A stretch of DNA of 64,000 nt, taken from the NCBI RefSeq assembly GCF_900115545.1, contig NZ_FOWV01000006.1:235235-299234 (forward strand), given 5' to 3'. The translations under genes and the position numbers were made by a program. Numbering within the stretch: the stretch's first letter is position 1; each line of letters opens with the position of its first letter. This DNA is from Ralstonia sp. NFACC01 (GTDB lineage Bacteria; Pseudomonadota; Gammaproteobacteria; Burkholderiales; Burkholderiaceae). This document shows positions 1 to 64,000 of this stretch, one piece after another. The notes below the pieces were generated by a model, which was given only the letters and a program-made list of their open reading frames with translations, had not been told where the DNA came from and ran no database searches.

Positions 1-420
1 GTGGTACGCCGCAAGCTGCAGACGCTGCTGGACGTGGGCCTGGGCTACATCCGCCTTGGGCAATCGGCGACCACGCTGTCGGGCGGCGAGGCGCAGCGCG
101 TAAAGCTGTCGCTGGAGCTATCGAAGCGCGACACAGGCCGCACGCTCTACATCCTGGATGAGCCGACCACTGGCCTACACTTCCACGATATCGAGCTGCT
201 GCTGAAGGTCATTTACAAGCTGCGCGACCACGGCAATACGATCGTCATCATCGAGCACAACCTCGACGTGATCAAAACGGCAGACTGGCTGCTCGATCTC
301 GGGCCCGAAGGCGGCGCCGGCGGCGGGCAGATCATCGCCAAGGGCACCCCCGAGGATGTGGCGAAGAGCAAGGCTAGCTTTACCGGCAAATACCTTGCGC
401 CGCTGCTCAAGCGGAAGTAA
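1..420 (+). CDS. uvrA: UvrABC excinuclease subunit A, C-terminal fragment (cut by window edge)
   Basis: Only the last 139 codons are in the window. The opening GTG is probably an internal valine codon, because UvrA is about 950 residues long. UvrA is the DNA-damage-sensing ATPase of nucleotide excision repair. The visible part is the end of the second ABC domain: the signature LSGGEAQRV at fragment residues 26-34, the Walker B stretch [12 protein letters not shown] shortly after, and the switch-histidine region IVIIEHN. The order signature, Walker B, H-loop and the very short tail are typical of UvrA rather than a transporter ATPase. A strong terminator follows 23 bp after the stop. Confidence 0.97.
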
Positions 421-442
421 GCGACATCATTCGGCAACAAAG

Positions 443-469
443 AAGCGCAGTTTCGGCTGCGCTTTTTTT
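443..469 (+). terminator. Intrinsic terminator after uvrA
   Basis: An 8-bp stem (AAGCGCAG / CTGCGCTT) with a 6-nt loop is followed by seven T. It lies between uvrA and the convergent transporter gene, so it ends uvrA transcription. Confidence 0.85.
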
Positions 470-484
470 CGGCAATGCGGGGCG

Positions 485-2161
485 TCAGTGGCCCGCAGGC
501 GCTGTCTCGGTTTCCACTTCATCTGCGTGTTTCATACGGCTGCGATTCAACGCGCCCGCTTCATCCAGCACCGGATATGCGGCCGCGCAGAACAACGAGT
601 TCAACCGCTTGAAATCGCTGATGATGTCCAGATGCAGCGAACTGGTCTCGATGCTCTCGGCCGTCTGCGCGGACACCCGCGTGAGGTGACTGCGCGAGTA
701 GCGTTTCTCTAGATCGCGGAAGTGCGCCTTTTCCAGCATCAGCTTCTGCGCGCTGCGCAGGTCGCCCGTCAGGAACACCGACAACGCCAGCTTGAGGTTC
801 GTGACCAGGCGCGCATGCATGTCTTCCAGCTCTTCCATGCCGGCCTCGGAAAAGGCCAGCTTGTGTGCGATCTTCTTCTCGCGCACGTCCTGCAGCATGC
901 GGTCGAGAATGTCGCCGGCGTGCTCCAGATTGATGGTGAGCGAGATGATGTCGGCCCAGCGTTTTCCCTCGCGCGCGTCCAGGGCTTCGTGGCTCAGCTG
1001 CGTGAGATAAAGCTTGATGGCGGTGTAGAGCGCATCGACCTCGTCGTCGATGGCGCGGGTGGTTTGCAACAGGCGCACGTCGTTGGTTTTGAGCACGCGC
1101 AGGGTGTTGTCGAGCATGTGCTCAACGCGATCGCCGATGCGCAGCACCTCGCGCGACGCATTGCCCAACGCCAACGTTGGCGTGGCCAGCGCAGAAGGAT
1201 CGAGGTAGCGCGGCGCAACGAGATCGTCGATATGCGCGCCGCCCGGCAGGATGCGCGCACACAGGCGCGCCATCGTATCGGTGAAGCCGATCAGCAACAC
1301 CGCCAACGCCACGTTGAACACCACATGAAACGCCACGACCACGTGCTGTGGCGCGACGCCCGCGTGCGGCGCCCACTCCGCCAGCTTGTCCAGAAAGGGC
1401 AGCGCCAGCGCGGCGCCCAGCATGCGCGAAAGCAGGTTTCCGAGCGTTGCGCGGCGTGCGGCTTGGCTCGATGAGGGCGTGGTCGCCAACGCGGCCACGG
1501 CACTGCCGATGTTTGCGCCCAGCACAATCGCAAAGGCCACCTTGACCGACACCGCAGCCGACGCTGCCAGCGTCGCGCAGAACAGCACGACAGCCAGACT
1601 CGAATAGCACAGCAGCGTGAGCACCGCGCCAATCAGCATGTTCAGGCCGGTGTCTGACGAGATGGAGCCCAGCAGCACACGCAGCGCATTGGCTTCCACC
1701 ATCGGGCTCGACGCGATCGAGATCAGCTCCAGCGCCATCATGATCAGGCCCAGGCCGATCAGCACCCGCCCAAAATGCCCCACTGCACTGCCCTTGCGCG
1801 ACAGATGCAGGATCACGCCAAAGAAGATCAGCAGCGGCGACAGCCACGACAAATCCAGCGCAAATATCTGCGCCATGATGGCGGTGCCCACGTTGGCACC
1901 CAGCAGGATCGCCAGCGCCGACGACACACCCATCAGCCCTTGCGCAACAAAGGCGCCGACGATGGTGGCCGTCGCGTTACTGCTCTGCACCAGACACGTC
2001 ACGCCAATGCCGGCCAGCAGCGCAGAGAACCGATTCGACACGCTGCGTGACAACAGGCGACGCAAGTCCGCGCCGTAGAGGCGCAACATGCCAACTTTGA
2101 CGGTCTGCGTGCCCCATACCAACAGGGCGACGCCAGAAAGCAGCTTAAGCAGGGTGATCAT
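485..2161 (-). CDS. Na/Pi cotransporter family protein (NptA/YjbB type) with PhoU-like C-terminal domain
   Basis: A 558-residue inner-membrane protein. The first ~310 residues are hydrophobic, with two Na/Pi-cotransporter repeats; the QSSNATA stretch near residue 60 is the family's Q-S-S-x-x-T type motif. The last ~200 residues are a soluble helical PhoU-like region. Proteins of this build move phosphate with sodium, and the YjbB branch has been linked to phosphate export. Direction of transport cannot be told from sequence. It starts at an ATG with the hydrophobic MITLLKLLSGVALLVWG. It is followed on the same strand by nothing but the convergent uvrA terminator. Confidence 0.88.
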   Translation of the reverse strand: MITLLKLLSGVALLVWGTQTVKVGMLRLYGADLRRLLSRSVSNRFSALLAGIGVTCLVQSSNATATIVGAFVAQGLMGVSSALAILLGANVGTAIMAQIFALDLSWLSPLLIFFGVILHLSRKGSAVGHFGRVLIGLGLIMMALELISIASSPMVEANALRVLLGSISSDTGLNMLIGAVLTLLCYSSLAVVLFCATLAASAAVSVKVAFAIVLGANIGSAVAALATTPSSSQAARRATLGNLLSRMLGAALALPFLDKLAEWAPHAGVAPQHVVVAFHVVFNVALAVLLIGFTDTMARLCARILPGGAHIDDLVAPRYLDPSALATPTLALGNASREVLRIGDRVEHMLDNTLRVLKTNDVRLLQTTRAIDDEVDALYTAIKLYLTQLSHEALDAREGKRWADIISLTINLEHAGDILDRMLQDVREKKIAHKLAFSEAGMEELEDMHARLVTNLKLALSVFLTGDLRSAQKLMLEKAHFRDLEKRYSRSHLTRVSAQTAESIETSSLHLDIISDFKRLNSLFCAAAYPVLDEAGALNRSRMKHADEVETETAPAGH

Positions 2162-2180
2162 TGTTGCCGTGCAGTCTTGC

Positions 2181-2801
2181 TTATTTAGTCAGAGCCACCC
2201 GCAGGCCCAGCCCGATGAAAATGCAGCCGCTCACCCGGTCGAGCCACAGCGAGGCACGCGGCGTGCGGCGCATCCAACCGCCCAGCGCGGCCGCGCACCA
2301 ACCGTAGATGCTGAACACAACGATGGTCTGCGCCATGAACACGCCGCCCAGCAGCAACATCTGCAGCGCCGCATGGCCGGCCTGCGCATCGACAAACTGC
2401 GGCAGGAACACCACGAAGAACAACGTCACCTTCGGGTTGAGCAAATTGGCAAAAACGCTCTGGCGATATACCTGCCACAGGTCGGGCGCCGCCTGCGCTC
2501 CAGCATGATTCAGGCCGATGCCTCCCTTGCTGCGCAGTGCCTGAATGCCCAGCCAGATCAGATACGCCGCTCCCAGCCAGCGGATCGCCTGGAACGCCAC
2601 AGGGGACGATTGCAGCACTGCAGCCAGCCCAAGGGCCGCCAGCGTCGTATGAAACAGGCAGCCCGACGCAAATCCCGCCGCCGCCGACAGACCCGCTTTA
2701 CGGCCCTGGCTTGCGCCGCGCGCAATCACTTGCAGGTTGTCCGGCCCGGGCATCACCGTGATGGCAATCGAAGTCAGCAGGAAGAGCAATACGTGAGGCA
2801 T
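2181..2801 (-). CDS. LysE/RhtB family amino-acid exporter
   Basis: A 206-residue, very hydrophobic protein of the size and pattern of LysE/RhtB exporters, with about six membrane segments. The family motif is visible near the N-terminus as PGPDNLQV, followed by the Gly/Ala-rich second segment GLSAAAGFASG. Such proteins expel amino acids such as homoserine, threonine or lysine; the substrate cannot be predicted here. It lies 19 bp upstream of the Na/Pi transporter gene on the same strand and may be cotranscribed with it. Confidence 0.9.
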   Translation of the reverse strand: MPHVLLFLLTSIAITVMPGPDNLQVIARGASQGRKAGLSAAAGFASGCLFHTTLAALGLAAVLQSSPVAFQAIRWLGAAYLIWLGIQALRSKGGIGLNHAGAQAAPDLWQVYRQSVFANLLNPKVTLFFVVFLPQFVDAQAGHAALQMLLLGGVFMAQTIVVFSIYGWCAAALGGWMRRTPRASLWLDRVSGCIFIGLGLRVALTK

Positions 2802-2928
2802 CGACGTCTCCCGGGGGGCGCAGGGGAAGTGGAAAGGATCATGCTACTGCGCGTGGCAGTAGTGCGTCATATTTTTGTCACATGAGCGTATGCGACTGGC
2901 GCATCACGCATAGGCAGCGGGTGGCCGC

Positions 2929-3537
2929 TCAGTGTCCATCAAAGCGGCAGACCGTGAAGAGCGGCAGCCCGCCCTCGATCAGCAGTTGTGAGCCGCCCAG
3001 CTCGGGCAGGTCGACAATCGCCGCGCCCTCCACCACCGTCGCGCCCAGCCGTTCAAGCAGGCGCTTGCCGGCCATCATGGTGCCGCCGGTGGCAATCAGG
3101 TCGTCGATCAACAAGACGCGATCGCCTGGCTTGCAGGCATCGGCGTGGATTTCCACCGTCGCGCTGCCGTATTCGAGCATGTACTCCTCGGCCACCGTGT
3201 TGAAGGGCAGCTTGCCTTTCTTGCGGATCGGCACAAAGCCGAGGTTCAGCTCATACGCCACGATCGAGCCAAGGATGAATCCACGCGCATCGATGCCTGC
3301 CACCAGATTCAGCCCCTGCCCCATGTAGCGATGGACGAACACATCCACCAGCACGCGCAGGCTCTTCGGGTCCTGCAACAGCGGCGTGATGTCGCGAAAC
3401 ATCACCCCGGCCTGCGGCCAATCCGGCACCGTGCGGATGCGGTCGCGCAGGTAACGCGATACATCGCCCAGTTCAGTGGAAGCGGGAATGGACGACGGCG
3501 TCAGTAGCGCCGCCTGGTGAGGAGGAACTTGGTTCAT
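2929..3537 (-). CDS. apt: Adenine phosphoribosyltransferase
   Basis: Converts adenine plus PRPP to AMP (purine salvage, cytoplasm). The PRPP-binding signature [14 protein letters not shown] is clear, and [10 protein letters not shown] and [11 protein letters not shown] are characteristic of Apt. I start it at the ATG giving [12 protein letters not shown] (202 residues). An open frame continues 38 codons further upstream, but it would run over the start region of the divergent DJ-1-like gene and lacks family similarity. Confidence 0.95.
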
Positions 3538-3644
3538 GGCAAAAACAGGAAAGCAGGAACGTGGTCTGCGGTAATGGGCTACCACCCGGGCCGAATGGCG
3601 CCGAACCACAATGGGCAAACCCAAACCATACAGGAGACACGGCG

Positions 3645-4223
3645 ATGGCAAAGAAAATTCTGATGCTGGTCGGCGACTACGTGGAGGACTACGAAGTCAT
3701 GGTCCCCTTCCAGGCGCTGCAGATGGTCGGCCACACGGTGCACGCCGTCTGTCCGGACAAGCGCGCTGGCGATTCCGTCGCGACCGCCGTTCACGATTTC
3801 GAAGGCTCGCAGACGTACTCCGAAAAACCCGGCCATCGGTTCACGGTCAACGCCACCTTCGCCGACGTCGACCCGGCAACGTATGACGCACTTGTCGTGC
3901 CCGGCGGCCGCGCGCCCGAATACCTGCGGCTGAACGCCCGCGTGCTCGACGTCGTGCGGCACTTCGCCCATGCGGACAAACCCATCGCGGCCATCTGCCA
4001 CGGTGCGCAGTTGCTGTCGGCGGCGGGTGCGCTGGAAGGCAAGGCGTGCTCGGCATATCCGGCATGTGGACCGGAAGTCACGGCGGCAGGCGGCACGTTC
4101 CAGGACATCCCCGTCGACCAAGCCCACACCGACGGCAAGCTGGTCACAGCGCCCGCGTGGCCGGCACATCCGGCATGGTTGGCACAGTTTCTTGAAGTCC
4201 TGGGCACGCGGGTTCTACACTGA
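3645..4223 (+). CDS. DJ-1/PfpI family protein
   Basis: A 192-residue single-domain protein of the DJ-1/PfpI/ThiJ superfamily. The nucleophile elbow is AICHGAQLL, with the reactive cysteine followed by histidine. An acidic residue in the early [11 protein letters not shown] stretch probably supplies the partner glutamate or aspartate. Family members act as chaperones, glyoxalase III or small hydrolases; which applies here is not clear. An AGGAGA ribosome-binding site at 3632-3637 fixes the ATG at 3645. It is divergent from apt. Confidence 0.92.
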
Positions 4224-4264
4224 TCCGGTTGCCCGCACGCCGGGCGCCCCAGGAGCCCCCGGCC

Positions 4265-4669
4265 ATGTGCGAAATCTTCATCCGCGCCAATCCCCATTCC
4301 TACGACAGTCTCGCGCGTTCGCTACGCCTGCACGGCGTGGCGACCAGCGTGCGGCTGGAGTGCCTGTTCTGGGAGGTGCTCGAAGAGATTGGCCAGCGTG
4401 ATGGCCTGACGGTCAACCAGCTCATCAGCAAGCTCTATGACGAGTTGTTTGAGCGTCGCGGCGAGGTGGCGAACTTCGCGTCGTTCCTGCGCGTCTGCTG
4501 CCTGCGCTATCTGATGCTGCAGCAGGAAGGGCGCATTCCGGCTGATACACGGGTGTCGATCAGCTCGCTCGATGCCGCGGCGGTGCTGGACGGCCTGCCG
4601 GCCAACATGGCGGATGCCCCGCCGCCGCGCCGCTCGCGCGGGCCGCTGCTGGAAACGTTCATCAAATAA
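4265..4669 (+). CDS. Ribbon-helix-helix domain protein (RHH_4 type)
   Basis: A 134-residue protein whose N-terminal half (RLHGVATSVRLECLFWEVL, then EEIGQRDGLTVNQLISKLYDE) matches the RHH_4-type ribbon-helix-helix fold: a short strand followed by two helices. Such folds bind DNA as dimers, so a small transcriptional regulator is likely; its targets are unknown. The C-terminal third is proline/arginine-rich and looks disordered. The ATG at 4265 was chosen over one 12 codons upstream because MCEIFIRANPHSY is the family-like start. It follows the DJ-1-like gene by 41 bp and ends 9 bp before the convergent antiporter gene. Confidence 0.8.
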   Translation: MCEIFIRANPHSYDSLARSLRLHGVATSVRLECLFWEVLEEIGQRDGLTVNQLISKLYDELFERRGEVANFASFLRVCCLRYLMLQQEGRIPADTRVSISSLDAAAVLDGLPANMADAPPPRRSRGPLLETFIK

Positions 4670-4678
4670 GCGCTGGCA

Positions 4679-6658
4679 TCAACGCGGCGAGAGCCGCTCC
4701 TCCGCCATCTGCAGCCCCTCGGGGGTGCCGCGCAGCACAACGATATCGCCCAGCTCCAGCACGGTGTCTGGATCAGGATCGAGCGCGCGAATGCCCTGGC
4801 GCCGGATCGCCGTGACCGAGGTCTTGAACGTCTCCAGCCCCATCGTGCCGAGCTTGTGGCCGATGGCAGGCGAGCCTTTGGCCAAAGGCACCGAATGCAG
4901 GCGCACGGCGTCGCGCTCCAGCATGTCTTCCTCGTCGTCCTGACCATGGAAGTAGCCGCGCAGCAGGCTGTAACGTGCGTCACGCATCTCCTGCGCGCGG
5001 CGCACCACGCGGCGCAGCGGCACGCCCAGCAGCACCAGCGCATGCGAGGCCAGCATCAGGCTACCTTCAATGATCTCGGGGACAACCTCGGTGGCGCCGG
5101 CTTGCTGCAGGCGATCCAGGTCGGCATCGTCGATGGTGCGCACAATCACGGGCAGGGTCGGCTCCAGCGCCTGCACGTGGTGCAGCACCTTCAATGCGGA
5201 CGCCGTATCGGCATACGTAATGGCGACCGCCGCTGCACGGTGGATACCGGCAGCCACCAGCGACTCGCGCCGCGCCGCATCGCCATAGACGACATGCTCG
5301 CCCGCGGCCGCAGCCTCGCGCACGCGGTCGGGGTCCAGGTCGAGCGCGACATAGCCGATGCCTTCCTGCTCCACCATGTGCGCCAGGTTCTGGCCGCTGC
5401 GCCCGTAGCCGCAGATGATGACGTGGCGCTCGGTGGCGATGCTCTGCGCGGCAATCTTCGTCATTGCCAGCGATTGCATCAGCCAGTCCGTGCGCGACAG
5501 CCGCATGGCAATCACGTCGCTGTACTGAATCAGGAACGGCGCCAGCAGCATCGACAGCAGCATCGCCGCCAGGATCGCTTGGCCGAGCAACGGGTCGATC
5601 AGTTTCATCCCGTCAATCTGGTTGAGCAGCACGAAGCCGAATTCACCGGCCTGCGCCAGCCCGAGAGCCGTACGGATCGCCGCACCGCCACCGGAACCGA
5701 AGGCCCGCGCCAGCAGCGCAATCAGCACGAATTTGAACAGCACCGGCGCCATCACCAGGCCCAGCACCAGCGCCCAGTGCTCGAAGACCACGCGCGGGTC
5801 CAGCAGCATGCCGACCGTCACGAAGAACAGCCCCAGCAGCATATCCCGGAACGGCTTGATGTCTTCTTCCACCTGCAGCTTGTACGGCGTTTCCGACACC
5901 AGCATGCCGGCCAGAAATGCCCCCAGCGCCATCGACAAGCCCAGCCGCTCGGTCAGCGCCGCCATGCCCAGCGTGACCAGCAGCAGGTTCAGCATGAACA
6001 GCTCCTGCGAGCGCCGCGCCGCCACCAGGTGGAACCAGCGCGACAGCAGCTTCTGCCCCAGGAACAGGATCAGCACCAGCGCAACGGTGATCTTCAGAGC
6101 TGCAATCGACAGCGTCAGAACCAGGTCGCTCGGATTCTTGCCCAATGACGGCACCACGATGAGCAGCAGCACCACAGCCAGATCCTGGAACAGCAGCACG
6201 CTGATGATGTTGCGGCCGTGCTCGGTTTCCAGTTGCAGGCGCTCGGCCAGCATTTTCGACACGATGGCCGTGGACGACATCGCCAACGCGCCGCCCAGCG
6301 CCAGCCCCGCCTGCCACGACAGCGGGTACCAGCGCGAAAGCAGCATCGATACCGGAATCGTCAGCAGCACGGTCAGCACCACCTGTGACGCGCCAAGGCC
6401 CAGCACCAGCCGTCGCATCGAACGAAGCTTGGAGAGGTTGAACTCCAGGCCGATCGAGAACATCAAGAACACCACCCCGAACTCAGCCAGGTAGCGGGTC
6501 TGAGCAGAATCGGACTCCAGCCCCGTCGCCTTCGGCCCAATCAGCACACCCACCACCAGGTAGGCCAGCATCGGCGGCAACTGCAGCATGCGGAACAGCA
6601 CCACGCCGATCACGGCGGCGGCCAGCAACACGAGGGTGAGTTCCAGCGGCGAATGCAT
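4679..6658 (-). CDS. Monovalent cation:proton antiporter-2 (CPA2), KefB/YbaL type
   Basis: A 659-residue protein with an N-terminal Na+/H+-exchanger domain of about 12 membrane segments (residues ~5-385). A cytoplasmic Rossmann TrkA-N domain follows, with NAD-binding pattern VIICGYGRSGQNLA near residue 415, and a TrkA-C domain at the end (LGDIVVLRGTPEG). This is the build of glutathione-gated K+ efflux proteins and YbaL. It would exchange K+ or Na+ for protons. The ATG giving MHSPLELTLVLL was chosen; the reading frame is open for 89 more codons, but those lie in the divergent promoter region of kdsD. Confidence 0.9.
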   Translation of the reverse strand: MHSPLELTLVLLAAAVIGVVLFRMLQLPPMLAYLVVGVLIGPKATGLESDSAQTRYLAEFGVVFLMFSIGLEFNLSKLRSMRRLVLGLGASQVVLTVLLTIPVSMLLSRWYPLSWQAGLALGGALAMSSTAIVSKMLAERLQLETEHGRNIISVLLFQDLAVVLLLIVVPSLGKNPSDLVLTLSIAALKITVALVLILFLGQKLLSRWFHLVAARRSQELFMLNLLLVTLGMAALTERLGLSMALGAFLAGMLVSETPYKLQVEEDIKPFRDMLLGLFFVTVGMLLDPRVVFEHWALVLGLVMAPVLFKFVLIALLARAFGSGGGAAIRTALGLAQAGEFGFVLLNQIDGMKLIDPLLGQAILAAMLLSMLLAPFLIQYSDVIAMRLSRTDWLMQSLAMTKIAAQSIATERHVIICGYGRSGQNLAHMVEQEGIGYVALDLDPDRVREAAAAGEHVVYGDAARRESLVAAGIHRAAAVAITYADTASALKVLHHVQALEPTLPVIVRTIDDADLDRLQQAGATEVVPEIIEGSLMLASHALVLLGVPLRRVVRRAQEMRDARYSLLRGYFHGQDDEEDMLERDAVRLHSVPLAKGSPAIGHKLGTMGLETFKTSVTAIRRQGIRALDPDPDTVLELGDIVVLRGTPEGLQMAEERLSPR

Positions 6659-6968
6659 GCGACGCGAAAAAACCAATCGAAAGGGGTTGGACAGGAGGGC
6701 CGGATGCCGCGCATCAAGACGGTGCGTGCGCAAGCGAGCACGCAGGCGCTGCAAGACCGATGCCAGGATGTAAACGAAGAACGCGATACGCGAGACGCCG
6801 CAGAGCAAAAAATGACGGCGTGGCGACGGGAAGAAAGTGATTTGGAAGCCGAATGCCGCGGCGCAGCAAAACGGAGCGCCCGCACGCTCCGCCCACTCCC
6901 CGCAAGTCAAGTCCCAATGCGCCACCAGCGGCCGAGGACTATGTCAATCGTTGTTATACTTCGCCGCC

Positions 6969-7952
6969 ATGATAGCGAATTTCAATCCGGACCGAGCGCT
7001 TGCGCTGGCGCAGCAAACCTTCGACATCGAAGCGCAAGCCGTACTCGGTCTCAAAACCCAGGTGTCCGCCGACTTTGCGCGCGCGGTCGAAATGGTGCTC
7101 GGCTGCACCGGCCGCGTCGTCGTGTCCGGCATGGGCAAATCGGGCCACGTGGCGCGCAAGATTGCCGCCACGCTGGCCTCGACCGGCACGCCGGCGTTCT
7201 TCGTGCACCCGGCCGAAGCCAGCCATGGCGATCTCGGCATGGTCACCCGCGACGACGTTTTCATCGGCTTTTCCAATTCCGGCGAAGTGTCGGAGCTGAA
7301 CGTCATCCTGCCGCTGGTCAAGCGGATGGGCGCCAAGCTGATCGCCGTCACGGGCAACCCGGAGTCCTCGCTCGGCAAGCACGCCGACGTGGTGCTCAAC
7401 TCGCATGTCGATGTCGAAGCCTGCCCGCTGAACCTTGCTCCCACCGCCAGCACCACGGCGCAGATCGCGCTGGGCGATGCGCTGGCCGTGGCCGTGCTCG
7501 ACGCACGCGGCTTCGGTGCAGAAGACTTCGCACGCTCGCATCCGGGCGGATCGCTTGGCCGCAAGCTGCTAACGCACGTGCGTGACGTCATGCGCGCCGG
7601 CGACGCCATCCCCCGCGTGGACCAAGACACGCCGCTGTCGCAGGCGCTGATGGAAATCACCCGCAAGGGCATGGCGATGACCGCCGTGGTCGATGCCGAT
7701 GGCCACGCCGTGGGCGTCTTCACCGACGGCGACCTGCGCCGCCTGCTCGAAACCCCGCGCGACTGGCGCACGGTGCCCATCCACGAGGTCATGCACCGCA
7801 ACCCGCGCTCGGTCGGCCCCGACCAGCTCGCCGTCGAAGCCGTCGAAGTCATGGAAACGCACCGCATCAACCAGTTGCTGGTGGTCGATGCCGCCGGCCT
7901 GCTGGTCGGCGCGCTGCACATCCACGACCTGACGCGGGCCAAGGTCATCTGA
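6969..7952 (+). CDS. kdsD: D-arabinose 5-phosphate isomerase (KpsF/GutQ family)
   Basis: Interconverts ribulose 5-phosphate and arabinose 5-phosphate, the first step of KDO synthesis for LPS. The 327-residue protein has an N-terminal SIS sugar-isomerase domain (GMGKSGHVARKIAATLAST and the HPAEASHGDLGMV segment) and two C-terminal CBS domains (from about residue 205). It opens a cluster kdsD-kdsC-lptC-lptA-lptB in which the KDO and LPS-transport genes are tightly spaced. A TATACT hexamer lies at 6955-6960, only 8 nt before the ATG. Confidence 0.95.
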   Translation: MIANFNPDRALALAQQTFDIEAQAVLGLKTQVSADFARAVEMVLGCTGRVVVSGMGKSGHVARKIAATLASTGTPAFFVHPAEASHGDLGMVTRDDVFIGFSNSGEVSELNVILPLVKRMGAKLIAVTGNPESSLGKHADVVLNSHVDVEACPLNLAPTASTTAQIALGDALAVAVLDARGFGAEDFARSHPGGSLGRKLLTHVRDVMRAGDAIPRVDQDTPLSQALMEITRKGMAMTAVVDADGHAVGVFTDGDLRRLLETPRDWRTVPIHEVMHRNPRSVGPDQLAVEAVEVMETHRINQLLVVDAAGLLVGALHIHDLTRAKVI

Positions 7953-7968
7953 CCCGCCCACGCCACTG

Positions 7969-8553
7969 ATGACCACCCCGGCCGATCCTGTCCACAGCAA
8001 CATCGACGCACGCTTTCCGCAGGCAATGGAACGCGCCGCGCGCGTGCGCCTGATGGTGTTCGATGTGGATGGCGTGCTGACCGACGGCCGCCTGCTCGTG
8101 GGCCCCGAGGGAGAAATCAGCAAGGCGTTCGACACGCTCGACGGCCACGGCATCAAGCTTCTGGCACAGGCCGGCGTCACGCCGGCCATCATTACCGGAC
8201 GGCAATCCGAAATCGTCGCCTGGCGCGCCGGGGAACTCGGCATCGAACATCTGTACCAAGGCGTAGCCGACAAGCGCGAGGCGTTTGCCCACCTGTTGGC
8301 GGCCACGCAACTTGAGGCCACAGACGCCGGCTACATGGGCGACGACTGGCCCGACCTGCCGGTGATGACGATGGTGGGCTTTACCGCCTGCCCCGCCCAG
8401 GCCCATGCCGAACTGCGCAGCCGCGCCCATTACGTGGCCCAGGCTACGGGCGGGCGAGGCGCCGTGCGTGAAGTCGCCGACCTGATCCTCAAGGCCCAAG
8501 GCGCCTACGACGCCCTGCTCGCGCAATTGCTGCAAGCCCCGCAAACCTTCTGA
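7969..8553 (+). CDS. kdsC: 3-deoxy-D-manno-octulosonate 8-phosphate phosphatase (KDO-8-P phosphatase)
   Basis: A 194-residue HAD subclass C0 phosphatase that removes phosphate from KDO-8-P. The catalytic DxD is in MVFDVDGVLTDG, with motif II in the IITGRQS stretch and motif III in the MGDDWPDLP segment. Length agrees with the tetrameric, capless KdsC family. It begins 16 bp after kdsD and ends 4 bp before lptC, so the genes are translated from one mRNA. Confidence 0.95.
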   Translation: MTTPADPVHSNIDARFPQAMERAARVRLMVFDVDGVLTDGRLLVGPEGEISKAFDTLDGHGIKLLAQAGVTPAIITGRQSEIVAWRAGELGIEHLYQGVADKREAFAHLLAATQLEATDAGYMGDDWPDLPVMTMVGFTACPAQAHAELRSRAHYVAQATGGRGAVREVADLILKAQGAYDALLAQLLQAPQTF

Positions 8554-8557
8554 CTCC

Positions 8558-9190
8558 ATGGCCAGCGAACGCTCCCAACGCCTCGTCTCCACCGTGCTGC
8601 AAGTCATGCTGCGCGGGCTGCCGATCCTGCTGATGGCGATTGTCTGTGGCGTCACGTTCCTGCTCGTGCAGGTCAACACGCCACAAACCGACGAAACCGC
8701 CACCCAGCCCAAACGCCACATCGCCGACTACACCATGGACGGCATCTCGGCTACGGCGCTGGACGAGACCGGCACGACCAAGTACCGCTTCACCGGCGTC
8801 CACATGAATCACTATGAGGACGACCTGACCTACGACGTCACGTATCCCGCGCTGCGCGTATATGCGCCCGACCGCCCCCAGGTCACCGCCCGTGCGGACC
8901 TGGGCAAGATGAACGGCGACGGCACCATCATCGATCTCTACAACAACGCCAAGGTCATCCGCGCGCAGGGACCCGACGCCCGCCAGGACCCGCTGATGAC
9001 GGCCGATTCGACCTACTTCCAGGTGCTGCTCAACGACGACATCGTGCGCACCGACAAGCCCGTCGAGCTGCACCGTGGGCCGTCGATCATGAACGCCAAC
9101 GGCCTCACCTTCAATAACGTGACGCGGCAAGTACAATTGCTGGGCAATGTGCGCGGCCGAATCGAAGGGCTGGGGGCGCCGAAGCAGTAA
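8558..9190 (+). CDS. lptC: LPS export protein LptC
   Basis: A 210-residue bitopic inner-membrane protein. One N-terminal membrane segment (about residues 13-33, GLPILLMAIVCGVTFLLV) is followed by a periplasmic beta-jellyroll. It takes LPS from LptB2FG and passes it to LptA. It sits between kdsC and lptA in the standard order. Sequence conservation of LptC is low, so the call relies on the DUF1239-like pattern (DYTMDGISATALDETG), topology and position. Confidence 0.92.
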   Translation: MASERSQRLVSTVLQVMLRGLPILLMAIVCGVTFLLVQVNTPQTDETATQPKRHIADYTMDGISATALDETGTTKYRFTGVHMNHYEDDLTYDVTYPALRVYAPDRPQVTARADLGKMNGDGTIIDLYNNAKVIRAQGPDARQDPLMTADSTYFQVLLNDDIVRTDKPVELHRGPSIMNANGLTFNNVTRQVQLLGNVRGRIEGLGAPKQ

Positions 9191-9249
9191 ACTCTGCCCC
9201 CGACACCTGACAACGCCCACCGACCGCGCCCTTCTCCGACGTGATCCCC

Positions 9250-9837
9250 ATGACTGATTCCCTCCGTGCTGCCGGCCTCGCCATTGTCGCTGCGCTGCTG
9301 CTCCCGGCCCTGCCCGCGCACGCTGAGCGCGCCGACCGCGACAAGCCGCTCGTCCTTGAAGCCGACAACGCCAGCTACGACGATCTGAAGCAGGTCTATC
9401 ACTTGACCGGCAACGTGGTGCTGACCAAGGGCACCATGGTGCTGCGCTCCGATCAGGCCGATCTGCGCACCGACCCCGAGGGCTACAACTACGCCGTCGC
9501 CACGTCCAAGCCCGGCAATCTCGCCTTCATTCGCCAGAAGCGCGACAACGTCGACGAATACATCCAGGGTTGGGGCGAGCGCATCGAATACGACGGCAAA
9601 CAAGAGATTTCCAAGCTGATCGCCCGTGCACGCATGGAGCGCCTGCAAGGCGCAACGCAGCTCGACGAGATCCGCGGCGCCGTCATCACGTACGACGGTC
9701 AGAAGGAGTTCTACACGGCCTCCGGCGGCGCGGAAAACGCCACCTCGGCCAACCCGTCGGGCCGCGTGCGCGCGGTTCTCGCACCGCGCACAAGCACGCC
9801 TGCCGCGCCGGCATCTACCCCGGCCGCCAAGCCCTGA
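9250..9837 (+). CDS. lptA: LPS transport periplasmic protein LptA
   Basis: A 195-residue periplasmic bridge protein of the LPS transport machine. It has a Sec signal peptide (hydrophobic core AAGLAIVAALLLPALPAHA, likely cleaved after AHA) and an OstA-like jellyroll with repeated strands such as LTGNVVLTKGTMVLRSDQADL. The tail is Ala/Thr/Pro-rich. An in-frame GTG three codons earlier (9241) is an alternative start; neither has a strong ribosome-binding site. Confidence 0.94.
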   Translation: MTDSLRAAGLAIVAALLLPALPAHAERADRDKPLVLEADNASYDDLKQVYHLTGNVVLTKGTMVLRSDQADLRTDPEGYNYAVATSKPGNLAFIRQKRDNVDEYIQGWGERIEYDGKQEISKLIARARMERLQGATQLDEIRGAVITYDGQKEFYTASGGAENATSANPSGRVRAVLAPRTSTPAAPASTPAAKP

Positions 9838-9867
9838 TCCGCACTGCCTGTCTTTTCTGTTTCGCTT

Positions 9868-10656
9868 ATGTCTGCCACCACCCTCGCCCCCAAAACTGCA
9901 GCGCCGCAGGCCACGACTTCCAGCACGCTGGTCGTCCGCCATCTGAAGAAGCGCTACGGCACGCGCACGGTGGTCAAGGACGTGTCGCTTGACGTGAAAA
10001 GCGGCGAGGTGGTCGGCCTGCTCGGCCCCAACGGCGCGGGTAAGACGACTTCGTTCTACATGATCGTCGGCTTGGTGGCGCTGGACGCCGGCGACATCGT
10101 GCTCGACGGCGAGCACATCAGCCGCCTGCCGATCCACCAGCGCGCGCGCATGGGCCTGTCGTATTTGCCGCAGGAAGCGTCGGTGTTCCGCAAGCTCAAC
10201 GTGCAGGAAAACATCCGCGCGGTGCTCGAGCTGCAGGAGCAGAACGGCAAGAAGCTGTCGCAAGACGAAGTCAATCGCCGCCTCGACGGCCTGCTCGACG
10301 ACTTGCAGATCGCCCACTTGCGCGACAACCCCGCACTGTCGCTCTCGGGTGGTGAACGCCGCCGTGTGGAGATTGCCCGCGCGCTGGCCTCATCGCCACG
10401 CTTCATCCTGCTCGATGAACCGTTTGCCGGTGTCGATCCAATCGCGGTAGGCGAGATTCAACGCATCGTCAGCTTCTTGAAAGACCGCAACATCGGCGTG
10501 CTGATTACCGATCACAACGTGCGAGAAACGCTGGGCATCTGCGATCACGCCTACATCATCAGCGAAGGCACCGTGCTGGCCGCGGGCATGCCAGAGCAGA
10601 TTATCGAAAACGAGGATGTACGCAAGGTGTATCTGGGCGATAACTTCCGGATGTAA
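9868..10656 (+). CDS. lptB: LPS export ABC transporter ATP-binding protein LptB
   Basis: The ATPase that powers LPS extraction with LptF and LptG. The 262-residue protein carries Walker [11 protein letters not shown]-loop YLPQEASVF, signature [15 protein letters not shown], Walker [13 protein letters not shown] and switch histidine [10 protein letters not shown]. An extra ~20-residue Ala/Thr-rich N-terminus precedes the conserved [11 protein letters not shown]. It is 30 bp after lptA. rpoN follows, as is usual in proteobacteria. Confidence 0.97.
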
Positions 10657-10752
10657 GCCACGACGCACGCTTACGCCTTAAGGACGTGGCAAAGCCGCAC
10701 CTTAAAGCAAAATCCGTTCCATCGGCCGAGTGTTGGGCATAGAATAGCCCGC

Positions 10753-12264
10753 ATGAAACAGTCGCTCCAGCTCCGCCTCTCTCAGCATCTCGCGCTTACG
10801 CCGCAGTTGCAGCAATCGATCAGACTGCTGCAGTTGTCGACCATCGAACTGCAGCAGGAAGTTGAGCAGGCCTTGACCGAAAACCCGCTGCTGGAGCGGG
10901 AAAACGAGTGGCTCGACACCTCTGCGCGCATTGGCGCAGACGGCTCCGTGAACGCGCTGCAAAGCAACAGCGCCACACCCCTGCCCACCGAATCACCCCC
11001 GCCCGTACCCAACGGTGCCGACAGCGGCGACAGCTCGGAAAACAGCTACGAAAACGGTCACGACAGCGGCGCCGATTTCGACAGCGATTACGGCTCCGAC
11101 CGCTCCGACTGGAGCCTTGACGACTTCGCCCGCAAACCGCAATCCGACGAAGACGACCGCGCCCCGCTGCAGTTACGTGAGGCCGAGCAAAGTCTGCGCG
11201 AATTCCTCATGGAACAACTCGCGCCGCTCAAGCTGTCCATGCGAGACAAGGGCCTCGTCATCTTCCTGATCGAATCCCTCGACGACGAAGGCTACCTCTC
11301 TGGCACGCTCGACGAAATCCTCGCCGATCTGCCTGCCGAACTTGAAGTCGAACTCGACGAACTGCAAGCCACGCTGCGCATGCTGCAGAGCTTCGACCCG
11401 CCTGGCGTCGGCGCGCGTTCAGCTGCTGAATGCCTGTCACTGCAATTGCATCGGCTCGATTCGCCCGCGAAGGCGCTGGCGCTCACCATCGTCAATCAGC
11501 ATCTCGAACTGCTGGCCGCGCGAGACTACACACGCCTGAAGAAAGCGCTGTCCGTCGACGAGCCAGCGCTGAAGGCAGCGCATGAGCTGATTCGTTCACT
11601 GGCACCGTTTCCGGGTCATGCATTCGGGCGTGCTGAAGCGGATTTCGTGGTGCCCGACGTGATCGTGCGCAAGACCAGCGCAGGCTGGATGGCGCAACTG
11701 AACCCCGACGTCATGCCGCGCCTGCGCATCAACGACATGTACGCGCAAATCCTGCGCAGCAGCCGCGGTGAATCGGGCGCCGCCAATCTGCAGCAGAAGC
11801 TGCAGGAAGCACGTTGGCTGATTAAGAACATTCAGCAGCGCTTCGATACGATCCTGCGTGTCTCGCAAGCCATTGTCGAGCGTCAAAAGAGCTTCTTCAC
11901 GCACGGCGAAATCGCCATGCGCCCCTTGGTTTTGCGGGAAATAGCCGATACACTGGGTCTACACGAGTCCACGATCTCCCGTGTGACGACCAACAAATAC
12001 ATGGCGACCCCGATGGGGACGTTCGAGTTGAAGTACTTCTTCGGCAGCCATGTATCGACGGAAACCGGCGGGGCCGCGTCATCCACTGCGATACGCGCGC
12101 TCATCAAGCAACTTGTAGGAGCCGAAGACCCGAAGAATCCTCTGTCCGATAGCAGAATTGCCGAGCTGTTAGGCGAACAAGGATTCGTGGTGGCCCGTCG
12201 GACGGTGGCCAAATACCGCGAAGCCCTCAAGATCCCTGCAGTGAATTTGCGCAAGTCTTTATAG
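10753..12264 (+). CDS. rpoN: RNA polymerase sigma-54 factor
   Basis: A 503-residue sigma-54. Region I is the glutamine/leucine-rich start ([19 protein letters not shown]). Region II is a long acidic Ser/Asp/Asn-rich linker at about residues 70-135. The core-binding and DNA-binding regions follow, and the RpoN box [10 protein letters not shown] is near the C-terminus. It directs transcription from -24/-12 promoters together with AAA+ activators. One such promoter is seen in this same window in front of nrtA. A -10-like TAGAAT at 10740-10745, with TTCCAT 17 bp further up, lies directly before the ATG. Confidence 0.98.
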
Positions 12265-12314
12265 CCGCATCGCGGGCAGTTCCGGTGCGGCTCATCTTGA
12301 GAAGGAGAACCGCT

Positions 12315-12668
12315 ATGAACTTCAAACTCAGTGGACACCACCTGGACATCACGCCCGCTTTGCGTGAGTACGTGGAAACGAAACTGGAGCGTGTGATCAG
12401 GCACTTCGATCAGGTGATTGGCGTCAGCGTGTTGCTATCGGTCGATAACCACAAGGAGAAGGATCGGCGTCAGTACGCGGAAATCAACTTGCACCTCAAG
12501 GGTAAGGACGTCTTCGTCGAATCACACCATGAAGATCTTTATGCGGCCATCGACCTACTCGTCGATAAACTGGACAGGCAAGTGATCAAGTACAAGGACC
12601 GCGTGCAGGGGCACGATCGTGACAGCATGAAGCACCAAGCCTTCCAGGCCGTGCAGATGCAGCAATAG
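12315..12668 (+). CDS. hpf: Ribosome hibernation promoting factor (short form)
   Basis: A 117-residue protein of the HPF/RaiA family (starts [20 protein letters not shown]). It binds the 30S decoding region and helps form inactive 100S ribosomes in stationary phase. It lacks the C-terminal dimerisation domain of long HPF. GAAGGAGA at 12301-12308 is a strong ribosome-binding site for this ATG and rules out the start ten codons upstream. It is placed between rpoN and ptsN, its usual position in proteobacteria. Confidence 0.95.
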
Positions 12669-12682
12669 CAGGACGGCACCGC

Positions 12683-12715
12683 AAAAACCGCGCCCCGAGT
12701 TGGCGCGGTTTTTTT
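12683..12715 (+). terminator. Intrinsic terminator after hpf
   Basis: A 10-bp GC-rich stem (AAACCGCGCC / GGCGCGGTTT) with a 7-nt loop and a run of seven T. It separates rpoN-hpf from ptsN. Confidence 0.9.
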
Positions 12716-12744
12716 ATGCCGTGGTGCATTCGTGACGAATCCGA

Positions 12745-12772
12745 TTGCAACGGATTTAAGTCGGGCTAAAAT
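12745..12772 (+). promoter_or_regulatory. Candidate sigma-70 promoter in the hpf-ptsN gap
   Basis: TTGCAA (12745-12750), 16 bp, TAAAAT (12767-12772). It lies after the hpf terminator and would start a ~250-nt leader before ptsN. Confidence 0.5.
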
Positions 12773-12902
12773 CTGACGAAAGTATGAATGCTGGCGTGGC
12801 GCGGCTTTTGGCGCGATGCTGGCTAAAACAGGGTCGATGCCGTGCGCACAGTGCCGGCACCGGCTGATCGCAGCCCTGGGGATTCGCCTCTCTGCCCTGC
12901 GT

Positions 12903-12952
12903 GGTGCACCGCTGGTGCACCGCACAAAGCTGCGCGGCACGTGGTCTATAAT
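12903..12952 (+). promoter_or_regulatory. Paired GGTGCACC palindromes and TATAAT upstream of ptsN
   Basis: Two identical 8-bp palindromes GGTGCACC at 12903-12910 and 12914-12921 are 11 bp apart start to start, one helical turn. A perfect TATAAT follows at 12947-12952. The layout suggests a second ptsN promoter with an operator just upstream; no convincing -35 is visible. The 345-bp gap between hpf and ptsN otherwise holds only the terminator and the promoter listed separately. Confidence 0.4.
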
Positions 12953-13013
12953 GACCTCATTGTCCGCGCGCCATTTTGGTGCAGAAGGACGCCGCTCATT
13001 TCACGCATTGCAC

Positions 13014-13469
13014 ATGAATCGCTTGGCCAAACTGCTGCCGCCCGGGAACATTGCCCTCGACGTCAGCGTAACCAGCAAGAAGCGGGTATTTGAACAAGCT
13101 GGCCTGCTGTTCGAGAACAACCACGGCGTGACGCGCGCAGTCGTCACCGACAACCTGTTCGCGCGCGAGTCGCTTGGATCCACGGGTCTGGGCGCCGGCG
13201 TGGCGATCCCGCATGGCCGCATCAAGGGGCTCAAACAACCGCTGGCAGCCTTCATGCGCCTATCCGAACCGGTGCCTTTTGAGTCGCCGGACGGCAAACC
13301 TGTCTCACTGCTGATCTTTCTGCTGGTGCCCGAACAGGCCACCCAGCAGCATCTGGAAATCCTCTCTGAAATCGCCCAGCTGCTGTCCGACCGTGACATG
13401 CGCGAAGGCCTCGCCACCCTGCCGTCGCCCGAGGCGATTCATCAGCTACTGACCGACTGGCGGCCCTGA
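13014..13469 (+). CDS. ptsN: PTS-Ntr EIIA component PtsN
   Basis: A 151-residue EIIA-Ntr, the last phosphate acceptor of the nitrogen phosphotransferase system. It regulates K+ transport and nitrogen or carbon stress functions rather than transporting sugar. The phosphorylated histidine is in AIPHGRI (His67). The start [12 protein letters not shown] is the family N-terminus; the frame stays open upstream but that part is not conserved. It lies between hpf and hprK. Confidence 0.95.
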
Positions 13470-13542
13470 TCGCGGCGCGATCGGTGGCAAGCGCAACCGA
13501 TTGCGAACGCGCTATGCCCCGTCGGCACCACTGTGCCCTGCT

Positions 13543-14517
13543 ATGGAACTGACCGGCGTCATCGCCCAATCGATCTTTGACGACAACGCAGCTGATCTAA
13601 AGCTGTCGTGGGTCGCCGGCCTGGAGGGCGCGGACCGCGCGTTCGATGTGGATTTCGCCAAGGAGGCGACATCTGCAGCTGACTTAGTCGGGCACTTGAA
13701 CCTCATCCACCCGAATCGCATACAGGTGCTCGGCAAGCCCGAGATCACCTACTACCAGCGCTTGTCGGAAGAAAACCGCAAGCGCCAGATGGGCGAGTTG
13801 ATCCTGCTGGAGCCACCCTTTCTGGTGGTGGCCGACGGCGTGGATCCGCCGCCCGATCTGGAGCTGCGCTGCACACGCTCGTCCACGCCGCTGTTCACGT
13901 CGCCGATTTCATCGGCCGCGGTCATTGACCATCTGCGCTTGTATCTGTCTCGCATCTCGGCACCGCGCGTGACGATGCACGGGGTGTTTCTCGACATCCT
14001 CGGCATGGGCGTGCTGATCATGGGTGATTCGGGCCTGGGCAAAAGCGAATTGGGCCTGGAGCTGATCTCGCGCGGTCACGGTCTGGTGGCCGATGACGCG
14101 GTCGATTTCGTTCGCCTCGGGCCGGACTTTATCGAAGGCCGCTGCCCGCCGCTGCTGCAGAATCTGCTGGAAGTGCGCGGGCTGGGCCTGCTCGATATCA
14201 AGACGATCTTCGGTGAGACGGCGGTGCGCCGGAAGATGAAGATCAAGCTGATCGTGCAGCTCGTGCGCCGCAACGATGGCGAGTTCGAGCGTCTGCCGCT
14301 CGATTCACAATACCTCGATGTCCTCGGTCTGCCGATCCACATGGTGAAGATCCAGGTGGCAGCGGGCCGCAACTTGGCCGTGCTGGTCGAGGCGGCCGTG
14401 CGCAACACGATCCTGCGCTTGCGCGGCATCGATACGTTGCGCGACTTCATGGACCGCCAGCGCGCCGCCATGCAAGCCGAAGCCGCTTCCCACTCGCCTC
14501 AGGGTCGTCTGCTTTAA
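13543..14517 (+). CDS. hprK: HPr kinase/phosphorylase
   Basis: A 324-residue bifunctional enzyme that phosphorylates and dephosphorylates HPr on serine. Walker A GDSGLGKS is at residues 161-168, followed by the HprK signature region (LVADDAVDF and the later [10 protein letters not shown]). In proteobacteria HprK occurs with PtsN and an incomplete PTS, and links PTS-Ntr phosphorylation to metabolism. The ATG at 13543 gives the family start [15 protein letters not shown]. No ptsH or ptsI is in this window. Confidence 0.96.
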
Positions 14518-14703
14518 CAAAGCCGCCACAAAGTTTCGTATTCAGACCGGTTTACCCTAGTTTTCGCTGCGAAACGTCAACCCGACGTGCGGCCGCCCCG
14601 TTGTGGGAGGGAATGCGCCGAGCACACAACGCGGCGGCGTTCATCGCGAGCGCGGCGGCTTGTTTTCGCCCGCTCTTCTGACGGTACCAAGGAGAATACG
14701 ACG

Positions 14704-15045
14704 ATGAAACAACTGATTGCCGCTTGCGCCCTGGCGCTCCCGTTCCTGGCCGGCCAAGCTTTCGCCCAAGGCAGCGCACCCGCAGCCGCGCCGGCGGCAC
14801 CTGCTGCCGCCCCGGCAGCCAAGAATTCGCAGCAAGACAAGATGAAGCAATGCAACATGGACGCCGCTGGCAAGAAGGGCGACGAGCGCAAGGCTTTCAT
14901 GAAAGGCTGCCTGTCGGACAAACCGGCCGCGGCCGCCAAGCCGATGACGCAGCAGGAAAAGATGGCAGCCTGCTCCAAGGCCAACAAGGGCAAGAAGGGC
15001 GACGAGTACAAGAACGCCCAGAAAGCGTGCCTCTCGAAGGGCTGA
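14704..15045 (+). CDS. PsiF repeat family protein, periplasmic
   Basis: A 113-residue secreted protein with a signal peptide ([16 protein letters not shown], cleavage before QGS), an Ala/Pro linker, and two PsiF repeats. The first is around [20 protein letters not shown] and the second around [20 protein letters not shown]. Each repeat has a Cys-x(n)-Gly-Lys-Lys-Gly-Asp-Glu pattern ending in a second cysteine, so four cysteines could form two disulfides. PsiF was named as phosphate-starvation inducible in E. coli; its molecular role is unknown. It sits between hprK and rapZ with its own terminator. Confidence 0.85.
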
Positions 15046-15066
15046 GCATTCCCTTAACCTCGCTCG

Positions 15067-15097
15067 AAAAAAGGCGGCCGGATCGGTCGCCTTTTTT
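15067..15097 (+). terminator. Intrinsic terminator after the psiF-like gene
   Basis: An A-rich left flank, the imperfect stem GGCGGCC / GGTCGCC and six T. Confidence 0.8.
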
Positions 15098-15139
15098 GTT
15101 GGTCGCTGCTTTGCAACACAGGGATGCTATCCTCGCGGC

Positions 15140-16033
15140 ATGCGGATCATTCTCATCACCGGTATGTCGGGTTCAGGGAAATCGGTCGCCCTGAACGTGC
15201 TCGAAGACGCAGGTTACTACTGCGTCGACAACCTGCCCGCGCAGTTCATCCCCGAACTGGCGCGCTATCTGGCGGACCAGGGTTATACGCATCTGGGCGT
15301 GGCCACCGACATCCGCAGCCGGGAATCGCTGCGCAAGGTGCCCGAGACGGTCACCGTGCTGCGCAAGGAACACGACGTGCGCATGCTGTTTCTGACAGCA
15401 AGCACGAATGCCCTGGTGCAGCGCTATTCCGAGACGCGCCGCCGGCATCCGCTGTCGATCCGTAACGGCCGCCCCGATACCGCTGCCAACGTGCAAGCGG
15501 CCGCCAAGGGCCTAGACACCTCGCTCATCGAAGCAATCGAAATGGAGCGGGAGCTGCTCAGCCCGCTGGCCGATCCGGCGCATCGCATCGACACCAGCAC
15601 GCTGCGCACGAACGCCCTGCGCGCGTACATCAAAGAGTTCATCAGCGACGAGCCGCATGACATCACGTTGATGTTCGAATCGTTCGGCTTCAAGCATGGC
15701 GTACCGACCGATGCCGATCTCGTCTTCGACGTGCGTTCGCTGCCCAACCCGTACTACGACACGCAACTGCGCCCCCTCACCGGGCGCGACCAGCCCGTCA
15801 TCGATTTCCTGCAAAGCCAACCGATGGTGCTTGCGATGGCAGAGGACATCCGCGCCTACGTCGAAAAGTGGCTGCCGAGTTTCATCGCCGACAACCGCAG
15901 CTATTTGACCGTCGCGATCGGCTGCACGGGCGGTCAGCATCGTTCCGTGTACATCGCAGAACGGCTTGCCACGTACTTCCGTGCGCATGGTAATGTGTTG
16001 GTCCGCCACCGCGAATTGGCCGTAGACGGCTGA
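15140..16033 (+). CDS. rapZ: RNase adapter protein RapZ
   Basis: A 297-residue nucleotide-binding protein. The N-terminal P-loop is GMSGSGKS (residues 8-15). The C-terminal domain contains the conserved [15 protein letters not shown]. In enterobacteria RapZ delivers the sRNA GlmZ to RNase E and senses glucosamine 6-phosphate; whether an equivalent sRNA exists here is unknown. It is at the end of the rpoN-hpf-ptsN-hprK-rapZ neighbourhood. Confidence 0.96.
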
Positions 16034-16137
16034 ACCGCGCGCCAGACACATTCACCGCGCCGGCCAGCCTCATTTGGATGCGGCTTCTTGCGCGGCGCCA
16101 CGCGAAAGTCTTGCCGCCGTCTGCTGAAAGCCCGTCC

Positions 16138-16791
16138 ATGCAAGAAGACATCGCTCTCTCACCGTTCTCGCCGTTGCCGCCGCTGCCCACCGAGCTGTCG
16201 CTGTTTCCGCTGCATACGGTGCTGTTTCCCGGCGGCCTTCTCCCCCTGCGCATTTTCGAAGCCCGCTACATCGATATGGTGCGCACGTGCCTGCGCGACA
16301 AGACGCCGTTCGGCGTCTGCCTGATTGAGCGCGGCAACGAAGTGGCCACCACAGACGGCACAACCGTACCAGTCGACGTGGGCTGCATCGCCCACATCGT
16401 CGAATGCGACATGGAGCAGCTCGGCCTGCTGATGATCAAGGTGCGCGGCTCGCAGCGCTTCAAGGTACTGTCGTTCGAGACTACGCCCGACGGCCTCATG
16501 CGCGGTACGGTCGAGCCCATCGGCGCAGACGTGGAAGACTGCAAGGGCGAACTTTTCGACGACTGCGTGGGTGCCCTGCGCCGCATCATCACCACACTCG
16601 GATCACGCGAAGATGGCAACGTCCCGATGGCGGAACCCTATGAGTGGACCAGCCCGAGCTGGGTCGCGAATCGACTCTGCGAACTGCTACCGGTGCCACT
16701 CAAGGCCAAGCAGAAGCTGATGGAACTGATGGACGCCGGCATGCGCATCGAGATCGTCCATCGCTACATGAAGCAGCATCACATTCTGTGA
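16138..16791 (+). CDS. LON peptidase substrate-binding domain protein
   Basis: A 217-residue protein consisting of a stand-alone Lon N-terminal (LAN) domain. The typical LSLFPLHTVLFPGG...PLRIFEARYIDMV stretch is at residues ~20-50. There is no AAA+ ATPase and no protease domain, so it is not Lon itself. Function is not established for these proteins; a substrate-binding or adaptor role is an inference. The ATG at 16138 was chosen because the family starts shortly before the LFPL motif. Confidence 0.88.
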   Translation: MQEDIALSPFSPLPPLPTELSLFPLHTVLFPGGLLPLRIFEARYIDMVRTCLRDKTPFGVCLIERGNEVATTDGTTVPVDVGCIAHIVECDMEQLGLLMIKVRGSQRFKVLSFETTPDGLMRGTVEPIGADVEDCKGELFDDCVGALRRIITTLGSREDGNVPMAEPYEWTSPSWVANRLCELLPVPLKAKQKLMELMDAGMRIEIVHRYMKQHHIL

Positions 16792-16821
16792 TGCCGTATC
16801 AGCCAACCCGGGCCGGGTTGG

Positions 16822-17970
16822 CTAGATCAGGCTTGGCTGCACCAGCGTCTCCAGCGCCAACTTCACCGGCGCGGGCAATCCCACTGAATTGAGTTGGGCA
16901 AGCGGTACCCAGCGCCAGTCGTCGTCGAGCTCGGCGGGCGTGCCGATCTCTGCGCGCAGCAAGTGCATATGCAGGCGGAAGTGCGTGAAGGTATGCGTGA
17001 GCGCGCCTGCCATTTCCACGGTCGAGACCGCGCCATATACCTGCGCGGCGCGACGCACGGTGCCCACATCCAGCGGATGCTCATCCAGCGCGTCGTCCAT
17101 CTCGCCCACCAGCGGCAAAGACCACAACCCGCCCCAGATACCGCGTTGCGGACGACGCTGCAGCAGGACCGCGTCGGCGTGCAGCGCGATGACGAGCGTC
17201 GCGGCACGCTCGGGTATCGCCTTACGCGGGCGCGGCACGGGCAATTCCATCACGCGATCGGTACTGCGCGCTTCGCATAGCGATTCGAGTGGACAGGCGC
17301 GTTCGCCCGTCAGGCATGCCGGTTTGCCACGCGTGCAGACGGTGGCCCCTAGGTCCATCAAACCCTGCGTGTACGGCTGAATACCTTCGGCTGGCGGCAG
17401 CACGGTTTCAGCGACGCGCCACATGGTGTCTTCCACGCGCTTGTCGCCAGGAAAACCGTCGATGCCGAACACACGGGCAAACACGCGTTTGACGTTGCCG
17501 TCCAGAATGGCCGCGCGCACGCCGTACGAAAACGCGGCGATGGCCGCCGCAGTCGAGCGGCCGATGCCCGGCAGCGTCGCAAGCACGTCGGGATCGCGCG
17601 GGAAGATGCCGCCGTGCTCCGCCACCACGATCTGCGCGCAGCGATGCAAGTTGCGCGCGCGCGTGTAATAGCCGAGGCCGGCCCACGCTGCCATCACGTC
17701 GTCTGCCGGCGCAGCGGCCAGCGCCTGCACGGTCGGGAAGCGCTCGATGAAGCGTGCGTAGTAGCCCAGCACCGCGCTCACCTGCGTCTGCTGCAGCATG
17801 ATCTCTGAGAGCCACGTGCGATATGCATCGCCCGTGTTCTGCCACGGCAAATGGTGACGGCCATGACGCTGCTGCCAAGCGATGACGCGCACGGCGAAAT
17901 CATCTGGTAGCGAAGGCAGAACGGCAGCAGGTTGCGCGGCGCGGCGCGTGCGGCGGGGGGTGGCGGTCAT
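16822..17970 (-). CDS. mutY: A/G-specific adenine glycosylase MutY
   Basis: Removes adenine mispaired with 8-oxoguanine. The 382-residue protein has the HhH-GPD catalytic core (LPWQNTGDAYRTWLSEIMLQQ region; LPGIGRSTAAAI hairpin), an iron-sulfur loop, and a C-terminal NUDIX-like domain that reads 8-oxoG. The Fe-S cysteines are spaced C-X6-C-X6-C-X5-C, whereas the classical MutY/Nth loop is C-X6-C-X2-C-X5-C: four extra residues lie between the second and third cysteine. mutM lies 2.3 kb away on the same strand, so two parts of the GO repair system are close together. Confidence 0.95.
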   Translation of the reverse strand: MTATPRRTRRAAQPAAVLPSLPDDFAVRVIAWQQRHGRHHLPWQNTGDAYRTWLSEIMLQQTQVSAVLGYYARFIERFPTVQALAAAPADDVMAAWAGLGYYTRARNLHRCAQIVVAEHGGIFPRDPDVLATLPGIGRSTAAAIAAFSYGVRAAILDGNVKRVFARVFGIDGFPGDKRVEDTMWRVAETVLPPAEGIQPYTQGLMDLGATVCTRGKPACLTGERACPLESLCEARSTDRVMELPVPRPRKAIPERAATLVIALHADAVLLQRRPQRGIWGGLWSLPLVGEMDDALDEHPLDVGTVRRAAQVYGAVSTVEMAGALTHTFTHFRLHMHLLRAEIGTPAELDDDWRWVPLAQLNSVGLPAPVKLALETLVQPSLI

Positions 17971-18073
17971 GCGTGTGATGAGGAAACGGCGAACTGAAGA
18001 TGCGCGCTGGCGGCGATCCTACCAGAACGAAAAAAGCGCCCGCAGGCGCCTTCTCCGTGACCAACGATACGCG

Positions 18074-20017
18074 TCAGGCCGCGACGGACTGCCGCTCCAG
18101 AATCGTCCCGGCCGCGAGAATGCGGTCGGTGTACTGGGCGATCATGCCGCTGCGCTCATCCAGCGTATTGAGCAGCGCCTCGAGTTCGGTGATTCGCGCT
18201 TCCAGCGTATCGGTCGCCTCGTGAATGCGCTCGATCGAATCCACGCGCTTGCGCAGTTGCTTCTGGTGATCGCGCACCTGAGCTTCCAGCGGTGTCATGA
18301 CGGACTTCAGCCAGATCTCGATGTCACGGTTCATGTCCTGAAAGGTATCCAGCACGCGGCTGGCCACCGTCGAGAACGCTCCATGCACGAGTTGCGGCTT
18401 CGGACGGGTCAGGAAGCTGAACGCGCCAAAGTGGTTGTGCGCGAGCATCAGCGTTTCTTTCAGATCGGCGTCGTAGCGCGTGCCCAGGAAACGCAGCGGC
18501 GGCGACAGCGTGAAACCGTGCTCGGCGTTGAACTTCTTGTACATGCCGTCGACCATCTGGTGCAGTTGGTCGATGCGGTTGGCGGCATCGCGCACCAGGC
18601 CCGTCAGGTGGCCGAAGAGCTTGTCCATGTCGTCGCGCAGGCCGCGCGAGAACACGCGCTCCTTCATCTTCTCGCGCGCCTCACGCATCGTCGAGCGAAT
18701 CTGCTTGAGTTGCACACTCTTGATGATCTCCGCGCTGTGGCGGCCGAACACCGTACGCAGCGCCTGGAACTTGGCGATGCTCTGCTCGAACTCTTCCTTC
18801 TCGCCCTGCACGCGCATCAGCATGTGCTTGACCATCGTGTGGTTCTTGCCGCGCAGGCCGCGCAACTCGAACAACTGCTCGACGATGTCGCGGCGGCGCA
18901 TCTGCAGCAGTTGCTGCGCGCCGGTGGCCATGTCCTTCACCGCCAGTTGAACCTGCTCGGTCACAATCTCGCGACGCTGCGGAATCAACTGATCCGACAG
19001 CACCGACTCCAGCTCCGGCAGCCGGCTCTTGGCCAGCAACTCATGGTCATGGCTGACCTTGGCCACCAGACCCTTCTGCGCCGACACTGGATACACGCGC
19101 TCGACATCGATATCGAGCACCTGCGCCGTCGTCATAATCTGGCGGCTGACTTCGTTCTCGACTTCCTCTTCGGACTTGAGCGGATCCCACAGGCCATCGA
19201 CCTTGTTGAGCACCGCGATGCAGCCTTTGCGCTGGCCACCGCCCACGTGCGAGCGCCACAGCTCCAGATCGCTCTTGGTCACGCCGGCATCCGCTGCCAG
19301 CACGAACACGACGACGTGCGCATCCGGAATCAGGCGCAGCGTCAGCTCCGGCTCGGTACCAATCGCGTTCAGGCCCGGCGTATCCAGGATCACCAGGCCC
19401 TGCTTGAGCATCGGGTGCGGGAAATTGATGATCGCGTGACGCCACTTCGACACTTCGACCGTGCCTGCGGCATCCACCGAGAACGCAGCGTCGGGATCGG
19501 CGTCGTTATATAGACCCAACTGCTCGGCTTCTTCCTTGGGCACGCGCACGGTTTCCACCACGTGGCGGAACGCTTCGAGCATGCCTTCGGGCGACGACGG
19601 ATCGAGCGGCACCGACAGCCAGTGGCTGCCCGCATCGCGAAAATCGGCCGTCGATGCATCATGCAGACGCGTCTCGATCGGCAGCAGGCGGATCGACGGC
19701 GGATAGCTTTCGTCGTACATCAGCTCGGTCGGACACATCGTGGTCCGGCCCGCCGACGACGGCAAGATGCGGCGGCCAAAGTCCGCAAAGAAGATGGCGT
19801 TGATCAGCTCACTCTTGCCGCGAGAGAACTCGGCAATGAAGGCGACTTTGAGCTTGTCGCTGCGCAAGACGCCGCGGATGCGCTGCGCGCGCATGTCAGC
19901 CTGCGCGTCGTACAGCTCCTGGGCTTGCAGCCAGTCTTGGAATTCCCCCACCGACTGCAGTACCGAAGCGCGCCAGGCGCTGTACTGCTCGAACTGTGTG
20001 CTCAGTGTGTTGTTCAT
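18074..20017 (-). CDS. Dynamin family GTPase (bacterial dynamin-like protein)
   Basis: A 647-residue protein. The GTPase core has a P-loop AEFSRGKS at residues 62-69 (alanine in place of the first glycine), G3 DTPGLN and G4 LNKVD. The remainder is long helical and coiled-coil-rich, with charged stretches such as EKEEFEQSIAKF. There is no obvious transmembrane hairpin. Bacterial dynamin-like proteins remodel or protect membranes; this one's role is unknown. It is encoded between mutY and mutM on the same strand with gaps of 103 and 287 bp, and has no second dynamin gene beside it. Confidence 0.85.
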   Translation of the reverse strand: MNNTLSTQFEQYSAWRASVLQSVGEFQDWLQAQELYDAQADMRAQRIRGVLRSDKLKVAFIAEFSRGKSELINAIFFADFGRRILPSSAGRTTMCPTELMYDESYPPSIRLLPIETRLHDASTADFRDAGSHWLSVPLDPSSPEGMLEAFRHVVETVRVPKEEAEQLGLYNDADPDAAFSVDAAGTVEVSKWRHAIINFPHPMLKQGLVILDTPGLNAIGTEPELTLRLIPDAHVVVFVLAADAGVTKSDLELWRSHVGGGQRKGCIAVLNKVDGLWDPLKSEEEVENEVSRQIMTTAQVLDIDVERVYPVSAQKGLVAKVSHDHELLAKSRLPELESVLSDQLIPQRREIVTEQVQLAVKDMATGAQQLLQMRRRDIVEQLFELRGLRGKNHTMVKHMLMRVQGEKEEFEQSIAKFQALRTVFGRHSAEIIKSVQLKQIRSTMREAREKMKERVFSRGLRDDMDKLFGHLTGLVRDAANRIDQLHQMVDGMYKKFNAEHGFTLSPPLRFLGTRYDADLKETLMLAHNHFGAFSFLTRPKPQLVHGAFSTVASRVLDTFQDMNRDIEIWLKSVMTPLEAQVRDHQKQLRKRVDSIERIHEATDTLEARITELEALLNTLDERSGMIAQYTDRILAAGTILERQSVAA

Positions 20018-20304
20018 CGTTCTGTCTTATTGTGTGCGCGACCCGACCGCAACAAAATGCGCGCGCCCCTCGACATCGCTGTTCCGCTCAATTACGGCAC
20101 AGAAATGCACAAATTTAGGTGGAACGATACAGGGAACCGCCAGCTTCCGGGCGAACTTTCCGCAAGGTTCTCCAGCCCGGGCAGACAAGTGTTGCGGGAT
20201 GCCATCGGCGGCCAGACACCCCACTTCAAAAACCTTGCGAAATGACGACCAGATCGCTCCAGCGCGACGTCTCCAGGCGGCTTTCGATGCCCCTGGCAGG
20301 GCGG

Positions 20305-21186
20305 TCAGCGCTGGCAGGTGGGGCAGTAGAAAGTGGAGCGCTGCCCCTGGACGATCTGGCGGATCGGCGTGCCGCACACTCGGCACGGCAGACCAGCGCG
20401 GTCGTACACGAAGGCTTCGAGCTGGAAGTAGCCGCTTTGTCCGTCTGACCCGACAAAATCGCGCAGCGTGCTCCCGCCCCGTGCGATGGCATCGGCCAGC
20501 GTGGTGCGAATGGCATCGGCCAGCGCCGCATAGCGTGGCCGGCTGATGCGGCCCGCCGCCGTGGTCGGCCGGATACCGGCGCGAAACAGACTCTCCGAAC
20601 AATAGATATTGCCGACGCCGACCACGATATCGCCTGCCAGCAGCGCCGACTTGATGGCAACCCGGCGCCCGCGCGTGCGGGCAAACATCCAGTCGCCGTC
20701 GAATCGCGCATCGAACGGCTCAATGCCGAGACTACGCAGCAGCGGGTGTTCGGCCAAGCCGGCTTCGTCGCCGGCGTGCCAGAGCACGGCGCCAAAGCGG
20801 CGCGGGTCCCGATAGCGCAGTGTGATGGGTACGCCAGTTGCGTCGGCGAGTTCGATATCGACGTGATCGTGCGGGCCGGGCGGCACGGGCGCCTCCAGCA
20901 CGCGCAACGTGCCGGTCATGCCCAGGTGGATCAACAGCCAGCCGCCTGTGGCCTCGGCATCGGCGTGGCTTGCGGATTGGCTTACCGCGGGCATGCATTC
21001 GATGAGCAGGTATTTACCCCGGCGCAGCAAGCGCGTGACAGTGAGGCCCGCGAGCAACTCCGGCAACGCCGGATCGATCGGCCAGCGCAAGCCGTGATGG
21101 CGCACCACCGCGCGCACGATACGTCGCCCCGTAATATGCGGTAGCAAACCCAGGCGAGTGACCTCGACCTCCGGCAACTCAGGCAT
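20305..21186 (-). CDS. mutM: Formamidopyrimidine-DNA glycosylase
   Basis: Excises 8-oxoguanine and FaPy lesions and cleaves the abasic site. The mature N-terminus [13 protein letters not shown] supplies the catalytic Pro2 and Glu3. The zinc-finger C-terminus is CRVCGTPI...[10 protein letters not shown]. At 293 residues it is slightly longer than E. coli Fpg (269), with an insertion around [15 protein letters not shown]. It is divergent from the TPR gene. Confidence 0.97.
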
Positions 21187-21287
21187 CGAACCTCCATCCC
21201 ATGTGCTGCTCCAACCTTTTTTACGATGCGGGCGATTGTAGCGGTCAGGCTACAATGCCCCGAACCCCCATCCGGAGCTTCGAGACC

Positions 21288-23225
21288 ATGCCTCACGCCC
21301 TCTCCCGTTCGCCCGCGACGCAACGCCCGCGGCGATTCCTGCGCAGCCGAACGGCCCTTCTGGCCGCGCTGGTGGCGGGGGGGCTGACGAGCCTGCCGGC
21401 CTGGTCGTCGCAGTCGGTTGCCAGCACCCCGCTCCTTGCCCAGGCGGCACAGGAAGGCGGTACGGGCGGCCGCGCAGCCATCCAGATTGAACGCTCGCGC
21501 CCGCGCACCGGCCTGCTAAATTCGGAGCGCACCGATCTGCCGCGCGTCGCGCTCACTGAAGACATCATGTACCGCGTGCTGGCGTCGGAAGTGTCGCTGC
21601 AGCGTGGGCTGGTCGAGCCGGCATATCGAACCTACCTCGCGCTCGCACAGGACACGCGCGACCCCCGCTTTGCCCAGCGCGCCACCGAAATCGCATTTCT
21701 CACGCGCTCCCCCGCACAAGCCCTGACCGCCGCGCGCCTGTGGGTGGAACTGTCGCCGACGTCTATGCCGGCACGCCAGGTGCAGCAGCTCTTGCTGGTG
21801 GCGACGGGCCAGTGGTCGGACGTCGAGCCGATGCTGCAGGCGCAGTTGAACAAGGTCTCGCCCGGCCAGCGTGCCGATGCCCTGCTGCAATTGCAGCAAC
21901 AGATGTCCAAGAGCAGCGATCCGGCGGGCGCCGTAGGCGCGCTGCAGCGCATCGCCTCGCATGACATGCAGCGCCCCGAAACGCATCTGGCCTTGGCTCG
22001 CGCGAAGGTTGCCGCCAAGGATGTTCCCGGCGCGCTGACGGAACTGGACACCGCGCTCAAGCTGCGCCCCGGTTATGAAGACGCCGCCATCCTCGCCGCC
22101 GAACTACGTGCCGACGGCGACCCGGATGCCGCCATCGCCGGCTTGCGCAGCTTCCTGAAAGCAGCACCAGCGTCCATCGACGGCCACTTGGCGCTCGCCC
22201 GCATGTACCTCGTGCGCAATCAGCAGGACAAGGCGCGCGCTGAATTCGAAACGCTCAAGAAGATCGCGCCCAACGATGCGCGCATCACGCTTGCCCTGGG
22301 CCTGCTGAACCTGCAACAGCGCCAGTACGATGACGCCGAGCGTTACCTGAAGGAATACGTCGCCGCCACCGCCAAGTCGCCCACGCTGAGCCCCGAACCC
22401 GGCTACCAGGGCCTTGCTCAGTTGGCCGAGGAAAAGCGCGACTACGCTGGCGCGCTGGGCTGGGTCGACAAGATCACCGGTTCCGCCAATGGCGACGCCG
22501 ACGGTCAGACCGCACTGGCAGCCGGCATCAAGCGAGGCCAGTTGCTCGGCAAGCTGCGTCGCGTTGACGAGGCACAACAGACCTTCGACGAGCTCGTTGC
22601 CGATTCCGAAGACGTGCCCGACGGCCCGCGCCGCCAGGCCCTGATGGATGGCATCCGCCAGGCCGAAATCGGCATGCTGATGGACGCCAAGGCCTACGGC
22701 CGTGCCCGCGCCCGCGTCAACGAGCTGCTCAAGAGCGATCCGGACAACGTCGAATACACGTACCAACTGGCAATGCTCGAAGAGCACGACGGCCACTACG
22801 ACAACATGGAAACGCTGCTGCGCAAGGTGATCGACCTGCGCCCCGGCCAGGCCATCGGCTACAACGCGCTCGGCTATTCGCTGGCCGATCGCAACGTGCG
22901 CCTGCAGGAAGCGCAGGAGCTGCTGGAGAAAGCCGTGTCGCTGGCGCCGGATGATCCCTACATCGCCGACAGCCTGGGCTGGGTCAAATACCGTCGCGGC
23001 GATCTGCCCGCCGCCACAGACATCCTGCGCAAGGCGTGGGCCGCCGCCCCGCAAGCCGAAATCGGCGCGCACCTGGGCGAAGTGCTGTGGCAATCGGGCA
23101 AGCAGGACGACGCGCGCCAGATCTGGACCGAAGCATCCAAGCTCGACGTGAACGACACCACGCTGCGCGACACGCTGCGCCGTTTCGGTCAGCCGGTGCC
23201 CAATGTTCCCGTGAGTGCAAATTGA
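21288..23225 (+). CDS. Tetratricopeptide repeat protein, exported
   Basis: A 645-residue protein with an N-terminal export signal ([20 protein letters not shown]) and many TPR units along its length. The clearest is near the C-terminus ([20 protein letters not shown], then [20 protein letters not shown]). It is probably periplasmic or outer-membrane attached and acts as a protein-interaction scaffold. Its stop codon overlaps the lolB start (TGATG), so it is translationally coupled to the lipoprotein-sorting gene. This TPR-lolB-ispE order is common in beta-proteobacteria. An alternative ATG lies at 21255. Confidence 0.88.
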
Positions 23226-23848
23226 TGGCGATGCGGTTCACGCGCGCGCTTGGCGCGCTGATGCTCGGCGCCGGCTGCGCGCTCTTCAGCGGCTGCACAA
23301 GCTTGCGGCCAGCCAACGATCTCTTTGCCGGCACGCAAGACGCCGATGCCACCATCACACGCTATCAGGGTCGCTTCTCCGCCCGTTACACGCAGAACAA
23401 CGCCGCGCAAAGCGCCGTCGGCAGCTTCCTCTGGCGTGAGCGCGGGCCCGACGTGCAGCTTGAATTGATGTCGCCGCTGGGCCAGACGCTGGCCATCGTC
23501 AGCCAGAGCAACGAGGGCGCCACGCTCGAACTGCCGAACCAGCCGCCGCGCCGCGCCCCCGAAGTCGACACGCTGATGCAGGATGCGCTCGGCTTTTCGC
23601 TGCCGGTCTCGGGCCTGCGCGACTGGCTACGCGCTCGCCCTGCCCCCGGCACACCGGCACGCGTCGCACGTGATGCGCAATCGCGCCCCGAAACCATCGA
23701 GCAGAACGGCTGGACTGTCCATTACGTCGCCTGGACTGACGACGGCAACAATTCCGACGGCGCCAAGGCCAGCATCCGCCGACTCGATCTTGACCGCCCG
23801 CAGGGCACCAATGGCCCGCTCTCGGTGCGGCTCGTGCTCGACCAGTAA
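23225..23848 (+). CDS. lolB: Outer-membrane lipoprotein LolB
   Basis: Receives lipoproteins from LolA and inserts them into the outer membrane. The 207-residue precursor has a lipoprotein signal with lipobox LFSG-C (Cys about residue 22) and a LolB beta-barrel region ([13 protein letters not shown]...[10 protein letters not shown]). The start overlaps the upstream stop by one base. It is 14 bp upstream of ispE. Confidence 0.93.
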
Positions 23849-23862
23849 CGCCTCGCTTCGTC

Positions 23863-24732
23863 ATGTCTTCCGCACCCTTCGAGCTGCGTGATTGCCCAGC
23901 GCCCGCCAAGCTCAACCTTTTCCTGCACGTGGTCGGCCGCCGGCCCGATGGCTACCACCTGCTGCAAACCGTCTTCCAGTTGATCGACTGGTGCGACACG
24001 CTGCATTTCATGCGCCGCACCGACGGCCGTCTCGTGCGCATCACCGATATTCCGGGCGTGCCCGCCGATGATGACCTCGTGATCCGCGCCGCGCGCCTGT
24101 TGCAAGCGGAAACGGGCTGCACCTACGGCGTCGACATCGCCATCGAAAAACGTCTGCCGATGGGCGGTGGCATTGGCGGTGGCTCGTCTGATGCCGCCAC
24201 CACGCTGCTCGCGCTCAATCGCCTCTGGGGCCTTGATCTGCCACGCACGCAACTGATGGCGATCGGCCTCAAACTTGGCGCCGACGTGCCCTTCTTTGTG
24301 TTCGGCCAGAACGCCTTCGCCGAGGGCATCGGCGAAGAACTCACGCCCGTCACGCTGCCGCCGGCTGCCTTCGTGGTGATTCACCCACGTGTGCATGTGC
24401 CCACCCCCGCAATTTTTTCCGATGAAGGGTTGACACGCGATACACCACTCACCATAATTACGGACTTTCCTGACCAACAAATTGTTTTCGCTTACGGTCG
24501 CAACGATCTGCAAGCGGTGGCGGAAAGGAAATACGGCGAAATCGCCCGAGCACTTGTCTGGCTGCGTCAATTCAGCCCTCTGGCAAGAATGACCGGATCC
24601 GGTGCCTGCGTGTTTGCTCCGTTCGACAACGTCGAGCATGCGCAAGCGGTAGCGGATCAGGTGCCTTCCGAATGGGAAGGTCGGTATGCGGCAGGTCTGA
24701 CGCATCACCCGCTCGCAGGATTTGCTGTGTAA
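23863..24732 (+). CDS. ispE: 4-diphosphocytidyl-2-C-methyl-D-erythritol kinase
   Basis: GHMP kinase of the MEP isoprenoid pathway (289 residues). The ATP-binding GHMP motif is [15 protein letters not shown]. The N-terminal [20 protein letters not shown] is the IspE substrate-binding start, and the C-terminal [14 protein letters not shown] is the third GHMP motif. It is followed directly by tRNA-Gln and prs. Confidence 0.97.
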
Positions 24733-24782
24733 GGTTTGCAGTTATCGCTTCTGCAATGGAGGCGGTAACCAATAGGTTGTGT

Positions 24783-24859
24783 AGGGGCGTCGCCAAGCTG
24801 GTTAAGGCACCGGATTTTGATTCCGGCATGCGTAGGTTCGAATCCTTCCGCCCCTGCCA
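24783..24859 (+). tRNA. tRNA-Gln (anticodon TTG)
   Basis: A 77-nt cloverleaf including the encoded CCA. Acceptor stem AGGGGCG / CGCCCCT, anticodon stem CCGGA / TCCGG with loop TTTTGAT (anticodon TTG), T-loop TTCGAAT and discriminator G. It lies between ispE and prs, a conserved position in this group. Confidence 0.98.
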
Positions 24860-24941
24860 TTTTCTTCCTCATGTTCCCAGCAATAGCCCGGTTGGTGCTT
24901 TAACTGACCGGCGCGTCTGAAGTCGAAAAACAGGTGCCCCG

Positions 24942-25892
24942 ATGAGCAGCGAAGGCTTGATGGTTTTTACCGGCAACGCCAACCCGAAACTCGCCGAAGC
25001 TGTCGTCAAGCACCTAGGCATTCCCCTAGGCAAGGCCCTCGTCGGCCGATTCTCCGATGGTGAAGTCCAGGTCGAGATTCAGGAAAACGTGCGCGGCAAG
25101 CACGTGTTCATCCTGCAATCCACCTGCGCCCCGACCAACGACAACCTGATGGAACTGATGGTGATGGTCGATGCGCTCAAGCGCGCGTCTGCCCGCCGCA
25201 TCACGGCCGCCATCCCCTACTTCGGCTATGCCCGCCAGGACCGTCGCCCGCGTTCGGCGCGTGTGGCGATCACGGCCAAGGTCGTGGCCAACATGCTGGA
25301 AGTCGCCGGCGTCGAGCGCGTGCTGACGATGGACCTCCACGCTGACCAAATTCAAGGCTTCTTCGATATCCCGGTCGACAACATCTACGCGTCGCCGATC
25401 CTGCTCGAAGACCTGCGCAAGAAGAACTACGAAGACCTGCTGGTGGTGTCGCCCGACGTTGGTGGCGTGGTGCGCGCACGTGCACTCGCCAAGCAACTCG
25501 GCGTGGATCTGGCGATCATCGACAAGCGTCGCCCGAAGGCCAACGTGGCTGAGGTGATGAACATCATCGGTGAAGTCGACGGCCGCAACTGCGTGATCAT
25601 GGACGACATGATCGACACCGGCGGCACGCTGTGCAAAGCCGCGCAGGTGCTCAAAGAGCGCGGTGCCAAGCAAGTGTTTTCGTATTGCACGCATCCGGTG
25701 CTGTCGGGCGGCGCAGCTGCCCGCATTGCAGACTCAGCGCTTGACGAAGTGGTCGTGACCGACACCATCCCGCTGCGCGAAGACGCCATCAAGTGCGGCA
25801 AGATCCGCCAACTCTCGACCGCGCCGCTGCTGGCCGAGACCTTCACCCGCATCGTGCGCGGTGATTCGATCATGTCGCTGTTTGCTGAATAA
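24942..25892 (+). CDS. prs: Ribose-phosphate pyrophosphokinase (PRPP synthetase)
   Basis: Makes PRPP from ribose 5-phosphate and ATP for purine, pyrimidine, His, Trp and NAD synthesis. The 316 residues include the flexible loop [13 protein letters not shown], the PRPP-synthase signature around [11 protein letters not shown], and the ribose-5-phosphate loop [10 protein letters not shown]. Class I length and motifs. rplY follows after a candidate promoter. Confidence 0.98.
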
Positions 25893-25922
25893 TTCGGTAC
25901 CCGAGCGGCTTACTGTTATAAT
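25893..25922 (+). promoter_or_regulatory. Candidate promoter for rplY
   Basis: A perfect TATAAT is at 25917-25922, with a weak -35 (TTCGGT, 25893-25898) 18 bp upstream. It lies immediately after the prs stop and about 120 nt before rplY. Confidence 0.5.
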
Positions 25923-26044
25923 TCAAGGCTTTACTGCAGAAAACGTCGGTTAGACGGCACTTCTGCGGTGTCTGCGGGGCGCAATATGGCGCCCCGTTCA
26001 CCAGACGGCTTGGTCGCGAGTCGTCTTTTTCGTTTGGAGCAATC

Positions 26045-26671
26045 ATGAAAGTTGTCGCTTTCGAGCGTAGCGTTCAGGGCACTGGTGCGAGCCGCCGCCT
26101 GCGCAATTCCGGCAAAACCCCGGCCATCATTTACGGCGCTGGCGCCGAGCCGAAGCTGATCGAACTCGATCACAACGCGCTGTACCACGCGCTGAAGAAG
26201 GAAGCCTTCCACTCGTCGATCCTCGACATCGAAGTGGCTGGCAAGGTGGAAAAGGCGCTGCTGCGTGACTTCCAACTGCACCCGTTCAAGCAACTGGTTC
26301 TGCACGTCGACTTCCAGCGCGTGTCGGCCAAGGAAAAGATCCACGTCAAGGTGCCGCTGCACTTCCTGAACCAGGAAACCGCACCGGGCGTGAAGCTGGG
26401 CCACGGCATCGTGAACCACATCCTGAACGACGTTGAAGTGTCGTGCCTGCCGGCCGACCTGCCGGAGTTCATCGAAGTGGATCTGGGTACGCTGGAAATC
26501 GGCCAGACCCTGCACATCGCTGACCTGAAGCTGCCGAAGGGCGTGACCATCCTCACCCACGGTGGCGATGAGAACCCGGCTGTTGCCAACATCAGCGTGC
26601 CGGCTGGCGAGAAGTCCGCTGCCGCCGAAGAAGGCGCTGCTGCTGCAGGCGAAGACAAGCCGGCAGCCTAA
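26045..26671 (+). CDS. rplY: 50S ribosomal protein L25 (general stress protein Ctc type)
   Basis: A two-domain L25 of 208 residues: the N-terminal 5S-rRNA-binding L25 domain ([20 protein letters not shown]) and a C-terminal TL5/Ctc beta domain, ending in an Ala/Glu-rich tail. This is longer than the ~94-residue enterobacterial L25. The ribosome-binding site TTTGGAGC ends 5 nt before the ATG. It is followed by a strong terminator. Confidence 0.97.
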
Positions 26672-26701
26672 GTTGCCGCACCTCGCACTTCGGTGCGAGC
26701 G

Positions 26702-26739
26702 AAAAAAGCCCGCCGAGCCTGTCTCGCCGGGCTTTTTTT
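26702..26739 (+). terminator. Intrinsic terminator after rplY
   Basis: A 12-bp stem with one mismatch (AAGCCCGCCGAG / CTCGCCGGGCTT), a 5-nt loop and seven T. Confidence 0.9.
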
Positions 26740-26840
26740 CTGCCTGAGCGGGACGAGCCGTACCGCTTTCAGGCTGCGGAAAGCAGCTATGCTTGTACGA
26801 TCGAGGGGCGCTTCCTGCACCTCAACCTGATACGAATCGC

Positions 26841-27443
26841 ATGATCAAACTCATCGTCGGCCTCGGCAATCCGGGCGCCGAATATGCGGCGACACGACAC
26901 AACGCCGGCTTCTGGCTGGTCGACCAACTCGCGCGCATCGGCAACGTGACGCTGCGCAGCGAGACGCGCTTTCACGGCTATGCAGCCCGCGCCAACCTTT
27001 GGGGCAACGAGGTGTGGCTGCTGCAGCCGCAAACCTTCATGAACCGCTCCGGCCTGGCCACCGTAGCGCTGGCCCGCTTCTACAAAGTAATGCCCGATGA
27101 AATCCTAGTCGTGCATGACGAACTGGATTTGCCACCCGGCGCTGTCAAGCTCAAGCTCGGTGGCGGTTCCGGCGGGCATAACGGCCTGAAGGACATTGCC
27201 GCACACCTGACCACGCAACAGTTCTGGCGGCTGCGGCTGGGCATCGGCCACCCGCGCAATCTGCTGCCGCCGGGCTCGTCACCATCCGGCCAGCATGACG
27301 TTGCCAACTTCGTGCTCAAAGCGCCTCGCAAGGAAGAGCAGGACCTAATCGACCGCGCCATCGATCAGAGCCTGGATGCGCTACCCGAGCTGATCGCCGG
27401 CAACGCCGAGAAAGCCATGATGCGCCTGCACACAGCGCGCTGA
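26841..27443 (+). CDS. pth: Peptidyl-tRNA hydrolase
   Basis: Releases peptidyl groups from dropped-off peptidyl-tRNA. The 200-residue protein starts [20 protein letters not shown], which contains the catalytic His region. The second Pth signature is [13 protein letters not shown]. It completes the conserved prs-rplY-pth run. An upstream in-frame ATG 16 codons earlier is not conserved. Confidence 0.97.
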
Positions 27444-27467
27444 TCCGCCGACACTGACGGCACTGCC

Positions 27468-28115
27468 ATGACACCGTTTGCCAAACTGATCTCTCGCGCC
27501 GCCGTGCTGGCGGGTCTGGCGCTCGGCCTGGCGGCCAGCCCGCCGGCGCAAGCGCAGGTGTATCGCTGCAGCGAGAACGGCCAGACGACCTATTCCGACC
27601 ATCCCTGCGGTACGCGCGCGCAGCCCGTGCCCATGATCGACAACACGCCCAGCGCCGCCGATCAAAAGGCTGCCCGCGAACGCGCCAGCGCCGAAGCCGC
27701 CGAAGTGCAGCAGATGGAAACCGCGCGCCGCAAAGCGCAGGCGGCGGAAGACGCTCGCCAAGCCCAGATGGCGGCGCAGGCGGCCGAACAGGCACGCCGC
27801 GAGCAACGGCAGAAAGTGGTGGTTGCGCAGGAAGGCGTGCGCTACTGCCATCGCATCTACGTGGGGCCGTTGCCGTATCCGGCGCCTTACCCGCAACCCT
27901 ATCCGACGCCGATGCCGGTAATTCGCCAACCTCCCGCACCGCCCGCTGGCGCGCTGCGCCAACCTAGCAATGGCCCGAAGCCGTTCGCACAAGCGCCGGT
28001 GGCGCCCGCACCCATCGTGCCGCGCCCGCCACGTCCGCATTACCCGCACTACCGCATCGTCTGCGAGCCGGGCTATGCGTACGAAGGGCCGGAAGACCTG
28101 CTGCCAATCCAGTAA
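27468..28115 (+). CDS. DUF4124 domain protein, exported
   Basis: A 215-residue secreted protein with a signal peptide (VLAGLALGLAASPPAQA). A DUF4124 domain follows directly (QVYRCSENGQTTYSDHPCG, with two cysteines), then an Ala/Glu/Arg-rich coiled coil of ~70 residues, and finally a Pro/Tyr-rich tail (PYPAPYPQPYPTPMP). The function of DUF4124 is unknown. The proline-tyrosine tail suggests cell-wall or surface contact, but that is inference. It is 25 bp after pth. Confidence 0.82.
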   Translation: MTPFAKLISRAAVLAGLALGLAASPPAQAQVYRCSENGQTTYSDHPCGTRAQPVPMIDNTPSAADQKAARERASAEAAEVQQMETARRKAQAAEDARQAQMAAQAAEQARREQRQKVVVAQEGVRYCHRIYVGPLPYPAPYPQPYPTPMPVIRQPPAPPAGALRQPSNGPKPFAQAPVAPAPIVPRPPRPHYPHYRIVCEPGYAYEGPEDLLPIQ

Positions 28116-28148
28116 ACGGGCTGCCAACGAAACGGTAGGCACCAATGC

Positions 28149-28179
28149 AAAGAGACGGCCAAAGCCGTCTCTTTTTTTT
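28149..28179 (+). terminator. Intrinsic terminator after the DUF4124 gene
   Basis: A 9-bp stem (AGAGACGGC / GCCGTCTCT) with a short loop and eight T. The convergent ferredoxin gene ends 2 bp later, so it may serve both strands. Confidence 0.9.
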
Positions 28180-28181
28180 CC

Positions 28182-28490
<309 letters not shown>

Positions 28491-28495
28491 TCATT

Positions 28496-29847
<1,352 letters not shown>

Positions 29848-29874
29848 GGGCGCGATTGTAGTGCCAGCGCAAAC

Positions 29875-29904
29875 AAAAACCGGCGGGAGATGCCGCCGGT
29901 TTTT
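29875..29904 (-). terminator. Intrinsic terminator after the M16 peptidase pair
   Basis: A nearly perfect 12-bp stem (AAAAACCGGCGG / CCGCCGGTTTTT) with a 6-nt loop, giving a five-U tail on the minus strand. It separates the peptidase genes from rsmD. Confidence 0.85.
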
Positions 29905-29923
29905 CGGATTCAGCCACCGTGCG

Positions 29924-31276
29924 TCAGTTCGCAGCGACGTTCCCCGGACCGCCCACCACGATCGTCGCCATGGTCTGCGGTTGCAGCGCGCGCTGGAATG
30001 CCGCACGCACCTGGTCACGCGTGACAGCCGCGATGCGCTGCGTCCACGTGTCCAGGTAGTCGAGCGGCAGGTTGTACCAGCCGATGTTGGCCACGTTGTC
30101 CAGCAGCTTGCGGTTGCTGTCCAGGCGTAGCGGGAAACCGTTGACGAGGTTGTCCTTGGTGGCCTTCAGTTCCGCGTCGGTCGGGCCGTCAGCGACGAAC
30201 TTGGCAATGGTGTCACGCACGACGCCCAACGCTTCTTCGGTCTGGTCCTTGCGCGTCTGCAGCGCCAGCTCGAACGGACCGGGCTGCGCGGCCGGCGCAA
30301 AGTAGCTGCCGATGCTGTACGTCAGACCGCGCTTCTCGCGGACTTCGTTAGTCAGGCGCGCACTGAAACCGCCACCACCGAGCACGTAATTACCGACCAG
30401 CAGCGGAAAATAATCCTTGTCGCCGCGCGCAATGCCCGGTTGCCCGAGGATGATCGTCGCCTGCTGCGCCGGGTGCGGTATGCGGATCGTCTCCGCCTTC
30501 GCCAGCGGCATCTTCACGTCGGGCAGCGCCGGCGGCGTGGCACCGTCAGCGGGCAGGCCACGCGTGATCTGCTCGGCGATGGCCTCGGCTTCCTTGCGGC
30601 TGATCGCGCCGATCAGCGTTACCACTGCGCGCTTGGCCGTGTAGTTGGCCTGGTAGTAGCGCACGATGTCGTCACGCGTGATGCTCTCCACCGTTTCCGG
30701 CGAAGCGGTCTGCCCGTATGGATGCGTGCCGTAGATGGCCTTGCCGAACGCGCGCTCGGCCAGCACAGACGGCTTGGTCAGCGATTCGCGGATGGCCGCG
30801 ACCAGCCGCTGCTTGTCCCGCGCGAGCACGGTGTCGGGGAAGGTCGGCGCTGAGATGATCTGCGTCATCAGCGCGATGGCCGGGCCGCGCTCAACGGGGT
30901 CGGACAGCGTGCGCAGGCGCAGGCTCGTGCGATCACCACCGGCGCCACCGCCAAAGCTCGCGCCCACATCGGCGAACGCATCTGCAATCGCCGCTTCATC
31001 GCGGGCGGGCGCGTTGCCCTGCGCCGCGACGCCCTTGTCGAGCATGCCCGCTGTGAGCGAGGCCAGGCCCACCTTGGCTGCCGGCTCATAGCGCGAGCCC
31101 GCATCCACGTCGAGATTGATGTCCAGCATCGGAATCGACGGGCTCGGCACGAAGAACACGCGCGCGCCGGTCGGGGCCGTCCAGTGTTCGATAGGCAGCG
31201 CGGCCAGAGCACTCTGCGCCGCCGCTGCAACAATGGCGACCAGCGCCATCTTCAGGGTCAGAGACATGGCGCGCAT
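29924..31276 (-). CDS. M16 family peptidase-like protein, probably non-catalytic partner
   Basis: A 450-residue exported protein (signal peptide LTLKMALVAIVAAAAQSALA) with the two-domain pitrilysin/insulinase fold. The zinc-binding HxxEH of active M16 enzymes is absent; the equivalent helix reads LASLTAGMLDKGV. It is therefore expected to pair with the active subunit encoded just upstream, as in other heterodimeric M16B pairs. The ATG at 31276 overlaps the upstream stop (TGATG) and has GGAGGG 9 nt before it. Confidence 0.88.
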   Translation of the reverse strand: MRAMSLTLKMALVAIVAAAAQSALAALPIEHWTAPTGARVFFVPSPSIPMLDINLDVDAGSRYEPAAKVGLASLTAGMLDKGVAAQGNAPARDEAAIADAFADVGASFGGGAGGDRTSLRLRTLSDPVERGPAIALMTQIISAPTFPDTVLARDKQRLVAAIRESLTKPSVLAERAFGKAIYGTHPYGQTASPETVESITRDDIVRYYQANYTAKRAVVTLIGAISRKEAEAIAEQITRGLPADGATPPALPDVKMPLAKAETIRIPHPAQQATIILGQPGIARGDKDYFPLLVGNYVLGGGGFSARLTNEVREKRGLTYSIGSYFAPAAQPGPFELALQTRKDQTEEALGVVRDTIAKFVADGPTDAELKATKDNLVNGFPLRLDSNRKLLDNVANIGWYNLPLDYLDTWTQRIAAVTRDQVRAAFQRALQPQTMATIVVGGPGNVAAN

Positions 31277-32772
31277 CAACGCAGCCCTCCTTCATCGCGC
31301 ATGCCGGGAACAGGCTTGCGCGCCGGTTTGTTGGGATCGATCGGTTGCGGCAGCAGCGTGGCGACGACGAGGTTGTCTTCGCTGAAGTAGGTCTGCGCCA
31401 CGTGCTGGATCTGCGCCGACGTTACGGCCTTGATCTTCTCGAGCTGGCGATCGATGGAGCGCCACGACAGGCCGCTCATCTCGTTCATGCCGATCTCCAT
31501 GCCCTGACCGAAGACCGAGTCGCGCTTGTAGATCTGCGCGGCCACAACCTGTGCCTTCACGCGCTTCAGTTCGGCATCGGTCACGCCTTCCTTGGCGATG
31601 CGCTCGATCTGCGCGCGCAGCGCCTGTTCGATCTCGGCGGTGGTATGGCCGTCGGCAGGCGTGCCGTCCATCAGGAAGATCGACGGGCCGCGGTTCAGGC
31701 CATCGTAGCCGGCGTTGACGTCGTCGGCGATACGCTTTTCACCCTTGACGAGCTGGCTCGACAGGCGCGCATTGTCATAGCCATCGAGCACGGCCGACAG
31801 GACTTCCAGCGCATACGGATCGACGTCCTTTTCCACATCGTTCAGGCGCGGCACCTTGTACGCCAGCACAACGTATGGGTTCTCGGCCGGCGCCTTCACC
31901 CAGATGCGCTTCACGCCGATCTGCTTGGGCTCCTCCTGCGCATAGCGGCGCGGCAGCGCATGCGGCTTGAGCTTGCCGTAGGTGCGCTGTGCGAGGCGGA
32001 AGACTTCATCGGGGTTCACATCGCCCGCGACGATCACGGTGACGTTGTTGGGCGTGTACCAGGCGTGGTACCAGTTCTGCGCGTCCTGCACCGTCATCGT
32101 GTCGAGGTCGCCCGGCCAGCCGATGGTCGGGTTCCGGTACGGCGCGGCGTTGAACAGCGTGGCGAGCATCTGCTCGTAGACGGTGGAACGGGCGGAGTCG
32201 TCGATGCGCATGCGGCGCTCCTCCTTCACCACGTTCATCTCCGGCTTGAACTCCTTGTCGGTCAGCTGGAGATTGGCCATGCGATCGGCTTCAAGCCCCA
32301 TCACATCGGCCAAGTGCGATTTCTCGATCTGCTGGAAGTACATCGTGAAATCGCGCGTGGTCATGGCGTTTTCACGGCCGCCCAGCGCTGCCACGCGGCG
32401 GGAGAACTCGCCGGGGCCAACAGCTTTCGTGCCCTTGAACATCATGTGTTCAAGCATGTGGGCGACACCCGTGGTGCCGTTGTGCTCGTCGATGCTGCCG
32501 GCGTGATACCAGACCATGTGCGCCACGGTGGGAGCACGGTGGTCTTCCTTGACGATCAGTTGCAGCCCGTTGGGCAGCTTGTATTCGTGCGTGTCGGACT
32601 GGCTGGCGCCCACTTTGGCGCCGCTGGCGGTAGCCACCGGCCGCCCGGGCGCAGCAGCAAGTTCCTGCGCGCCAACATGGCCGGCCAGCAGGCCTGCCGC
32701 CAGGGCCGCCGCAGCCAATTGCCAGACTCGCGACCGAGCCCGGTTTGAAACGATTCGCATGGAAGAGCGCAT
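31276..32772 (-). CDS. M16 family zinc metallopeptidase, catalytic subunit
   Basis: A 498-residue exported protease. A hydrophobic signal sequence (LAAAALAAGLLAGHVGAQ) is followed by the M16 catalytic helix HMLEHMMFKGTKAVGPGEF; the HxxEH and a downstream glutamate bind zinc. The substrate is unknown, probably periplasmic peptides. Two in-frame ATGs (32772 and 32760) could start it. The open frame continues far upstream but only as antisense of ftsY. It is divergent from ftsY with a 60-bp gap. Confidence 0.92.
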   Translation of the reverse strand: MRSSMRIVSNRARSRVWQLAAAALAAGLLAGHVGAQELAAAPGRPVATASGAKVGASQSDTHEYKLPNGLQLIVKEDHRAPTVAHMVWYHAGSIDEHNGTTGVAHMLEHMMFKGTKAVGPGEFSRRVAALGGRENAMTTRDFTMYFQQIEKSHLADVMGLEADRMANLQLTDKEFKPEMNVVKEERRMRIDDSARSTVYEQMLATLFNAAPYRNPTIGWPGDLDTMTVQDAQNWYHAWYTPNNVTVIVAGDVNPDEVFRLAQRTYGKLKPHALPRRYAQEEPKQIGVKRIWVKAPAENPYVVLAYKVPRLNDVEKDVDPYALEVLSAVLDGYDNARLSSQLVKGEKRIADDVNAGYDGLNRGPSIFLMDGTPADGHTTAEIEQALRAQIERIAKEGVTDAELKRVKAQVVAAQIYKRDSVFGQGMEIGMNEMSGLSWRSIDRQLEKIKAVTSAQIQHVAQTYFSEDNLVVATLLPQPIDPNKPARKPVPGMRDEGGLR

Positions 32773-32832
32773 AAGGGCTGTCTGATAAAATTCGACGCTT
32801 GATTCTAACGGCGAAATAGACTGCCTTTTACG

Positions 32833-34017
32833 ATGTTTAGTTTCTGGAAGAAGCGCAAGGCAGAGCCCCAACCGGCCGCCGAACCCACGCCCGCAGCGGC
32901 GCCCGAAGCCGCGCAGGCACCTGCCCTGGCTGCGATCCCTACCCCCGCGCCCGTACCCGCCCCGGTTGCGGCCCCCCAGCCCGTCGCTGCACCTGCTCCC
33001 GTACCTGTTGCCCTCCCGGCTCACATTGCCGTGCCGGACGCGCCTGCCGTGCAGCCTGCACTCGACGTGCAAGCCGACGATGTCGAGACCGTGCCCACGC
33101 CCGCCGTGATCGAACAGGCCCGCAAGGGCTGGATGTCGCGCCTGCGCTCCGGCCTGTCGAAGACGAGCAAGGGCCTGACCACGCTGTTCGTTGGCGTGAA
33201 GGTCGACGAAGCGCTGTTCGAAGAACTGGAGACCGCGCTGCTGATGGCCGACGCCGGGGTCGACGCCACCGAATACCTGCTGGGCGAACTGCGCCGCCGC
33301 ATCAAGGCTCAGCGCATCGAAACTGCCGAAGGCGTGAAGACCGCCCTGCGCGACTTGCTGGTCGAGCTGCTGCACCCCTTGGAAAAGACCATGGTGCTCG
33401 GCCGCGAACAGCCGATGGTGATCATGATCGCGGGCGTGAACGGCGCCGGTAAGACCACCAGCATCGGCAAGCTGTGCAAGCACTTCCAGACCTACGGTCA
33501 ATCTGTGCTGCTGGCCGCGGGTGACACGTTCCGCGCCGCCGCGCGAGAGCAACTCGTGGTCTGGGGTCAGCGCAACAACGTCACGGTGGTAGCGCAGGAA
33601 TCGGGCGACCCCGCCGCGGTGATCTTCGATGCAGTAAATGCCGCACGCGCACGCGGCATCGACATCGTCATGGCCGACACCGCCGGCCGCCTGCCGACGC
33701 AGTTGCACCTGATGGAAGAACTCAAGAAAGTGCGCCGCGTGACCGCCAAGGCGATGGCCACCGCGCCGCACGAAACGCTGCTGGTGATCGACGGCAACAC
33801 GGGGCAGAACGCCCTCGCACAAGTCAAAGCCTTTGACGAAGCACTAGGCCTCACGGGCCTGATCGTCACCAAGCTGGATGGCACTGCCAAGGGCGGCATC
33901 CTGGCCGCCATCGCGCGGCAGCGGCCGGTGCCGGTGTACTTCATCGGCGTGGGTGAGCAGGTGGAAGACCTGCAGCCATTCTCTGCGCGGGAATTTGCGG
34001 ATGCGTTGTTGGGTTGA
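32833..34017 (+). CDS. ftsY: Signal recognition particle receptor FtsY
   Basis: GTPase receptor for SRP at the inner membrane (394 residues). An N-terminal Ala/Pro-rich stretch of ~75 residues replaces the usual acidic A domain. The NG domain follows, with G1 [23 protein letters not shown]3 DTAGRLPTQ and G4/G5 TKLDGTAKGG. The start MFSFWKKRK is a basic, aromatic membrane-contact motif seen in FtsY of this group. Confidence 0.97.
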   Translation: MFSFWKKRKAEPQPAAEPTPAAAPEAAQAPALAAIPTPAPVPAPVAAPQPVAAPAPVPVALPAHIAVPDAPAVQPALDVQADDVETVPTPAVIEQARKGWMSRLRSGLSKTSKGLTTLFVGVKVDEALFEELETALLMADAGVDATEYLLGELRRRIKAQRIETAEGVKTALRDLLVELLHPLEKTMVLGREQPMVIMIAGVNGAGKTTSIGKLCKHFQTYGQSVLLAAGDTFRAAAREQLVVWGQRNNVTVVAQESGDPAAVIFDAVNAARARGIDIVMADTAGRLPTQLHLMEELKKVRRVTAKAMATAPHETLLVIDGNTGQNALAQVKAFDEALGLTGLIVTKLDGTAKGGILAAIARQRPVPVYFIGVGEQVEDLQPFSAREFADALLG

Positions 34018-34047
34018 CCACCCTCGCGCGCAACGCTTCAACGTAGA

Positions 34048-34079
34048 AACGCCCTGACTTGATCAGGGCGTTTTGTTTT
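34048..34079 (+). terminator. Intrinsic terminator after ftsY
   Basis: A 9-bp stem (ACGCCCTGA / TCAGGGCGT) with a 5-nt loop and a TTTTGTTTT tail, between the convergent ftsY and maiA genes. Confidence 0.85.
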
Positions 34080-34097
34080 GTGCGGTGACGCTGCAGA

Positions 34098-34748
34098 TTA
34101 CGCGGAAGCCGCATCCGGCTGCGCAGCAGGCGCAGCCCGCTGAAACGCCTGCTGCGCCATGCAGTGCTCAAAGATGCGCGCCAGCGTCGGGTAATCCTCC
34201 ACCGCCACATCAAACCGCTTGCCGTTGAACACCTGCGGCACGAGGCACGCGTCGGCTAGCGTCGGCGTGTCGCCAACACAGTAGGCGCCCGTCAGCGGCG
34301 ACTGTGAGAGCCGCGCCTCAAGCGCCGCAAACCCCAGCTTCACCCAGTGGCGATACCAGTCGTTGCGCGCTTCTTCTTCCACGTTGAACGTGTTCTTCAG
34401 ATACTTCAGCACGCGCGGATTGTTCAGCGGATGGATCTCGCAGGCGATGGCCAGCGCAATCGCACGGATGTGGGCGCGGTTGCTCGGCGAGCCCGGCAGC
34501 AGCGTGGGCTCGGGATGCGTCTCTTCCAGGTATTCGACGATCGCCAACGACTGGTTCAGCACGTCGTTGCCGTCGCACAGCACAGGCACCAACGCATCAG
34601 GGTTCAGTTTGACGAAGTCCGGCGCGAGTTGCTCGCCCTTGAGCAGGTGCACCGGGGCGTAGTCGTACGGCAGGCCCTTGATCTCCAGGGCAATGCGCAC
34701 ACGGAACGACGCCGAGCTGCGGAAATAGTTGTACAGCTTGATCGACAT
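34098..34748 (-). CDS. maiA: Maleylacetoacetate (or maleylpyruvate) isomerase, zeta-class GST
   Basis: A 216-residue glutathione transferase. The zeta-class active-site segment is present as RSSASFRVRIALEIKG, with alanine where many members have cysteine (SSxSxRVRIAL pattern). It would isomerise maleylacetoacetate (tyrosine pathway) or maleylpyruvate (gentisate pathway). It is encoded 26 bp after a fumarylacetoacetate hydrolase-fold gene, which supplies the next step. No dioxygenase is nearby, so the exact pathway remains open. Confidence 0.88.
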   Translation of the reverse strand: MSIKLYNYFRSSASFRVRIALEIKGLPYDYAPVHLLKGEQLAPDFVKLNPDALVPVLCDGNDVLNQSLAIVEYLEETHPEPTLLPGSPSNRAHIRAIALAIACEIHPLNNPRVLKYLKNTFNVEEEARNDWYRHWVKLGFAALEARLSQSPLTGAYCVGDTPTLADACLVPQVFNGKRFDVAVEDYPTLARIFEHCMAQQAFQRAAPAAQPDAASA

Positions 34749-34774
34749 GGCTTCTGACTCTTCTATCGGGTCTA

Positions 34775-35476
34775 TCAGATGACCTTCACGTGCAGCTCGC
34801 CCACGCCCTCGATCTTGCCAACCATCAAGTCGCCGACGACGACCGGGCCGACGCCTTCGGGCGTGCCGGTGTAGATCAGATCGCCGGGGCGCAGTTCGAA
34901 CAGACGCGACAGATACGCAATGGTTTCCGGCACCGACCAGATCAGGTCCGACAGATCACCGCGCTGGTGTTCGCGGCCATTGACCGACAGCGTGACGGCG
35001 CCCTTGTCTGCGTGGGCGACATCCTTGGCCGGCACGATCGGGCCGATGGGCGCCGAGCCGTCGAAGGCCTTGCCGGTCTCCCACGGGCGGCCGCCCTTCT
35101 TGGCGGCGTTCTGCAGGTCGCGGCGCGTCATGTCCAGGCCGATGGCGTAACCGTAGATGTGGTTGGCCGCGGTTTCCACGGAGATGTCGCGGCCGCCCGT
35201 GCCGATGGCGACCACGAGTTCGATCTCGTAGTGGCAATCCTTGGTTTCCGTCGGGTAGACGAACTGGCCGGTCTCACCGTCGGCAACGTAGCGCACCGCA
35301 TCGGCCGGCTTGCAGAAGAAGAACGGCGGTTCGCGGTCGGGGTCGGAGCCCATCTCGCGGGCGTGGGCGGCGTAGTTGCGGCCGACGCAATACACGCGGC
35401 GCACCGGAAACTGGCCATGCCCGCCACGGACGGGAATGCCATTGACGGCGGGCGGGGTGACGACGAACTCGGTCAT
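34775..35476 (-). CDS. Fumarylacetoacetate hydrolase-fold protein (fumarylpyruvate hydrolase type)
   Basis: A 233-residue FAH-fold hydrolase with the metal-binding pattern E-x-E (CHYEIELVVAIG) and the conserved YTGTPEGVGPV near the end. The start region YCVGRNYAAHAREMG is typical of the short fumarylpyruvate hydrolase/NagK branch rather than the 420-residue eukaryote-like Fah. It pairs with the isomerase gene downstream, so the two probably convert maleyl to fumaryl compound and cleave it. AGGAG stands 7 nt before the ATG. Confidence 0.88.
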   Translation of the reverse strand: MTEFVVTPPAVNGIPVRGGHGQFPVRRVYCVGRNYAAHAREMGSDPDREPPFFFCKPADAVRYVADGETGQFVYPTETKDCHYEIELVVAIGTGGRDISVETAANHIYGYAIGLDMTRRDLQNAAKKGGRPWETGKAFDGSAPIGPIVPAKDVAHADKGAVTLSVNGREHQRGDLSDLIWSVPETIAYLSRLFELRPGDLIYTGTPEGVGPVVVGDLMVGKIEGVGELHVKVI

Positions 35477-35624
35477 GCGGGTCTCCTGAGGCTAAGCTGG
35501 ATTGGAACAGGTGGGGACACTGCGGCCACCGCCCCCCGGCGACCGACGAGTTTGCGAGAATACACCCGCACCGGCCCGGCGCGGTTCTTGCATGAGTGGC
35601 GTGCACTCTGCCCCACTTTGCACC

Positions 35625-36263
35625 ATGCAAACGAAACCACCCGCCCCATCTGCCCCGCCCGCCGCCCCGCACCCGGCTGCGCCGATGCGCGTGCTGCTGG
35701 TGCGCGATCCGCTCGATGCTGAACAGATCAACCTCGAGCTGATCCGCGCCGGACTGGCCGAGGCGGGCTTTGTGGATGTGGGCCTGGCGGATGCCGACCT
35801 GACGCTGCCAGAGCGCATTGCCGAGACACAGCCCGACATGGTCATCGTCGCGTCCGAATCGGCCGCGCGGGACACCATCGAGCACGTCTGCGTGGCCACG
35901 CAGCACGCCCCCCGCCCGATCGTGCTGTTTACCGACAACGACGACGCCACGCGCATCAAGACGGCGTTTGCCGCCGGCATTACGGCCTACATCGTCGACG
36001 GCATCAAGCCCACGCGCGTCAAGGCCGTGCTGGATGTTGCCTACGCTCGCTTCGAGCATGAGAGTGCACTGCGCGCCGAGCTGGACACCGCCAAGACGCA
36101 GCTGGCCGAACGCAAAGTGCTGGAACGCGCCAAGGGCCTCCTGATGAAGCAGATGAGCCTGTCGGAAGACGACGCCTTCAAACGCCTGCGCAAGATGGCG
36201 ATGGACCGCAACATCAAGCTGGTGGAAGCTGCCCAACGCGTGATCGATGTGATGGCCAGTTGA
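35625..36263 (+). CDS. ANTAR-domain RNA-binding response regulator (NasT/NasR-like)
   Basis: A 212-residue regulator: a receiver-like domain (from MRVLLVRDPLDAEQ), a coiled-coil linker (ELDTAKTQLAERKVLERAKG) and a C-terminal three-helix ANTAR domain (LLMKQMSLSEDDAFKRLRKM). ANTAR proteins bind paired hexaloop hairpins in nascent RNA and prevent termination. Where NasT-like proteins usually carry the phosphoacceptor Asp at the end of strand 3, this one reads DMVIVASESAARDT with Ala, so classical phosphorylation is unlikely. A matching RNA target lies 330 bp downstream, before nrtA. The start is uncertain: ATG at 35685 would give the 192-residue core. Confidence 0.9.
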   Translation: MQTKPPAPSAPPAAPHPAAPMRVLLVRDPLDAEQINLELIRAGLAEAGFVDVGLADADLTLPERIAETQPDMVIVASESAARDTIEHVCVATQHAPRPIVLFTDNDDATRIKTAFAAGITAYIVDGIKPTRVKAVLDVAYARFEHESALRAELDTAKTQLAERKVLERAKGLLMKQMSLSEDDAFKRLRKMAMDRNIKLVEAAQRVIDVMAS

Positions 36264-36286
36264 GCGGTCGGGCCGCCGCCCAGTTT

Positions 36287-36323
36287 TGGTGCGCCGCACA
36301 ACTCCGGCGCTGGAAACGCACCA
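36287..36323. promoter_or_regulatory. Inverted repeat TGGTGCG / CGCACCA, candidate enhancer site
   Basis: TGGTGCG at 36287-36293 and its exact complement CGCACCA at 36317-36323, with 23 bp between. The half-sites resemble NtrC half-sites (GGTGCA/TGCACC), but the spacing does not fit one NtrC operator. It lies about 270-300 bp upstream of the predicted sigma-54 start of nrtA and 24 bp after the ANTAR gene. Confidence 0.3.
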
Positions 36324-36330
36324 GTCGCGC

Positions 36331-36561
36331 GCGGCGTTCCGAACCTCACACGCCGAGTTCCGAACCCCAACCGTCAAGCTAAAAGCCTCACGCGCGGAGC
36401 TCCGAACCCCAATCGTCGAGCTAAAAGGCTCACGCGCGGAGTTCTGAGCTCCAATTGCCGAGCAAAAAGCCTCGCACGCGGAGCTCTGAGCTCGGGGCGC
36501 CGAGCAAAAAGCTCGGCCCGTGGAGCTCCGAACGCGAAACGCCGAGCCCCATCCCTCAACG
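36331..36561. repeat. Tandem array of 42-bp imperfect repeats (21-bp sub-period) upstream of nrtA
   Basis: The motif GCGGAG(C/T)TC(C/T)GA(A/G)C recurs with starts at 36352, 36394, 36436, 36478 and 36520, exactly 42 bp apart; a half-phase copy starts at 36331 (21 bp earlier). A second motif, GAGC(T)AAAAGGCTC-like, fills the other 21-bp half. A-tracts occur at 36381, 36423, 36464 and 36506. The units are diverged by several bases each, so this is an old array rather than a recent duplication. The array ends 2 bp before the -24 element of the sigma-54 promoter. No spacers, so it is not a CRISPR. Confidence 0.85.
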
Positions 36562-36562
36562 T

Positions 36563-36578
36563 TGGCATACCCCTTGCA
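36563..36578 (+). promoter_or_regulatory. Sigma-54 (-24/-12) promoter of the nrtABC operon
   Basis: TGGCAT-N5-TTGCA: GG at 36564-36565 and GC at 36576-36577 with exactly 10 bp between, matching the sigma-54 consensus TGGCAC-N5-TTGCW at all but one position. The predicted start, about 12 nt after GC, is near 36589, right before the first ANTAR hairpin. rpoN is encoded in this same window. Confidence 0.85.
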
Positions 36579-36593
36579 AGTGTCGCTGCGAAG

Positions 36594-36635
36594 CCGGTGC
36601 CAACGTGGGTATCGGCACGGGACAACGGCGTCCCG
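36594..36635 (+). ncRNA. ANTAR target: twin hexaloop RNA hairpins in the nrtA leader
   Basis: Hairpin P1 (36594-36615) has an 8-bp stem (CCGGTGCC / GGTATCGG, two G-U pairs) and loop AACGTG. Hairpin P2 (36618-36635) has a perfect 6-bp stem (CGGGAC / GTCCCG) and loop AACGGC. Both loops are six nucleotides with A at position 1 and G at position 4, the signature of ANTAR-bound RNAs, and a 2-nt linker joins them. P2 shares its right arm with the left arm of the downstream terminator, so P2 and terminator are mutually exclusive. Confidence 0.85.
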
Positions 36636-36699
36636 ATGCACGGCAGCGCGACCCTCTTTGCGGATGGGCGGCGGCCGTGCGTCGGGACGCTTTTTCTTT
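36628..36699 (+). terminator. Regulated intrinsic terminator (attenuator) before nrtA
   Basis: Left arm 36628-36644 and right arm 36674-36690 pair over 17 bp with a single G-U, followed by TTTTTCTTT (36691-36699). It ends at the ribosome-binding site of nrtA (TTGGAG), so it would stop transcription just before the gene. Its left arm contains the right arm and two loop bases of hairpin P2, the expected geometry for ANTAR antitermination. Confidence 0.88.
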
Positions 36700-36709
36700 G
36701 GAGCCATGG

Positions 36710-37990
36710 ATGGCCGCGCCAGACAAGACCGACGCTCTCGTCAACCCGATCAACCCCAAGCGCCGCAGCATCATGAAAGCCGCGGCGACGATTGCAGGAG
36801 GCAGTGCCGTGGCATTGATCGATCCGCTGGTGCGTGCCGGGGCCTGGGCCGCCGGCTCCGATGCGCCCGAGAAGACGGAGCTGAAGGTCGGCTTCATCCC
36901 GCTCACGGACTGCGCCTCGGTGGTCATGGCGTCCACGCTGGGCATCGACAAGAAGTACGGCATCAAGATCACGCCGTCGAAAGAAGCCTCGTGGGCGGGC
37001 GTGCGCGACAAGCTGGTGTCGGGCGACCTGGATGCGGCGCACGTGCTGTACGGCCTGATCTACGGCGTGCAGCTCGGCATTGGCGGGCCCAAGAAGGACA
37101 TGGCCGTGCTGATGACGCTCAACAACAACGGCCAGGCGATCACGCTGTCGTCCAAGCTCAAGGAAGCAGGTGTCAAGGATGGCGCGTCGTTGAAAGCCGT
37201 CATGGCGAAGGACAAGCGCGAATATGTGTTCGCGCAGACCTTCCCGACCGGCACGCATGCGATGTGGCTGTACTACTGGCTGGCCGCGCACGGCATCCAC
37301 CCGCTGCAGGACGCCAAGGCGATCACCGTGCCGCCGCCGCAGATGGTGGCCAACATGCGCGTGGGCAACATGGATGGCTTCTGCGTGGGCGAGCCGTGGG
37401 GCGCACGCGCGATTGCCGACAACATCGGCTTTACCGCCGAGACAACACAGGCCATCTGGAAAGACCACCCCGAGAAGGTGCTCGGCACCACGGCGGAGTT
37501 CGTGCAGAAGTATCCGAACACGGCGCGTGCGCTCACCGCCGCGGTGCTGGAGGCAAGCAAGTTCATCGATGCGTCGGCCTCGAACCGCCGCAAGACGGCC
37601 GAGACCATCGCCGCCAAGTCCTACGTCAACACCGACATGGACATCATTCTCGACCGCATGCTGGGGCGCTACTCGAACGGCCTGGGCAAGACCTGGGACG
37701 ACCCGGACCCGATGCGCTTCTATCACGATGGCGCGGTCAACTTCCCGTACCTGTCGGACGGCATGTGGTTCCTCACGCAGCACAAGCGCTGGGGGTTGCT
37801 GAAGGCGCATCCGGATTACCTGGCCGTCGCCAAGCAGGTCAACCGCATCGACATCTTCAAGCAGGCGGCAACCGCCACCGGCACGCCGCTGCCCAAGAGC
37901 GACATGCGCACGGCCAAGTTGATCGACGGCGTGGTGTGGGATGCGAAGAACCCCGCCGCGTATGCGGACGGCTTCAAGCTGAAAGCCTGA
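36710..37990 (+). CDS. nrtA: Nitrate ABC transporter substrate-binding protein NrtA (CmpA/NrtA family)
   Basis: A 426-residue binding protein. The N-terminus carries a twin-arginine-type signal (KRRSIMKAAATIAGG, then a hydrophobic run to RAGAWAAG), followed by the CmpA/NrtA domain (LKVGFIPLTDCASVVMASTLG). The Tat-like signal argues for a periplasmic transport component rather than the cytoplasmic sensor NasS, its homologue. TTGGAG 6 nt before the ATG at 36710 fixes the start; the ATG at 36706 is in another frame. It is first in nrtABC behind a sigma-54 promoter and attenuator. Confidence 0.92.
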   Translation: MAAPDKTDALVNPINPKRRSIMKAAATIAGGSAVALIDPLVRAGAWAAGSDAPEKTELKVGFIPLTDCASVVMASTLGIDKKYGIKITPSKEASWAGVRDKLVSGDLDAAHVLYGLIYGVQLGIGGPKKDMAVLMTLNNNGQAITLSSKLKEAGVKDGASLKAVMAKDKREYVFAQTFPTGTHAMWLYYWLAAHGIHPLQDAKAITVPPPQMVANMRVGNMDGFCVGEPWGARAIADNIGFTAETTQAIWKDHPEKVLGTTAEFVQKYPNTARALTAAVLEASKFIDASASNRRKTAETIAAKSYVNTDMDIILDRMLGRYSNGLGKTWDDPDPMRFYHDGAVNFPYLSDGMWFLTQHKRWGLLKAHPDYLAVAKQVNRIDIFKQAATATGTPLPKSDMRTAKLIDGVVWDAKNPAAYADGFKLKA

Positions 37991-38043
37991 CGCCGTTGCC
38001 CTCCTGAATTCTGATTGCGGTCCTCACGTCGATGGAGCCCGAC

Positions 38044-38895
38044 ATGAACACGCTCGTCAAAACGTTGTCCGGCGTGCAGTCCGACGCCGCCCCTGAACGT
38101 CGCCGGTTCGTTGCGCGCGACTGGTTTGTCGCTGCCGTGGTGCGCGGCTTTCCGCCGGTGCTGGGCTTGGTTCTGTTTGTGCTGGCGTGGCAGGGCATTG
38201 CCACGGCCATCCCCGCATTGCCGACACCGGCGGTGACGTGGAAAGCGGCCGTTGCGCTCTTCGCCGATCCGTTCTATCGCAATGGGCCGAATGACCAGGG
38301 CGTAGGCTGGAACGTGCTCGCATCGCTGGCGCGCGTGGGTGCGGGCTTTGGCATGGCGGCGGTCATCGGCATTCCGGCGGGCTTCCTGATCGGGCGCTTT
38401 GCGTTTCTCAACGCGATGGCCTCGCCCATCATCAGCCTGCTGCGGCCGGTGTCGCCGCTGGCGTGGCTGCCGATTGGGCTGCTGCTGTTCAAGTCCGCCA
38501 ACCCGGCGGCCATCTGGGCGATCTTCATCTGCTCGATCTGGCCGATGGTGATCAACACTGCCGTGGGCGTGACGCGCGTGCCGCAGGACTACCTGAACGT
38601 GGCGCGCGTGCTGAACCTGTCCGAATGGAAGGTGTTCACGCGCGTGCTGTTTCCGGCGGTGCTGCCGTACATGCTGACGGGCGTGCGGTTGTCCATCGGC
38701 ACGGCGTGGCTGGTGATCGTAGCGGCGGAGATGCTCACCGGCGGTGTCGGCATCGGCTTCTGGCTGTGGGACGAATGGAACAACCTGAAGGTCGAGCACA
38801 TCGTCATCGCCATCTTCGTGATTGGCGTGGTGGGCTTGCTGCTCGAGCACGCGCTGCTGGCGATTGCGCGGCGCTTCTCGTACGACGCGGTTTAA
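38044..38895 (+). CDS. nrtB: Nitrate ABC transporter permease NrtB
   Basis: A 283-residue inner-membrane permease with about six membrane segments and the BPD-transport EAA-like loop ([22 protein letters not shown]). N-terminal basic residues (RRRFVARDW) precede the first segment. GGAG at 38034-38037 favours the ATG at 38044 over one four codons earlier. It follows nrtA by 53 bp. Confidence 0.93.
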
Positions 38896-38914
38896 GGGAA
38901 ATGGGGGGAGCGCC

Positions 38915-39718
38915 ATGACAGACAAATTCCTGCGCATTGAAAACGTCGGGCAGACGTTCAAGACCAAGCGCGGCCCGTTCGTCGCCCTGCGCGACATCGA
39001 CCTGACGGTGGCGCGCGGTGAGTGCATCGCGCTCATCGGGCACTCGGGCTGCGGCAAATCAACGTTGCTCAATCTCATTGCCGGCCTCACGCGGCCGACC
39101 ACGGGTGGATTGATCCTCGCCGAGCGCGAGATTGCGGGGCCGGGGCCGGATCGGGCGGTGGTGTTTCAGAACCACTCGCTACTGCCGTGGCTCACGTGCT
39201 TTGACAACGTGTATCTCGCCGTCGAGCGTGTGTTTGGGAAGACGGAGACGAAGGGGCAGTTGCGTGAACGTACGCATGCGGCGCTGGCGCTGGTGGGACT
39301 CACGCATGCAGAGCAGAAACATCCGCACGAGATTTCTGGCGGGATGAAGCAGCGTGTCGGGATTGCGCGGGCGCTGTCCATGGAGCCTAAGGTGCTGCTG
39401 ATGGATGAGCCCTTTGGCGCCCTGGATGCACTGACGCGGGCGCATCTGCAGGATGAGCTGCTGAAGATCGTGGCCGCTACCGGCAGCACGGTGGTGATGG
39501 TCACGCACGATGTGGATGAGGCGGTGCTGCTGGCGGATCGCATCGTCATGATGACGAATGGGCCGGCTGCGACGATTGGCGAAGTGTTGACGGTGGATTT
39601 GCCGCGGCCGCGGGATCGGATGGCGTTGGCGGAGGATGCGACTTATCACGCTTGCCGGACGGCGGTGTTGGATTTTCTGTATCGGAAGCAGAGGCATCCG
39701 GTGGCGGAGGCGGCCTGA
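38915..39718 (+). CDS. nrtC: Nitrate ABC transporter ATP-binding protein (NrtC/NrtD type)
   Basis: A 267-residue ATPase with Walker [10 protein letters not shown], signature [15 protein letters not shown], Walker [15 protein letters not shown] and H-loop [10 protein letters not shown]. It lacks the NrtA-like C-terminal fusion of cyanobacterial NrtC and is closer in length to NrtD. It follows nrtB by 19 bp. No nitrate or nitrite reductase gene follows; the operon ends and a repeat begins 41 bp later. Confidence 0.94.
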
Positions 39719-39758
39719 TTTTTTGGTTTTTGATTTTGGCCTTGGTGGTCTGACTCCC

Positions 39759-39989
39759 TTTCATCCCCCGCCGGGGCTGACCCACTTTCTTTGTCTTGCC
39801 AAAGAAAGTAAGCAAAGAAAGGCGCGCCCGAGATGGCGACATCCCCTTGAATTTATGTCGCAGGGAGGGAAGGGAGGCAAACTCGCTTCGCTCAAACAGG
39901 CCTCCCTTCTTTTTCCTCCCTGCAACAGAAATTCAAGGCGCCATCTAGGGCAGGAACTTCAACGGCCAAACCGGCGTGGTTTGGCCGTT
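39759..39989 (+). repeat. Hairpin repeat, copy A (inverted relative to copy B)
   Basis: About 230 bp that recur in reverse orientation at 41325-41550 with only scattered differences. The core (39831-39946, 116 bp) is itself a long hairpin bounded by AGATGGCG and CGCCATCT, with arms of ~47 bp and a ~21-bp loop. To its left is a small palindrome (ACTTTCTTTG...CAAAGAAAGT). To its right is the stem AACGGCCAAACC / GGTTTGGCCGTT (39961-39989). No reading frame of note. The rest of the 469-bp gap up to 40187 (39990-40187) shows nothing recognisable. Confidence 0.9.
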
Positions 39990-40187
39990 TGCGTAAACCT
40001 CTAGCGTTGGTGGTAGGTGGGCGGTTCGCTTCGCTCCCTGTTTGGATGCCCTGGACACTTCATCTGTGTTGATGCTTTCTCTGGCTGGGTTGGTGGAAAA
40101 CCGTTCTGGTACAAATGCGGGGGCGAGCTTTGACCCTGCAGCTTTCCCTCGGGGTAGTTCGCTTTGCCAAGCCAGGAGAGTGATCGA

Positions 40188-40778
40188 GTGGACACGGAAG
40201 CGTTCTTCAAGAAAGTCCGGACCTATGCGGAGATCTCGGAAGAGGCTGAGCGGGCGTGGGCTTCTCTGCTGCAACCCAGGCAATACCGGAAGGACGAGTC
40301 GCTCGTGGCCGCGGGCGAAGTGCCGACACGGTTTGCGTTTGTTCTTGAGGGCCTGTTCTTCCAGCACTATGTCGGGCCCGAGGGAGACATGGTCATCAAG
40401 TATTTCTTTCCGGAGGGCCGGATTGCCGGCTCGGTCAGTGCGACGCTGCTTGGCAAACCCAGCCAATTTACGATCACCGCCATCGAAGACTGCAGCGTCC
40501 TGGAGTACGACTTCGCCGCGTTTCGGTCGTTGACGGCGCGCTTCCCGGATATCGCGGCGTTCTACATCCATTACATGGAGCGCCACTGGATCATCGAAAA
40601 GGAGCCGGTTGAAATCGCCTTCCGCCACGACAGCGCCATGAAGCGCTATCGCAATTTCATCAGCAGTGAACCCGATCTGCACAGGCGTCTGAAGCAGCAT
40701 CACATCGCCGCCTGGCTTGGTATTACTCCCGAGAGCCTGAGCCGTCTGAGAAAGGCGATTGCCCTTGGTGTTGGGTGA
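40188..40778 (+). CDS. Crp/Fnr family transcriptional regulator
   Basis: A 196-residue protein with an N-terminal cyclic-nucleotide-binding-like beta roll (RKDESLVAAGEVPTRFAFVL, then FFPEGRIAGS) and a short C-terminal helix-turn-helix (IAAWLGITPESLSRLRK). It lacks Fnr-type N-terminal cysteines, so an Fe-S oxygen sensor is unlikely. AGGAGAG at 40174-40180 points to the GTG at 40188; a TTG at 40164 would overlap that site. It lies with a VOC gene between inverted repeat copies A and B. Confidence 0.87.
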   Translation: MDTEAFFKKVRTYAEISEEAERAWASLLQPRQYRKDESLVAAGEVPTRFAFVLEGLFFQHYVGPEGDMVIKYFFPEGRIAGSVSATLLGKPSQFTITAIEDCSVLEYDFAAFRSLTARFPDIAAFYIHYMERHWIIEKEPVEIAFRHDSAMKRYRNFISSEPDLHRRLKQHHIAAWLGITPESLSRLRKAIALGVG

Positions 40779-40880
40779 GCTGGGTCGCGTCTTACCAATA
40801 GTCAATGCGCCTACGATCTTCGCGCCCGTATCGTTCAGGCAGGCAAGCGCGGTGCTCGCCCTCAACCAAGGAGACCTGTC

Positions 40881-41285
40881 ATGACGAAGTCGATCTTTGT
40901 GAACCTTCCTGTCGCAAACCTGCAGCAATCCAAAGCCTTCTACGAAGCCCTCGGCTTCGCGAACAACCCGCAATTCACCGATGACACGGCCGCCTGCATG
41001 GTGTGGAGCGAGTCGATCTTCGTGATGCTGCTCACGCACGCAAAGTGGCAAACGTTCACCAGCCGCCCGCTCCTGCAAAGCGGGTCGAGCGAAGTGATGC
41101 TCGCCCTGACCTGCGACAACAAAGACGCCGTCGACCAAATGAACGATGCAGCAGTGAAATGCGGCGGCACGGCCGACATCAACCCGAAGCAGGACCTGGG
41201 ATTCATGTACGGCCGCGCCCTGGCCGACCTGGACGGCCACATCTGGGAAGCCATCTGGATGGATCCCGCCGCCATCAGTTCGTGA
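40881..41285 (+). CDS. VOC (glyoxalase/bleomycin-resistance fold) family protein
   Basis: A 134-residue protein with the paired beta-alpha-beta-beta-beta modules of the VOC superfamily (FVNLPVANLQQSKAFYEALGF start; DLDGHIWEAIWMD end, with His/Glu positioned as in metal-binding members). Functions in this group include lyases, dioxygenases and drug-binding proteins; none can be chosen here. AAGGAGA stands 7 nt before the ATG. The upstream Crp/Fnr-type gene may control it. Confidence 0.88.
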   Translation: MTKSIFVNLPVANLQQSKAFYEALGFANNPQFTDDTAACMVWSESIFVMLLTHAKWQTFTSRPLLQSGSSEVMLALTCDNKDAVDQMNDAAVKCGGTADINPKQDLGFMYGRALADLDGHIWEAIWMDPAAISS

Positions 41286-41324
41286 CACCCGGCGCCAACG
41301 CAACGACGTGCACATCGCCACGCC

Positions 41325-41550
41325 CGGCCCACCGCCGGTGTGGCCGTTGAAGTTCCTGCCCTAGATGGCGCCTTGAATTTCTGTTGCCGGGAGGAAAAAG
41401 GAAAGGAAACTGTCTGAGCGAAGCGAGTTTTTCCCTTCCCCTCCCTGCGACATAAATTCAAGGAGTCTTTCGCCATCTCGGGCGCGCCTTTCTTTGGTTA
41501 CTTTCTTTGGCAAGACAAAGAAAGTGACTCAGCCCCGGCAGGGGATGAAA
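41325..41550 (-). repeat. Hairpin repeat, copy B (inverted relative to copy A)
   Basis: The reverse complement of copy A (39759-39989). The 116-bp core hairpin spans 41363-41478, again bounded by AGATGGCG and CGCCATCT, and is the same length as in copy A. The shared flanks on both sides show that the repeat unit is larger than the hairpin. It fills most of the 369-bp gap between the VOC gene and ybiB; I see no gene or promoter in the remainder. Confidence 0.9.
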
Positions 41551-41654
41551 TAAGAGATGCACCACCAACAAAGAACATCCCACGTCCCACGCTAGCGCCA
41601 GCGCAAACCCCAGCGCTATGATCAAACCCAAGCAAACACCCCCGCCACATCCTG

Positions 41655-42665
41655 ATGCCCGCTCCCCCCATCCTCCCCGCCACCGCCACTGAAGACGCCT
41701 TCGCCAACGGCCCCTTCCCCGCTGCCCGCTTCATCAAGGAAATCGGCCGCGGCGCAGACGGCGCCCGCGCCCTGGTCAAGCACGACGCCCGCGCGCTTTT
41801 CACCGCCATGCTGGAAAGCCGCATCTCCGACGTGCAGCTCGGCGCCATCCTCATGGCCTACCGCATCAAAGGCGAGACCCCGGAAGAACTCGACGGCATG
41901 CTGGAAGCCACGCATGCGCACTGCCGGCCGCTGCCGGCACCGGATACGCCCGAGCGCGCGTTGCCGGTCGTCATCCCGAGCTACAACGGCGCCCGCCGCC
42001 AGCCAAACCTCGTGCCGCTGCTGGCCAAGCTGCTGGCGCGCGAAGGTGTGCCGGTGCTGGTGCATGGCATCCGCCGCTTCGACGGCCGCATCACCACGGC
42101 GGCGCTGTTCGAAGCACTCGGCTGGCCCGTTTGCGAACACATGGACGACGCCCGCGAGCGCCTGGAGAGCGATCGCCTGGCCTACGTGCCGATCGACGTG
42201 CTATCGCCCGAGCTGGCGTCGCTGCTGGACAAGCGCGAGATCGTCGGCCTGCGCAATTCGGCCCACACGGTGGTGAAGATGCTGCAGCCCATTGGCGGAC
42301 ACGCCCCGCACGAGGCGCTACGGCTGGTGAGCTACACGCACCCGGAATACCGCGACACGCTCACCGACTACTTCCTGCGCCATCCGGCCAATGTGCTGCT
42401 CGCCCGCGGCACCGAAGGCGAGACCGTGGCCGATGCTCGGCGCGGCAGCGCGGTGGAGTGGCTGCACGACGGATCACACGAAACCGTGATTGAAGCGGTG
42501 GAAGGGTCAAGCGATGCGCCGCCTGAATTGCCTGCGGGGACGGACGTGGCGGCAACGGCGCGGTGGATTGAAGCGGTGCTCAACGGCGAGCAGCCGGTGC
42601 CGGAGCCGATCGCCAAGCAGGTCCGCGCGATCGTGCGGTGTGCACGACCGGCGCAGGCTGCCTGA
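41655..42665 (+). CDS. ybiB: DNA-binding protein YbiB (TrpD2 family)
   Basis: A 336-residue homologue of anthranilate phosphoribosyltransferase. The TrpD-like helical N-domain (FIKEIGRGADGARALVKHDA) and the core (VVIPSYNGARRQPNLVPLLA) are clear. The canonical TrpD PRPP loop GTGGD is absent. Members of this YbiB/TrpD2 branch bind DNA rather than make tryptophan. It stands alone, away from trp genes, convergent with the pirin gene. Confidence 0.85.
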   Translation: MPAPPILPATATEDAFANGPFPAARFIKEIGRGADGARALVKHDARALFTAMLESRISDVQLGAILMAYRIKGETPEELDGMLEATHAHCRPLPAPDTPERALPVVIPSYNGARRQPNLVPLLAKLLAREGVPVLVHGIRRFDGRITTAALFEALGWPVCEHMDDARERLESDRLAYVPIDVLSPELASLLDKREIVGLRNSAHTVVKMLQPIGGHAPHEALRLVSYTHPEYRDTLTDYFLRHPANVLLARGTEGETVADARRGSAVEWLHDGSHETVIEAVEGSSDAPPELPAGTDVAATARWIEAVLNGEQPVPEPIAKQVRAIVRCARPAQAA

Positions 42666-42679
42666 TCGATCGCTCGGTC

Positions 42680-43549
42680 TTACTTGGACGGCAGCGGAAT
42701 GCGCTCCGTCTCGCCCGGCACGTGGGCGAAGGCGTCGGCCTCCCAGCGCTGCTTGGCGTCTTCAATGTCGGCCTTGTCGCTGGCGACGAAGTTCCAGTAG
42801 ATGTGGCGGTGGCCGTCGGTCGGGTCGCCGCCCAGCAGCATCACGCGTGACGATGCCTGCGCGGTGAGCGTTACGTCGCCGCCGGGTTCCAGCACGGCGA
42901 GGTGCTGCGGCTCGAGCACCTCGCCGTCGATGGTGACGGCGCCGTCGACGAGATACAGCCCGCGGTCTGCATGCTCAGGCGGAATCACCAGCGACGCACC
43001 GGCCGCCAGTTCCAGTGCCACGTACAACGTGCGCGAACTCACCTTCACGGGCGACGTCAGCCCGAACGCATCCCCCGCAATGACCACGCCCTGCACGCCA
43101 GGGCATTCGAGCTTGGGCAGCGTGTCGGCGGCGTGGTGGGCGAAGCTGGCGTTCACCTTTTCCTGATCCTTCGGCAGCGCCACCCAGGTCTGGATGCCAT
43201 GCACGCGCGCGCCTTTTTCGCGTCCCTCGGGCGAGGAGCGCTCGGAGTGGACGATGCCGTTGCCGGCCGTCATCCAGTTCACGTCACCGGGCGTGATGGT
43301 CTGCACGCTGCCAAGGCTGTCACGGTGGACCATGCTGCCGTCGAACAAATACGTGACGGTGGCCAGGCCGATATGCGGGTGGGGGCGCACGTCGATGCCC
43401 TCGCCCGGGGCGAAATCCACGGGGCCCATGTGATCGAAGAAGATGAACGGCCCGACCGTCTGGCGCGCCGCCGAGGGCAGCACGCGCTTGACTGAGAAAC
43501 CGCCCAGGTCGCGCACGTGCGGACCGATGATGTGCTGAATGGAAGTCAT
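42680..43549 (-). CDS. Pirin family protein
   Basis: A 289-residue bicupin. The N-terminal cupin carries the pirin metal residues in RPHPHIGLATVTYLFDG and GNGIVHSERSSPEG. Bacterial pirins have been reported as quercetinases or redox regulators; the role here is unknown. The ATG at 43549 gives MTSIQHIIGPHVRD. It is 13 bp downstream of an osmC-family gene, with which it is probably cotranscribed. Confidence 0.92.
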   Translation of the reverse strand: MTSIQHIIGPHVRDLGGFSVKRVLPSAARQTVGPFIFFDHMGPVDFAPGEGIDVRPHPHIGLATVTYLFDGSMVHRDSLGSVQTITPGDVNWMTAGNGIVHSERSSPEGREKGARVHGIQTWVALPKDQEKVNASFAHHAADTLPKLECPGVQGVVIAGDAFGLTSPVKVSSRTLYVALELAAGASLVIPPEHADRGLYLVDGAVTIDGEVLEPQHLAVLEPGGDVTLTAQASSRVMLLGGDPTDGHRHIYWNFVASDKADIEDAKQRWEADAFAHVPGETERIPLPSK

Positions 43550-43562
43550 GGTGGAAAGCTCC

Positions 43563-43967
43563 TCAGACGCGCTCGGCAAGTTCGGTGTCGACGCTGATCT
43601 CAACTTCGGTCATCAGCTTGTGAACGGGGCATTTGCCGGCCACGCGCAGCAGGTCGGCGCGCTGCTCGTCGCTCAGATCGCCGTGCAGGGTCAGCACCGT
43701 GCGCAGCTTGTAACGGCCCTGGCGCTCCTGGGTGCCGTCGTGCTCGACGGCCACATCGATCGAATCGAGCGGGTACTTGCGCTGGCGTGCATACAGCGTC
43801 ACGGTCAGCGCCTTGCAGCTTGCCAATGCTGCATCAAAGTAGGCGTGCGGATCGGGCGCACTGCCCTCGCCCGCCGGCTTGGGCACGTCGGTGTAGGTCA
43901 CGCCTTCGGGGAAGGTGATCTTGTGACGGAAAAGGCCTTCGGTGTCCTTGCTGACGACGATGGTCAT
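43563..43967 (-). CDS. OsmC family protein
   Basis: A 134-residue OsmC/Ohr-fold protein. The two reactive-cysteine regions are recognisable as ALASCKALTV and RVAGKCPVHK, so thiol peroxidase chemistry is possible. AGGAG 6 nt before the ATG. It is first in a two-gene group with the pirin gene, consistent with an oxidative-stress unit. Confidence 0.88.
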   Translation of the reverse strand: MTIVVSKDTEGLFRHKITFPEGVTYTDVPKPAGEGSAPDPHAYFDAALASCKALTVTLYARQRKYPLDSIDVAVEHDGTQERQGRYKLRTVLTLHGDLSDEQRADLLRVAGKCPVHKLMTEVEISVDTELAERV

Positions 43968-44208
43968 GACGGCTCCTGTAACGGTGTCTGCGATGTCCGG
44001 GCAGTGTAGCTAACTTGCGTGACGGCACGGGACGTGAGCCCATGTGCGGGGTGCACCGCATTCAATGACCCGTCGATCACGCGACATTGCAGACATGGCA
44101 ATTTGGCCCACCCATTTGGGTGGAAACGCTCAAGCGGCGCGGTTTTACGCCGATCTTCCGGTTAGAAGACATCCCGCCCTGAAACCGCCCCGCTTACGCC
44201 TCACCTGC

Positions 44209-47127
44209 ATGGTTCCTCGCCGGCCGCTTGTCGCCATTGCCGGCGGCATCGGCTTCCTCCTCGTCCTTGTCGGGCTGACCGTGATGGTCGGCTGGCTGCA
44301 GCATTGGCCATGGGCAGTGAAGCTGGGCACGGACCGGCTGCTGATCGTGTTCGCCACGGGGATCAACCTGACGCTGCTGGGCGCTGGCCTGGGGGCGCTG
44401 CTGGTCGGGACGGTACGACCCAACGCCCGCTGGGCAGACCTGACGGCACGCGGGCTGAGTGGCGCGGTGGCGTTGCTGTCTACGCTGCGACTGGCCGAGA
44501 TGATCACGGGATGGTCGATCGGGCTCGATTTTCCTGGCCTGCACGCCTGGTTCGACCGCCAATGGGTGACCGGATGGATTGGCGGGATGCACCCCAGCCA
44601 CGCGCTGGCGATGGCCGCATCGGCGACGGCCCTAAGCCTCGTCCCCTCGCTGCACAAACCGCACCGCGCGCGGTGGTTCTGTGGGCTCCTCGGCCTGGCG
44701 ATGCTGCTCTGCGCGGGCGACCTGCTGGGCCGCGCCATGGCACTCGAATATCTGTATCCGGCGTGGCTGCGGTGGCGCGCCTCGGACGTGGCTGCCGTCT
44801 GCTCGCTGCTGGTGGTCACGGGCGTGCTGTGCGCCGCGGTGGCCAGGCATCCTGGCCTGTTGCGCCTGCGCTTGTCGCCGGAAGACACCATCGTTTGGAT
44901 CAGCGGCGGCTGTGTGGTGGTGGCAGGGCTGGGGGCCACCATCACGGCATTCATCATCCAGGTGGATAGCGCCACCCTGACATTCGGTACCACGCGGGCC
45001 CGTGCGCTTTCCAGCTACGCTGAAGAATTCGACCAACTGCTCGCCATGCGTGCAGAAAACCCGCGCCTGGTGGCTGCTGCCACGCACATCCAGGAAGTAC
45101 TGCGCCATCCGGCCGACAACGCAGCGCGCCTGCGCAGCGCGAGCGCGCTGCAGGCGTATCGCGAGCAAGGCTACTCGTACCTGCAACTGCGTACGCTCGC
45201 CGGCGAGGGCATCGTCAGCCTGGGGACGCAAACGCTTGAACCCGAACTGTCGATACCGCTGCACGCCGGCCTCGCGCCCGAGCGCGTCACGCTGCAATGG
45301 GTACATGGCTTTGCCATGCGCACCGAAACACCGGTCATGGCAGACGGCATGCAGATCGGCTGGCTGGTCGCCGAGCAACCGCTCGCCCACATGACAGGCC
45401 GCTACACCAACCAACGCGGCACGGGGATGACGGAAACACTGGCGATGTCGGGCTTTGATGCGCGCGGCCGCGCCATGTCGTTTCCGCAGCGCTTTGACGC
45501 GTATGTGTTCGAGCTGCCGCTGCTTACGGTCGATCATCGGCCGCTGCCGTCGCGCTTGGCGCTGGCGGGTCAGGCCGGCTACGGCCAGTGGCAGGACATC
45601 CACGGCATGCCGACGTCGTTCAGCTACACGCCCATCGGCCACACAGGTCTGGCGCTGATCAGCAAGATCGCCAGCGCCGAGCTGTATGCCCCGATGCGTG
45701 TGCAGTTCGAGCGGCTTGCGGCCTTGATGCTGTGTCTGATGATTGGCAGCGTGCTGGCCATTCGCCTGACGGTACGGCCGTTTGCCAACCGGCTCGCCGC
45801 GTCCGAACGTGCGCTGCGCACCGCCAACGAAAGCCTCGAGCGCCGCCGTGACGCCCTGCGCGCCAGCCGCGAACAACTGCGCCTGGTGGCCGACAACGTG
45901 CCCGCGCAGCTCAGCTATGTCGACCCTGACGGCATCGTCCGCTTTGCCAGCCGCACGCTGCTCGAAGCCTTCGGCCGCAATGAAGACGAGCTGCTCGACC
46001 GCCATGTGCGCGACATCTACGCCCCCGAGGACTACCGCGCGCTGCTGCCCTACATGACGGAGGTGCTGGCCGGTTACCCGGTGCAATTCGAGATCCAGTC
46101 CATGCGCACCGGCGTGCCCCGCTACCTGAGCGGCCACTACTTTCCTGACTATGATGATCGCGGCACGCTGCGCGGCTATTTCTCGGTGCTGCAGGATCTG
46201 ACGGCCCGCACGAGCGCCGAGCTGGCCCTGGCGCGCAGTGAACGCGCACTCAAGCTCGTGCTCGACAACGCGCCGCTGCTGGTGTCGCACATCAACCCCG
46301 ACGGCGTCTTCACCTTCTGCAACGTCACGCATGCACGCTGGCTGCAGCGCACGCCCGAGGAGGTCTGCGGCCAGATGCCGGAGCGCGTGTTCACGCCGGG
46401 CACGTACGCCTTGCTGGCACCGTATCTGGTGCGCGCCCGGCGCGGAGAATCCGTCCAATTCGAGATCACCGCGCCTTGGTACGAAAAGCCGCACGCCAAC
46501 GGCCCGCGCAGCCGCACCCGGCATTTCCGCGGCCAGCTCGTCCCCGATGCCGGAGAAGCGCGCGACGGCCGCTGCGGTTTCTACGCCTTCGTGCAGGACG
46601 TAACCGAAGCCAAGCGCAGCGAGATGGAGCTTTCGCGCATGGCACGCTTTGATGCCCTCACCGGCCTGCCCAACCGCTACGAACTCTACGAGCGCCTGCG
46701 CGCCGCGCTGGAACGCCGGCAGCGCCTGCCCGCGCCGCTGGGCGTGCTCTATCTGGACGTGGATCACTTCAAGCACATCAACGACACCTACGGCCACGCC
46801 GCCGGCGATGCTGTGCTGGTGGAGGTCGCGCACCGCCTGCAACGTGCCGTGCGCCGCACAGACACCGTCGCCCGCCTCGCAGGTGACGAGTTCATCATCC
46901 TGCTCGACCCCATCGACGCCCCGGACGATGCGCTGCACACCGCGCAGAAGATCGTTGGCGCGATCCGCCCCCCGATTCACCTGCCCGATGGCACGGTGCT
47001 CCACGTCACAACGAGCATTGGCGTGGCCTGCCCGGGCCCCGAAGTACGTGACCCCGACGCCGCCCTGCGCGAAGCCGATCGCGCACTTTACTGGGCGAAG
47101 TCACGCGGCCGTAACACGGCGGCATAG
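44209..47127 (+). CDS. Membrane-bound PAS-PAS-GGDEF diguanylate cyclase
   Basis: A 972-residue signalling protein. An N-terminal block of about seven or eight membrane segments (to residue ~255) is followed by a periplasmic CHASE-like sensor (~260-495) and one more membrane segment near residue 500-520. Two PAS domains follow (~555-665, ~675-800), then a GGDEF domain (~810-970). The active site reads AGDEF (residues 891-895), a usual active variant. RRTD five residues before it is a product-inhibition I-site. No EAL domain, so it is expected to make c-di-GMP. The ATG at 44209 starts right before the first membrane segment. Confidence 0.9.
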   Translation: MVPRRPLVAIAGGIGFLLVLVGLTVMVGWLQHWPWAVKLGTDRLLIVFATGINLTLLGAGLGALLVGTVRPNARWADLTARGLSGAVALLSTLRLAEMITGWSIGLDFPGLHAWFDRQWVTGWIGGMHPSHALAMAASATALSLVPSLHKPHRARWFCGLLGLAMLLCAGDLLGRAMALEYLYPAWLRWRASDVAAVCSLLVVTGVLCAAVARHPGLLRLRLSPEDTIVWISGGCVVVAGLGATITAFIIQVDSATLTFGTTRARALSSYAEEFDQLLAMRAENPRLVAAATHIQEVLRHPADNAARLRSASALQAYREQGYSYLQLRTLAGEGIVSLGTQTLEPELSIPLHAGLAPERVTLQWVHGFAMRTETPVMADGMQIGWLVAEQPLAHMTGRYTNQRGTGMTETLAMSGFDARGRAMSFPQRFDAYVFELPLLTVDHRPLPSRLALAGQAGYGQWQDIHGMPTSFSYTPIGHTGLALISKIASAELYAPMRVQFERLAALMLCLMIGSVLAIRLTVRPFANRLAASERALRTANESLERRRDALRASREQLRLVADNVPAQLSYVDPDGIVRFASRTLLEAFGRNEDELLDRHVRDIYAPEDYRALLPYMTEVLAGYPVQFEIQSMRTGVPRYLSGHYFPDYDDRGTLRGYFSVLQDLTARTSAELALARSERALKLVLDNAPLLVSHINPDGVFTFCNVTHARWLQRTPEEVCGQMPERVFTPGTYALLAPYLVRARRGESVQFEITAPWYEKPHANGPRSRTRHFRGQLVPDAGEARDGRCGFYAFVQDVTEAKRSEMELSRMARFDALTGLPNRYELYERLRAALERRQRLPAPLGVLYLDVDHFKHINDTYGHAAGDAVLVEVAHRLQRAVRRTDTVARLAGDEFIILLDPIDAPDDALHTAQKIVGAIRPPIHLPDGTVLHVTTSIGVACPGPEVRDPDAALREADRALYWAKSRGRNTAA

Positions 47128-47256
47128 TCGAGAACCGATACCGCCCACTGCGGTCTATGACTGGGTGCGGCGCCCTTTTTGTTGCGCCGCAAACATCACA
47201 CTATTGAAGAATCAACCCTGATTTACGGGAACTATTAACCGGACAAAAATGTCCTA

Positions 47257-47283
47257 TTAGCACTCATCCGGTTGGAGTGCTAA
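47257..47283. promoter_or_regulatory. CIRCE element (HrcA operator) upstream of rpoH
   Basis: TTAGCACTC-N9-GAGTGCTAA, matching the CIRCE consensus at all 18 arm positions, 43 bp before the rpoH start. HrcA binding here would repress rpoH, linking the two heat-shock systems. Confidence 0.95.
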
Positions 47284-47326
47284 GATGCCTTTCCAAACCT
47301 CTACTGGATTTCGACAGGAGTCCTGA

Positions 47327-48256
47327 GTGAACGCAGTCATCCCCGTGAATACCGTTTCCGCAATCGCCACCCAGCCGTCCGGCAACGCCGGTAATGGATG
47401 GGCGCTGGCGTTCCCCGGCAACCTGGGCAACATCGACGCTTATATCCAGAGCGTCAACCGTGTGCCGATGTTGACGGCCGAAGAAGAACAGCGTCTGGCC
47501 CGCGAATACCGCGACAACGACAATCTCGATGCCGCCCGCCGGCTGGTGCTCTCGCACCTGCGCCTCGTGGTGTCGATTGCCCGTGGCTACCTCGGTTACG
47601 GCCTGCCGCATGCCGACTTGATTCAGGAAGGCAATATCGGTCTGATGAAGGCCGTCAAGCGCTTCGACCCGGATCAGGGCGTGCGTCTCGTCTCGTACGC
47701 GATGCACTGGATCAAGGCCGAGATGCACGAGTACATCCTGAAGAACTGGCGCATGGTCAAGGTGGCCACCACCAAGGCCCAGCGCAAGCTGTTCTTCAAC
47801 CTGCGCAGCCACAAGCAGGATGCGCAGGCGACCTTCACTTCGGATGAGATCGACGCCGTAGCGGCCGAGTTGAACGTCAAGGGCACTGAAGTGCGCGAGA
47901 TGGAAACGCGCCTCTCGGGCGGCGACATCGCGCTGGAAGGCCAGATGGACGACGGCGAAGAGTCGTTTGCCCCGATCGCCTATCTGGCGGACACGCACAA
48001 CGAGCCGACCCGCGTGATCGAAGCTCGCGGCAACGACCGCATGCAAAGTGAAGGCATCGAAGCTGCCCTCGCCAAGCTGGACGACCGCAGCCGCCGCATC
48101 ATTGAAGCCCGCTGGCTGAACGTGAATGACGACGGATCGGGCGGCTCGACGCTGCACGAGCTGGCTGACGAGTTTGGTGTGTCAGCCGAGCGCATTCGCC
48201 AGATCGAATCGGCCGCGATGAAGAAGATGAAGGGTGCGCTGCAGGCCTTCGCCTAA
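47327..48256 (+). CDS. rpoH: RNA polymerase sigma-32 factor (heat shock)
   Basis: A 309-residue sigma factor with region 2 (DLIQEGNIGLMKAVKRFDP), the RpoH box QRKLFFNLRSHKQ, and region 4 helix-turn-helix (LHELADEFGVSAERIRQIE). It directs heat-shock gene transcription. It starts at GTG (47327), fixed by AGGAG at 47316-47320 and the absence of a nearby ATG in frame. A CIRCE operator lies just upstream. An intrinsic terminator follows. Confidence 0.97.
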   Translation: MNAVIPVNTVSAIATQPSGNAGNGWALAFPGNLGNIDAYIQSVNRVPMLTAEEEQRLAREYRDNDNLDAARRLVLSHLRLVVSIARGYLGYGLPHADLIQEGNIGLMKAVKRFDPDQGVRLVSYAMHWIKAEMHEYILKNWRMVKVATTKAQRKLFFNLRSHKQDAQATFTSDEIDAVAAELNVKGTEVREMETRLSGGDIALEGQMDDGEESFAPIAYLADTHNEPTRVIEARGNDRMQSEGIEAALAKLDDRSRRIIEARWLNVNDDGSGGSTLHELADEFGVSAERIRQIESAAMKKMKGALQAFA

Positions 48257-48273
48257 GCTGCCCGCCTCGCCAT

Positions 48274-48309
48274 AAAGAAAGCCCGCCAATTTGGCGGGCT
48301 TTTTCTTTG
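48274..48309 (+). terminator. Intrinsic terminator after rpoH
   Basis: The near-perfect palindrome AAAGCCCGCC / GGCGGGCTTT with a T-rich tail, between the convergent rpoH and sco genes; A- and T-tracts on both sides make it potentially bidirectional. Confidence 0.88.
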
Positions 48310-48324
48310 CGCGGCGACCGGAGA

Positions 48325-48930
48325 TCAGTCGGCCAGCAATTGCTTGATGTCGTGGGCGATCGGCTCGGGGCCCTGGCCGTGCTTGATGAACAAACGCAGG
48401 TTGCCCTTTGGGTCAAACATGTAGCTGCCGGCAGTGTGGTCCATGGTGTAGTTGTCGGGCGAGCTGCCCGGCACCTTGCTGTAGAACACCTTGAAATCAG
48501 ACGCGACCTTCTTGAGTTCAGCTTCGTTTGCCGGACGCAGGCCAATGAAGCGCGGATCGAACGCAGGCACGTACTTGGCCAGCAAGTCTTGCGTATCGCG
48601 CTCCGGGTCGACGGTGACGAACAGCACCTGGACGCGATCGGCGTCTTTGCCGAGGGTTTCCATCACAGCGCGCAGTTCGGCCAGCGTGGTCGGACAAACA
48701 TCGGGGCAATGCGTGTAACCGAAGAACATAACGACGACCTTGCCGCGGAAATCTTCGAGTGTGCGGCGCTTGCCGGTGTGGTCCGTCAGCGAGAAATCGG
48801 TGCCAAAGCTCTTGGACCCGGTGATGTCGAGGTTCTTGAAGGCGGGCTTGTCGCTGCACGCCGTCAGCGCCAGCACAGCGACGGCCAGCATGGCGAAGAG
48901 CGCGGCGCGGAAGTGTCGGAAAGAGAGCAT
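48325..48930 (-). CDS. SCO1/SenC family copper chaperone, lipoprotein
   Basis: A 201-residue membrane-anchored thioredoxin-fold protein needed to build the CuA centre of cytochrome oxidase. The lipobox is LTAC, the copper motif CX3C is in THCPDVCP, and the distal copper histidine is in TMDHTAGSYMF. Last gene of the group surf1-(sco-like)-ctaA-ctaB-sco on this strand. An alternative ATG is at 48936. Confidence 0.94.
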   Translation of the reverse strand: MLSFRHFRAALFAMLAVAVLALTACSDKPAFKNLDITGSKSFGTDFSLTDHTGKRRTLEDFRGKVVVMFFGYTHCPDVCPTTLAELRAVMETLGKDADRVQVLFVTVDPERDTQDLLAKYVPAFDPRFIGLRPANEAELKKVASDFKVFYSKVPGSSPDNYTMDHTAGSYMFDPKGNLRLFIKHGQGPEPIAHDIKQLLAD

Positions 48931-48999
48931 GGTCATCGTGTTGGAAACAGACCGCCTAGCGTACCGCCAACGGCACACGCTTGCTGGCGGTGCTGTGCG

Positions 49000-49941
49000 T
49001 CACAGCGCCGCGCTTTGCATGAGCGCCGGGCCGAACTTGAAGTAGTGATCCACCAGTAGTGCGGCAAACAGGATCGACAGGTAGATGATCGAATAGCGGA
49101 AAGTCTTCTGCGCCAGTGCGTCCGAATATTTGCGGTACATGCGCCACGCATACGACAGGAAGCCGAAGCCGAGCACAAGCGCTGTCGCCAAATAGATATA
49201 GCCGCTCATGCCGTAGACGAACGGCAGGATGGTCGCGGCAATCATGATGAGGGTGTAGAGCAGGATATGCAGCAGCGTGTATTTCTCGCCGTGCGTGATT
49301 GGCAGCATCGGCAGGCCGGACTTTGCGTAGTCTGCGCGGCGGTACAGCGCGAGCGCCCAGAAGTGCGGCGGCGTCCAAGAGAAGATGATCAGCACCAGGA
49401 TCCACGCCTCGGCAGGCACGCTGTTGGCGACGGCCGCCCAGCCCAGCGCTGGCGGCATCGCCCCCGAGAGGCCGCCGATCACGATGTTCTGCGGTGTGGC
49501 CGGCTTGAGCAGCAGCGTGTAGATGATCGCGTAACCGATGAAGGTCGCGAACGTGAGCCACATCGTCAGGTCGTTGGCGAACACGTGCAGCGTCCACATG
49601 CCCGCACCGCCCAGCACCACTGAAAACACCAGGATCTGCCGCGTGCCCAGCTCGCCGCTGGCCGAGGGGCGCCACGCCGTGCGGCGCATCATCGCGTCGA
49701 TCTTGCGCTCGACCAGGCAGTTGATGGCGAAGGCGGCGCCGGCAAACAGCCAGATGCCGACCGCGCCGCCGACCAGTACCGGCCACGGCACCATGCCCGG
49801 CGTGGCCAGGAACATGCCGATCACGGCGCAGAACACGGCAAGCTGCGTGACGCGCGGCTTGGTGAGCGCCGCATACTGCGATGCGGTCGTTCGCCAGCCA
49901 GGAAGTTGAGTGGAAGTTGTTGGGGTTGCCACGGTATTCAT
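49000..49941 (-). CDS. ctaB: Protoheme IX farnesyltransferase (heme O synthase)
   Basis: Attaches farnesyl to heme b to make heme O. The 313-residue UbiA-fold protein has about nine membrane segments. The first prenyl-diphosphate motif is in [18 protein letters not shown] and the YAKSGLPML loop is also typical. It follows ctaA by 20 bp, so heme A synthesis is encoded together. Confidence 0.96.
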
Positions 49942-49961
49942 AAAAGACGTTCAGACGGCAT

Positions 49962-51053
49962 TCAGACGACGGCAGCCGCCACAGGCATCGGCGCCCGCGC
50001 TTGCGCGAGCCCGATCAGGTAATGCAGACGCACCATCAGCAACAGCAACACGGCCGCGCCGCCGTTGTGCGCCACGGCGGCCAGCAGCGGCCACCCCAGC
50101 ACGATGTTCGAAAGTCCGGTCGCCAATTGCACGGCCAGCACAACGAGCAGCACCGTCGCGACACGGCCAATGCCGTCGATGCGACGCGCACGCAGGCCCA
50201 GCCACGCCAGGTAGCTCAGCACAGCGACTGCAAACACGCGGTGCGTCCAATGGATAGCCACCAACGCATCGTGCGAGATAAAGTCGCCGCCGGCGGTCTT
50301 GCCGAGTTGGCGCCAGAACGTGAAGCCGTGCGCAAAGTCCATTGGCGGAACCCACTGGCCGTTGCACAGCGGGAAATCGGTACAGGCCAGCACAGCGTAG
50401 TTCGTGCTGACCCAGCCGCCCAGGGCAATCTGCACAACGAGCAGCACGAGCCCGATGGCCGCCGCCATGCGCAACGAGGCGCCACGCTCGTCCACCACAC
50501 GCGGCACATCGTTCTTGCAGCCGAGCCGGATCAGCGCGGCGAGCAACGACATGCCGAGCAGCAAGTGTGTCACCACGATGGCCGGCTGCAGCTTGAGCGT
50601 GACCGTCCACGCGCCAAAGGCACCCTGCACACACACCAGCGCCAGCACGGCCGTCGCATACCAAGGCGATTGCTTCAGCTCCTTGCGCTTGAGCCACGCC
50701 AGCACCACCAGCGTGATGATCAGCACGCCCAGCGCGAGCGCGAAGTAGCGGTGCGTCATCTCGATCCACGCCTTCATCCACGTGACCGGGCCACTCGGCA
50801 TGGCGGCCTGTGCGGCATGGATGTCGTCACGGGCGTGGAACGGGTTGGACGTGCCGTAGCAGCCCGGCCAGTCCGGGCAACCGAGGCCTGAATCCGTCAG
50901 ACGCGTGAAGCTGCCGAACATGATCAGGTCGAGCGTGAGGAAAGCGGTGATCCACACCAGCTTGCGGTACTTGTTGCGATCCCCCTTGACCAGCACGTAG
51001 CACAGCGGGATCAGCGCGATCAGGATGCCGATGGAAGCAAGTTGCAGCAGCAT
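49962..51053 (-). CDS. ctaA: Heme A synthase (COX15/CtaA family)
   Basis: Oxidises heme O to heme A. The 363-residue protein has eight predicted membrane segments in two four-helix halves, with heme-ligand histidines in EMTHRYFAL and ALVAIHWTHRVFA. GSFTRLTDSGLGCPDWPGCYG near the N-terminus is the family's conserved loop with a cysteine pair. It is 3 bp downstream of the Sco-like gene. Confidence 0.96.
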   Translation of the reverse strand: MLLQLASIGILIALIPLCYVLVKGDRNKYRKLVWITAFLTLDLIMFGSFTRLTDSGLGCPDWPGCYGTSNPFHARDDIHAAQAAMPSGPVTWMKAWIEMTHRYFALALGVLIITLVVLAWLKRKELKQSPWYATAVLALVCVQGAFGAWTVTLKLQPAIVVTHLLLGMSLLAALIRLGCKNDVPRVVDERGASLRMAAAIGLVLLVVQIALGGWVSTNYAVLACTDFPLCNGQWVPPMDFAHGFTFWRQLGKTAGGDFISHDALVAIHWTHRVFAVAVLSYLAWLGLRARRIDGIGRVATVLLVVLAVQLATGLSNIVLGWPLLAAVAHNGGAAVLLLLMVRLHYLIGLAQARAPMPVAAAVV

Positions 51054-51056
51054 GGC

Positions 51057-51713
51057 TTATCCGATGCGCGAATACTTCAAGAGCCGCGTCATGTCTCCAC
51101 GCACCTTCTTCGGGTCCGGATCTTTCGGGAACTGCATCATCAGGTTGCCAAGCGGATCGACCAGGAAGAGGTGGTCCGTCGGCGGCGTCTTGCCGTCGGC
51201 AAGCCAGTTCTTCGGCAGATCGGGGGCGCGCAGGAAGCGCACGGCACCGTAATCGTCGTTGTAGGCCTTGATGAGGCGGGGGTCGATTTCACCGCGGTCG
51301 GTCACCAGCCAGACGGGGACGATGCGGTCGCGGTCCGGGCCTTGGCCGATGCGCAGCTGGCGCATAGTGAACAGCTTGCGCGCGCAGTTGTCGTCGCAGG
51401 CGCTGCTATCCACCGACACCATCAGCCATTTGCCCTTGAGGCTGGCGAGCGGCACTTCAGCGCCGTGCTCGTCCTGCACCATCAGGCCGCTCGGGATGGG
51501 GCGCTGCGGATCGACCAAGGCGCCGTACGCCGCCTTGCCGCCGGCCGGGGTGAACACGTAATACGCGAGGTACGACGCGATCACCGGAGAGGCACACACC
51601 AACAGAAGCAACAGCATCATCCAGCGGCCCCGACGTGTGCGCGCGTCGATGCGCGGGTCTTCGGACGCCCCGAGTGTGCCCGGCGCGCCGGGTGCGGATT
51701 CCTGATTCACCAT
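51057..51713 (-). CDS. Sco-like thioredoxin-fold membrane protein of the oxidase cluster
   Basis: A 218-residue protein usually left hypothetical. One N-terminal membrane segment (WMMLLLLLVCASPVIASYLAYYVF) anchors a periplasmic domain. That domain has a CX3C motif (SSACDDNCARK) and, ~85 residues later, TDHLFLVDPLGNL, which aligns with the copper-histidine segment of the true Sco protein here (MDHTAGSYMFDPKGNL). I infer a second Sco/thiol-disulfide assembly factor. It lies between surf1 and ctaA, 3 bp from ctaA. Confidence 0.75.
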   Translation of the reverse strand: MVNQESAPGAPGTLGASEDPRIDARTRRGRWMMLLLLLVCASPVIASYLAYYVFTPAGGKAAYGALVDPQRPIPSGLMVQDEHGAEVPLASLKGKWLMVSVDSSACDDNCARKLFTMRQLRIGQGPDRDRIVPVWLVTDRGEIDPRLIKAYNDDYGAVRFLRAPDLPKNWLADGKTPPTDHLFLVDPLGNLMMQFPKDPDPKKVRGDMTRLLKYSRIG

Positions 51714-51765
51714 GTGATTCCCAATACATTCCGCTGCGGCACTAAGCCGCAACGCGAGTTCGTGT

Positions 51766-52536
51766 TCAGGCGGGCTCGGAGGTGCCCACCAAGCGGCGAT
51801 AACGCCGCACGCTGTAGAAGACCATCAGCCCAAACACTGCCGCCGCCATCGCAAACCATTGGAATGCGTAGCCGTAATTGCGCTCAGCGCCGAGGTCTGC
51901 GCGCGGCCAATCGCGCAACAGGCCGTCCTCCACGTCGGATTGCTGCTGCACCACGAACGGTTGGAGTGGCACGCCGATTTCGCGCGAGAAGGTGTCGAGG
52001 TCGATATTCTGCCTAAGTCGCTGGCCGACTTCATCAGCGCCGCCCTTGCTGCCCAGACTGAAGACCCGGCTGGCATGCGGCACCGCCATCCCCTCGACCT
52101 GCACTTCGCCCGCTGGCGTGGTGTACGGCGCGATGCGCGTGCGGTCGGCCGGATCGCGCGGCAACCAGCCCCGGTCGACCAACACGGCGCGCCCGCCGGC
52201 GCCTTCCAGCCTCAGCGGGATGAGCACCTCGAAACCCGGGCGCGATACGTCGTTGGTGACGTGCGGACGGTTCTCAAGCAGCACCGTGTGCGCCACGTCG
52301 AACGTTCCACGCAGCAGCACCGGCCGGTACATCACGGACTCTGCTGTCACGGGCTGCGCGGTGATGCGCTGGGCGGGTGCATTTTCCAGCGCCACGATGC
52401 GGGCCTGGCGCTCGATGCGCTCGTGCGCACGCGAAAGCTGCCAACGCCCGAGCGAGCACGTCAGCGCGATCAGCGCCACGCCTGCCAACATCGGCACAGG
52501 CGCAAACCACTGCCGCATCGGCACGCGCCCGGTCAT
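51766..52536 (-). CDS. SURF1 family cytochrome oxidase assembly protein
   Basis: A 256-residue protein with one membrane segment at each end (FAPVPMLAGVALIALTCSLG and the C-terminal FQWFAMAAAVFGLMVFY) and a periplasmic domain between. The N-terminal LGRWQLSRAHER and central ENRPHVTNDVSRPGFEVLIP are SURF1 signatures. It supports heme a insertion into subunit I. It opens the minus-strand assembly group. Confidence 0.93.
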   Translation of the reverse strand: MTGRVPMRQWFAPVPMLAGVALIALTCSLGRWQLSRAHERIERQARIVALENAPAQRITAQPVTAESVMYRPVLLRGTFDVAHTVLLENRPHVTNDVSRPGFEVLIPLRLEGAGGRAVLVDRGWLPRDPADRTRIAPYTTPAGEVQVEGMAVPHASRVFSLGSKGGADEVGQRLRQNIDLDTFSREIGVPLQPFVVQQQSDVEDGLLRDWPRADLGAERNYGYAFQWFAMAAAVFGLMVFYSVRRYRRLVGTSEPA

Positions 52537-52605
52537 CGCTCGGCCCCGGTGCGATAATGCTCGGCAGTCATTTTCAACCCGTCATTGCCCAACCGGCAGC
52601 CCTCC

Positions 52606-52815
52606 ATGCGCATCGTCGTTGCCATTGCGTTTCTGCTGATCCTCGGCAGCCTTGCCTCCGCGCTGTTCTTCCTGATGCGCGACAAGGGTCACAGCAACCG
52701 CACCGTTCGCTCGTTGATGTTCCGCGTCGGTTTCTCGATCGCGCTGTTCATCTTCATCCTCGTCGCGAACCGTCTGGGGTGGATCCACAGTACCGGCATC
52801 CGTTTCGGCCAATAA
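52606..52815 (+). CDS. Twin transmembrane protein (DUF2909 type)
   Basis: A 69-residue protein of two membrane helices (RIVVAIAFLLILGSLASALFF and the segment FRVGFSIALFIFILVANRLG) joined by a short basic loop. It matches the small twin-TM proteins found beside oxidase assembly genes in beta-proteobacteria. It is encoded on the opposite strand, divergent from surf1 and convergent with ctaE. Function unknown; a role in oxidase assembly is only suggested by position. Confidence 0.75.
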   Translation: MRIVVAIAFLLILGSLASALFFLMRDKGHSNRTVRSLMFRVGFSIALFIFILVANRLGWIHSTGIRFGQ

Positions 52816-52841
52816 CCCAAGTCAAATCAGTCAGGCCAGAA

Positions 52842-52876
52842 AAGCGAAAACGCCGCAGCGGTGTCCCGTCTGCGGC
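52842..52876 (-). terminator. Intrinsic terminator after ctaE (minus strand)
   Basis: A 7-bp stem GCCGCAG / CTGCGGC with an 11-nt loop; on the minus strand it is followed by GTTTTCGCTTTT. Lies between ctaE and the convergent twin-TM gene. Confidence 0.65.
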
Positions 52877-52941
52877 ATTGTCTTCGCCGGCCGTTGGCCA
52901 GGTCATAGAGCGACGCTGCGCCGCCCCAATCCGATGCTGTC

Positions 52942-53802
52942 TTACAGCCAGTACACCACCACGTACAGGCCCAGCCACACCACGTCCACAAAGTGCCAGT
53001 ACCACGCAGCGCCTTCGAATGCGAAGTGATGCTCCGGCGTGAAGTGGCCCTTGATCACACGCCCTAGCACCACCGACAGCATGATGGCGCCCATGGTCAC
53101 GTGGAAGCCGTGGAAGCCCGTCAGCAGGAAGAACGTCGAACCGTAGATGCCCGACGTCAGCTTCAGGTTCAGTTCGTGATAGGCGTGGATGTACTCGAAC
53201 GCCTGGAAACCCATGAACGTGAAGCCCAGGAGAATCGTCAGCAGCAGGCCCTGGATGACCTGCGCGCGCTTGCCTTCACGCAGCGCATGGTGTGCCCATG
53301 TGAGCGTCACACCCGAAGTCAGCAGCAGCGCCGTGTTGATGGTCGGAATCGGCCACGGGCCCATCGTCGTAAATGGAGCGACCGTGCCGGCCGGCCCAGC
53401 GTTCGGCCACAGCGCGTTGAAGTCAGGCCACAGCAGCTTGTTGTTCAGATCGCCCAGCCACGGCATGGCAATCGTGCGGGCATAGAACAGCGCGCCGAAG
53501 AACGCCGCGAAGAACATCACTTCCGAGAAGATGAACCAGCTCATCGACCAGCGGAACGACGCATCCACGCGGTCGCCGTATTTGCCGGTCTCAGACTCGG
53601 AGATGGCGTCAGCAAACCACGCGCGCAGCACGAAGAGGAACCACAGCAGGCCGACCAGGAACGTCCACGGGGCCCAGGGCTGAGCATTCACCCATGCAGC
53701 GGAGCTCAACAGCACGATCAGCAGGCCGAGGCTTGCCGTAATCGGATGCCGCGACGGCCCGGGCACGAAGTAGTACGGAGCGTTTGCTCGATTCGCACTC
53801 AT
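52942..53802 (-). CDS. ctaE: Cytochrome c oxidase subunit III
   Basis: A 286-residue protein with seven membrane segments. The family motifs include SWFIFSEVMFFAAFFGALFY and the C-terminal HFAFEGAAWYWHFVDVVWLG. It stabilises subunit I of the oxidase. The ATG giving MSANRANAPYYFVPGPSRHP is the family start. It is last in ctaC-ctaD-(small)-ctaG-(DUF2970)-ctaE. Confidence 0.97.
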   Translation of the reverse strand: MSANRANAPYYFVPGPSRHPITASLGLLIVLLSSAAWVNAQPWAPWTFLVGLLWFLFVLRAWFADAISESETGKYGDRVDASFRWSMSWFIFSEVMFFAAFFGALFYARTIAMPWLGDLNNKLLWPDFNALWPNAGPAGTVAPFTTMGPWPIPTINTALLLTSGVTLTWAHHALREGKRAQVIQGLLLTILLGFTFMGFQAFEYIHAYHELNLKLTSGIYGSTFFLLTGFHGFHVTMGAIMLSVVLGRVIKGHFTPEHHFAFEGAAWYWHFVDVVWLGLYVVVYWL

Positions 53803-53892
53803 CTCTTTTTCTCCAGCTCTATTTTTTTTAAGAATCCAATCGATGTTGCCCGGCCCATGCTGCTCGGGCCGTCTCCTCAACCTTCTCAATTC

Positions 53893-54105
53893 TTAACCGA
53901 CTACTGCCCGCACGATCAACAGCAGCACAACGATAAACATGACCGCCGCCAGAATGCCCGCAATGATCACGTGCACGGGATTCAACTGCGCCATGTCACG
54001 GTCATGATCGCGGCCCTTGCGCACACCGAAGAAGGACCAGAACACCGCCTTCATCGTCTGTGCGAATGATGCGCGTCGCTTGGTCGCTTCCTTCAGTTCG
54101 TCCAT
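53893..54105 (-). CDS. DUF2970 domain protein
   Basis: A 70-residue protein with an N-terminal amphipathic part (SFAQTMKAVFWSFFGVRKG), which is the DUF2970 signature, and one C-terminal membrane helix (VIIAGILAAVMFIVVLLLIV). It is placed 4 bp after ctaG and before ctaE, typical of beta-proteobacteria. Function unknown. Confidence 0.85.
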   Translation of the reverse strand: MDELKEATKRRASFAQTMKAVFWSFFGVRKGRDHDRDMAQLNPVHVIIAGILAAVMFIVVLLLIVRAVVG

Positions 54106-54109
54106 GTCC

Positions 54110-54718
54110 TCACGTTCCCTTGTTCGGCATCGCCGGCGCAATAGCCGACGGCGCGTGGATTTCAAAGAAAGTGTAGGACAAGGTGATCGTCTTCACGTCC
54201 TTGGGAAGATCCGGATCAATCACAAACACCACCGGCATCTCACGTGATTCGTTGGCCGTCAGCGTCTGCTGCTTGAAACAAAAACACTCAATCTTTTTGA
54301 AGAACTCGGTTGCCTGCTTGGGCGCGTAACTTGGGATGGCCTGCGCCTCGACCGTACGCCCCTCCTTGTTCACCACCTCGTAGACGATCTGGTTGATCTC
54401 GCCGGGATGCACATCCATGCTGTTCTTCACAGGGCGGAAGCGGAACGGCCCTTGGCTGTTCGAATCGAATTCCACCGTGATCGTGCGCGTCTTGTCGACC
54501 TGCGAATTGCGCAGCGCGCCGCCATCTTCATCCCGTGTGTTCAACACGTTGATGTTCGTAAGCTCGCAGATCTTTTTGTACAGCGGCACCATCGCGTAGC
54601 CGAAGCCGAACATGATCACGACCACAACGGCCAGCTTGCCGAGCATGGACCGGTTGAGGCCGCGCTCGAGGGCTTTGTCGTTTTGGGTCGGATCCGGCTG
54701 CGCCGGTGTCTGGCTCAT
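54110..54718 (-). CDS. ctaG: Cytochrome c oxidase assembly protein CtaG (Cox11)
   Basis: Delivers copper to CuB of subunit I. The 202-residue protein has one N-terminal membrane segment (LGKLAVVVVIMFGFGYAMVPLY) and a periplasmic Ig-like domain with the copper motif CFCF (IECFCFKQQTL). Same strand as and downstream of ctaD. Confidence 0.96.
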   Translation of the reverse strand: MSQTPAQPDPTQNDKALERGLNRSMLGKLAVVVVIMFGFGYAMVPLYKKICELTNINVLNTRDEDGGALRNSQVDKTRTITVEFDSNSQGPFRFRPVKNSMDVHPGEINQIVYEVVNKEGRTVEAQAIPSYAPKQATEFFKKIECFCFKQQTLTANESREMPVVFVIDPDLPKDVKTITLSYTFFEIHAPSAIAPAMPNKGT

Positions 54719-54767
54719 AGAGGTCTCGCGAAATCTCGGTTCAGCGACCAGCGCGTCGCTTGCCCGG

Positions 54768-54899
54768 CTAGCCGCCGAATACCACGCGCTTGAAAATCAC
54801 ACCCAGAAAGAAAACCAACGCGATGGTGCCGAGGATGAGACCCAGACGGCGGTTGGCAGCGCGTTGCTCGGGCGTTGGGCTTTTTTCTGGATTCGACAT
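54768..54899 (-). CDS. Cytochrome oxidase small assembly protein
   Basis: A 43-residue protein: a charged N-terminus (PEKSPTPEQRAANRRLG) and a single membrane helix (LILGTIALVFFLGVIFKRVVF). This small gene between ctaD and ctaG is recurrent in beta-proteobacterial oxidase operons and is annotated as a small assembly protein. It is short, but its position, intact frame and membrane helix support it. Confidence 0.8.
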   Translation of the reverse strand: MSNPEKSPTPEQRAANRRLGLILGTIALVFFLGVIFKRVVFGG

Positions 54900-54960
54900 C
54901 GTTGTCCGGAGGATCACGGAGCCAGCGCCAGTATCGGCAGCCGGCCCCGCGACACCTGCA

Positions 54961-56565
54961 TTACTTGACGTGCGGCGGTTCTTCAAAGGTGTGGAACGGC
55001 GCCGGCGACGGCACGGTCCACTCCAGGCCTTCCGCGCCATCCCACGGCTTGTCGGCGGCCTTCTCGCCACCGCGGTACGACGGCAGCACCACGAAGAAGA
55101 AGAAATACACCTGCATCAGGCCGAAACCCAGTGCACCGATCGACGCCACGGCGTTGAAGTCGGCGAACTGCTGCGGATAGTCGGCATAGCGACGCGGCAT
55201 GCCAGCCAGCCCCAGGAAGTGCATCGGGAAGAACGTGAGGTTGAAGGTGATCATCGAACCCCAGAAGTGGATCTTGCCCCGCGTCTCGCTGTACATGTAG
55301 CCCGACCACTTCGGACCCCAGTAGTAGAAGCCCGCGAACAGCGCGAACAGCGAGCCGGCCACCAGCACGTAGTGGAAGTGCGCCACCACGTAGTAGGTAT
55401 CCTGCAGCTGGATGTCGATCGGGGCCACGGCCAAGATCAGGCCAGTGAAGCCGCCCACCGTGAACACGAAGATGAAGCCGATCGCGAACAGCATCGGCGT
55501 CTCGAACGTCATCGAGCCGCGCCACATCGTGGCCACCCAGTTGAAGATCTTCACGCCGGTCGGCACCGCAATCAGCATCGTCGCGTACATGAAGAACAGC
55601 TGACCGGTGACGGGCATGCCGGTCGTGAACATGTGGTGCGCCCACACGATGAACGACAGGATGGCGATCGACGCCGTGGCGTACACCATCGAGCTGTAGC
55701 CAAACAGCGGCTTGCGCGCGAAGGCCGGCACGATCTGGCTGACGATGCCGAACGCCGGCAAGATCATGATGTACACCTCGGGGTGCCCGAAGAACCAGAA
55801 GATGTGCTGGTACATCACCGGATCACCGCCGCCTGCAGCCGAGAAGAAGCTCGTGCCGAAGTGGCGGTCGGTCAGCACCATGGTGATCGCCCCAGCCAGC
55901 ACCGGCATCACAGCAATCAGCAGGTACGCCGTGATCAGCCACGTCCAGCAGAACATCGGCATCTTCATCAGCGTCATGCCGGGCGCGCGCATGTTCAGGA
56001 TGGTCACGATGATGTTGATCGCGCCCATGATCGACGATGCGCCCATGATGTGGATCGCGAAGATCGCCATGTCCATGCCCGGGCCCATCTGGACCGACAG
56101 CGGTGCATAGAGCGTCCAGCCGGCAGCCGTGGCGCCGCCCGGTGCGAAGAATGAGCCCACCAGCAGCAGCGCCGCAGGCGGCAACAGCCAGAAGCTGAAG
56201 TTGTTCATCCGCGCAAAGGCCATGTCGGACGCGCCGACCTGCAGCGGGATCATCCAGTTCGCAAAGCCCACGAAGGCCGGCATGATCGCGCCGAACACCA
56301 TGATCAGGCCGTGCAGCGTGGTGAACTGGTTGAACAGCTCCGGATGGAAGAACTGCAAGCCGGGCTGGAACAGCTCAAGGCGGATCAGCAGGGCCAGCGT
56401 GCCGCCCGAAAGCAGCATCATGAAAGAGAACAGCAGGTACAGCGTACCGATGTCCTTGTGGTTGGTCGCAAACAGCCAACGGCGCCAGCCGTGCGGATGG
56501 TCGTGCGCGTGGTCGTCTCCATGACCGTGCGCGTGATCTTGCGGGTGCGTAACAGCGGTGCTCAT
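54961..56565 (-). CDS. ctaD: Cytochrome c oxidase subunit I
   Basis: The catalytic subunit (534 residues, 12 membrane segments) that binds heme a, heme a3 and CuB. Clear motifs include [17 protein letters not shown] with the His-Tyr crosslink region, [10 protein letters not shown] (CuB histidines) and VAHFHYVL near the heme ligands. The N-terminus has a histidine/aspartate-rich stretch ([16 protein letters not shown]) that could bind metal. It follows ctaC by 41 bp. Confidence 0.98.
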
Positions 56566-56606
56566 CGAGGAACTCCTAGGGTTCGGTTCGTCACGCAGAC
56601 GATCAA

Positions 56607-57863
56607 TCAGCCAGCGTTGCGGTCTTCGGCCGCATTCGCTTGTTGGGACGCCACCTTGCCGGCGGATTCAGTTGCAGCGGTCTTGGCACTGCCACCTTCG
56701 GGCATCTTGCCGCCGCGCGCATCCTTCACTTGCGTCGGCTGCAGCAGGTCACCGGTGTGGTTGCCCCAGTGGTTGCGCTCGTAAGTGATGACGGAAGCGA
56801 TTTCGACATCGTTCAGTGCCGAAGCCCAAGGCGGCATGGCGCCCTTGCCGTGCAGCACGATGCCAACGTGGTCAGCCAGCGGGCCATTGGCGATCTTCGA
56901 ACCATCAAGCGCCGGGAACGGACCGCCGCCCTTGCCGTTCGGCTGATGGCAGACCGCGCAGTTGGCGGTGTAGACCTTCTCGCCGCGCGACTTCAGCTCT
57001 TCAAGCGTGTAGGTCTTGTTCGGGTCATCGGCCTTGGCGGCCATTTCCTTTTTCTTGCCGTCGACCCACTTGGTGTAGTCGTCCTGCGAAAGCACGCGCA
57101 CGACGATCGGCATGAACGCATGTTCCTTGCCGCACAGTTCAGCGCACTGGCCGCGATACACGCCGACCTTCTCAGCCTTGAACCATGCGTCACGCACGAA
57201 GCCCGGAATCGCATCCTGCTTCACGCCAAACGCCGGAATCATCCACGAATGGATCACGTCGTTGGCGGTCGTGACGATGCGCACCTTGCGGTTGACCGGC
57301 ACGACCAGTTCATTATCGACTTCGATCAGGTACGTGTTCGACTTGGGCGCCTGGTTGTTGATCTGGTCACGGGGCGTGGTCAGCGTGGAGAGGAACGAGA
57401 TGCCCTCGCCTTCGCCCTTCAGGTAGTCGTAACCCCACTTCCACTGGTAGCCGGTGGCCTTGATGGTGAGGTCAGAATTGGTGGTGTCCTTCATTGCGAC
57501 CACAGCCTTGGTAGCCGGCAGCGCCATCCCGATCACGATCAGGAACGGCACGATGGTCCAGATGATTTCAACCGTGGTGCTTTCGTGGAACGTCGCCGGT
57601 TTGTGGCCGACCGACTTACGGTGCTTGAAAATGGAGTAGAACATCACCCCGAATACACCGATGAAGATCACGATACAGATGATCAGCATCATCCAGTGCA
57701 GCCAATGGATCTCGGCGGCGATCTTGGTGACCGGGGGCGCGAGATTGAGCTGCCGCACTGCGGGGCCGCCCGGCATGTCTTCCACTGCCAGGGCCGTTTG
57801 ACTGAGGGCGAGGAGAGAGCCTGCCGCCAGCAAACTTGCCAATGTCTTATTCAACATTTTCAT
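56607..57863 (-). CDS. ctaC: Cytochrome c oxidase subunit II with fused cytochrome c domain (caa3 type)
   Basis: A 418-residue subunit: signal peptide ([16 protein letters not shown]), two membrane helices, and a periplasmic cupredoxin domain with the CuA site [15 protein letters not shown]-terminal cytochrome c domain follows (heme motif CAVCH and a methionine ligand region GKGAMPPW). The fusion makes this a caa3-type oxidase. The tail after residue ~385 is Lys/Ala/Glu-rich. It is first of the oxidase genes; the nearest promoter seen is at 58392-58420. Confidence 0.97.
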
Positions 57864-57991
57864 TTTTTATCTACCCAATTGACAGATTCCACTCTGCCCC
57901 GGTGCGCGGCTCATGAGACCTGGGTTGGTTGCCCGTGTCCCAAACACCGGGAAAGCTCGTCCGCAAGCTTGCGCCGCCTGACGCTCACCTG

Positions 57992-58297
57992 CTAGATCAC
58001 GAGCCGGCCGTCTTCCAGCCAGACTTGCCCGTAATCGGAGGCGTGGCGGGCATAGTACAGCAATGCCCATCCGAGAATCGCGACCTCCAGCCCCGCGTCA
58101 GGCAACACCAATCACGCGCATTGCCAGACAGAAAACCAAGCGATTACGAACGGGGGAATGACAACCAAGGGGGTGGACCAGCCAATCTGGCGGGTTGAAA
58201 GCGAGCAGTTTCGCTTCATGAGCCAGTTCTTGCGCGGCGATTCCGAGATGGTGGACGCGCCGCATGCTGGGTGGAGCGCGGTTTCAATGTCGTGCAT
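57992..58297 (-). pseudogene. Degraded DUF2244 membrane-protein gene
   Basis: Reading from the ATG at 58297, 61 codons give a DUF2244-like start (WLMKRNCSLSTRQIGW, first membrane segment PLVVIPPFVIAWFSVW). An in-frame TGA follows at 58114-58112. The same frame then continues for 39 codons with recognisable family sequence (DAGLEVAILGWALLYYARHA, then DYGQVWLEDGRLVI) before TAG at 57994. The normal C-terminal half of the family is missing. One nonsense codon plus loss of the tail points to a decaying gene. It occupies the usual slot between ctaC and the methyltransferase. The rest of the 57864-58490 gap holds only the promoter listed next. Confidence 0.75.
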
Positions 58298-58391
58298 TGA
58301 ACCACTCCTGCCTCGGATGCATACCCGAACGGTTCGCCCGTGGCAAAAAACGGGATAGGCCTTTGGGGGGACTGCTGCGACAAACTGGCGC

Positions 58392-58420
58392 ATTATATGG
58401 CCGCGATTGACCCCAAACAA
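58392..58420 (-). promoter_or_regulatory. Sigma-70 promoter reading toward the oxidase operon
   Basis: On the minus strand: TTGTTT (58420-58415), 17 bp, perfect TATAAT (58397-58392). The start would be near 58385, upstream of the broken DUF2244 gene and ctaC; no terminator is visible between it and ctaC. Confidence 0.7.
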
Positions 58421-58490
58421 GGTAAAGCGCCTTTATGCAAGTCCCGGCTTGACAAGGTGCGCCAATGCCGTTTTCGCATTAAAAAACATC

Positions 58491-59432
58491 TCAGGCGCGC
58501 GGTTTGCGGCCGATCTGATCGATCGGAATCATGGCTCTCCCCTCCTCGTCCAGCGCCTGCCGCTGGGTCGGCGCAAGCTTCCAGGCGTGGCCGTAAACGA
58601 TTTCGAAGGTGAGCGGTATCAGTCCGTCGGGATTGCGTTGCGCATCCAGTGCGTCGAATAGCTGCTGGCGCCAGCGCGGCGTGTGCAGACCGGCGCCAGC
58701 AAGGCCGCGGCCTGCTTCGTCCGTCAAGCCAGCCATACCGCCAAGCAAATGCACATCGGCCAGCAGCGCCTGCGGCGTTTCGTAGGTGATTGTGAGCTGT
58801 TCCATGTCCATGACGGGCGTGGACCAGCGGCTGTGCACCAGCATGTCGCCAATGTCGTGCATATCGACAAAGCGCAGCGTATGGACACCCGCGTCGATGC
58901 CGGCCAAGGCACTGCGCAGCTCGCGCAAGGTGTCGGGGCCGAACAGGCTGAACATCAGTAGGCCGCCTTCCGTGGTGATGCGGTGCCATTCCGGAAAGAT
59001 CGCGTGCGGCGCCGGGTCCCAGTGCAGCGCTAGGTTCGACCACAGCAGATCGAATGACGCGTCGGCAAACGGCAGCGCGCGGAAATCCGCCTGGGCAAAA
59101 TCAAAGACCGGTCGCTTCTTCAGCAGCCGGCCGAGCCACCCCGCATCGGTGCGCTGCGGATCGAGTTTCTGCGCTTGCGCCAGCATGGCGGACGACCAGT
59201 CGATCCCGCAAATCTGCGCGTCCGGATATTGCGCGCGCAGTACTGCCAGGCCTTGTCCCAGGCCGCAACCCAAATCCAGCGCACGCGCAGGCGTGGCTTT
59301 GATGTAGGACAGCCGGTCCTGCATGCGACTGCCCACTTCGCGCAGCAGGAAATCCACGTCGGCGAAACGCGCGGCGCGGCGATCAAAGGCGCGCCGCAAG
59401 GCGGCAGGACGGGCAAGAGCGGGATCAGACAT
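58491..59432 (-). CDS. SAM-dependent methyltransferase (BioC-like)
   Basis: A 313-residue class I methyltransferase with motif I ALDLGCGLGQGLAVL, the acidic motif II DWSSAMLAQAQ and a motif IV region FDLLWSNLALHWDP. The N-terminal FDRRAARFADVDFLLREVG resembles BioC (malonyl-ACP methyltransferase of biotin synthesis), but no other bio gene is nearby, so the substrate is uncertain. Divergent from comF. Confidence 0.85.
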   Translation of the reverse strand: MSDPALARPAALRRAFDRRAARFADVDFLLREVGSRMQDRLSYIKATPARALDLGCGLGQGLAVLRAQYPDAQICGIDWSSAMLAQAQKLDPQRTDAGWLGRLLKKRPVFDFAQADFRALPFADASFDLLWSNLALHWDPAPHAIFPEWHRITTEGGLLMFSLFGPDTLRELRSALAGIDAGVHTLRFVDMHDIGDMLVHSRWSTPVMDMEQLTITYETPQALLADVHLLGGMAGLTDEAGRGLAGAGLHTPRWRQQLFDALDAQRNPDGLIPLTFEIVYGHAWKLAPTQRQALDEEGRAMIPIDQIGRKPRA

Positions 59433-59540
59433 CGACAAGGCGGGACGGAATACTGCGGTTGCCAAGTATACCGGCCCGCAGTTTGAGGCGCCGTCCGATA
59501 GCGCAGCGGCCGCAAATCGGCTTGGATAGTGGCTTTTTGC

Positions 59541-60263
59541 ATGCATAAACACGCGTTATCGGCATGGTTTCGCACCGGCCTGCGTCATCTGTTGCCGTGC
59601 GCCTGCGCGCTGTGCGGCGCGGTGCAGGGCGGCTTGGTGTGCACGGGCTGCACGAGCGATCTGGCGCCGCAGTTGCACAGGCGGCGCTGCATCCAATGCG
59701 CCATTGCGCTGGAAGCGCGGCACGCCGCCCGACATTGCCGCACTTGTTTAGCCGGTGCGCCCGACTTTGACGCGACCATCGTCATTGCCGACTACGACTG
59801 GCCGCTTGACCACCTTGTCACCGGATTGAAATTTCGGGCGCAATTGCCGTTGGCGGCTTGGTTGGCGCACCAATTGGGCAACGCACTCGCCGCTGCGCCG
59901 GGCGACTTGCCGGACGTGCTGCTGCCGGTGCCGCTCTCGCCTGCACGCCTGCGCTCGCGCGGCTACAACCAGGCGTGGGAAATTGCCCGCCGGCTGGCGC
60001 GCCAGTTGGACATTCCCGGTCATGCGAATGCCCTGCACCGTGTGCGCGACAACCCCGCGCAGGCCATGCTGGACCGCGCCGAACGGCTGACTAACCTGCA
60101 CGGTGCATTCGTTGTCGCCGAACCTGCGCGCATCGCGGGGCGCCATGTCGGCGTCGTCGACGATGTGATGACCACCGGCACGACCCTCGGCGAGATCGCC
60201 ACGCAACTCAAACGCGCCGGCGCCACCCGCGTCACCAACGTTGTCGCCTTGCGCACGCCCTGA
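59541..60263 (+). CDS. comF: ComF family phosphoribosyltransferase-like protein
   Basis: A 240-residue protein. The N-terminal zinc-binding region has two cysteine clusters (CACALCGAVQGGLVCTGC and CIQCAI...CRTC). A PRTase fold follows, with the PRPP-loop-like VGVVDDVMTTGTTLGE. ComF proteins take part in DNA uptake in competent bacteria; the exact reaction is unknown. The ATG at 59541 is preferred over a GTG four codons earlier. Confidence 0.9.
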   Translation: MHKHALSAWFRTGLRHLLPCACALCGAVQGGLVCTGCTSDLAPQLHRRRCIQCAIALEARHAARHCRTCLAGAPDFDATIVIADYDWPLDHLVTGLKFRAQLPLAAWLAHQLGNALAAAPGDLPDVLLPVPLSPARLRSRGYNQAWEIARRLARQLDIPGHANALHRVRDNPAQAMLDRAERLTNLHGAFVVAEPARIAGRHVGVVDDVMTTGTTLGEIATQLKRAGATRVTNVVALRTP

Positions 60264-60374
60264 TTCCGTGCTTATGCGACATTGTGTCGCGCCACTTATG
60301 CCAAGCTGTGGCGGGGTGACAACCCTTCCCAATGTGGATAAGCTCGCCGCCGAAATTCCTCCTGCCGCCCGATC

Positions 60375-60845
60375 ATGTTCAACGTCGTCCTTGTCGAGCC
60401 CGAAATCCCGCCCAACACGGGCAATGTGATCCGCCTGTGCGCCAACACGGGCGCCCAGCTGCATCTGATCGAACCGTTGGGTTTTCCGCTCGAAGATGCC
60501 CGGATGCGCCGCGCGGGGCTCGACTATCACGAGTACGCGACGATGCGCGTGCATGCCGATTGGGACGCCTTTCTGCGCGATGCGCAGCCCGATCCCACGC
60601 GCATGTTCGCGCTCACCACGCGCGGCTCGACGCCGTTTGCCAGCATGGCGTTCCAGCCGGGCGACTGGTTTGTCTTCGGATCGGAAACGCGCGGGTTGTC
60701 GGAAGAGCGGCGCGAGTGGTTTCCCGCTTCGCAGCGGATTCGCCTGCCGATGCGGCCGGACAACCGCAGCCTAAATCTATCGAACACGGTGGCGGTGGTG
60801 GTGTTCGAAGCGTGGCGGCAGAACGGGTTCGCGGGCGGCGCCTGA
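60375..60845 (+). CDS. trmL: tRNA (cytidine(34)-2'-O)-methyltransferase TrmL
   Basis: A 156-residue SPOUT methyltransferase that modifies the wobble base of tRNA-Leu. The start MFNVVLVEPEIPPNTGNVIR and the knot motifs (FGSETRGL and IRLPMRPDNRSLNLSNTVAV) are diagnostic. It follows comF by 111 bp and is convergent with gpsA. Confidence 0.95.
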   Translation: MFNVVLVEPEIPPNTGNVIRLCANTGAQLHLIEPLGFPLEDARMRRAGLDYHEYATMRVHADWDAFLRDAQPDPTRMFALTTRGSTPFASMAFQPGDWFVFGSETRGLSEERREWFPASQRIRLPMRPDNRSLNLSNTVAVVVFEAWRQNGFAGGA

Positions 60846-60878
60846 TTCAGACCAAACGCACCGTTGATTGCGACGTGG

Positions 60879-61895
60879 CTAGCGTGCCGATTCGGATTTG
60901 GCGTCGCGCTGCAGCAGACGCTCGACCGCTTTCGCAGCAGGAAGCCCTTCGAACAGGACTTCGCAGACGGTAAAGGTAATCGGCATATCCACGCCCTTGG
61001 CGCGCGCAAGCGCCGCCACCGCCCGCGCACAACGCACGCCCTCTGCAACGTGACCCAGGCTGTGGAGGATGTCGTTCAGCGTGCGGCCCTGCGCGAGCTG
61101 CATCCCGACCGTGCGATTGCGTGACAGGTCGCCGGTGGCGGTCAACAGCAGATCGCCCATGCCGGTCAGCCCCATGAAGGTTTCCGGTCGACCGCCGAGC
61201 GCCAAACCCAGGCGCGTCATCTCGGCCAGCCCGCGCGTCACCAGTGCGGCACGCGCGTTCAACCCCAGGCCCAGGCCATCGGCGGCGCCTGTCGCAATGG
61301 CCAGTACGTTCTTCACGGCGCCGCCGACTTCCACGCCGACAAGGTCATCGCTGGCGTACACGCGCATCGCGTGATGGTGAAAGCCCCGCTGCGTGAGCTT
61401 GCACAGCGCCTCGCTGGTGGAGGCGACGGTCATGGCGCACGGCAAACCCTGCGCGACTTCCTTGGCGAAACTCGGCCCCGACAGCACACCGACAGCAAGG
61501 TCGGTACGGCCCGACGCCTTCAGCACATCGGCGACGATGGCGTGCGGCAGTGCGCTGGTCTCAGGGTCGAAACCCTTGCATAGCCAGATCACGTTGCGCA
61601 CACCGCCGTGTGCCGCAATCGTGCGCGTCAGGTCGGCGAGCCCGGCGACGGGTGAAGCGATGACGGCGAGCGCATCATCGCCCGCGGCATGGTCGAGCGC
61701 GGCTTGCAAATCAGCAGAAAAACGCAACGACGCCTGCAGCGTCATGCCCGGCAAATACGGCGCGTTGATGTGCGTGGCGGCCATCTGCGTGACAAGCTTT
61801 GCGTCACGCCCCCACAGCACGACGTCGTGCGATTGCGCGGCGTGGCTGGCCAGGGCAGTGCCCCAGGCACCGGCACCCAAAACGGAAATTCGCAT
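60879..61895 (-). CDS. gpsA: Glycerol-3-phosphate dehydrogenase [NAD(P)+]
   Basis: Makes sn-glycerol 3-phosphate for phospholipid synthesis. The 338-residue protein starts with the dinucleotide fold [16 protein letters not shown]. The catalytic lysine is in [15 protein letters not shown], and the C-terminal substrate signature is also present. Adjacent to secB and grxC, the common secB-gpsA neighbourhood. An alternative ATG lies five codons upstream (61910). Confidence 0.96.
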
Positions 61896-61942
61896 GCGCG
61901 TGTTCAGCATCGGTCAGGCAAAGGTCGAGCAACAGGTCGGGC

Positions 61943-61979
61943 AAAAAAAAGCCCGCGCAAGCGTGCGGCTGGCGCGGGC
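61943..61979 (-). terminator. Intrinsic terminator after secB (minus strand)
   Basis: The stem GCCCGCGC / GCGCGGGC with an eight-U tail on the minus strand, between secB and gpsA. gpsA would need read-through or its own promoter. Confidence 0.85.
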
Positions 61980-62002
61980 GTCTGGCGCAGTGCGCCTCGT
62001 AC

Positions 62003-62521
62003 TTAGTGGGTGGCCTTCGAGCCGTCCGGCATCACCAGACCAGCGCCGCCGGCTTGGCCTTGCTGCTCCATGGCAGCGGCCAGGCGTTGTTCGTACAGCG
62101 CCTGGAAGTTGATCTCGGCCAGGTGGATCGGCTGGAAGCCCGCACGGCCGATGGTGTCGGCAATGTTCGAGCGCAGGTACGGGTACACGATGGTCGGGCA
62201 GGCGATGCCCAGCAGCGGGTCCATCTGTTCGGCCGGCACGTTGCGAATGTCGAAGATGCCCGCTTGCTTGGCTTCCACCAGGAACGCGACCTTCTCTTGC
62301 ACCTTGGTCGTCACCGTACCGATGACAGTCACTTCAAACACGCCTTCCGCCAGTTGCGAAGCGGCGACATCCACCTGCACTTCCACAGACGGCTGTTCCT
62401 GCTCGAGGAAGATGTGCGGCGAGTTCGGTTGTTCCAGCGACAGGTCCTTCAGATAGACGCGCTGGATGTTGAAGAACGGCTGGCCATCCTGGCCCGGTTG
62501 CTGCTGTTGCTGGTCGCTCAT
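62003..62521 (-). CDS. secB: Protein-export chaperone SecB
   Basis: A 172-residue tetrameric chaperone that keeps preproteins unfolded and hands them to SecA. The SecB core ([20 protein letters not shown]; later [19 protein letters not shown]) is intact. The N-terminus has a glutamine-rich start ([14 protein letters not shown]). Followed by a strong terminator. Confidence 0.97.
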
Positions 62522-62632
62522 GACTCGCCTTCAAATGGGATGTGGTCAGTGCTTGGCGGAAGCGTCCGCCGCGCAAGACGCGTATGGTACATGACCAAAT
62601 GGAGCCCGCTATGAGAGCCGGCCCAAAAGTAC

Positions 62633-62659
62633 AACGCCCGGTCTAAGCCGGGCGTTTTT
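62633..62659. terminator. Hairpin terminator between grxC and secB
   Basis: The 9-bp stem AACGCCCGG / CCGGGCGTT with a 6-nt loop. The T-run is on the plus strand; on the minus strand, where grxC would need it, the tail is weak. Confidence 0.6.
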
Positions 62660-62694
62660 GTGTGGTGCGCAGGTCGCCAGATCGGGCCGCCGAA

Positions 62695-62952
62695 TCAGGC
62701 AGCCAGCAACGGAACCAAGCCACCCTCGCGGTCCAGCGCAGACAGATCATCGAAGCCGCCGATGTGGCGCTCGTCGATATAAATCTGTGGAACCGTGCGG
62801 CGATTCGTACGCGTCATCATCTCTTCGCGCTTGCCGGGTTCGCGATCGATCAGGATCTTTTCGATCTGCTCGACACCGCGCTGCTTCAGGAGTCGTTCCG
62901 CTGCCACACAATAGGGGCAGACGGTGGTGCTGTACATGACCACGTGCGCCAT
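62695..62952 (-). CDS. grxC: Glutaredoxin 3
   Basis: An 85-residue glutathione-dependent disulfide reductase with active site CPYC (TVCPYCVAAERLL) and the glutathione-binding TVPQIYIDERHIGG. Encoded 18 bp after the rhodanese gene and followed by secB, as in many proteobacteria. Confidence 0.96.
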   Translation of the reverse strand: MAHVVMYSTTVCPYCVAAERLLKQRGVEQIEKILIDREPGKREEMMTRTNRRTVPQIYIDERHIGGFDDLSALDREGGLVPLLAA

Positions 62953-62970
62953 AACTTCAACCTCGTATCT

Positions 62971-63393
62971 TTATTTCACAACCGGAAGGCCCGCTTGTTG
63001 CCAGGCGGCCAATCCGCCCTCGAGCGAATACACCTCACTGTAACCGGCCTGCTTCAGGACTGCTTGCGCCCGGCCGGCACGCTGACCCGTCTGGCATACG
63101 AGGATGATGGGGGTCTCTTTGTTCTTTGCAAGCCCGGCAGCCTTGCCTGCAAGTTCCCCGAGCGGCGCGTGCTTGGCTTGCGGCAGATGCCCGGCGGCGT
63201 ATTCACCGCTTTCACGCACATCCACCACCACGGCATTGCGGCGATTGATGAGCTGGGTGGCCGCCGAAGCACCCACCTTGGCACCGCCGCCGCCCGCGAT
63301 GCGGCGCTGGATGGGCGCCCAGAGCAGCAGCAGACCCGAAACGATGGCGACGGCAAGCAGTGCGAGGTTGTTGTAATCGGCGAAGAACTTCAC
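62971..63393 (-). CDS. Rhodanese-like domain protein, membrane-anchored
   Basis: A 140-residue protein with one N-terminal membrane helix (NNLALLAVAIVSGLLLLWAP) and a rhodanese domain whose active cysteine is in ILVCQTGQRAGRA. It probably transfers sulfur or senses thiols at the inner membrane face. The GTG at 63393 is chosen because AGGAAA stands 7 nt before it; an ATG ten codons upstream has no ribosome-binding site. Divergent from gpmA. Confidence 0.87.
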   Translation of the reverse strand: MKFFADYNNLALLAVAIVSGLLLLWAPIQRRIAGGGGAKVGASAATQLINRRNAVVVDVRESGEYAAGHLPQAKHAPLGELAGKAAGLAKNKETPIILVCQTGQRAGRAQAVLKQAGYSEVYSLEGGLAAWQQAGLPVVK

Positions 63394-63567
63394 GGTATCG
63401 GTTTCCTGGGATGGGTCGGGCAAGTCTACTGGGCGAACATCAGCCGAACGATTCGGGGGCCCAATGCCCGCGGCATTATAAAATAGTCGGTTTCAGCGGC
63501 TGCACGATGACGTACGACACGTCGCCGCAGCCGCCCGCAGGTTTTCTCACTTCTCATCATGGCAGTC

Positions 63568-64000
63568 ATGCACAAGCTCGTCCTCATCCGCCACGGCGAA
63601 TCGACGTGGAATCTGGAGAACCGCTTCACCGGCTGGGTCGACGTCGACCTGACCGACACAGGCGTCGCTCAGGCCCGCCAAGGCGGCAAACTGCTGCGCG
63701 AAGCCGGCTTCACGTTCGATCTGGCCTACACCTCGGTGCTCAAGCGCGCGATCCGCACGCTCTGGCATGTACAGGACGAAATGGATCTGATGTGGATTCC
63801 GACCCGCAATGAGTGGCGCCTGAACGAGCGCCACTACGGCGCGCTGTCGGGCCTGAACAAAGCCGAAACCGCCGCGCAATATGGCGACGAGCAAGTCCTA
63901 GTATGGCGCCGCAGCTACGACACGCCGCCGCCCGCGCTGGAGCCCGGCGCCGACAACGACGCCTTCGGCAACCCCCGCTACGCGGGTCTCACGCGCGAGC
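63568..64000 (+). CDS. gpmA: 2,3-bisphosphoglycerate-dependent phosphoglycerate mutase, 5' part (cut by window edge)
   Basis: Glycolytic interconversion of 3- and 2-phosphoglycerate. The first ~144 codons are present: the phosphohistidine motif [25 protein letters not shown], the substrate arginines in [12 protein letters not shown], and [17 protein letters not shown]. The protein is normally ~248 residues and continues past the window. An ATG three codons earlier (63559) is an alternative start. A TATAAA-rich stretch near 63477 may be its promoter. Confidence 0.96.

Follow-up and report, generated by a model that had tools for sequence, protein, structure and literature searches.

We conclude that nrtABC, the nitrate importer operon of Ralstonia sp. 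NFACC01, is very probably governed by a two-stage control region, in which transcription starts from a sigma-54 promoter and is then subject to antitermination by NasT within the leader. The pattern support for this mechanism shown here consists of a promoter-like site, two hairpins, a terminator, the conservation of this plan, a single ANTAR match in the genome and three leaders; NtrC as the activator, RNA binding by NasT, the start site and the inducing signal are what we infer. A sequence-only reading had proposed that nrtABC requires both an enhancer-binding activator and nitrate-dependent antitermination. Its sigma-54 promoter, ANTAR leader and local ANTAR regulator have good support: the plan is conserved, the genome has one ANTAR match, and published work on related systems agrees. 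Nitrate dependence is unsupported in the form proposed, because the search gave no separate NasS and the aspartate is missing from the NasT receiver, and the enhancer-binding activator is unproven, there being no textbook NtrC site.

The window, i.e., the whole stretch of 64,000 nucleotides that was analyzed, is part of contig 23 of a 5.37-Mb genome (G000). Pfam and NCBIfam matches give the plus-strand order nasT, leader, nrtA, nrtB, nrtC, with a gap of 446 bp between nasT and nrtA, which lie on the same strand. The features are as follows:

35577..35592, plus strand: candidate sigma-54 promoter of nasT, CGGCGCGGTTCTTGCA, GG-N10-GC
35625..36263, plus strand: nasT, receiver-like and ANTAR RNA-binding regulator (PF03861, 70.6 bits)
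36281..36324, plus strand: block conserved directly 3' of nasT in Ralstonia (8 sequences aligned side by side)
36345..36547, plus strand: 42-bp tandem array (2 x 21), about 4.9 units
36563..36578, plus strand: sigma-54 -24/-12 promoter of nrtABC, TGGCATACCCCTTGCA, GG-N10-GC, the same element being found in relatives
36593..36616, plus strand: hairpin P1 (HP1), 9 bp, hexaloop AACGUG
36618..36635, plus strand: hairpin P2 (HP2), the antiterminator, hexaloop AACGGC
36628..36699, plus strand: intrinsic terminator, 17-bp stem and U-tract, left arm common to P2
36710..37990, plus strand: nrtA, nitrate-binding protein with a Tat-like signal, KRRSIMK by eye (PF13379, 347.8 bits)
36796..36811, plus strand: possible internal nrtA start within the signal-peptide coding part, AGGAGG-N7-GTG
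38032..38895, plus strand: nrtB, nitrate ABC transporter permease (TIGR01183, 247.3 bits, over cut-off)
38915..39718, plus strand: nrtC, nitrate ABC transporter ATPase (TIGR01184, 342.5 bits, over cut-off)

NrtA matches the NrtA structure 2g29 with an E-value of 6.9e-85, and an alternative ATG at 38044 is an equally likely start of nrtB. The gene at 40164-40778, shortly 3' of nrtC, has a cyclic-nucleotide-binding domain and by eye resembles Crp/Fnr.

The element TGGCATACCCCTTGCA at 36563-36578 contains GG-N10-GC and is the sole zero-mismatch match to TGGCAYRNNNNTTGCW within the 64 kb, where 0.06 exact matches are expected by chance and 6 of 100 shuffles contained one. The consensus -24/-12 site that had been read here is thus present at that position, and beyond chance. 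Transcription of nrtABC would start near 36589. A simple consensus scan of 36200-36760 listed no sigma-70-like promoter. Near or upstream of the nrtABC promoter there is no textbook NtrC site, GCAC-N7-GTGC, which has two matches elsewhere in the window versus 4.6 expected by chance. The conserved block at 36281-36324 is a candidate enhancer site; it contains no exact GCAC-N7-GTGC. As for nasT itself, a similar sigma-54-like site lies a few tens of bp 5' of the gene at 10 of 11 further Ralstonia/Cupriavidus loci, which were hand-picked (it is absent in L142).

The leader contains two adjacent hairpins separated by a linker of 1 nt, both with A1 and G4 in the hexaloop, as expected of an ANTAR target. 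They had been placed at 36594-36615 and 36618-36635; P1 turns out to be one bp longer. The arms of the terminator, 36628-36644 and 36674-36690, form 17 bp, so that the stem overlaps P2, and the U-tract (36691-36699) abuts the ribosome-binding site of nrtA (GGAG, 36700-36703; ATG at 36710), all as described beforehand. The leader folds with -74.2, versus a dinucleotide-shuffle mean of -55.95 (z -4.68), and 0 of 200 shuffles did as well. Its first 53 nt fold as P1 and P2 (-27.1 kcal/mol); for the complete leader, the terminator (-69.3) is favored over the state in which HP2 is enforced (-59.1) by about 10 kcal/mol. The layout is that of an attenuator. The simple consensus terminator scan of 36200-36760 listed no terminator on the plus strand, and missed that of the leader, because it considers loops of 3-8 nt and this stem encloses an imperfect top of 29 nt.

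The regulator is encoded nearby. The genome has one ANTAR-domain match, to NasT, whose gene ends at 36263, about 326 bp 5' of the predicted start (330 bp in the earlier reading). We propose that, under nitrogen limitation, sigma-54 RNA polymerase, most likely activated by NtrC, would start near 36589, and that the nascent RNA would first fold as P1 and P2. Unless NasT is active, P2 would give way to the longer terminator and transcription would stop before nrtA. When it is active, the ANTAR domains of a NasT dimer would bind A1 and G4 of both hexaloops and so keep P1 and P2 in place; the terminator could then not form, and nrtABC would be transcribed.

In an alignment of 14 Ralstonia nrt leaders, 99.5% of the hairpin cells and 92.4% of the terminator cells are paired. 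Only one hairpin pair is changed on both sides, a number reached by 202 of 500 shuffles, and no terminator pair in this alignment shows a double change; covariation within Ralstonia is little informative because the leader sequences are so alike. Across genera, the support is instead that the plan appears unchanged despite different stem sequences. The distance from the end of the -12 element to P1 is 12-17 in 24 distinct sites, which were picked by the promoter and two-hexaloop-hairpin pattern itself and in some of which the second hairpin is doubtful. A terminator-like stem (score >= 8) starting in or near P2 was found at 26 of 46 loci, including L036, where the stem does not share P2, versus 1.2% of 1560 control positions; the 46 loci were chosen with Rfam RF03032, which covers just the first 72 nt, and the controls came from the same loci. 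The remaining 20 did not pass, and L042, L122 and L126 look like false matches among the loci so selected. The full descriptor is passed by 25 of 32 Ralstonia/Cupriavidus-type nasT loci and by 2 of 15 more distant ones; the seven misses among the former are L139, where the sequence is incomplete, L145, L150, L151, L156, L161 and L162. The few misses of either test that were examined showed truncation, long inserts or likely false matches. Leaders were compared by pattern and descriptor, alignment A2 having P1 of L020, L025 and L037 out of register.

The Rfam family RF03032, narK RNA, matches the window at 36564-36634 over its full length (1-72) with 31.3 bits and an E-value of 3.9e-4; as the gathering cut-off is 43.2, the leader is not a member by the curated threshold. 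The order of conserved elements is nonetheless that of the family, whose consensus starts with GGCaCAgcucUUGC, continues with a CC-AACGGC-GG hairpin and then has ACGACAAAGACGUCGC. The first 15 positions of the model look like a sigma-54 promoter. The model ends inside P2 and has no terminator. At an E-value of 0.001, 16 of 369 genomes of the class match; the two over the cut-off (L112, L113) both have GG-N10-GC, two hairpins and a terminator. By eye, promoter, hairpins and terminator are found in L114, L115, L116, L117, L119 and L124 too, and hairpins and terminator, with no clear -24/-12 site in the stretch inspected, in L118, L120, L123, L125 and L127. Of the 299 genomes of the family, 52 match at an E-value of 0.01 and none exceeds the cut-off. 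A loose search of the genome itself (E up to 10) also gave matches in 13 of 14 control genomes, and was therefore used merely to list places. From these comparisons we conclude that narK RNA is, at its core, a composite of sigma-54 promoter and ANTAR-type leader, a reading that would give the family a mechanism. Weinberg 2017 is the likely source of the motif. The phrases narK motif and narK RNA have no occurrence in the literature searched; the ANTAR link may still have been published.

The pattern TGGC-N7-TTGC-N(10-34)-CAANGNSG, which would miss leaders without a strict TGGC-N7-TTGC, has 22 matches in the genome versus 6 for the reversed control. Three of the 22 have the complete leader architecture:

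36563-36699 of the window, plus strand: leader before nrtABC
C7:202992, minus strand: leader before narK, nirB, nirD, a reductase and nasA
C12:343775, plus strand: leader 2, before a PilJ/MCP-like gene and a second PilJ gene

The same NasT thus probably serves two further leaders in this genome. Within the family, a NasT-type leader is found at 18 of 24 PilJ loci (loci of the first PilJ gene). The pair in this genome (L109:2776-4536, on C12) encodes a soluble protein with PilJ and a degenerate MCP-like part, followed by an apparently exported protein with two PilJ stretches. Both have PF13675 matches and P-box-like motifs (INLSGRQRMLSQRI), which resemble those of NarX. In two Burkholderia-type loci (L020, L078), a gene that is cobA-like by eye lies 5' of nasT, divergent from narK; because a narK-type leader precedes cobA in L020, NasT may control its own operon there.

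How else might nrtABC be expressed? It is highly improbable that the operon is mainly transcribed by read-through from nasT, with the sigma-54-like site being accidental. The two genes are on the same strand, 446 bp apart, and the simple scan listed no plus-strand terminator between them, although it missed that of the leader as well; on the other hand, the promoter-like site exceeds chance, a similar distance between promoter and P1 is kept in leaders that have no nasT upstream (narK, PilJ), and growth of R. solanacearum on nitrate requires rpoN1 (PMC4371752). A plain attenuator or terminator outside ANTAR control is scarcely credible: a terminator this strong would by itself halt transcription, yet P1 and P2 with A1/G4 loops recur across genera. 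Against the two-stage mechanism stand the low covariation in Ralstonia, the lack of a textbook NtrC site, the RF03032 score below cut-off, the failing loci and the terminator that the scan left unlisted.

The window has the NasT-type regulator of a NasS-NasT system. Its NasT is 100% identical to the NasT of Ralstonia pickettii SSH4 and to one from a Burkholderiaceae MAG; Ralstonia and Cupriavidus supply the next relatives. The receiver motif is VIVASESAARD, in which an alanine aligns with the receiver aspartate of 1s8n. Among the 32 clade-A NasT, which are 58-100% identical to that of the window and include it, this site is Ala in 29 and Glu in 3; it is Asp, a residue not known to be essential, in all 21 other NasT compared. 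Glu is found in G016, G017 and G037, whose best NrtB matches are only 31-33% identical; in G016 and G037 the SBP has no recognizable signal peptide.

No separate cytoplasmic NasS was found in G000 with the S. medicae NasS as query, which gave NrtA at 1.2e-48 and the next match at 7.9e-4. The same query gave one strong match in each of 9 Ralstonia genomes, namely the NrtA 3' of nasT. Single-SBP genomes are not confined to clade A: 7 of 11 other genomes of the class have a single match at an E-value of 1e-10 (G319, G326, G425, G434, G460, G467, G608), and the clade-A genome G098 has a second strong NasS/NrtA match. In seven Burkholderia-type genomes (G006, G013, G030, G031, G063, G081, G130), the nasT and nasS matches are 33-91 bp apart, and these NasS have no signal peptide by eye. 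The N terminus of Ralstonia NrtA is Tat-like, KRRSIMKAAATIAGG...AGAWA, as judged by the Tat motif. The gene of the sole strong NasS/NrtA homologue in G000 occupies the nasS position behind nasT. A NasT that lacks both a separate NasS and the receiver aspartate raises a testable question, namely which protein senses nitrate.

In a tree of 51 rows, which has a midpoint root, long branches and composition warnings, the Ralstonia/Cupriavidus NrtA group with the cytoplasmic NasS of Burkholderia and of G016/G037 (33 rows, 99/93), and a separate group, away from them, holds the S. medicae NasS together with the second SBP of G389. Because the rows that branch deepest in the larger group (G608, G467/G319, G324) are NrtA-like with a Tat signal, the Burkholderia NasS may derive from NrtA rather than the reverse. 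We regard it as unlikely, but in keeping with the data, that in Ralstonia/Cupriavidus NrtA is also the partner of NasT, so that a single protein, from the lineage it shares with the Burkholderia NasS, would serve as nitrate sensor and importer subunit alike. The folded NrtA precursor awaiting Tat export would bind NasT in the cytoplasm in the absence of nitrate; alternatively, and in Ralstonia only, this would be done by a short NrtA without signal, made from the internal start. Nitrate binding to NrtA would free NasT, and the binding protein of the importer would thereby set antitermination of its own operon. The cytoplasmic short form is speculative. GGAGG precedes an in-frame GTG or ATG in nrtA in 16 of 16 Ralstonia rows, and GGAGG with an in-frame start is found in none of the Cupriavidus rows of that comparison. 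Of 250 Gly codons in nine window genes, 11 are the rare GGA, and the GGA at this place is invariant in 9 Ralstonia nrtA sequences; this conservation alone proves nothing, because invariance extends to 12 of the 32 Gly codons and 74 of the 190 four-fold codons.

A rather unlikely possibility is that NasT is blind to nitrate, having lost its sensor partner, and antiterminates whenever it is made, with control by nitrogen limitation alone through sigma-54 at nasT and nrtA. The lack of a second strong NasS/NrtA-type protein, the change of the receiver Asp to Ala and the sigma-54-like site of nasT itself, in the window and at the further loci, are all in its favor; however, the terminator and antiterminator kept in most Ralstonia/Cupriavidus-type loci would then have little purpose, and a NasS/NrtA-type gene lies behind nasT in 24 of 24 genomes of a hand-chosen set. 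That the PilJ-domain pair is a nitrate sensor feeding NasT is very unlikely. Its P-box-like motifs, its PF13675 matches and its position behind leader 2 would suit such a role, yet only half of the Ralstonia genomes (7 of 14) have the first gene although all 14 have NasT, and this gene also occurs in Burkholderia-type genomes that have NasS (G013, G031, G063). This distribution rules out the pair as a general replacement of NasS.

At the locus of Ralstonia sp. SET104 (L145/L095, genome G096), nasT and the coding part of nrtA are kept; no close NrtB is found (best 1.6e-17) and nrtBC are missing. The reading frame of the mature NrtA part is open, with dN/dS of 0.055-0.077 against eight other Ralstonia, versus 0.020-0.075 among those. 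As we read the leader, its P1 loop lacks G4 and its U-tract is disrupted, and the usual nrtA start no longer lies in frame; simple decay of the locus may explain this. As a natural experiment on a NasS role of NrtA, SET104 is ambiguous.

The regulation proposed here for nrtABC has several relatives. The nasF leader of Klebsiella oxytoca has an Ntr/sigma-54 promoter, and NasR of that organism has its own nitrate-sensing NIT domain, whereas the window regulator is a receiver-ANTAR protein. As in the window, the nasF leader has two consecutive hairpins with A1/G4 loops, the second of which overlaps the terminator (PMC7496416, PMC3369936), and the two-hairpin mechanism of ANTAR antitermination is published (PMC3369931, PMC3369936, PMC7496416). 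Paracoccus denitrificans likewise has a NasT-type ANTAR protein and a two-hairpin leader, and its nasT is under NtrBC control (PMC3795266, PMC5424462); a separate, predicted cytoplasmic NasS is encoded beside nasT there, whereas the window has a Tat-signal NrtA and a transporter behind nasT. In P. aeruginosa, PMC8092218, citing Romeo 2012, reports RpoN, NtrC and NasT for nirBD, and the title of Romeo 2012 as cited there names transcriptional antitermination within the nirBD-PA1779-cobA operon; PMC7801951 has NasT restrained by NasS. That leader is alike in that RpoN, NtrC and NasT control nitrate assimilation genes, and differs in that it governs nitrite reductase with NasS present, whereas the window leader lies in front of an ABC importer, in a genome that yielded no separate NasS. 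A sigma-54 promoter paired with an ANTAR leader is already known from Pseudomonas. In B. cenocepacia, NtrC/sigma-54 control of nasT and nitrate genes is described, with nasT, nirB, the nitrate transporter and the nitrate-binding protein down in an ntrC mutant (PMC5491218). For R. solanacearum, a table in PMC4371752 gives RSp1223, a gene of the nitrate operon, the site TGGCACACCTGTTGCA at 151. The literature searched placed no leader before nrtABC in Ralstonia, contained no such reading of the Rfam narK RNA, and described no NasT system lacking both a separate NasS and the receiver aspartate. The nrtA leader mainly extends the known pairing of promoter and antiterminator to nrtABC in Ralstonia and Cupriavidus.

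The 42-bp array between nasT and the promoter has a 7-bp sub-periodicity, and its copy number varies between Ralstonia genomes. The repeat has 7 further matches at 5 other places in G000, and TRF listed no tandem array at the Ralstonia nrt loci L024, L026 and L027. A role as enhancer is rejected for this member of a dispersed repeat family, and the array is, judging from these comparisons, no conserved part of the nitrate system. Where it would sit, those three loci have another long intergenic stretch, which is similar among all three.
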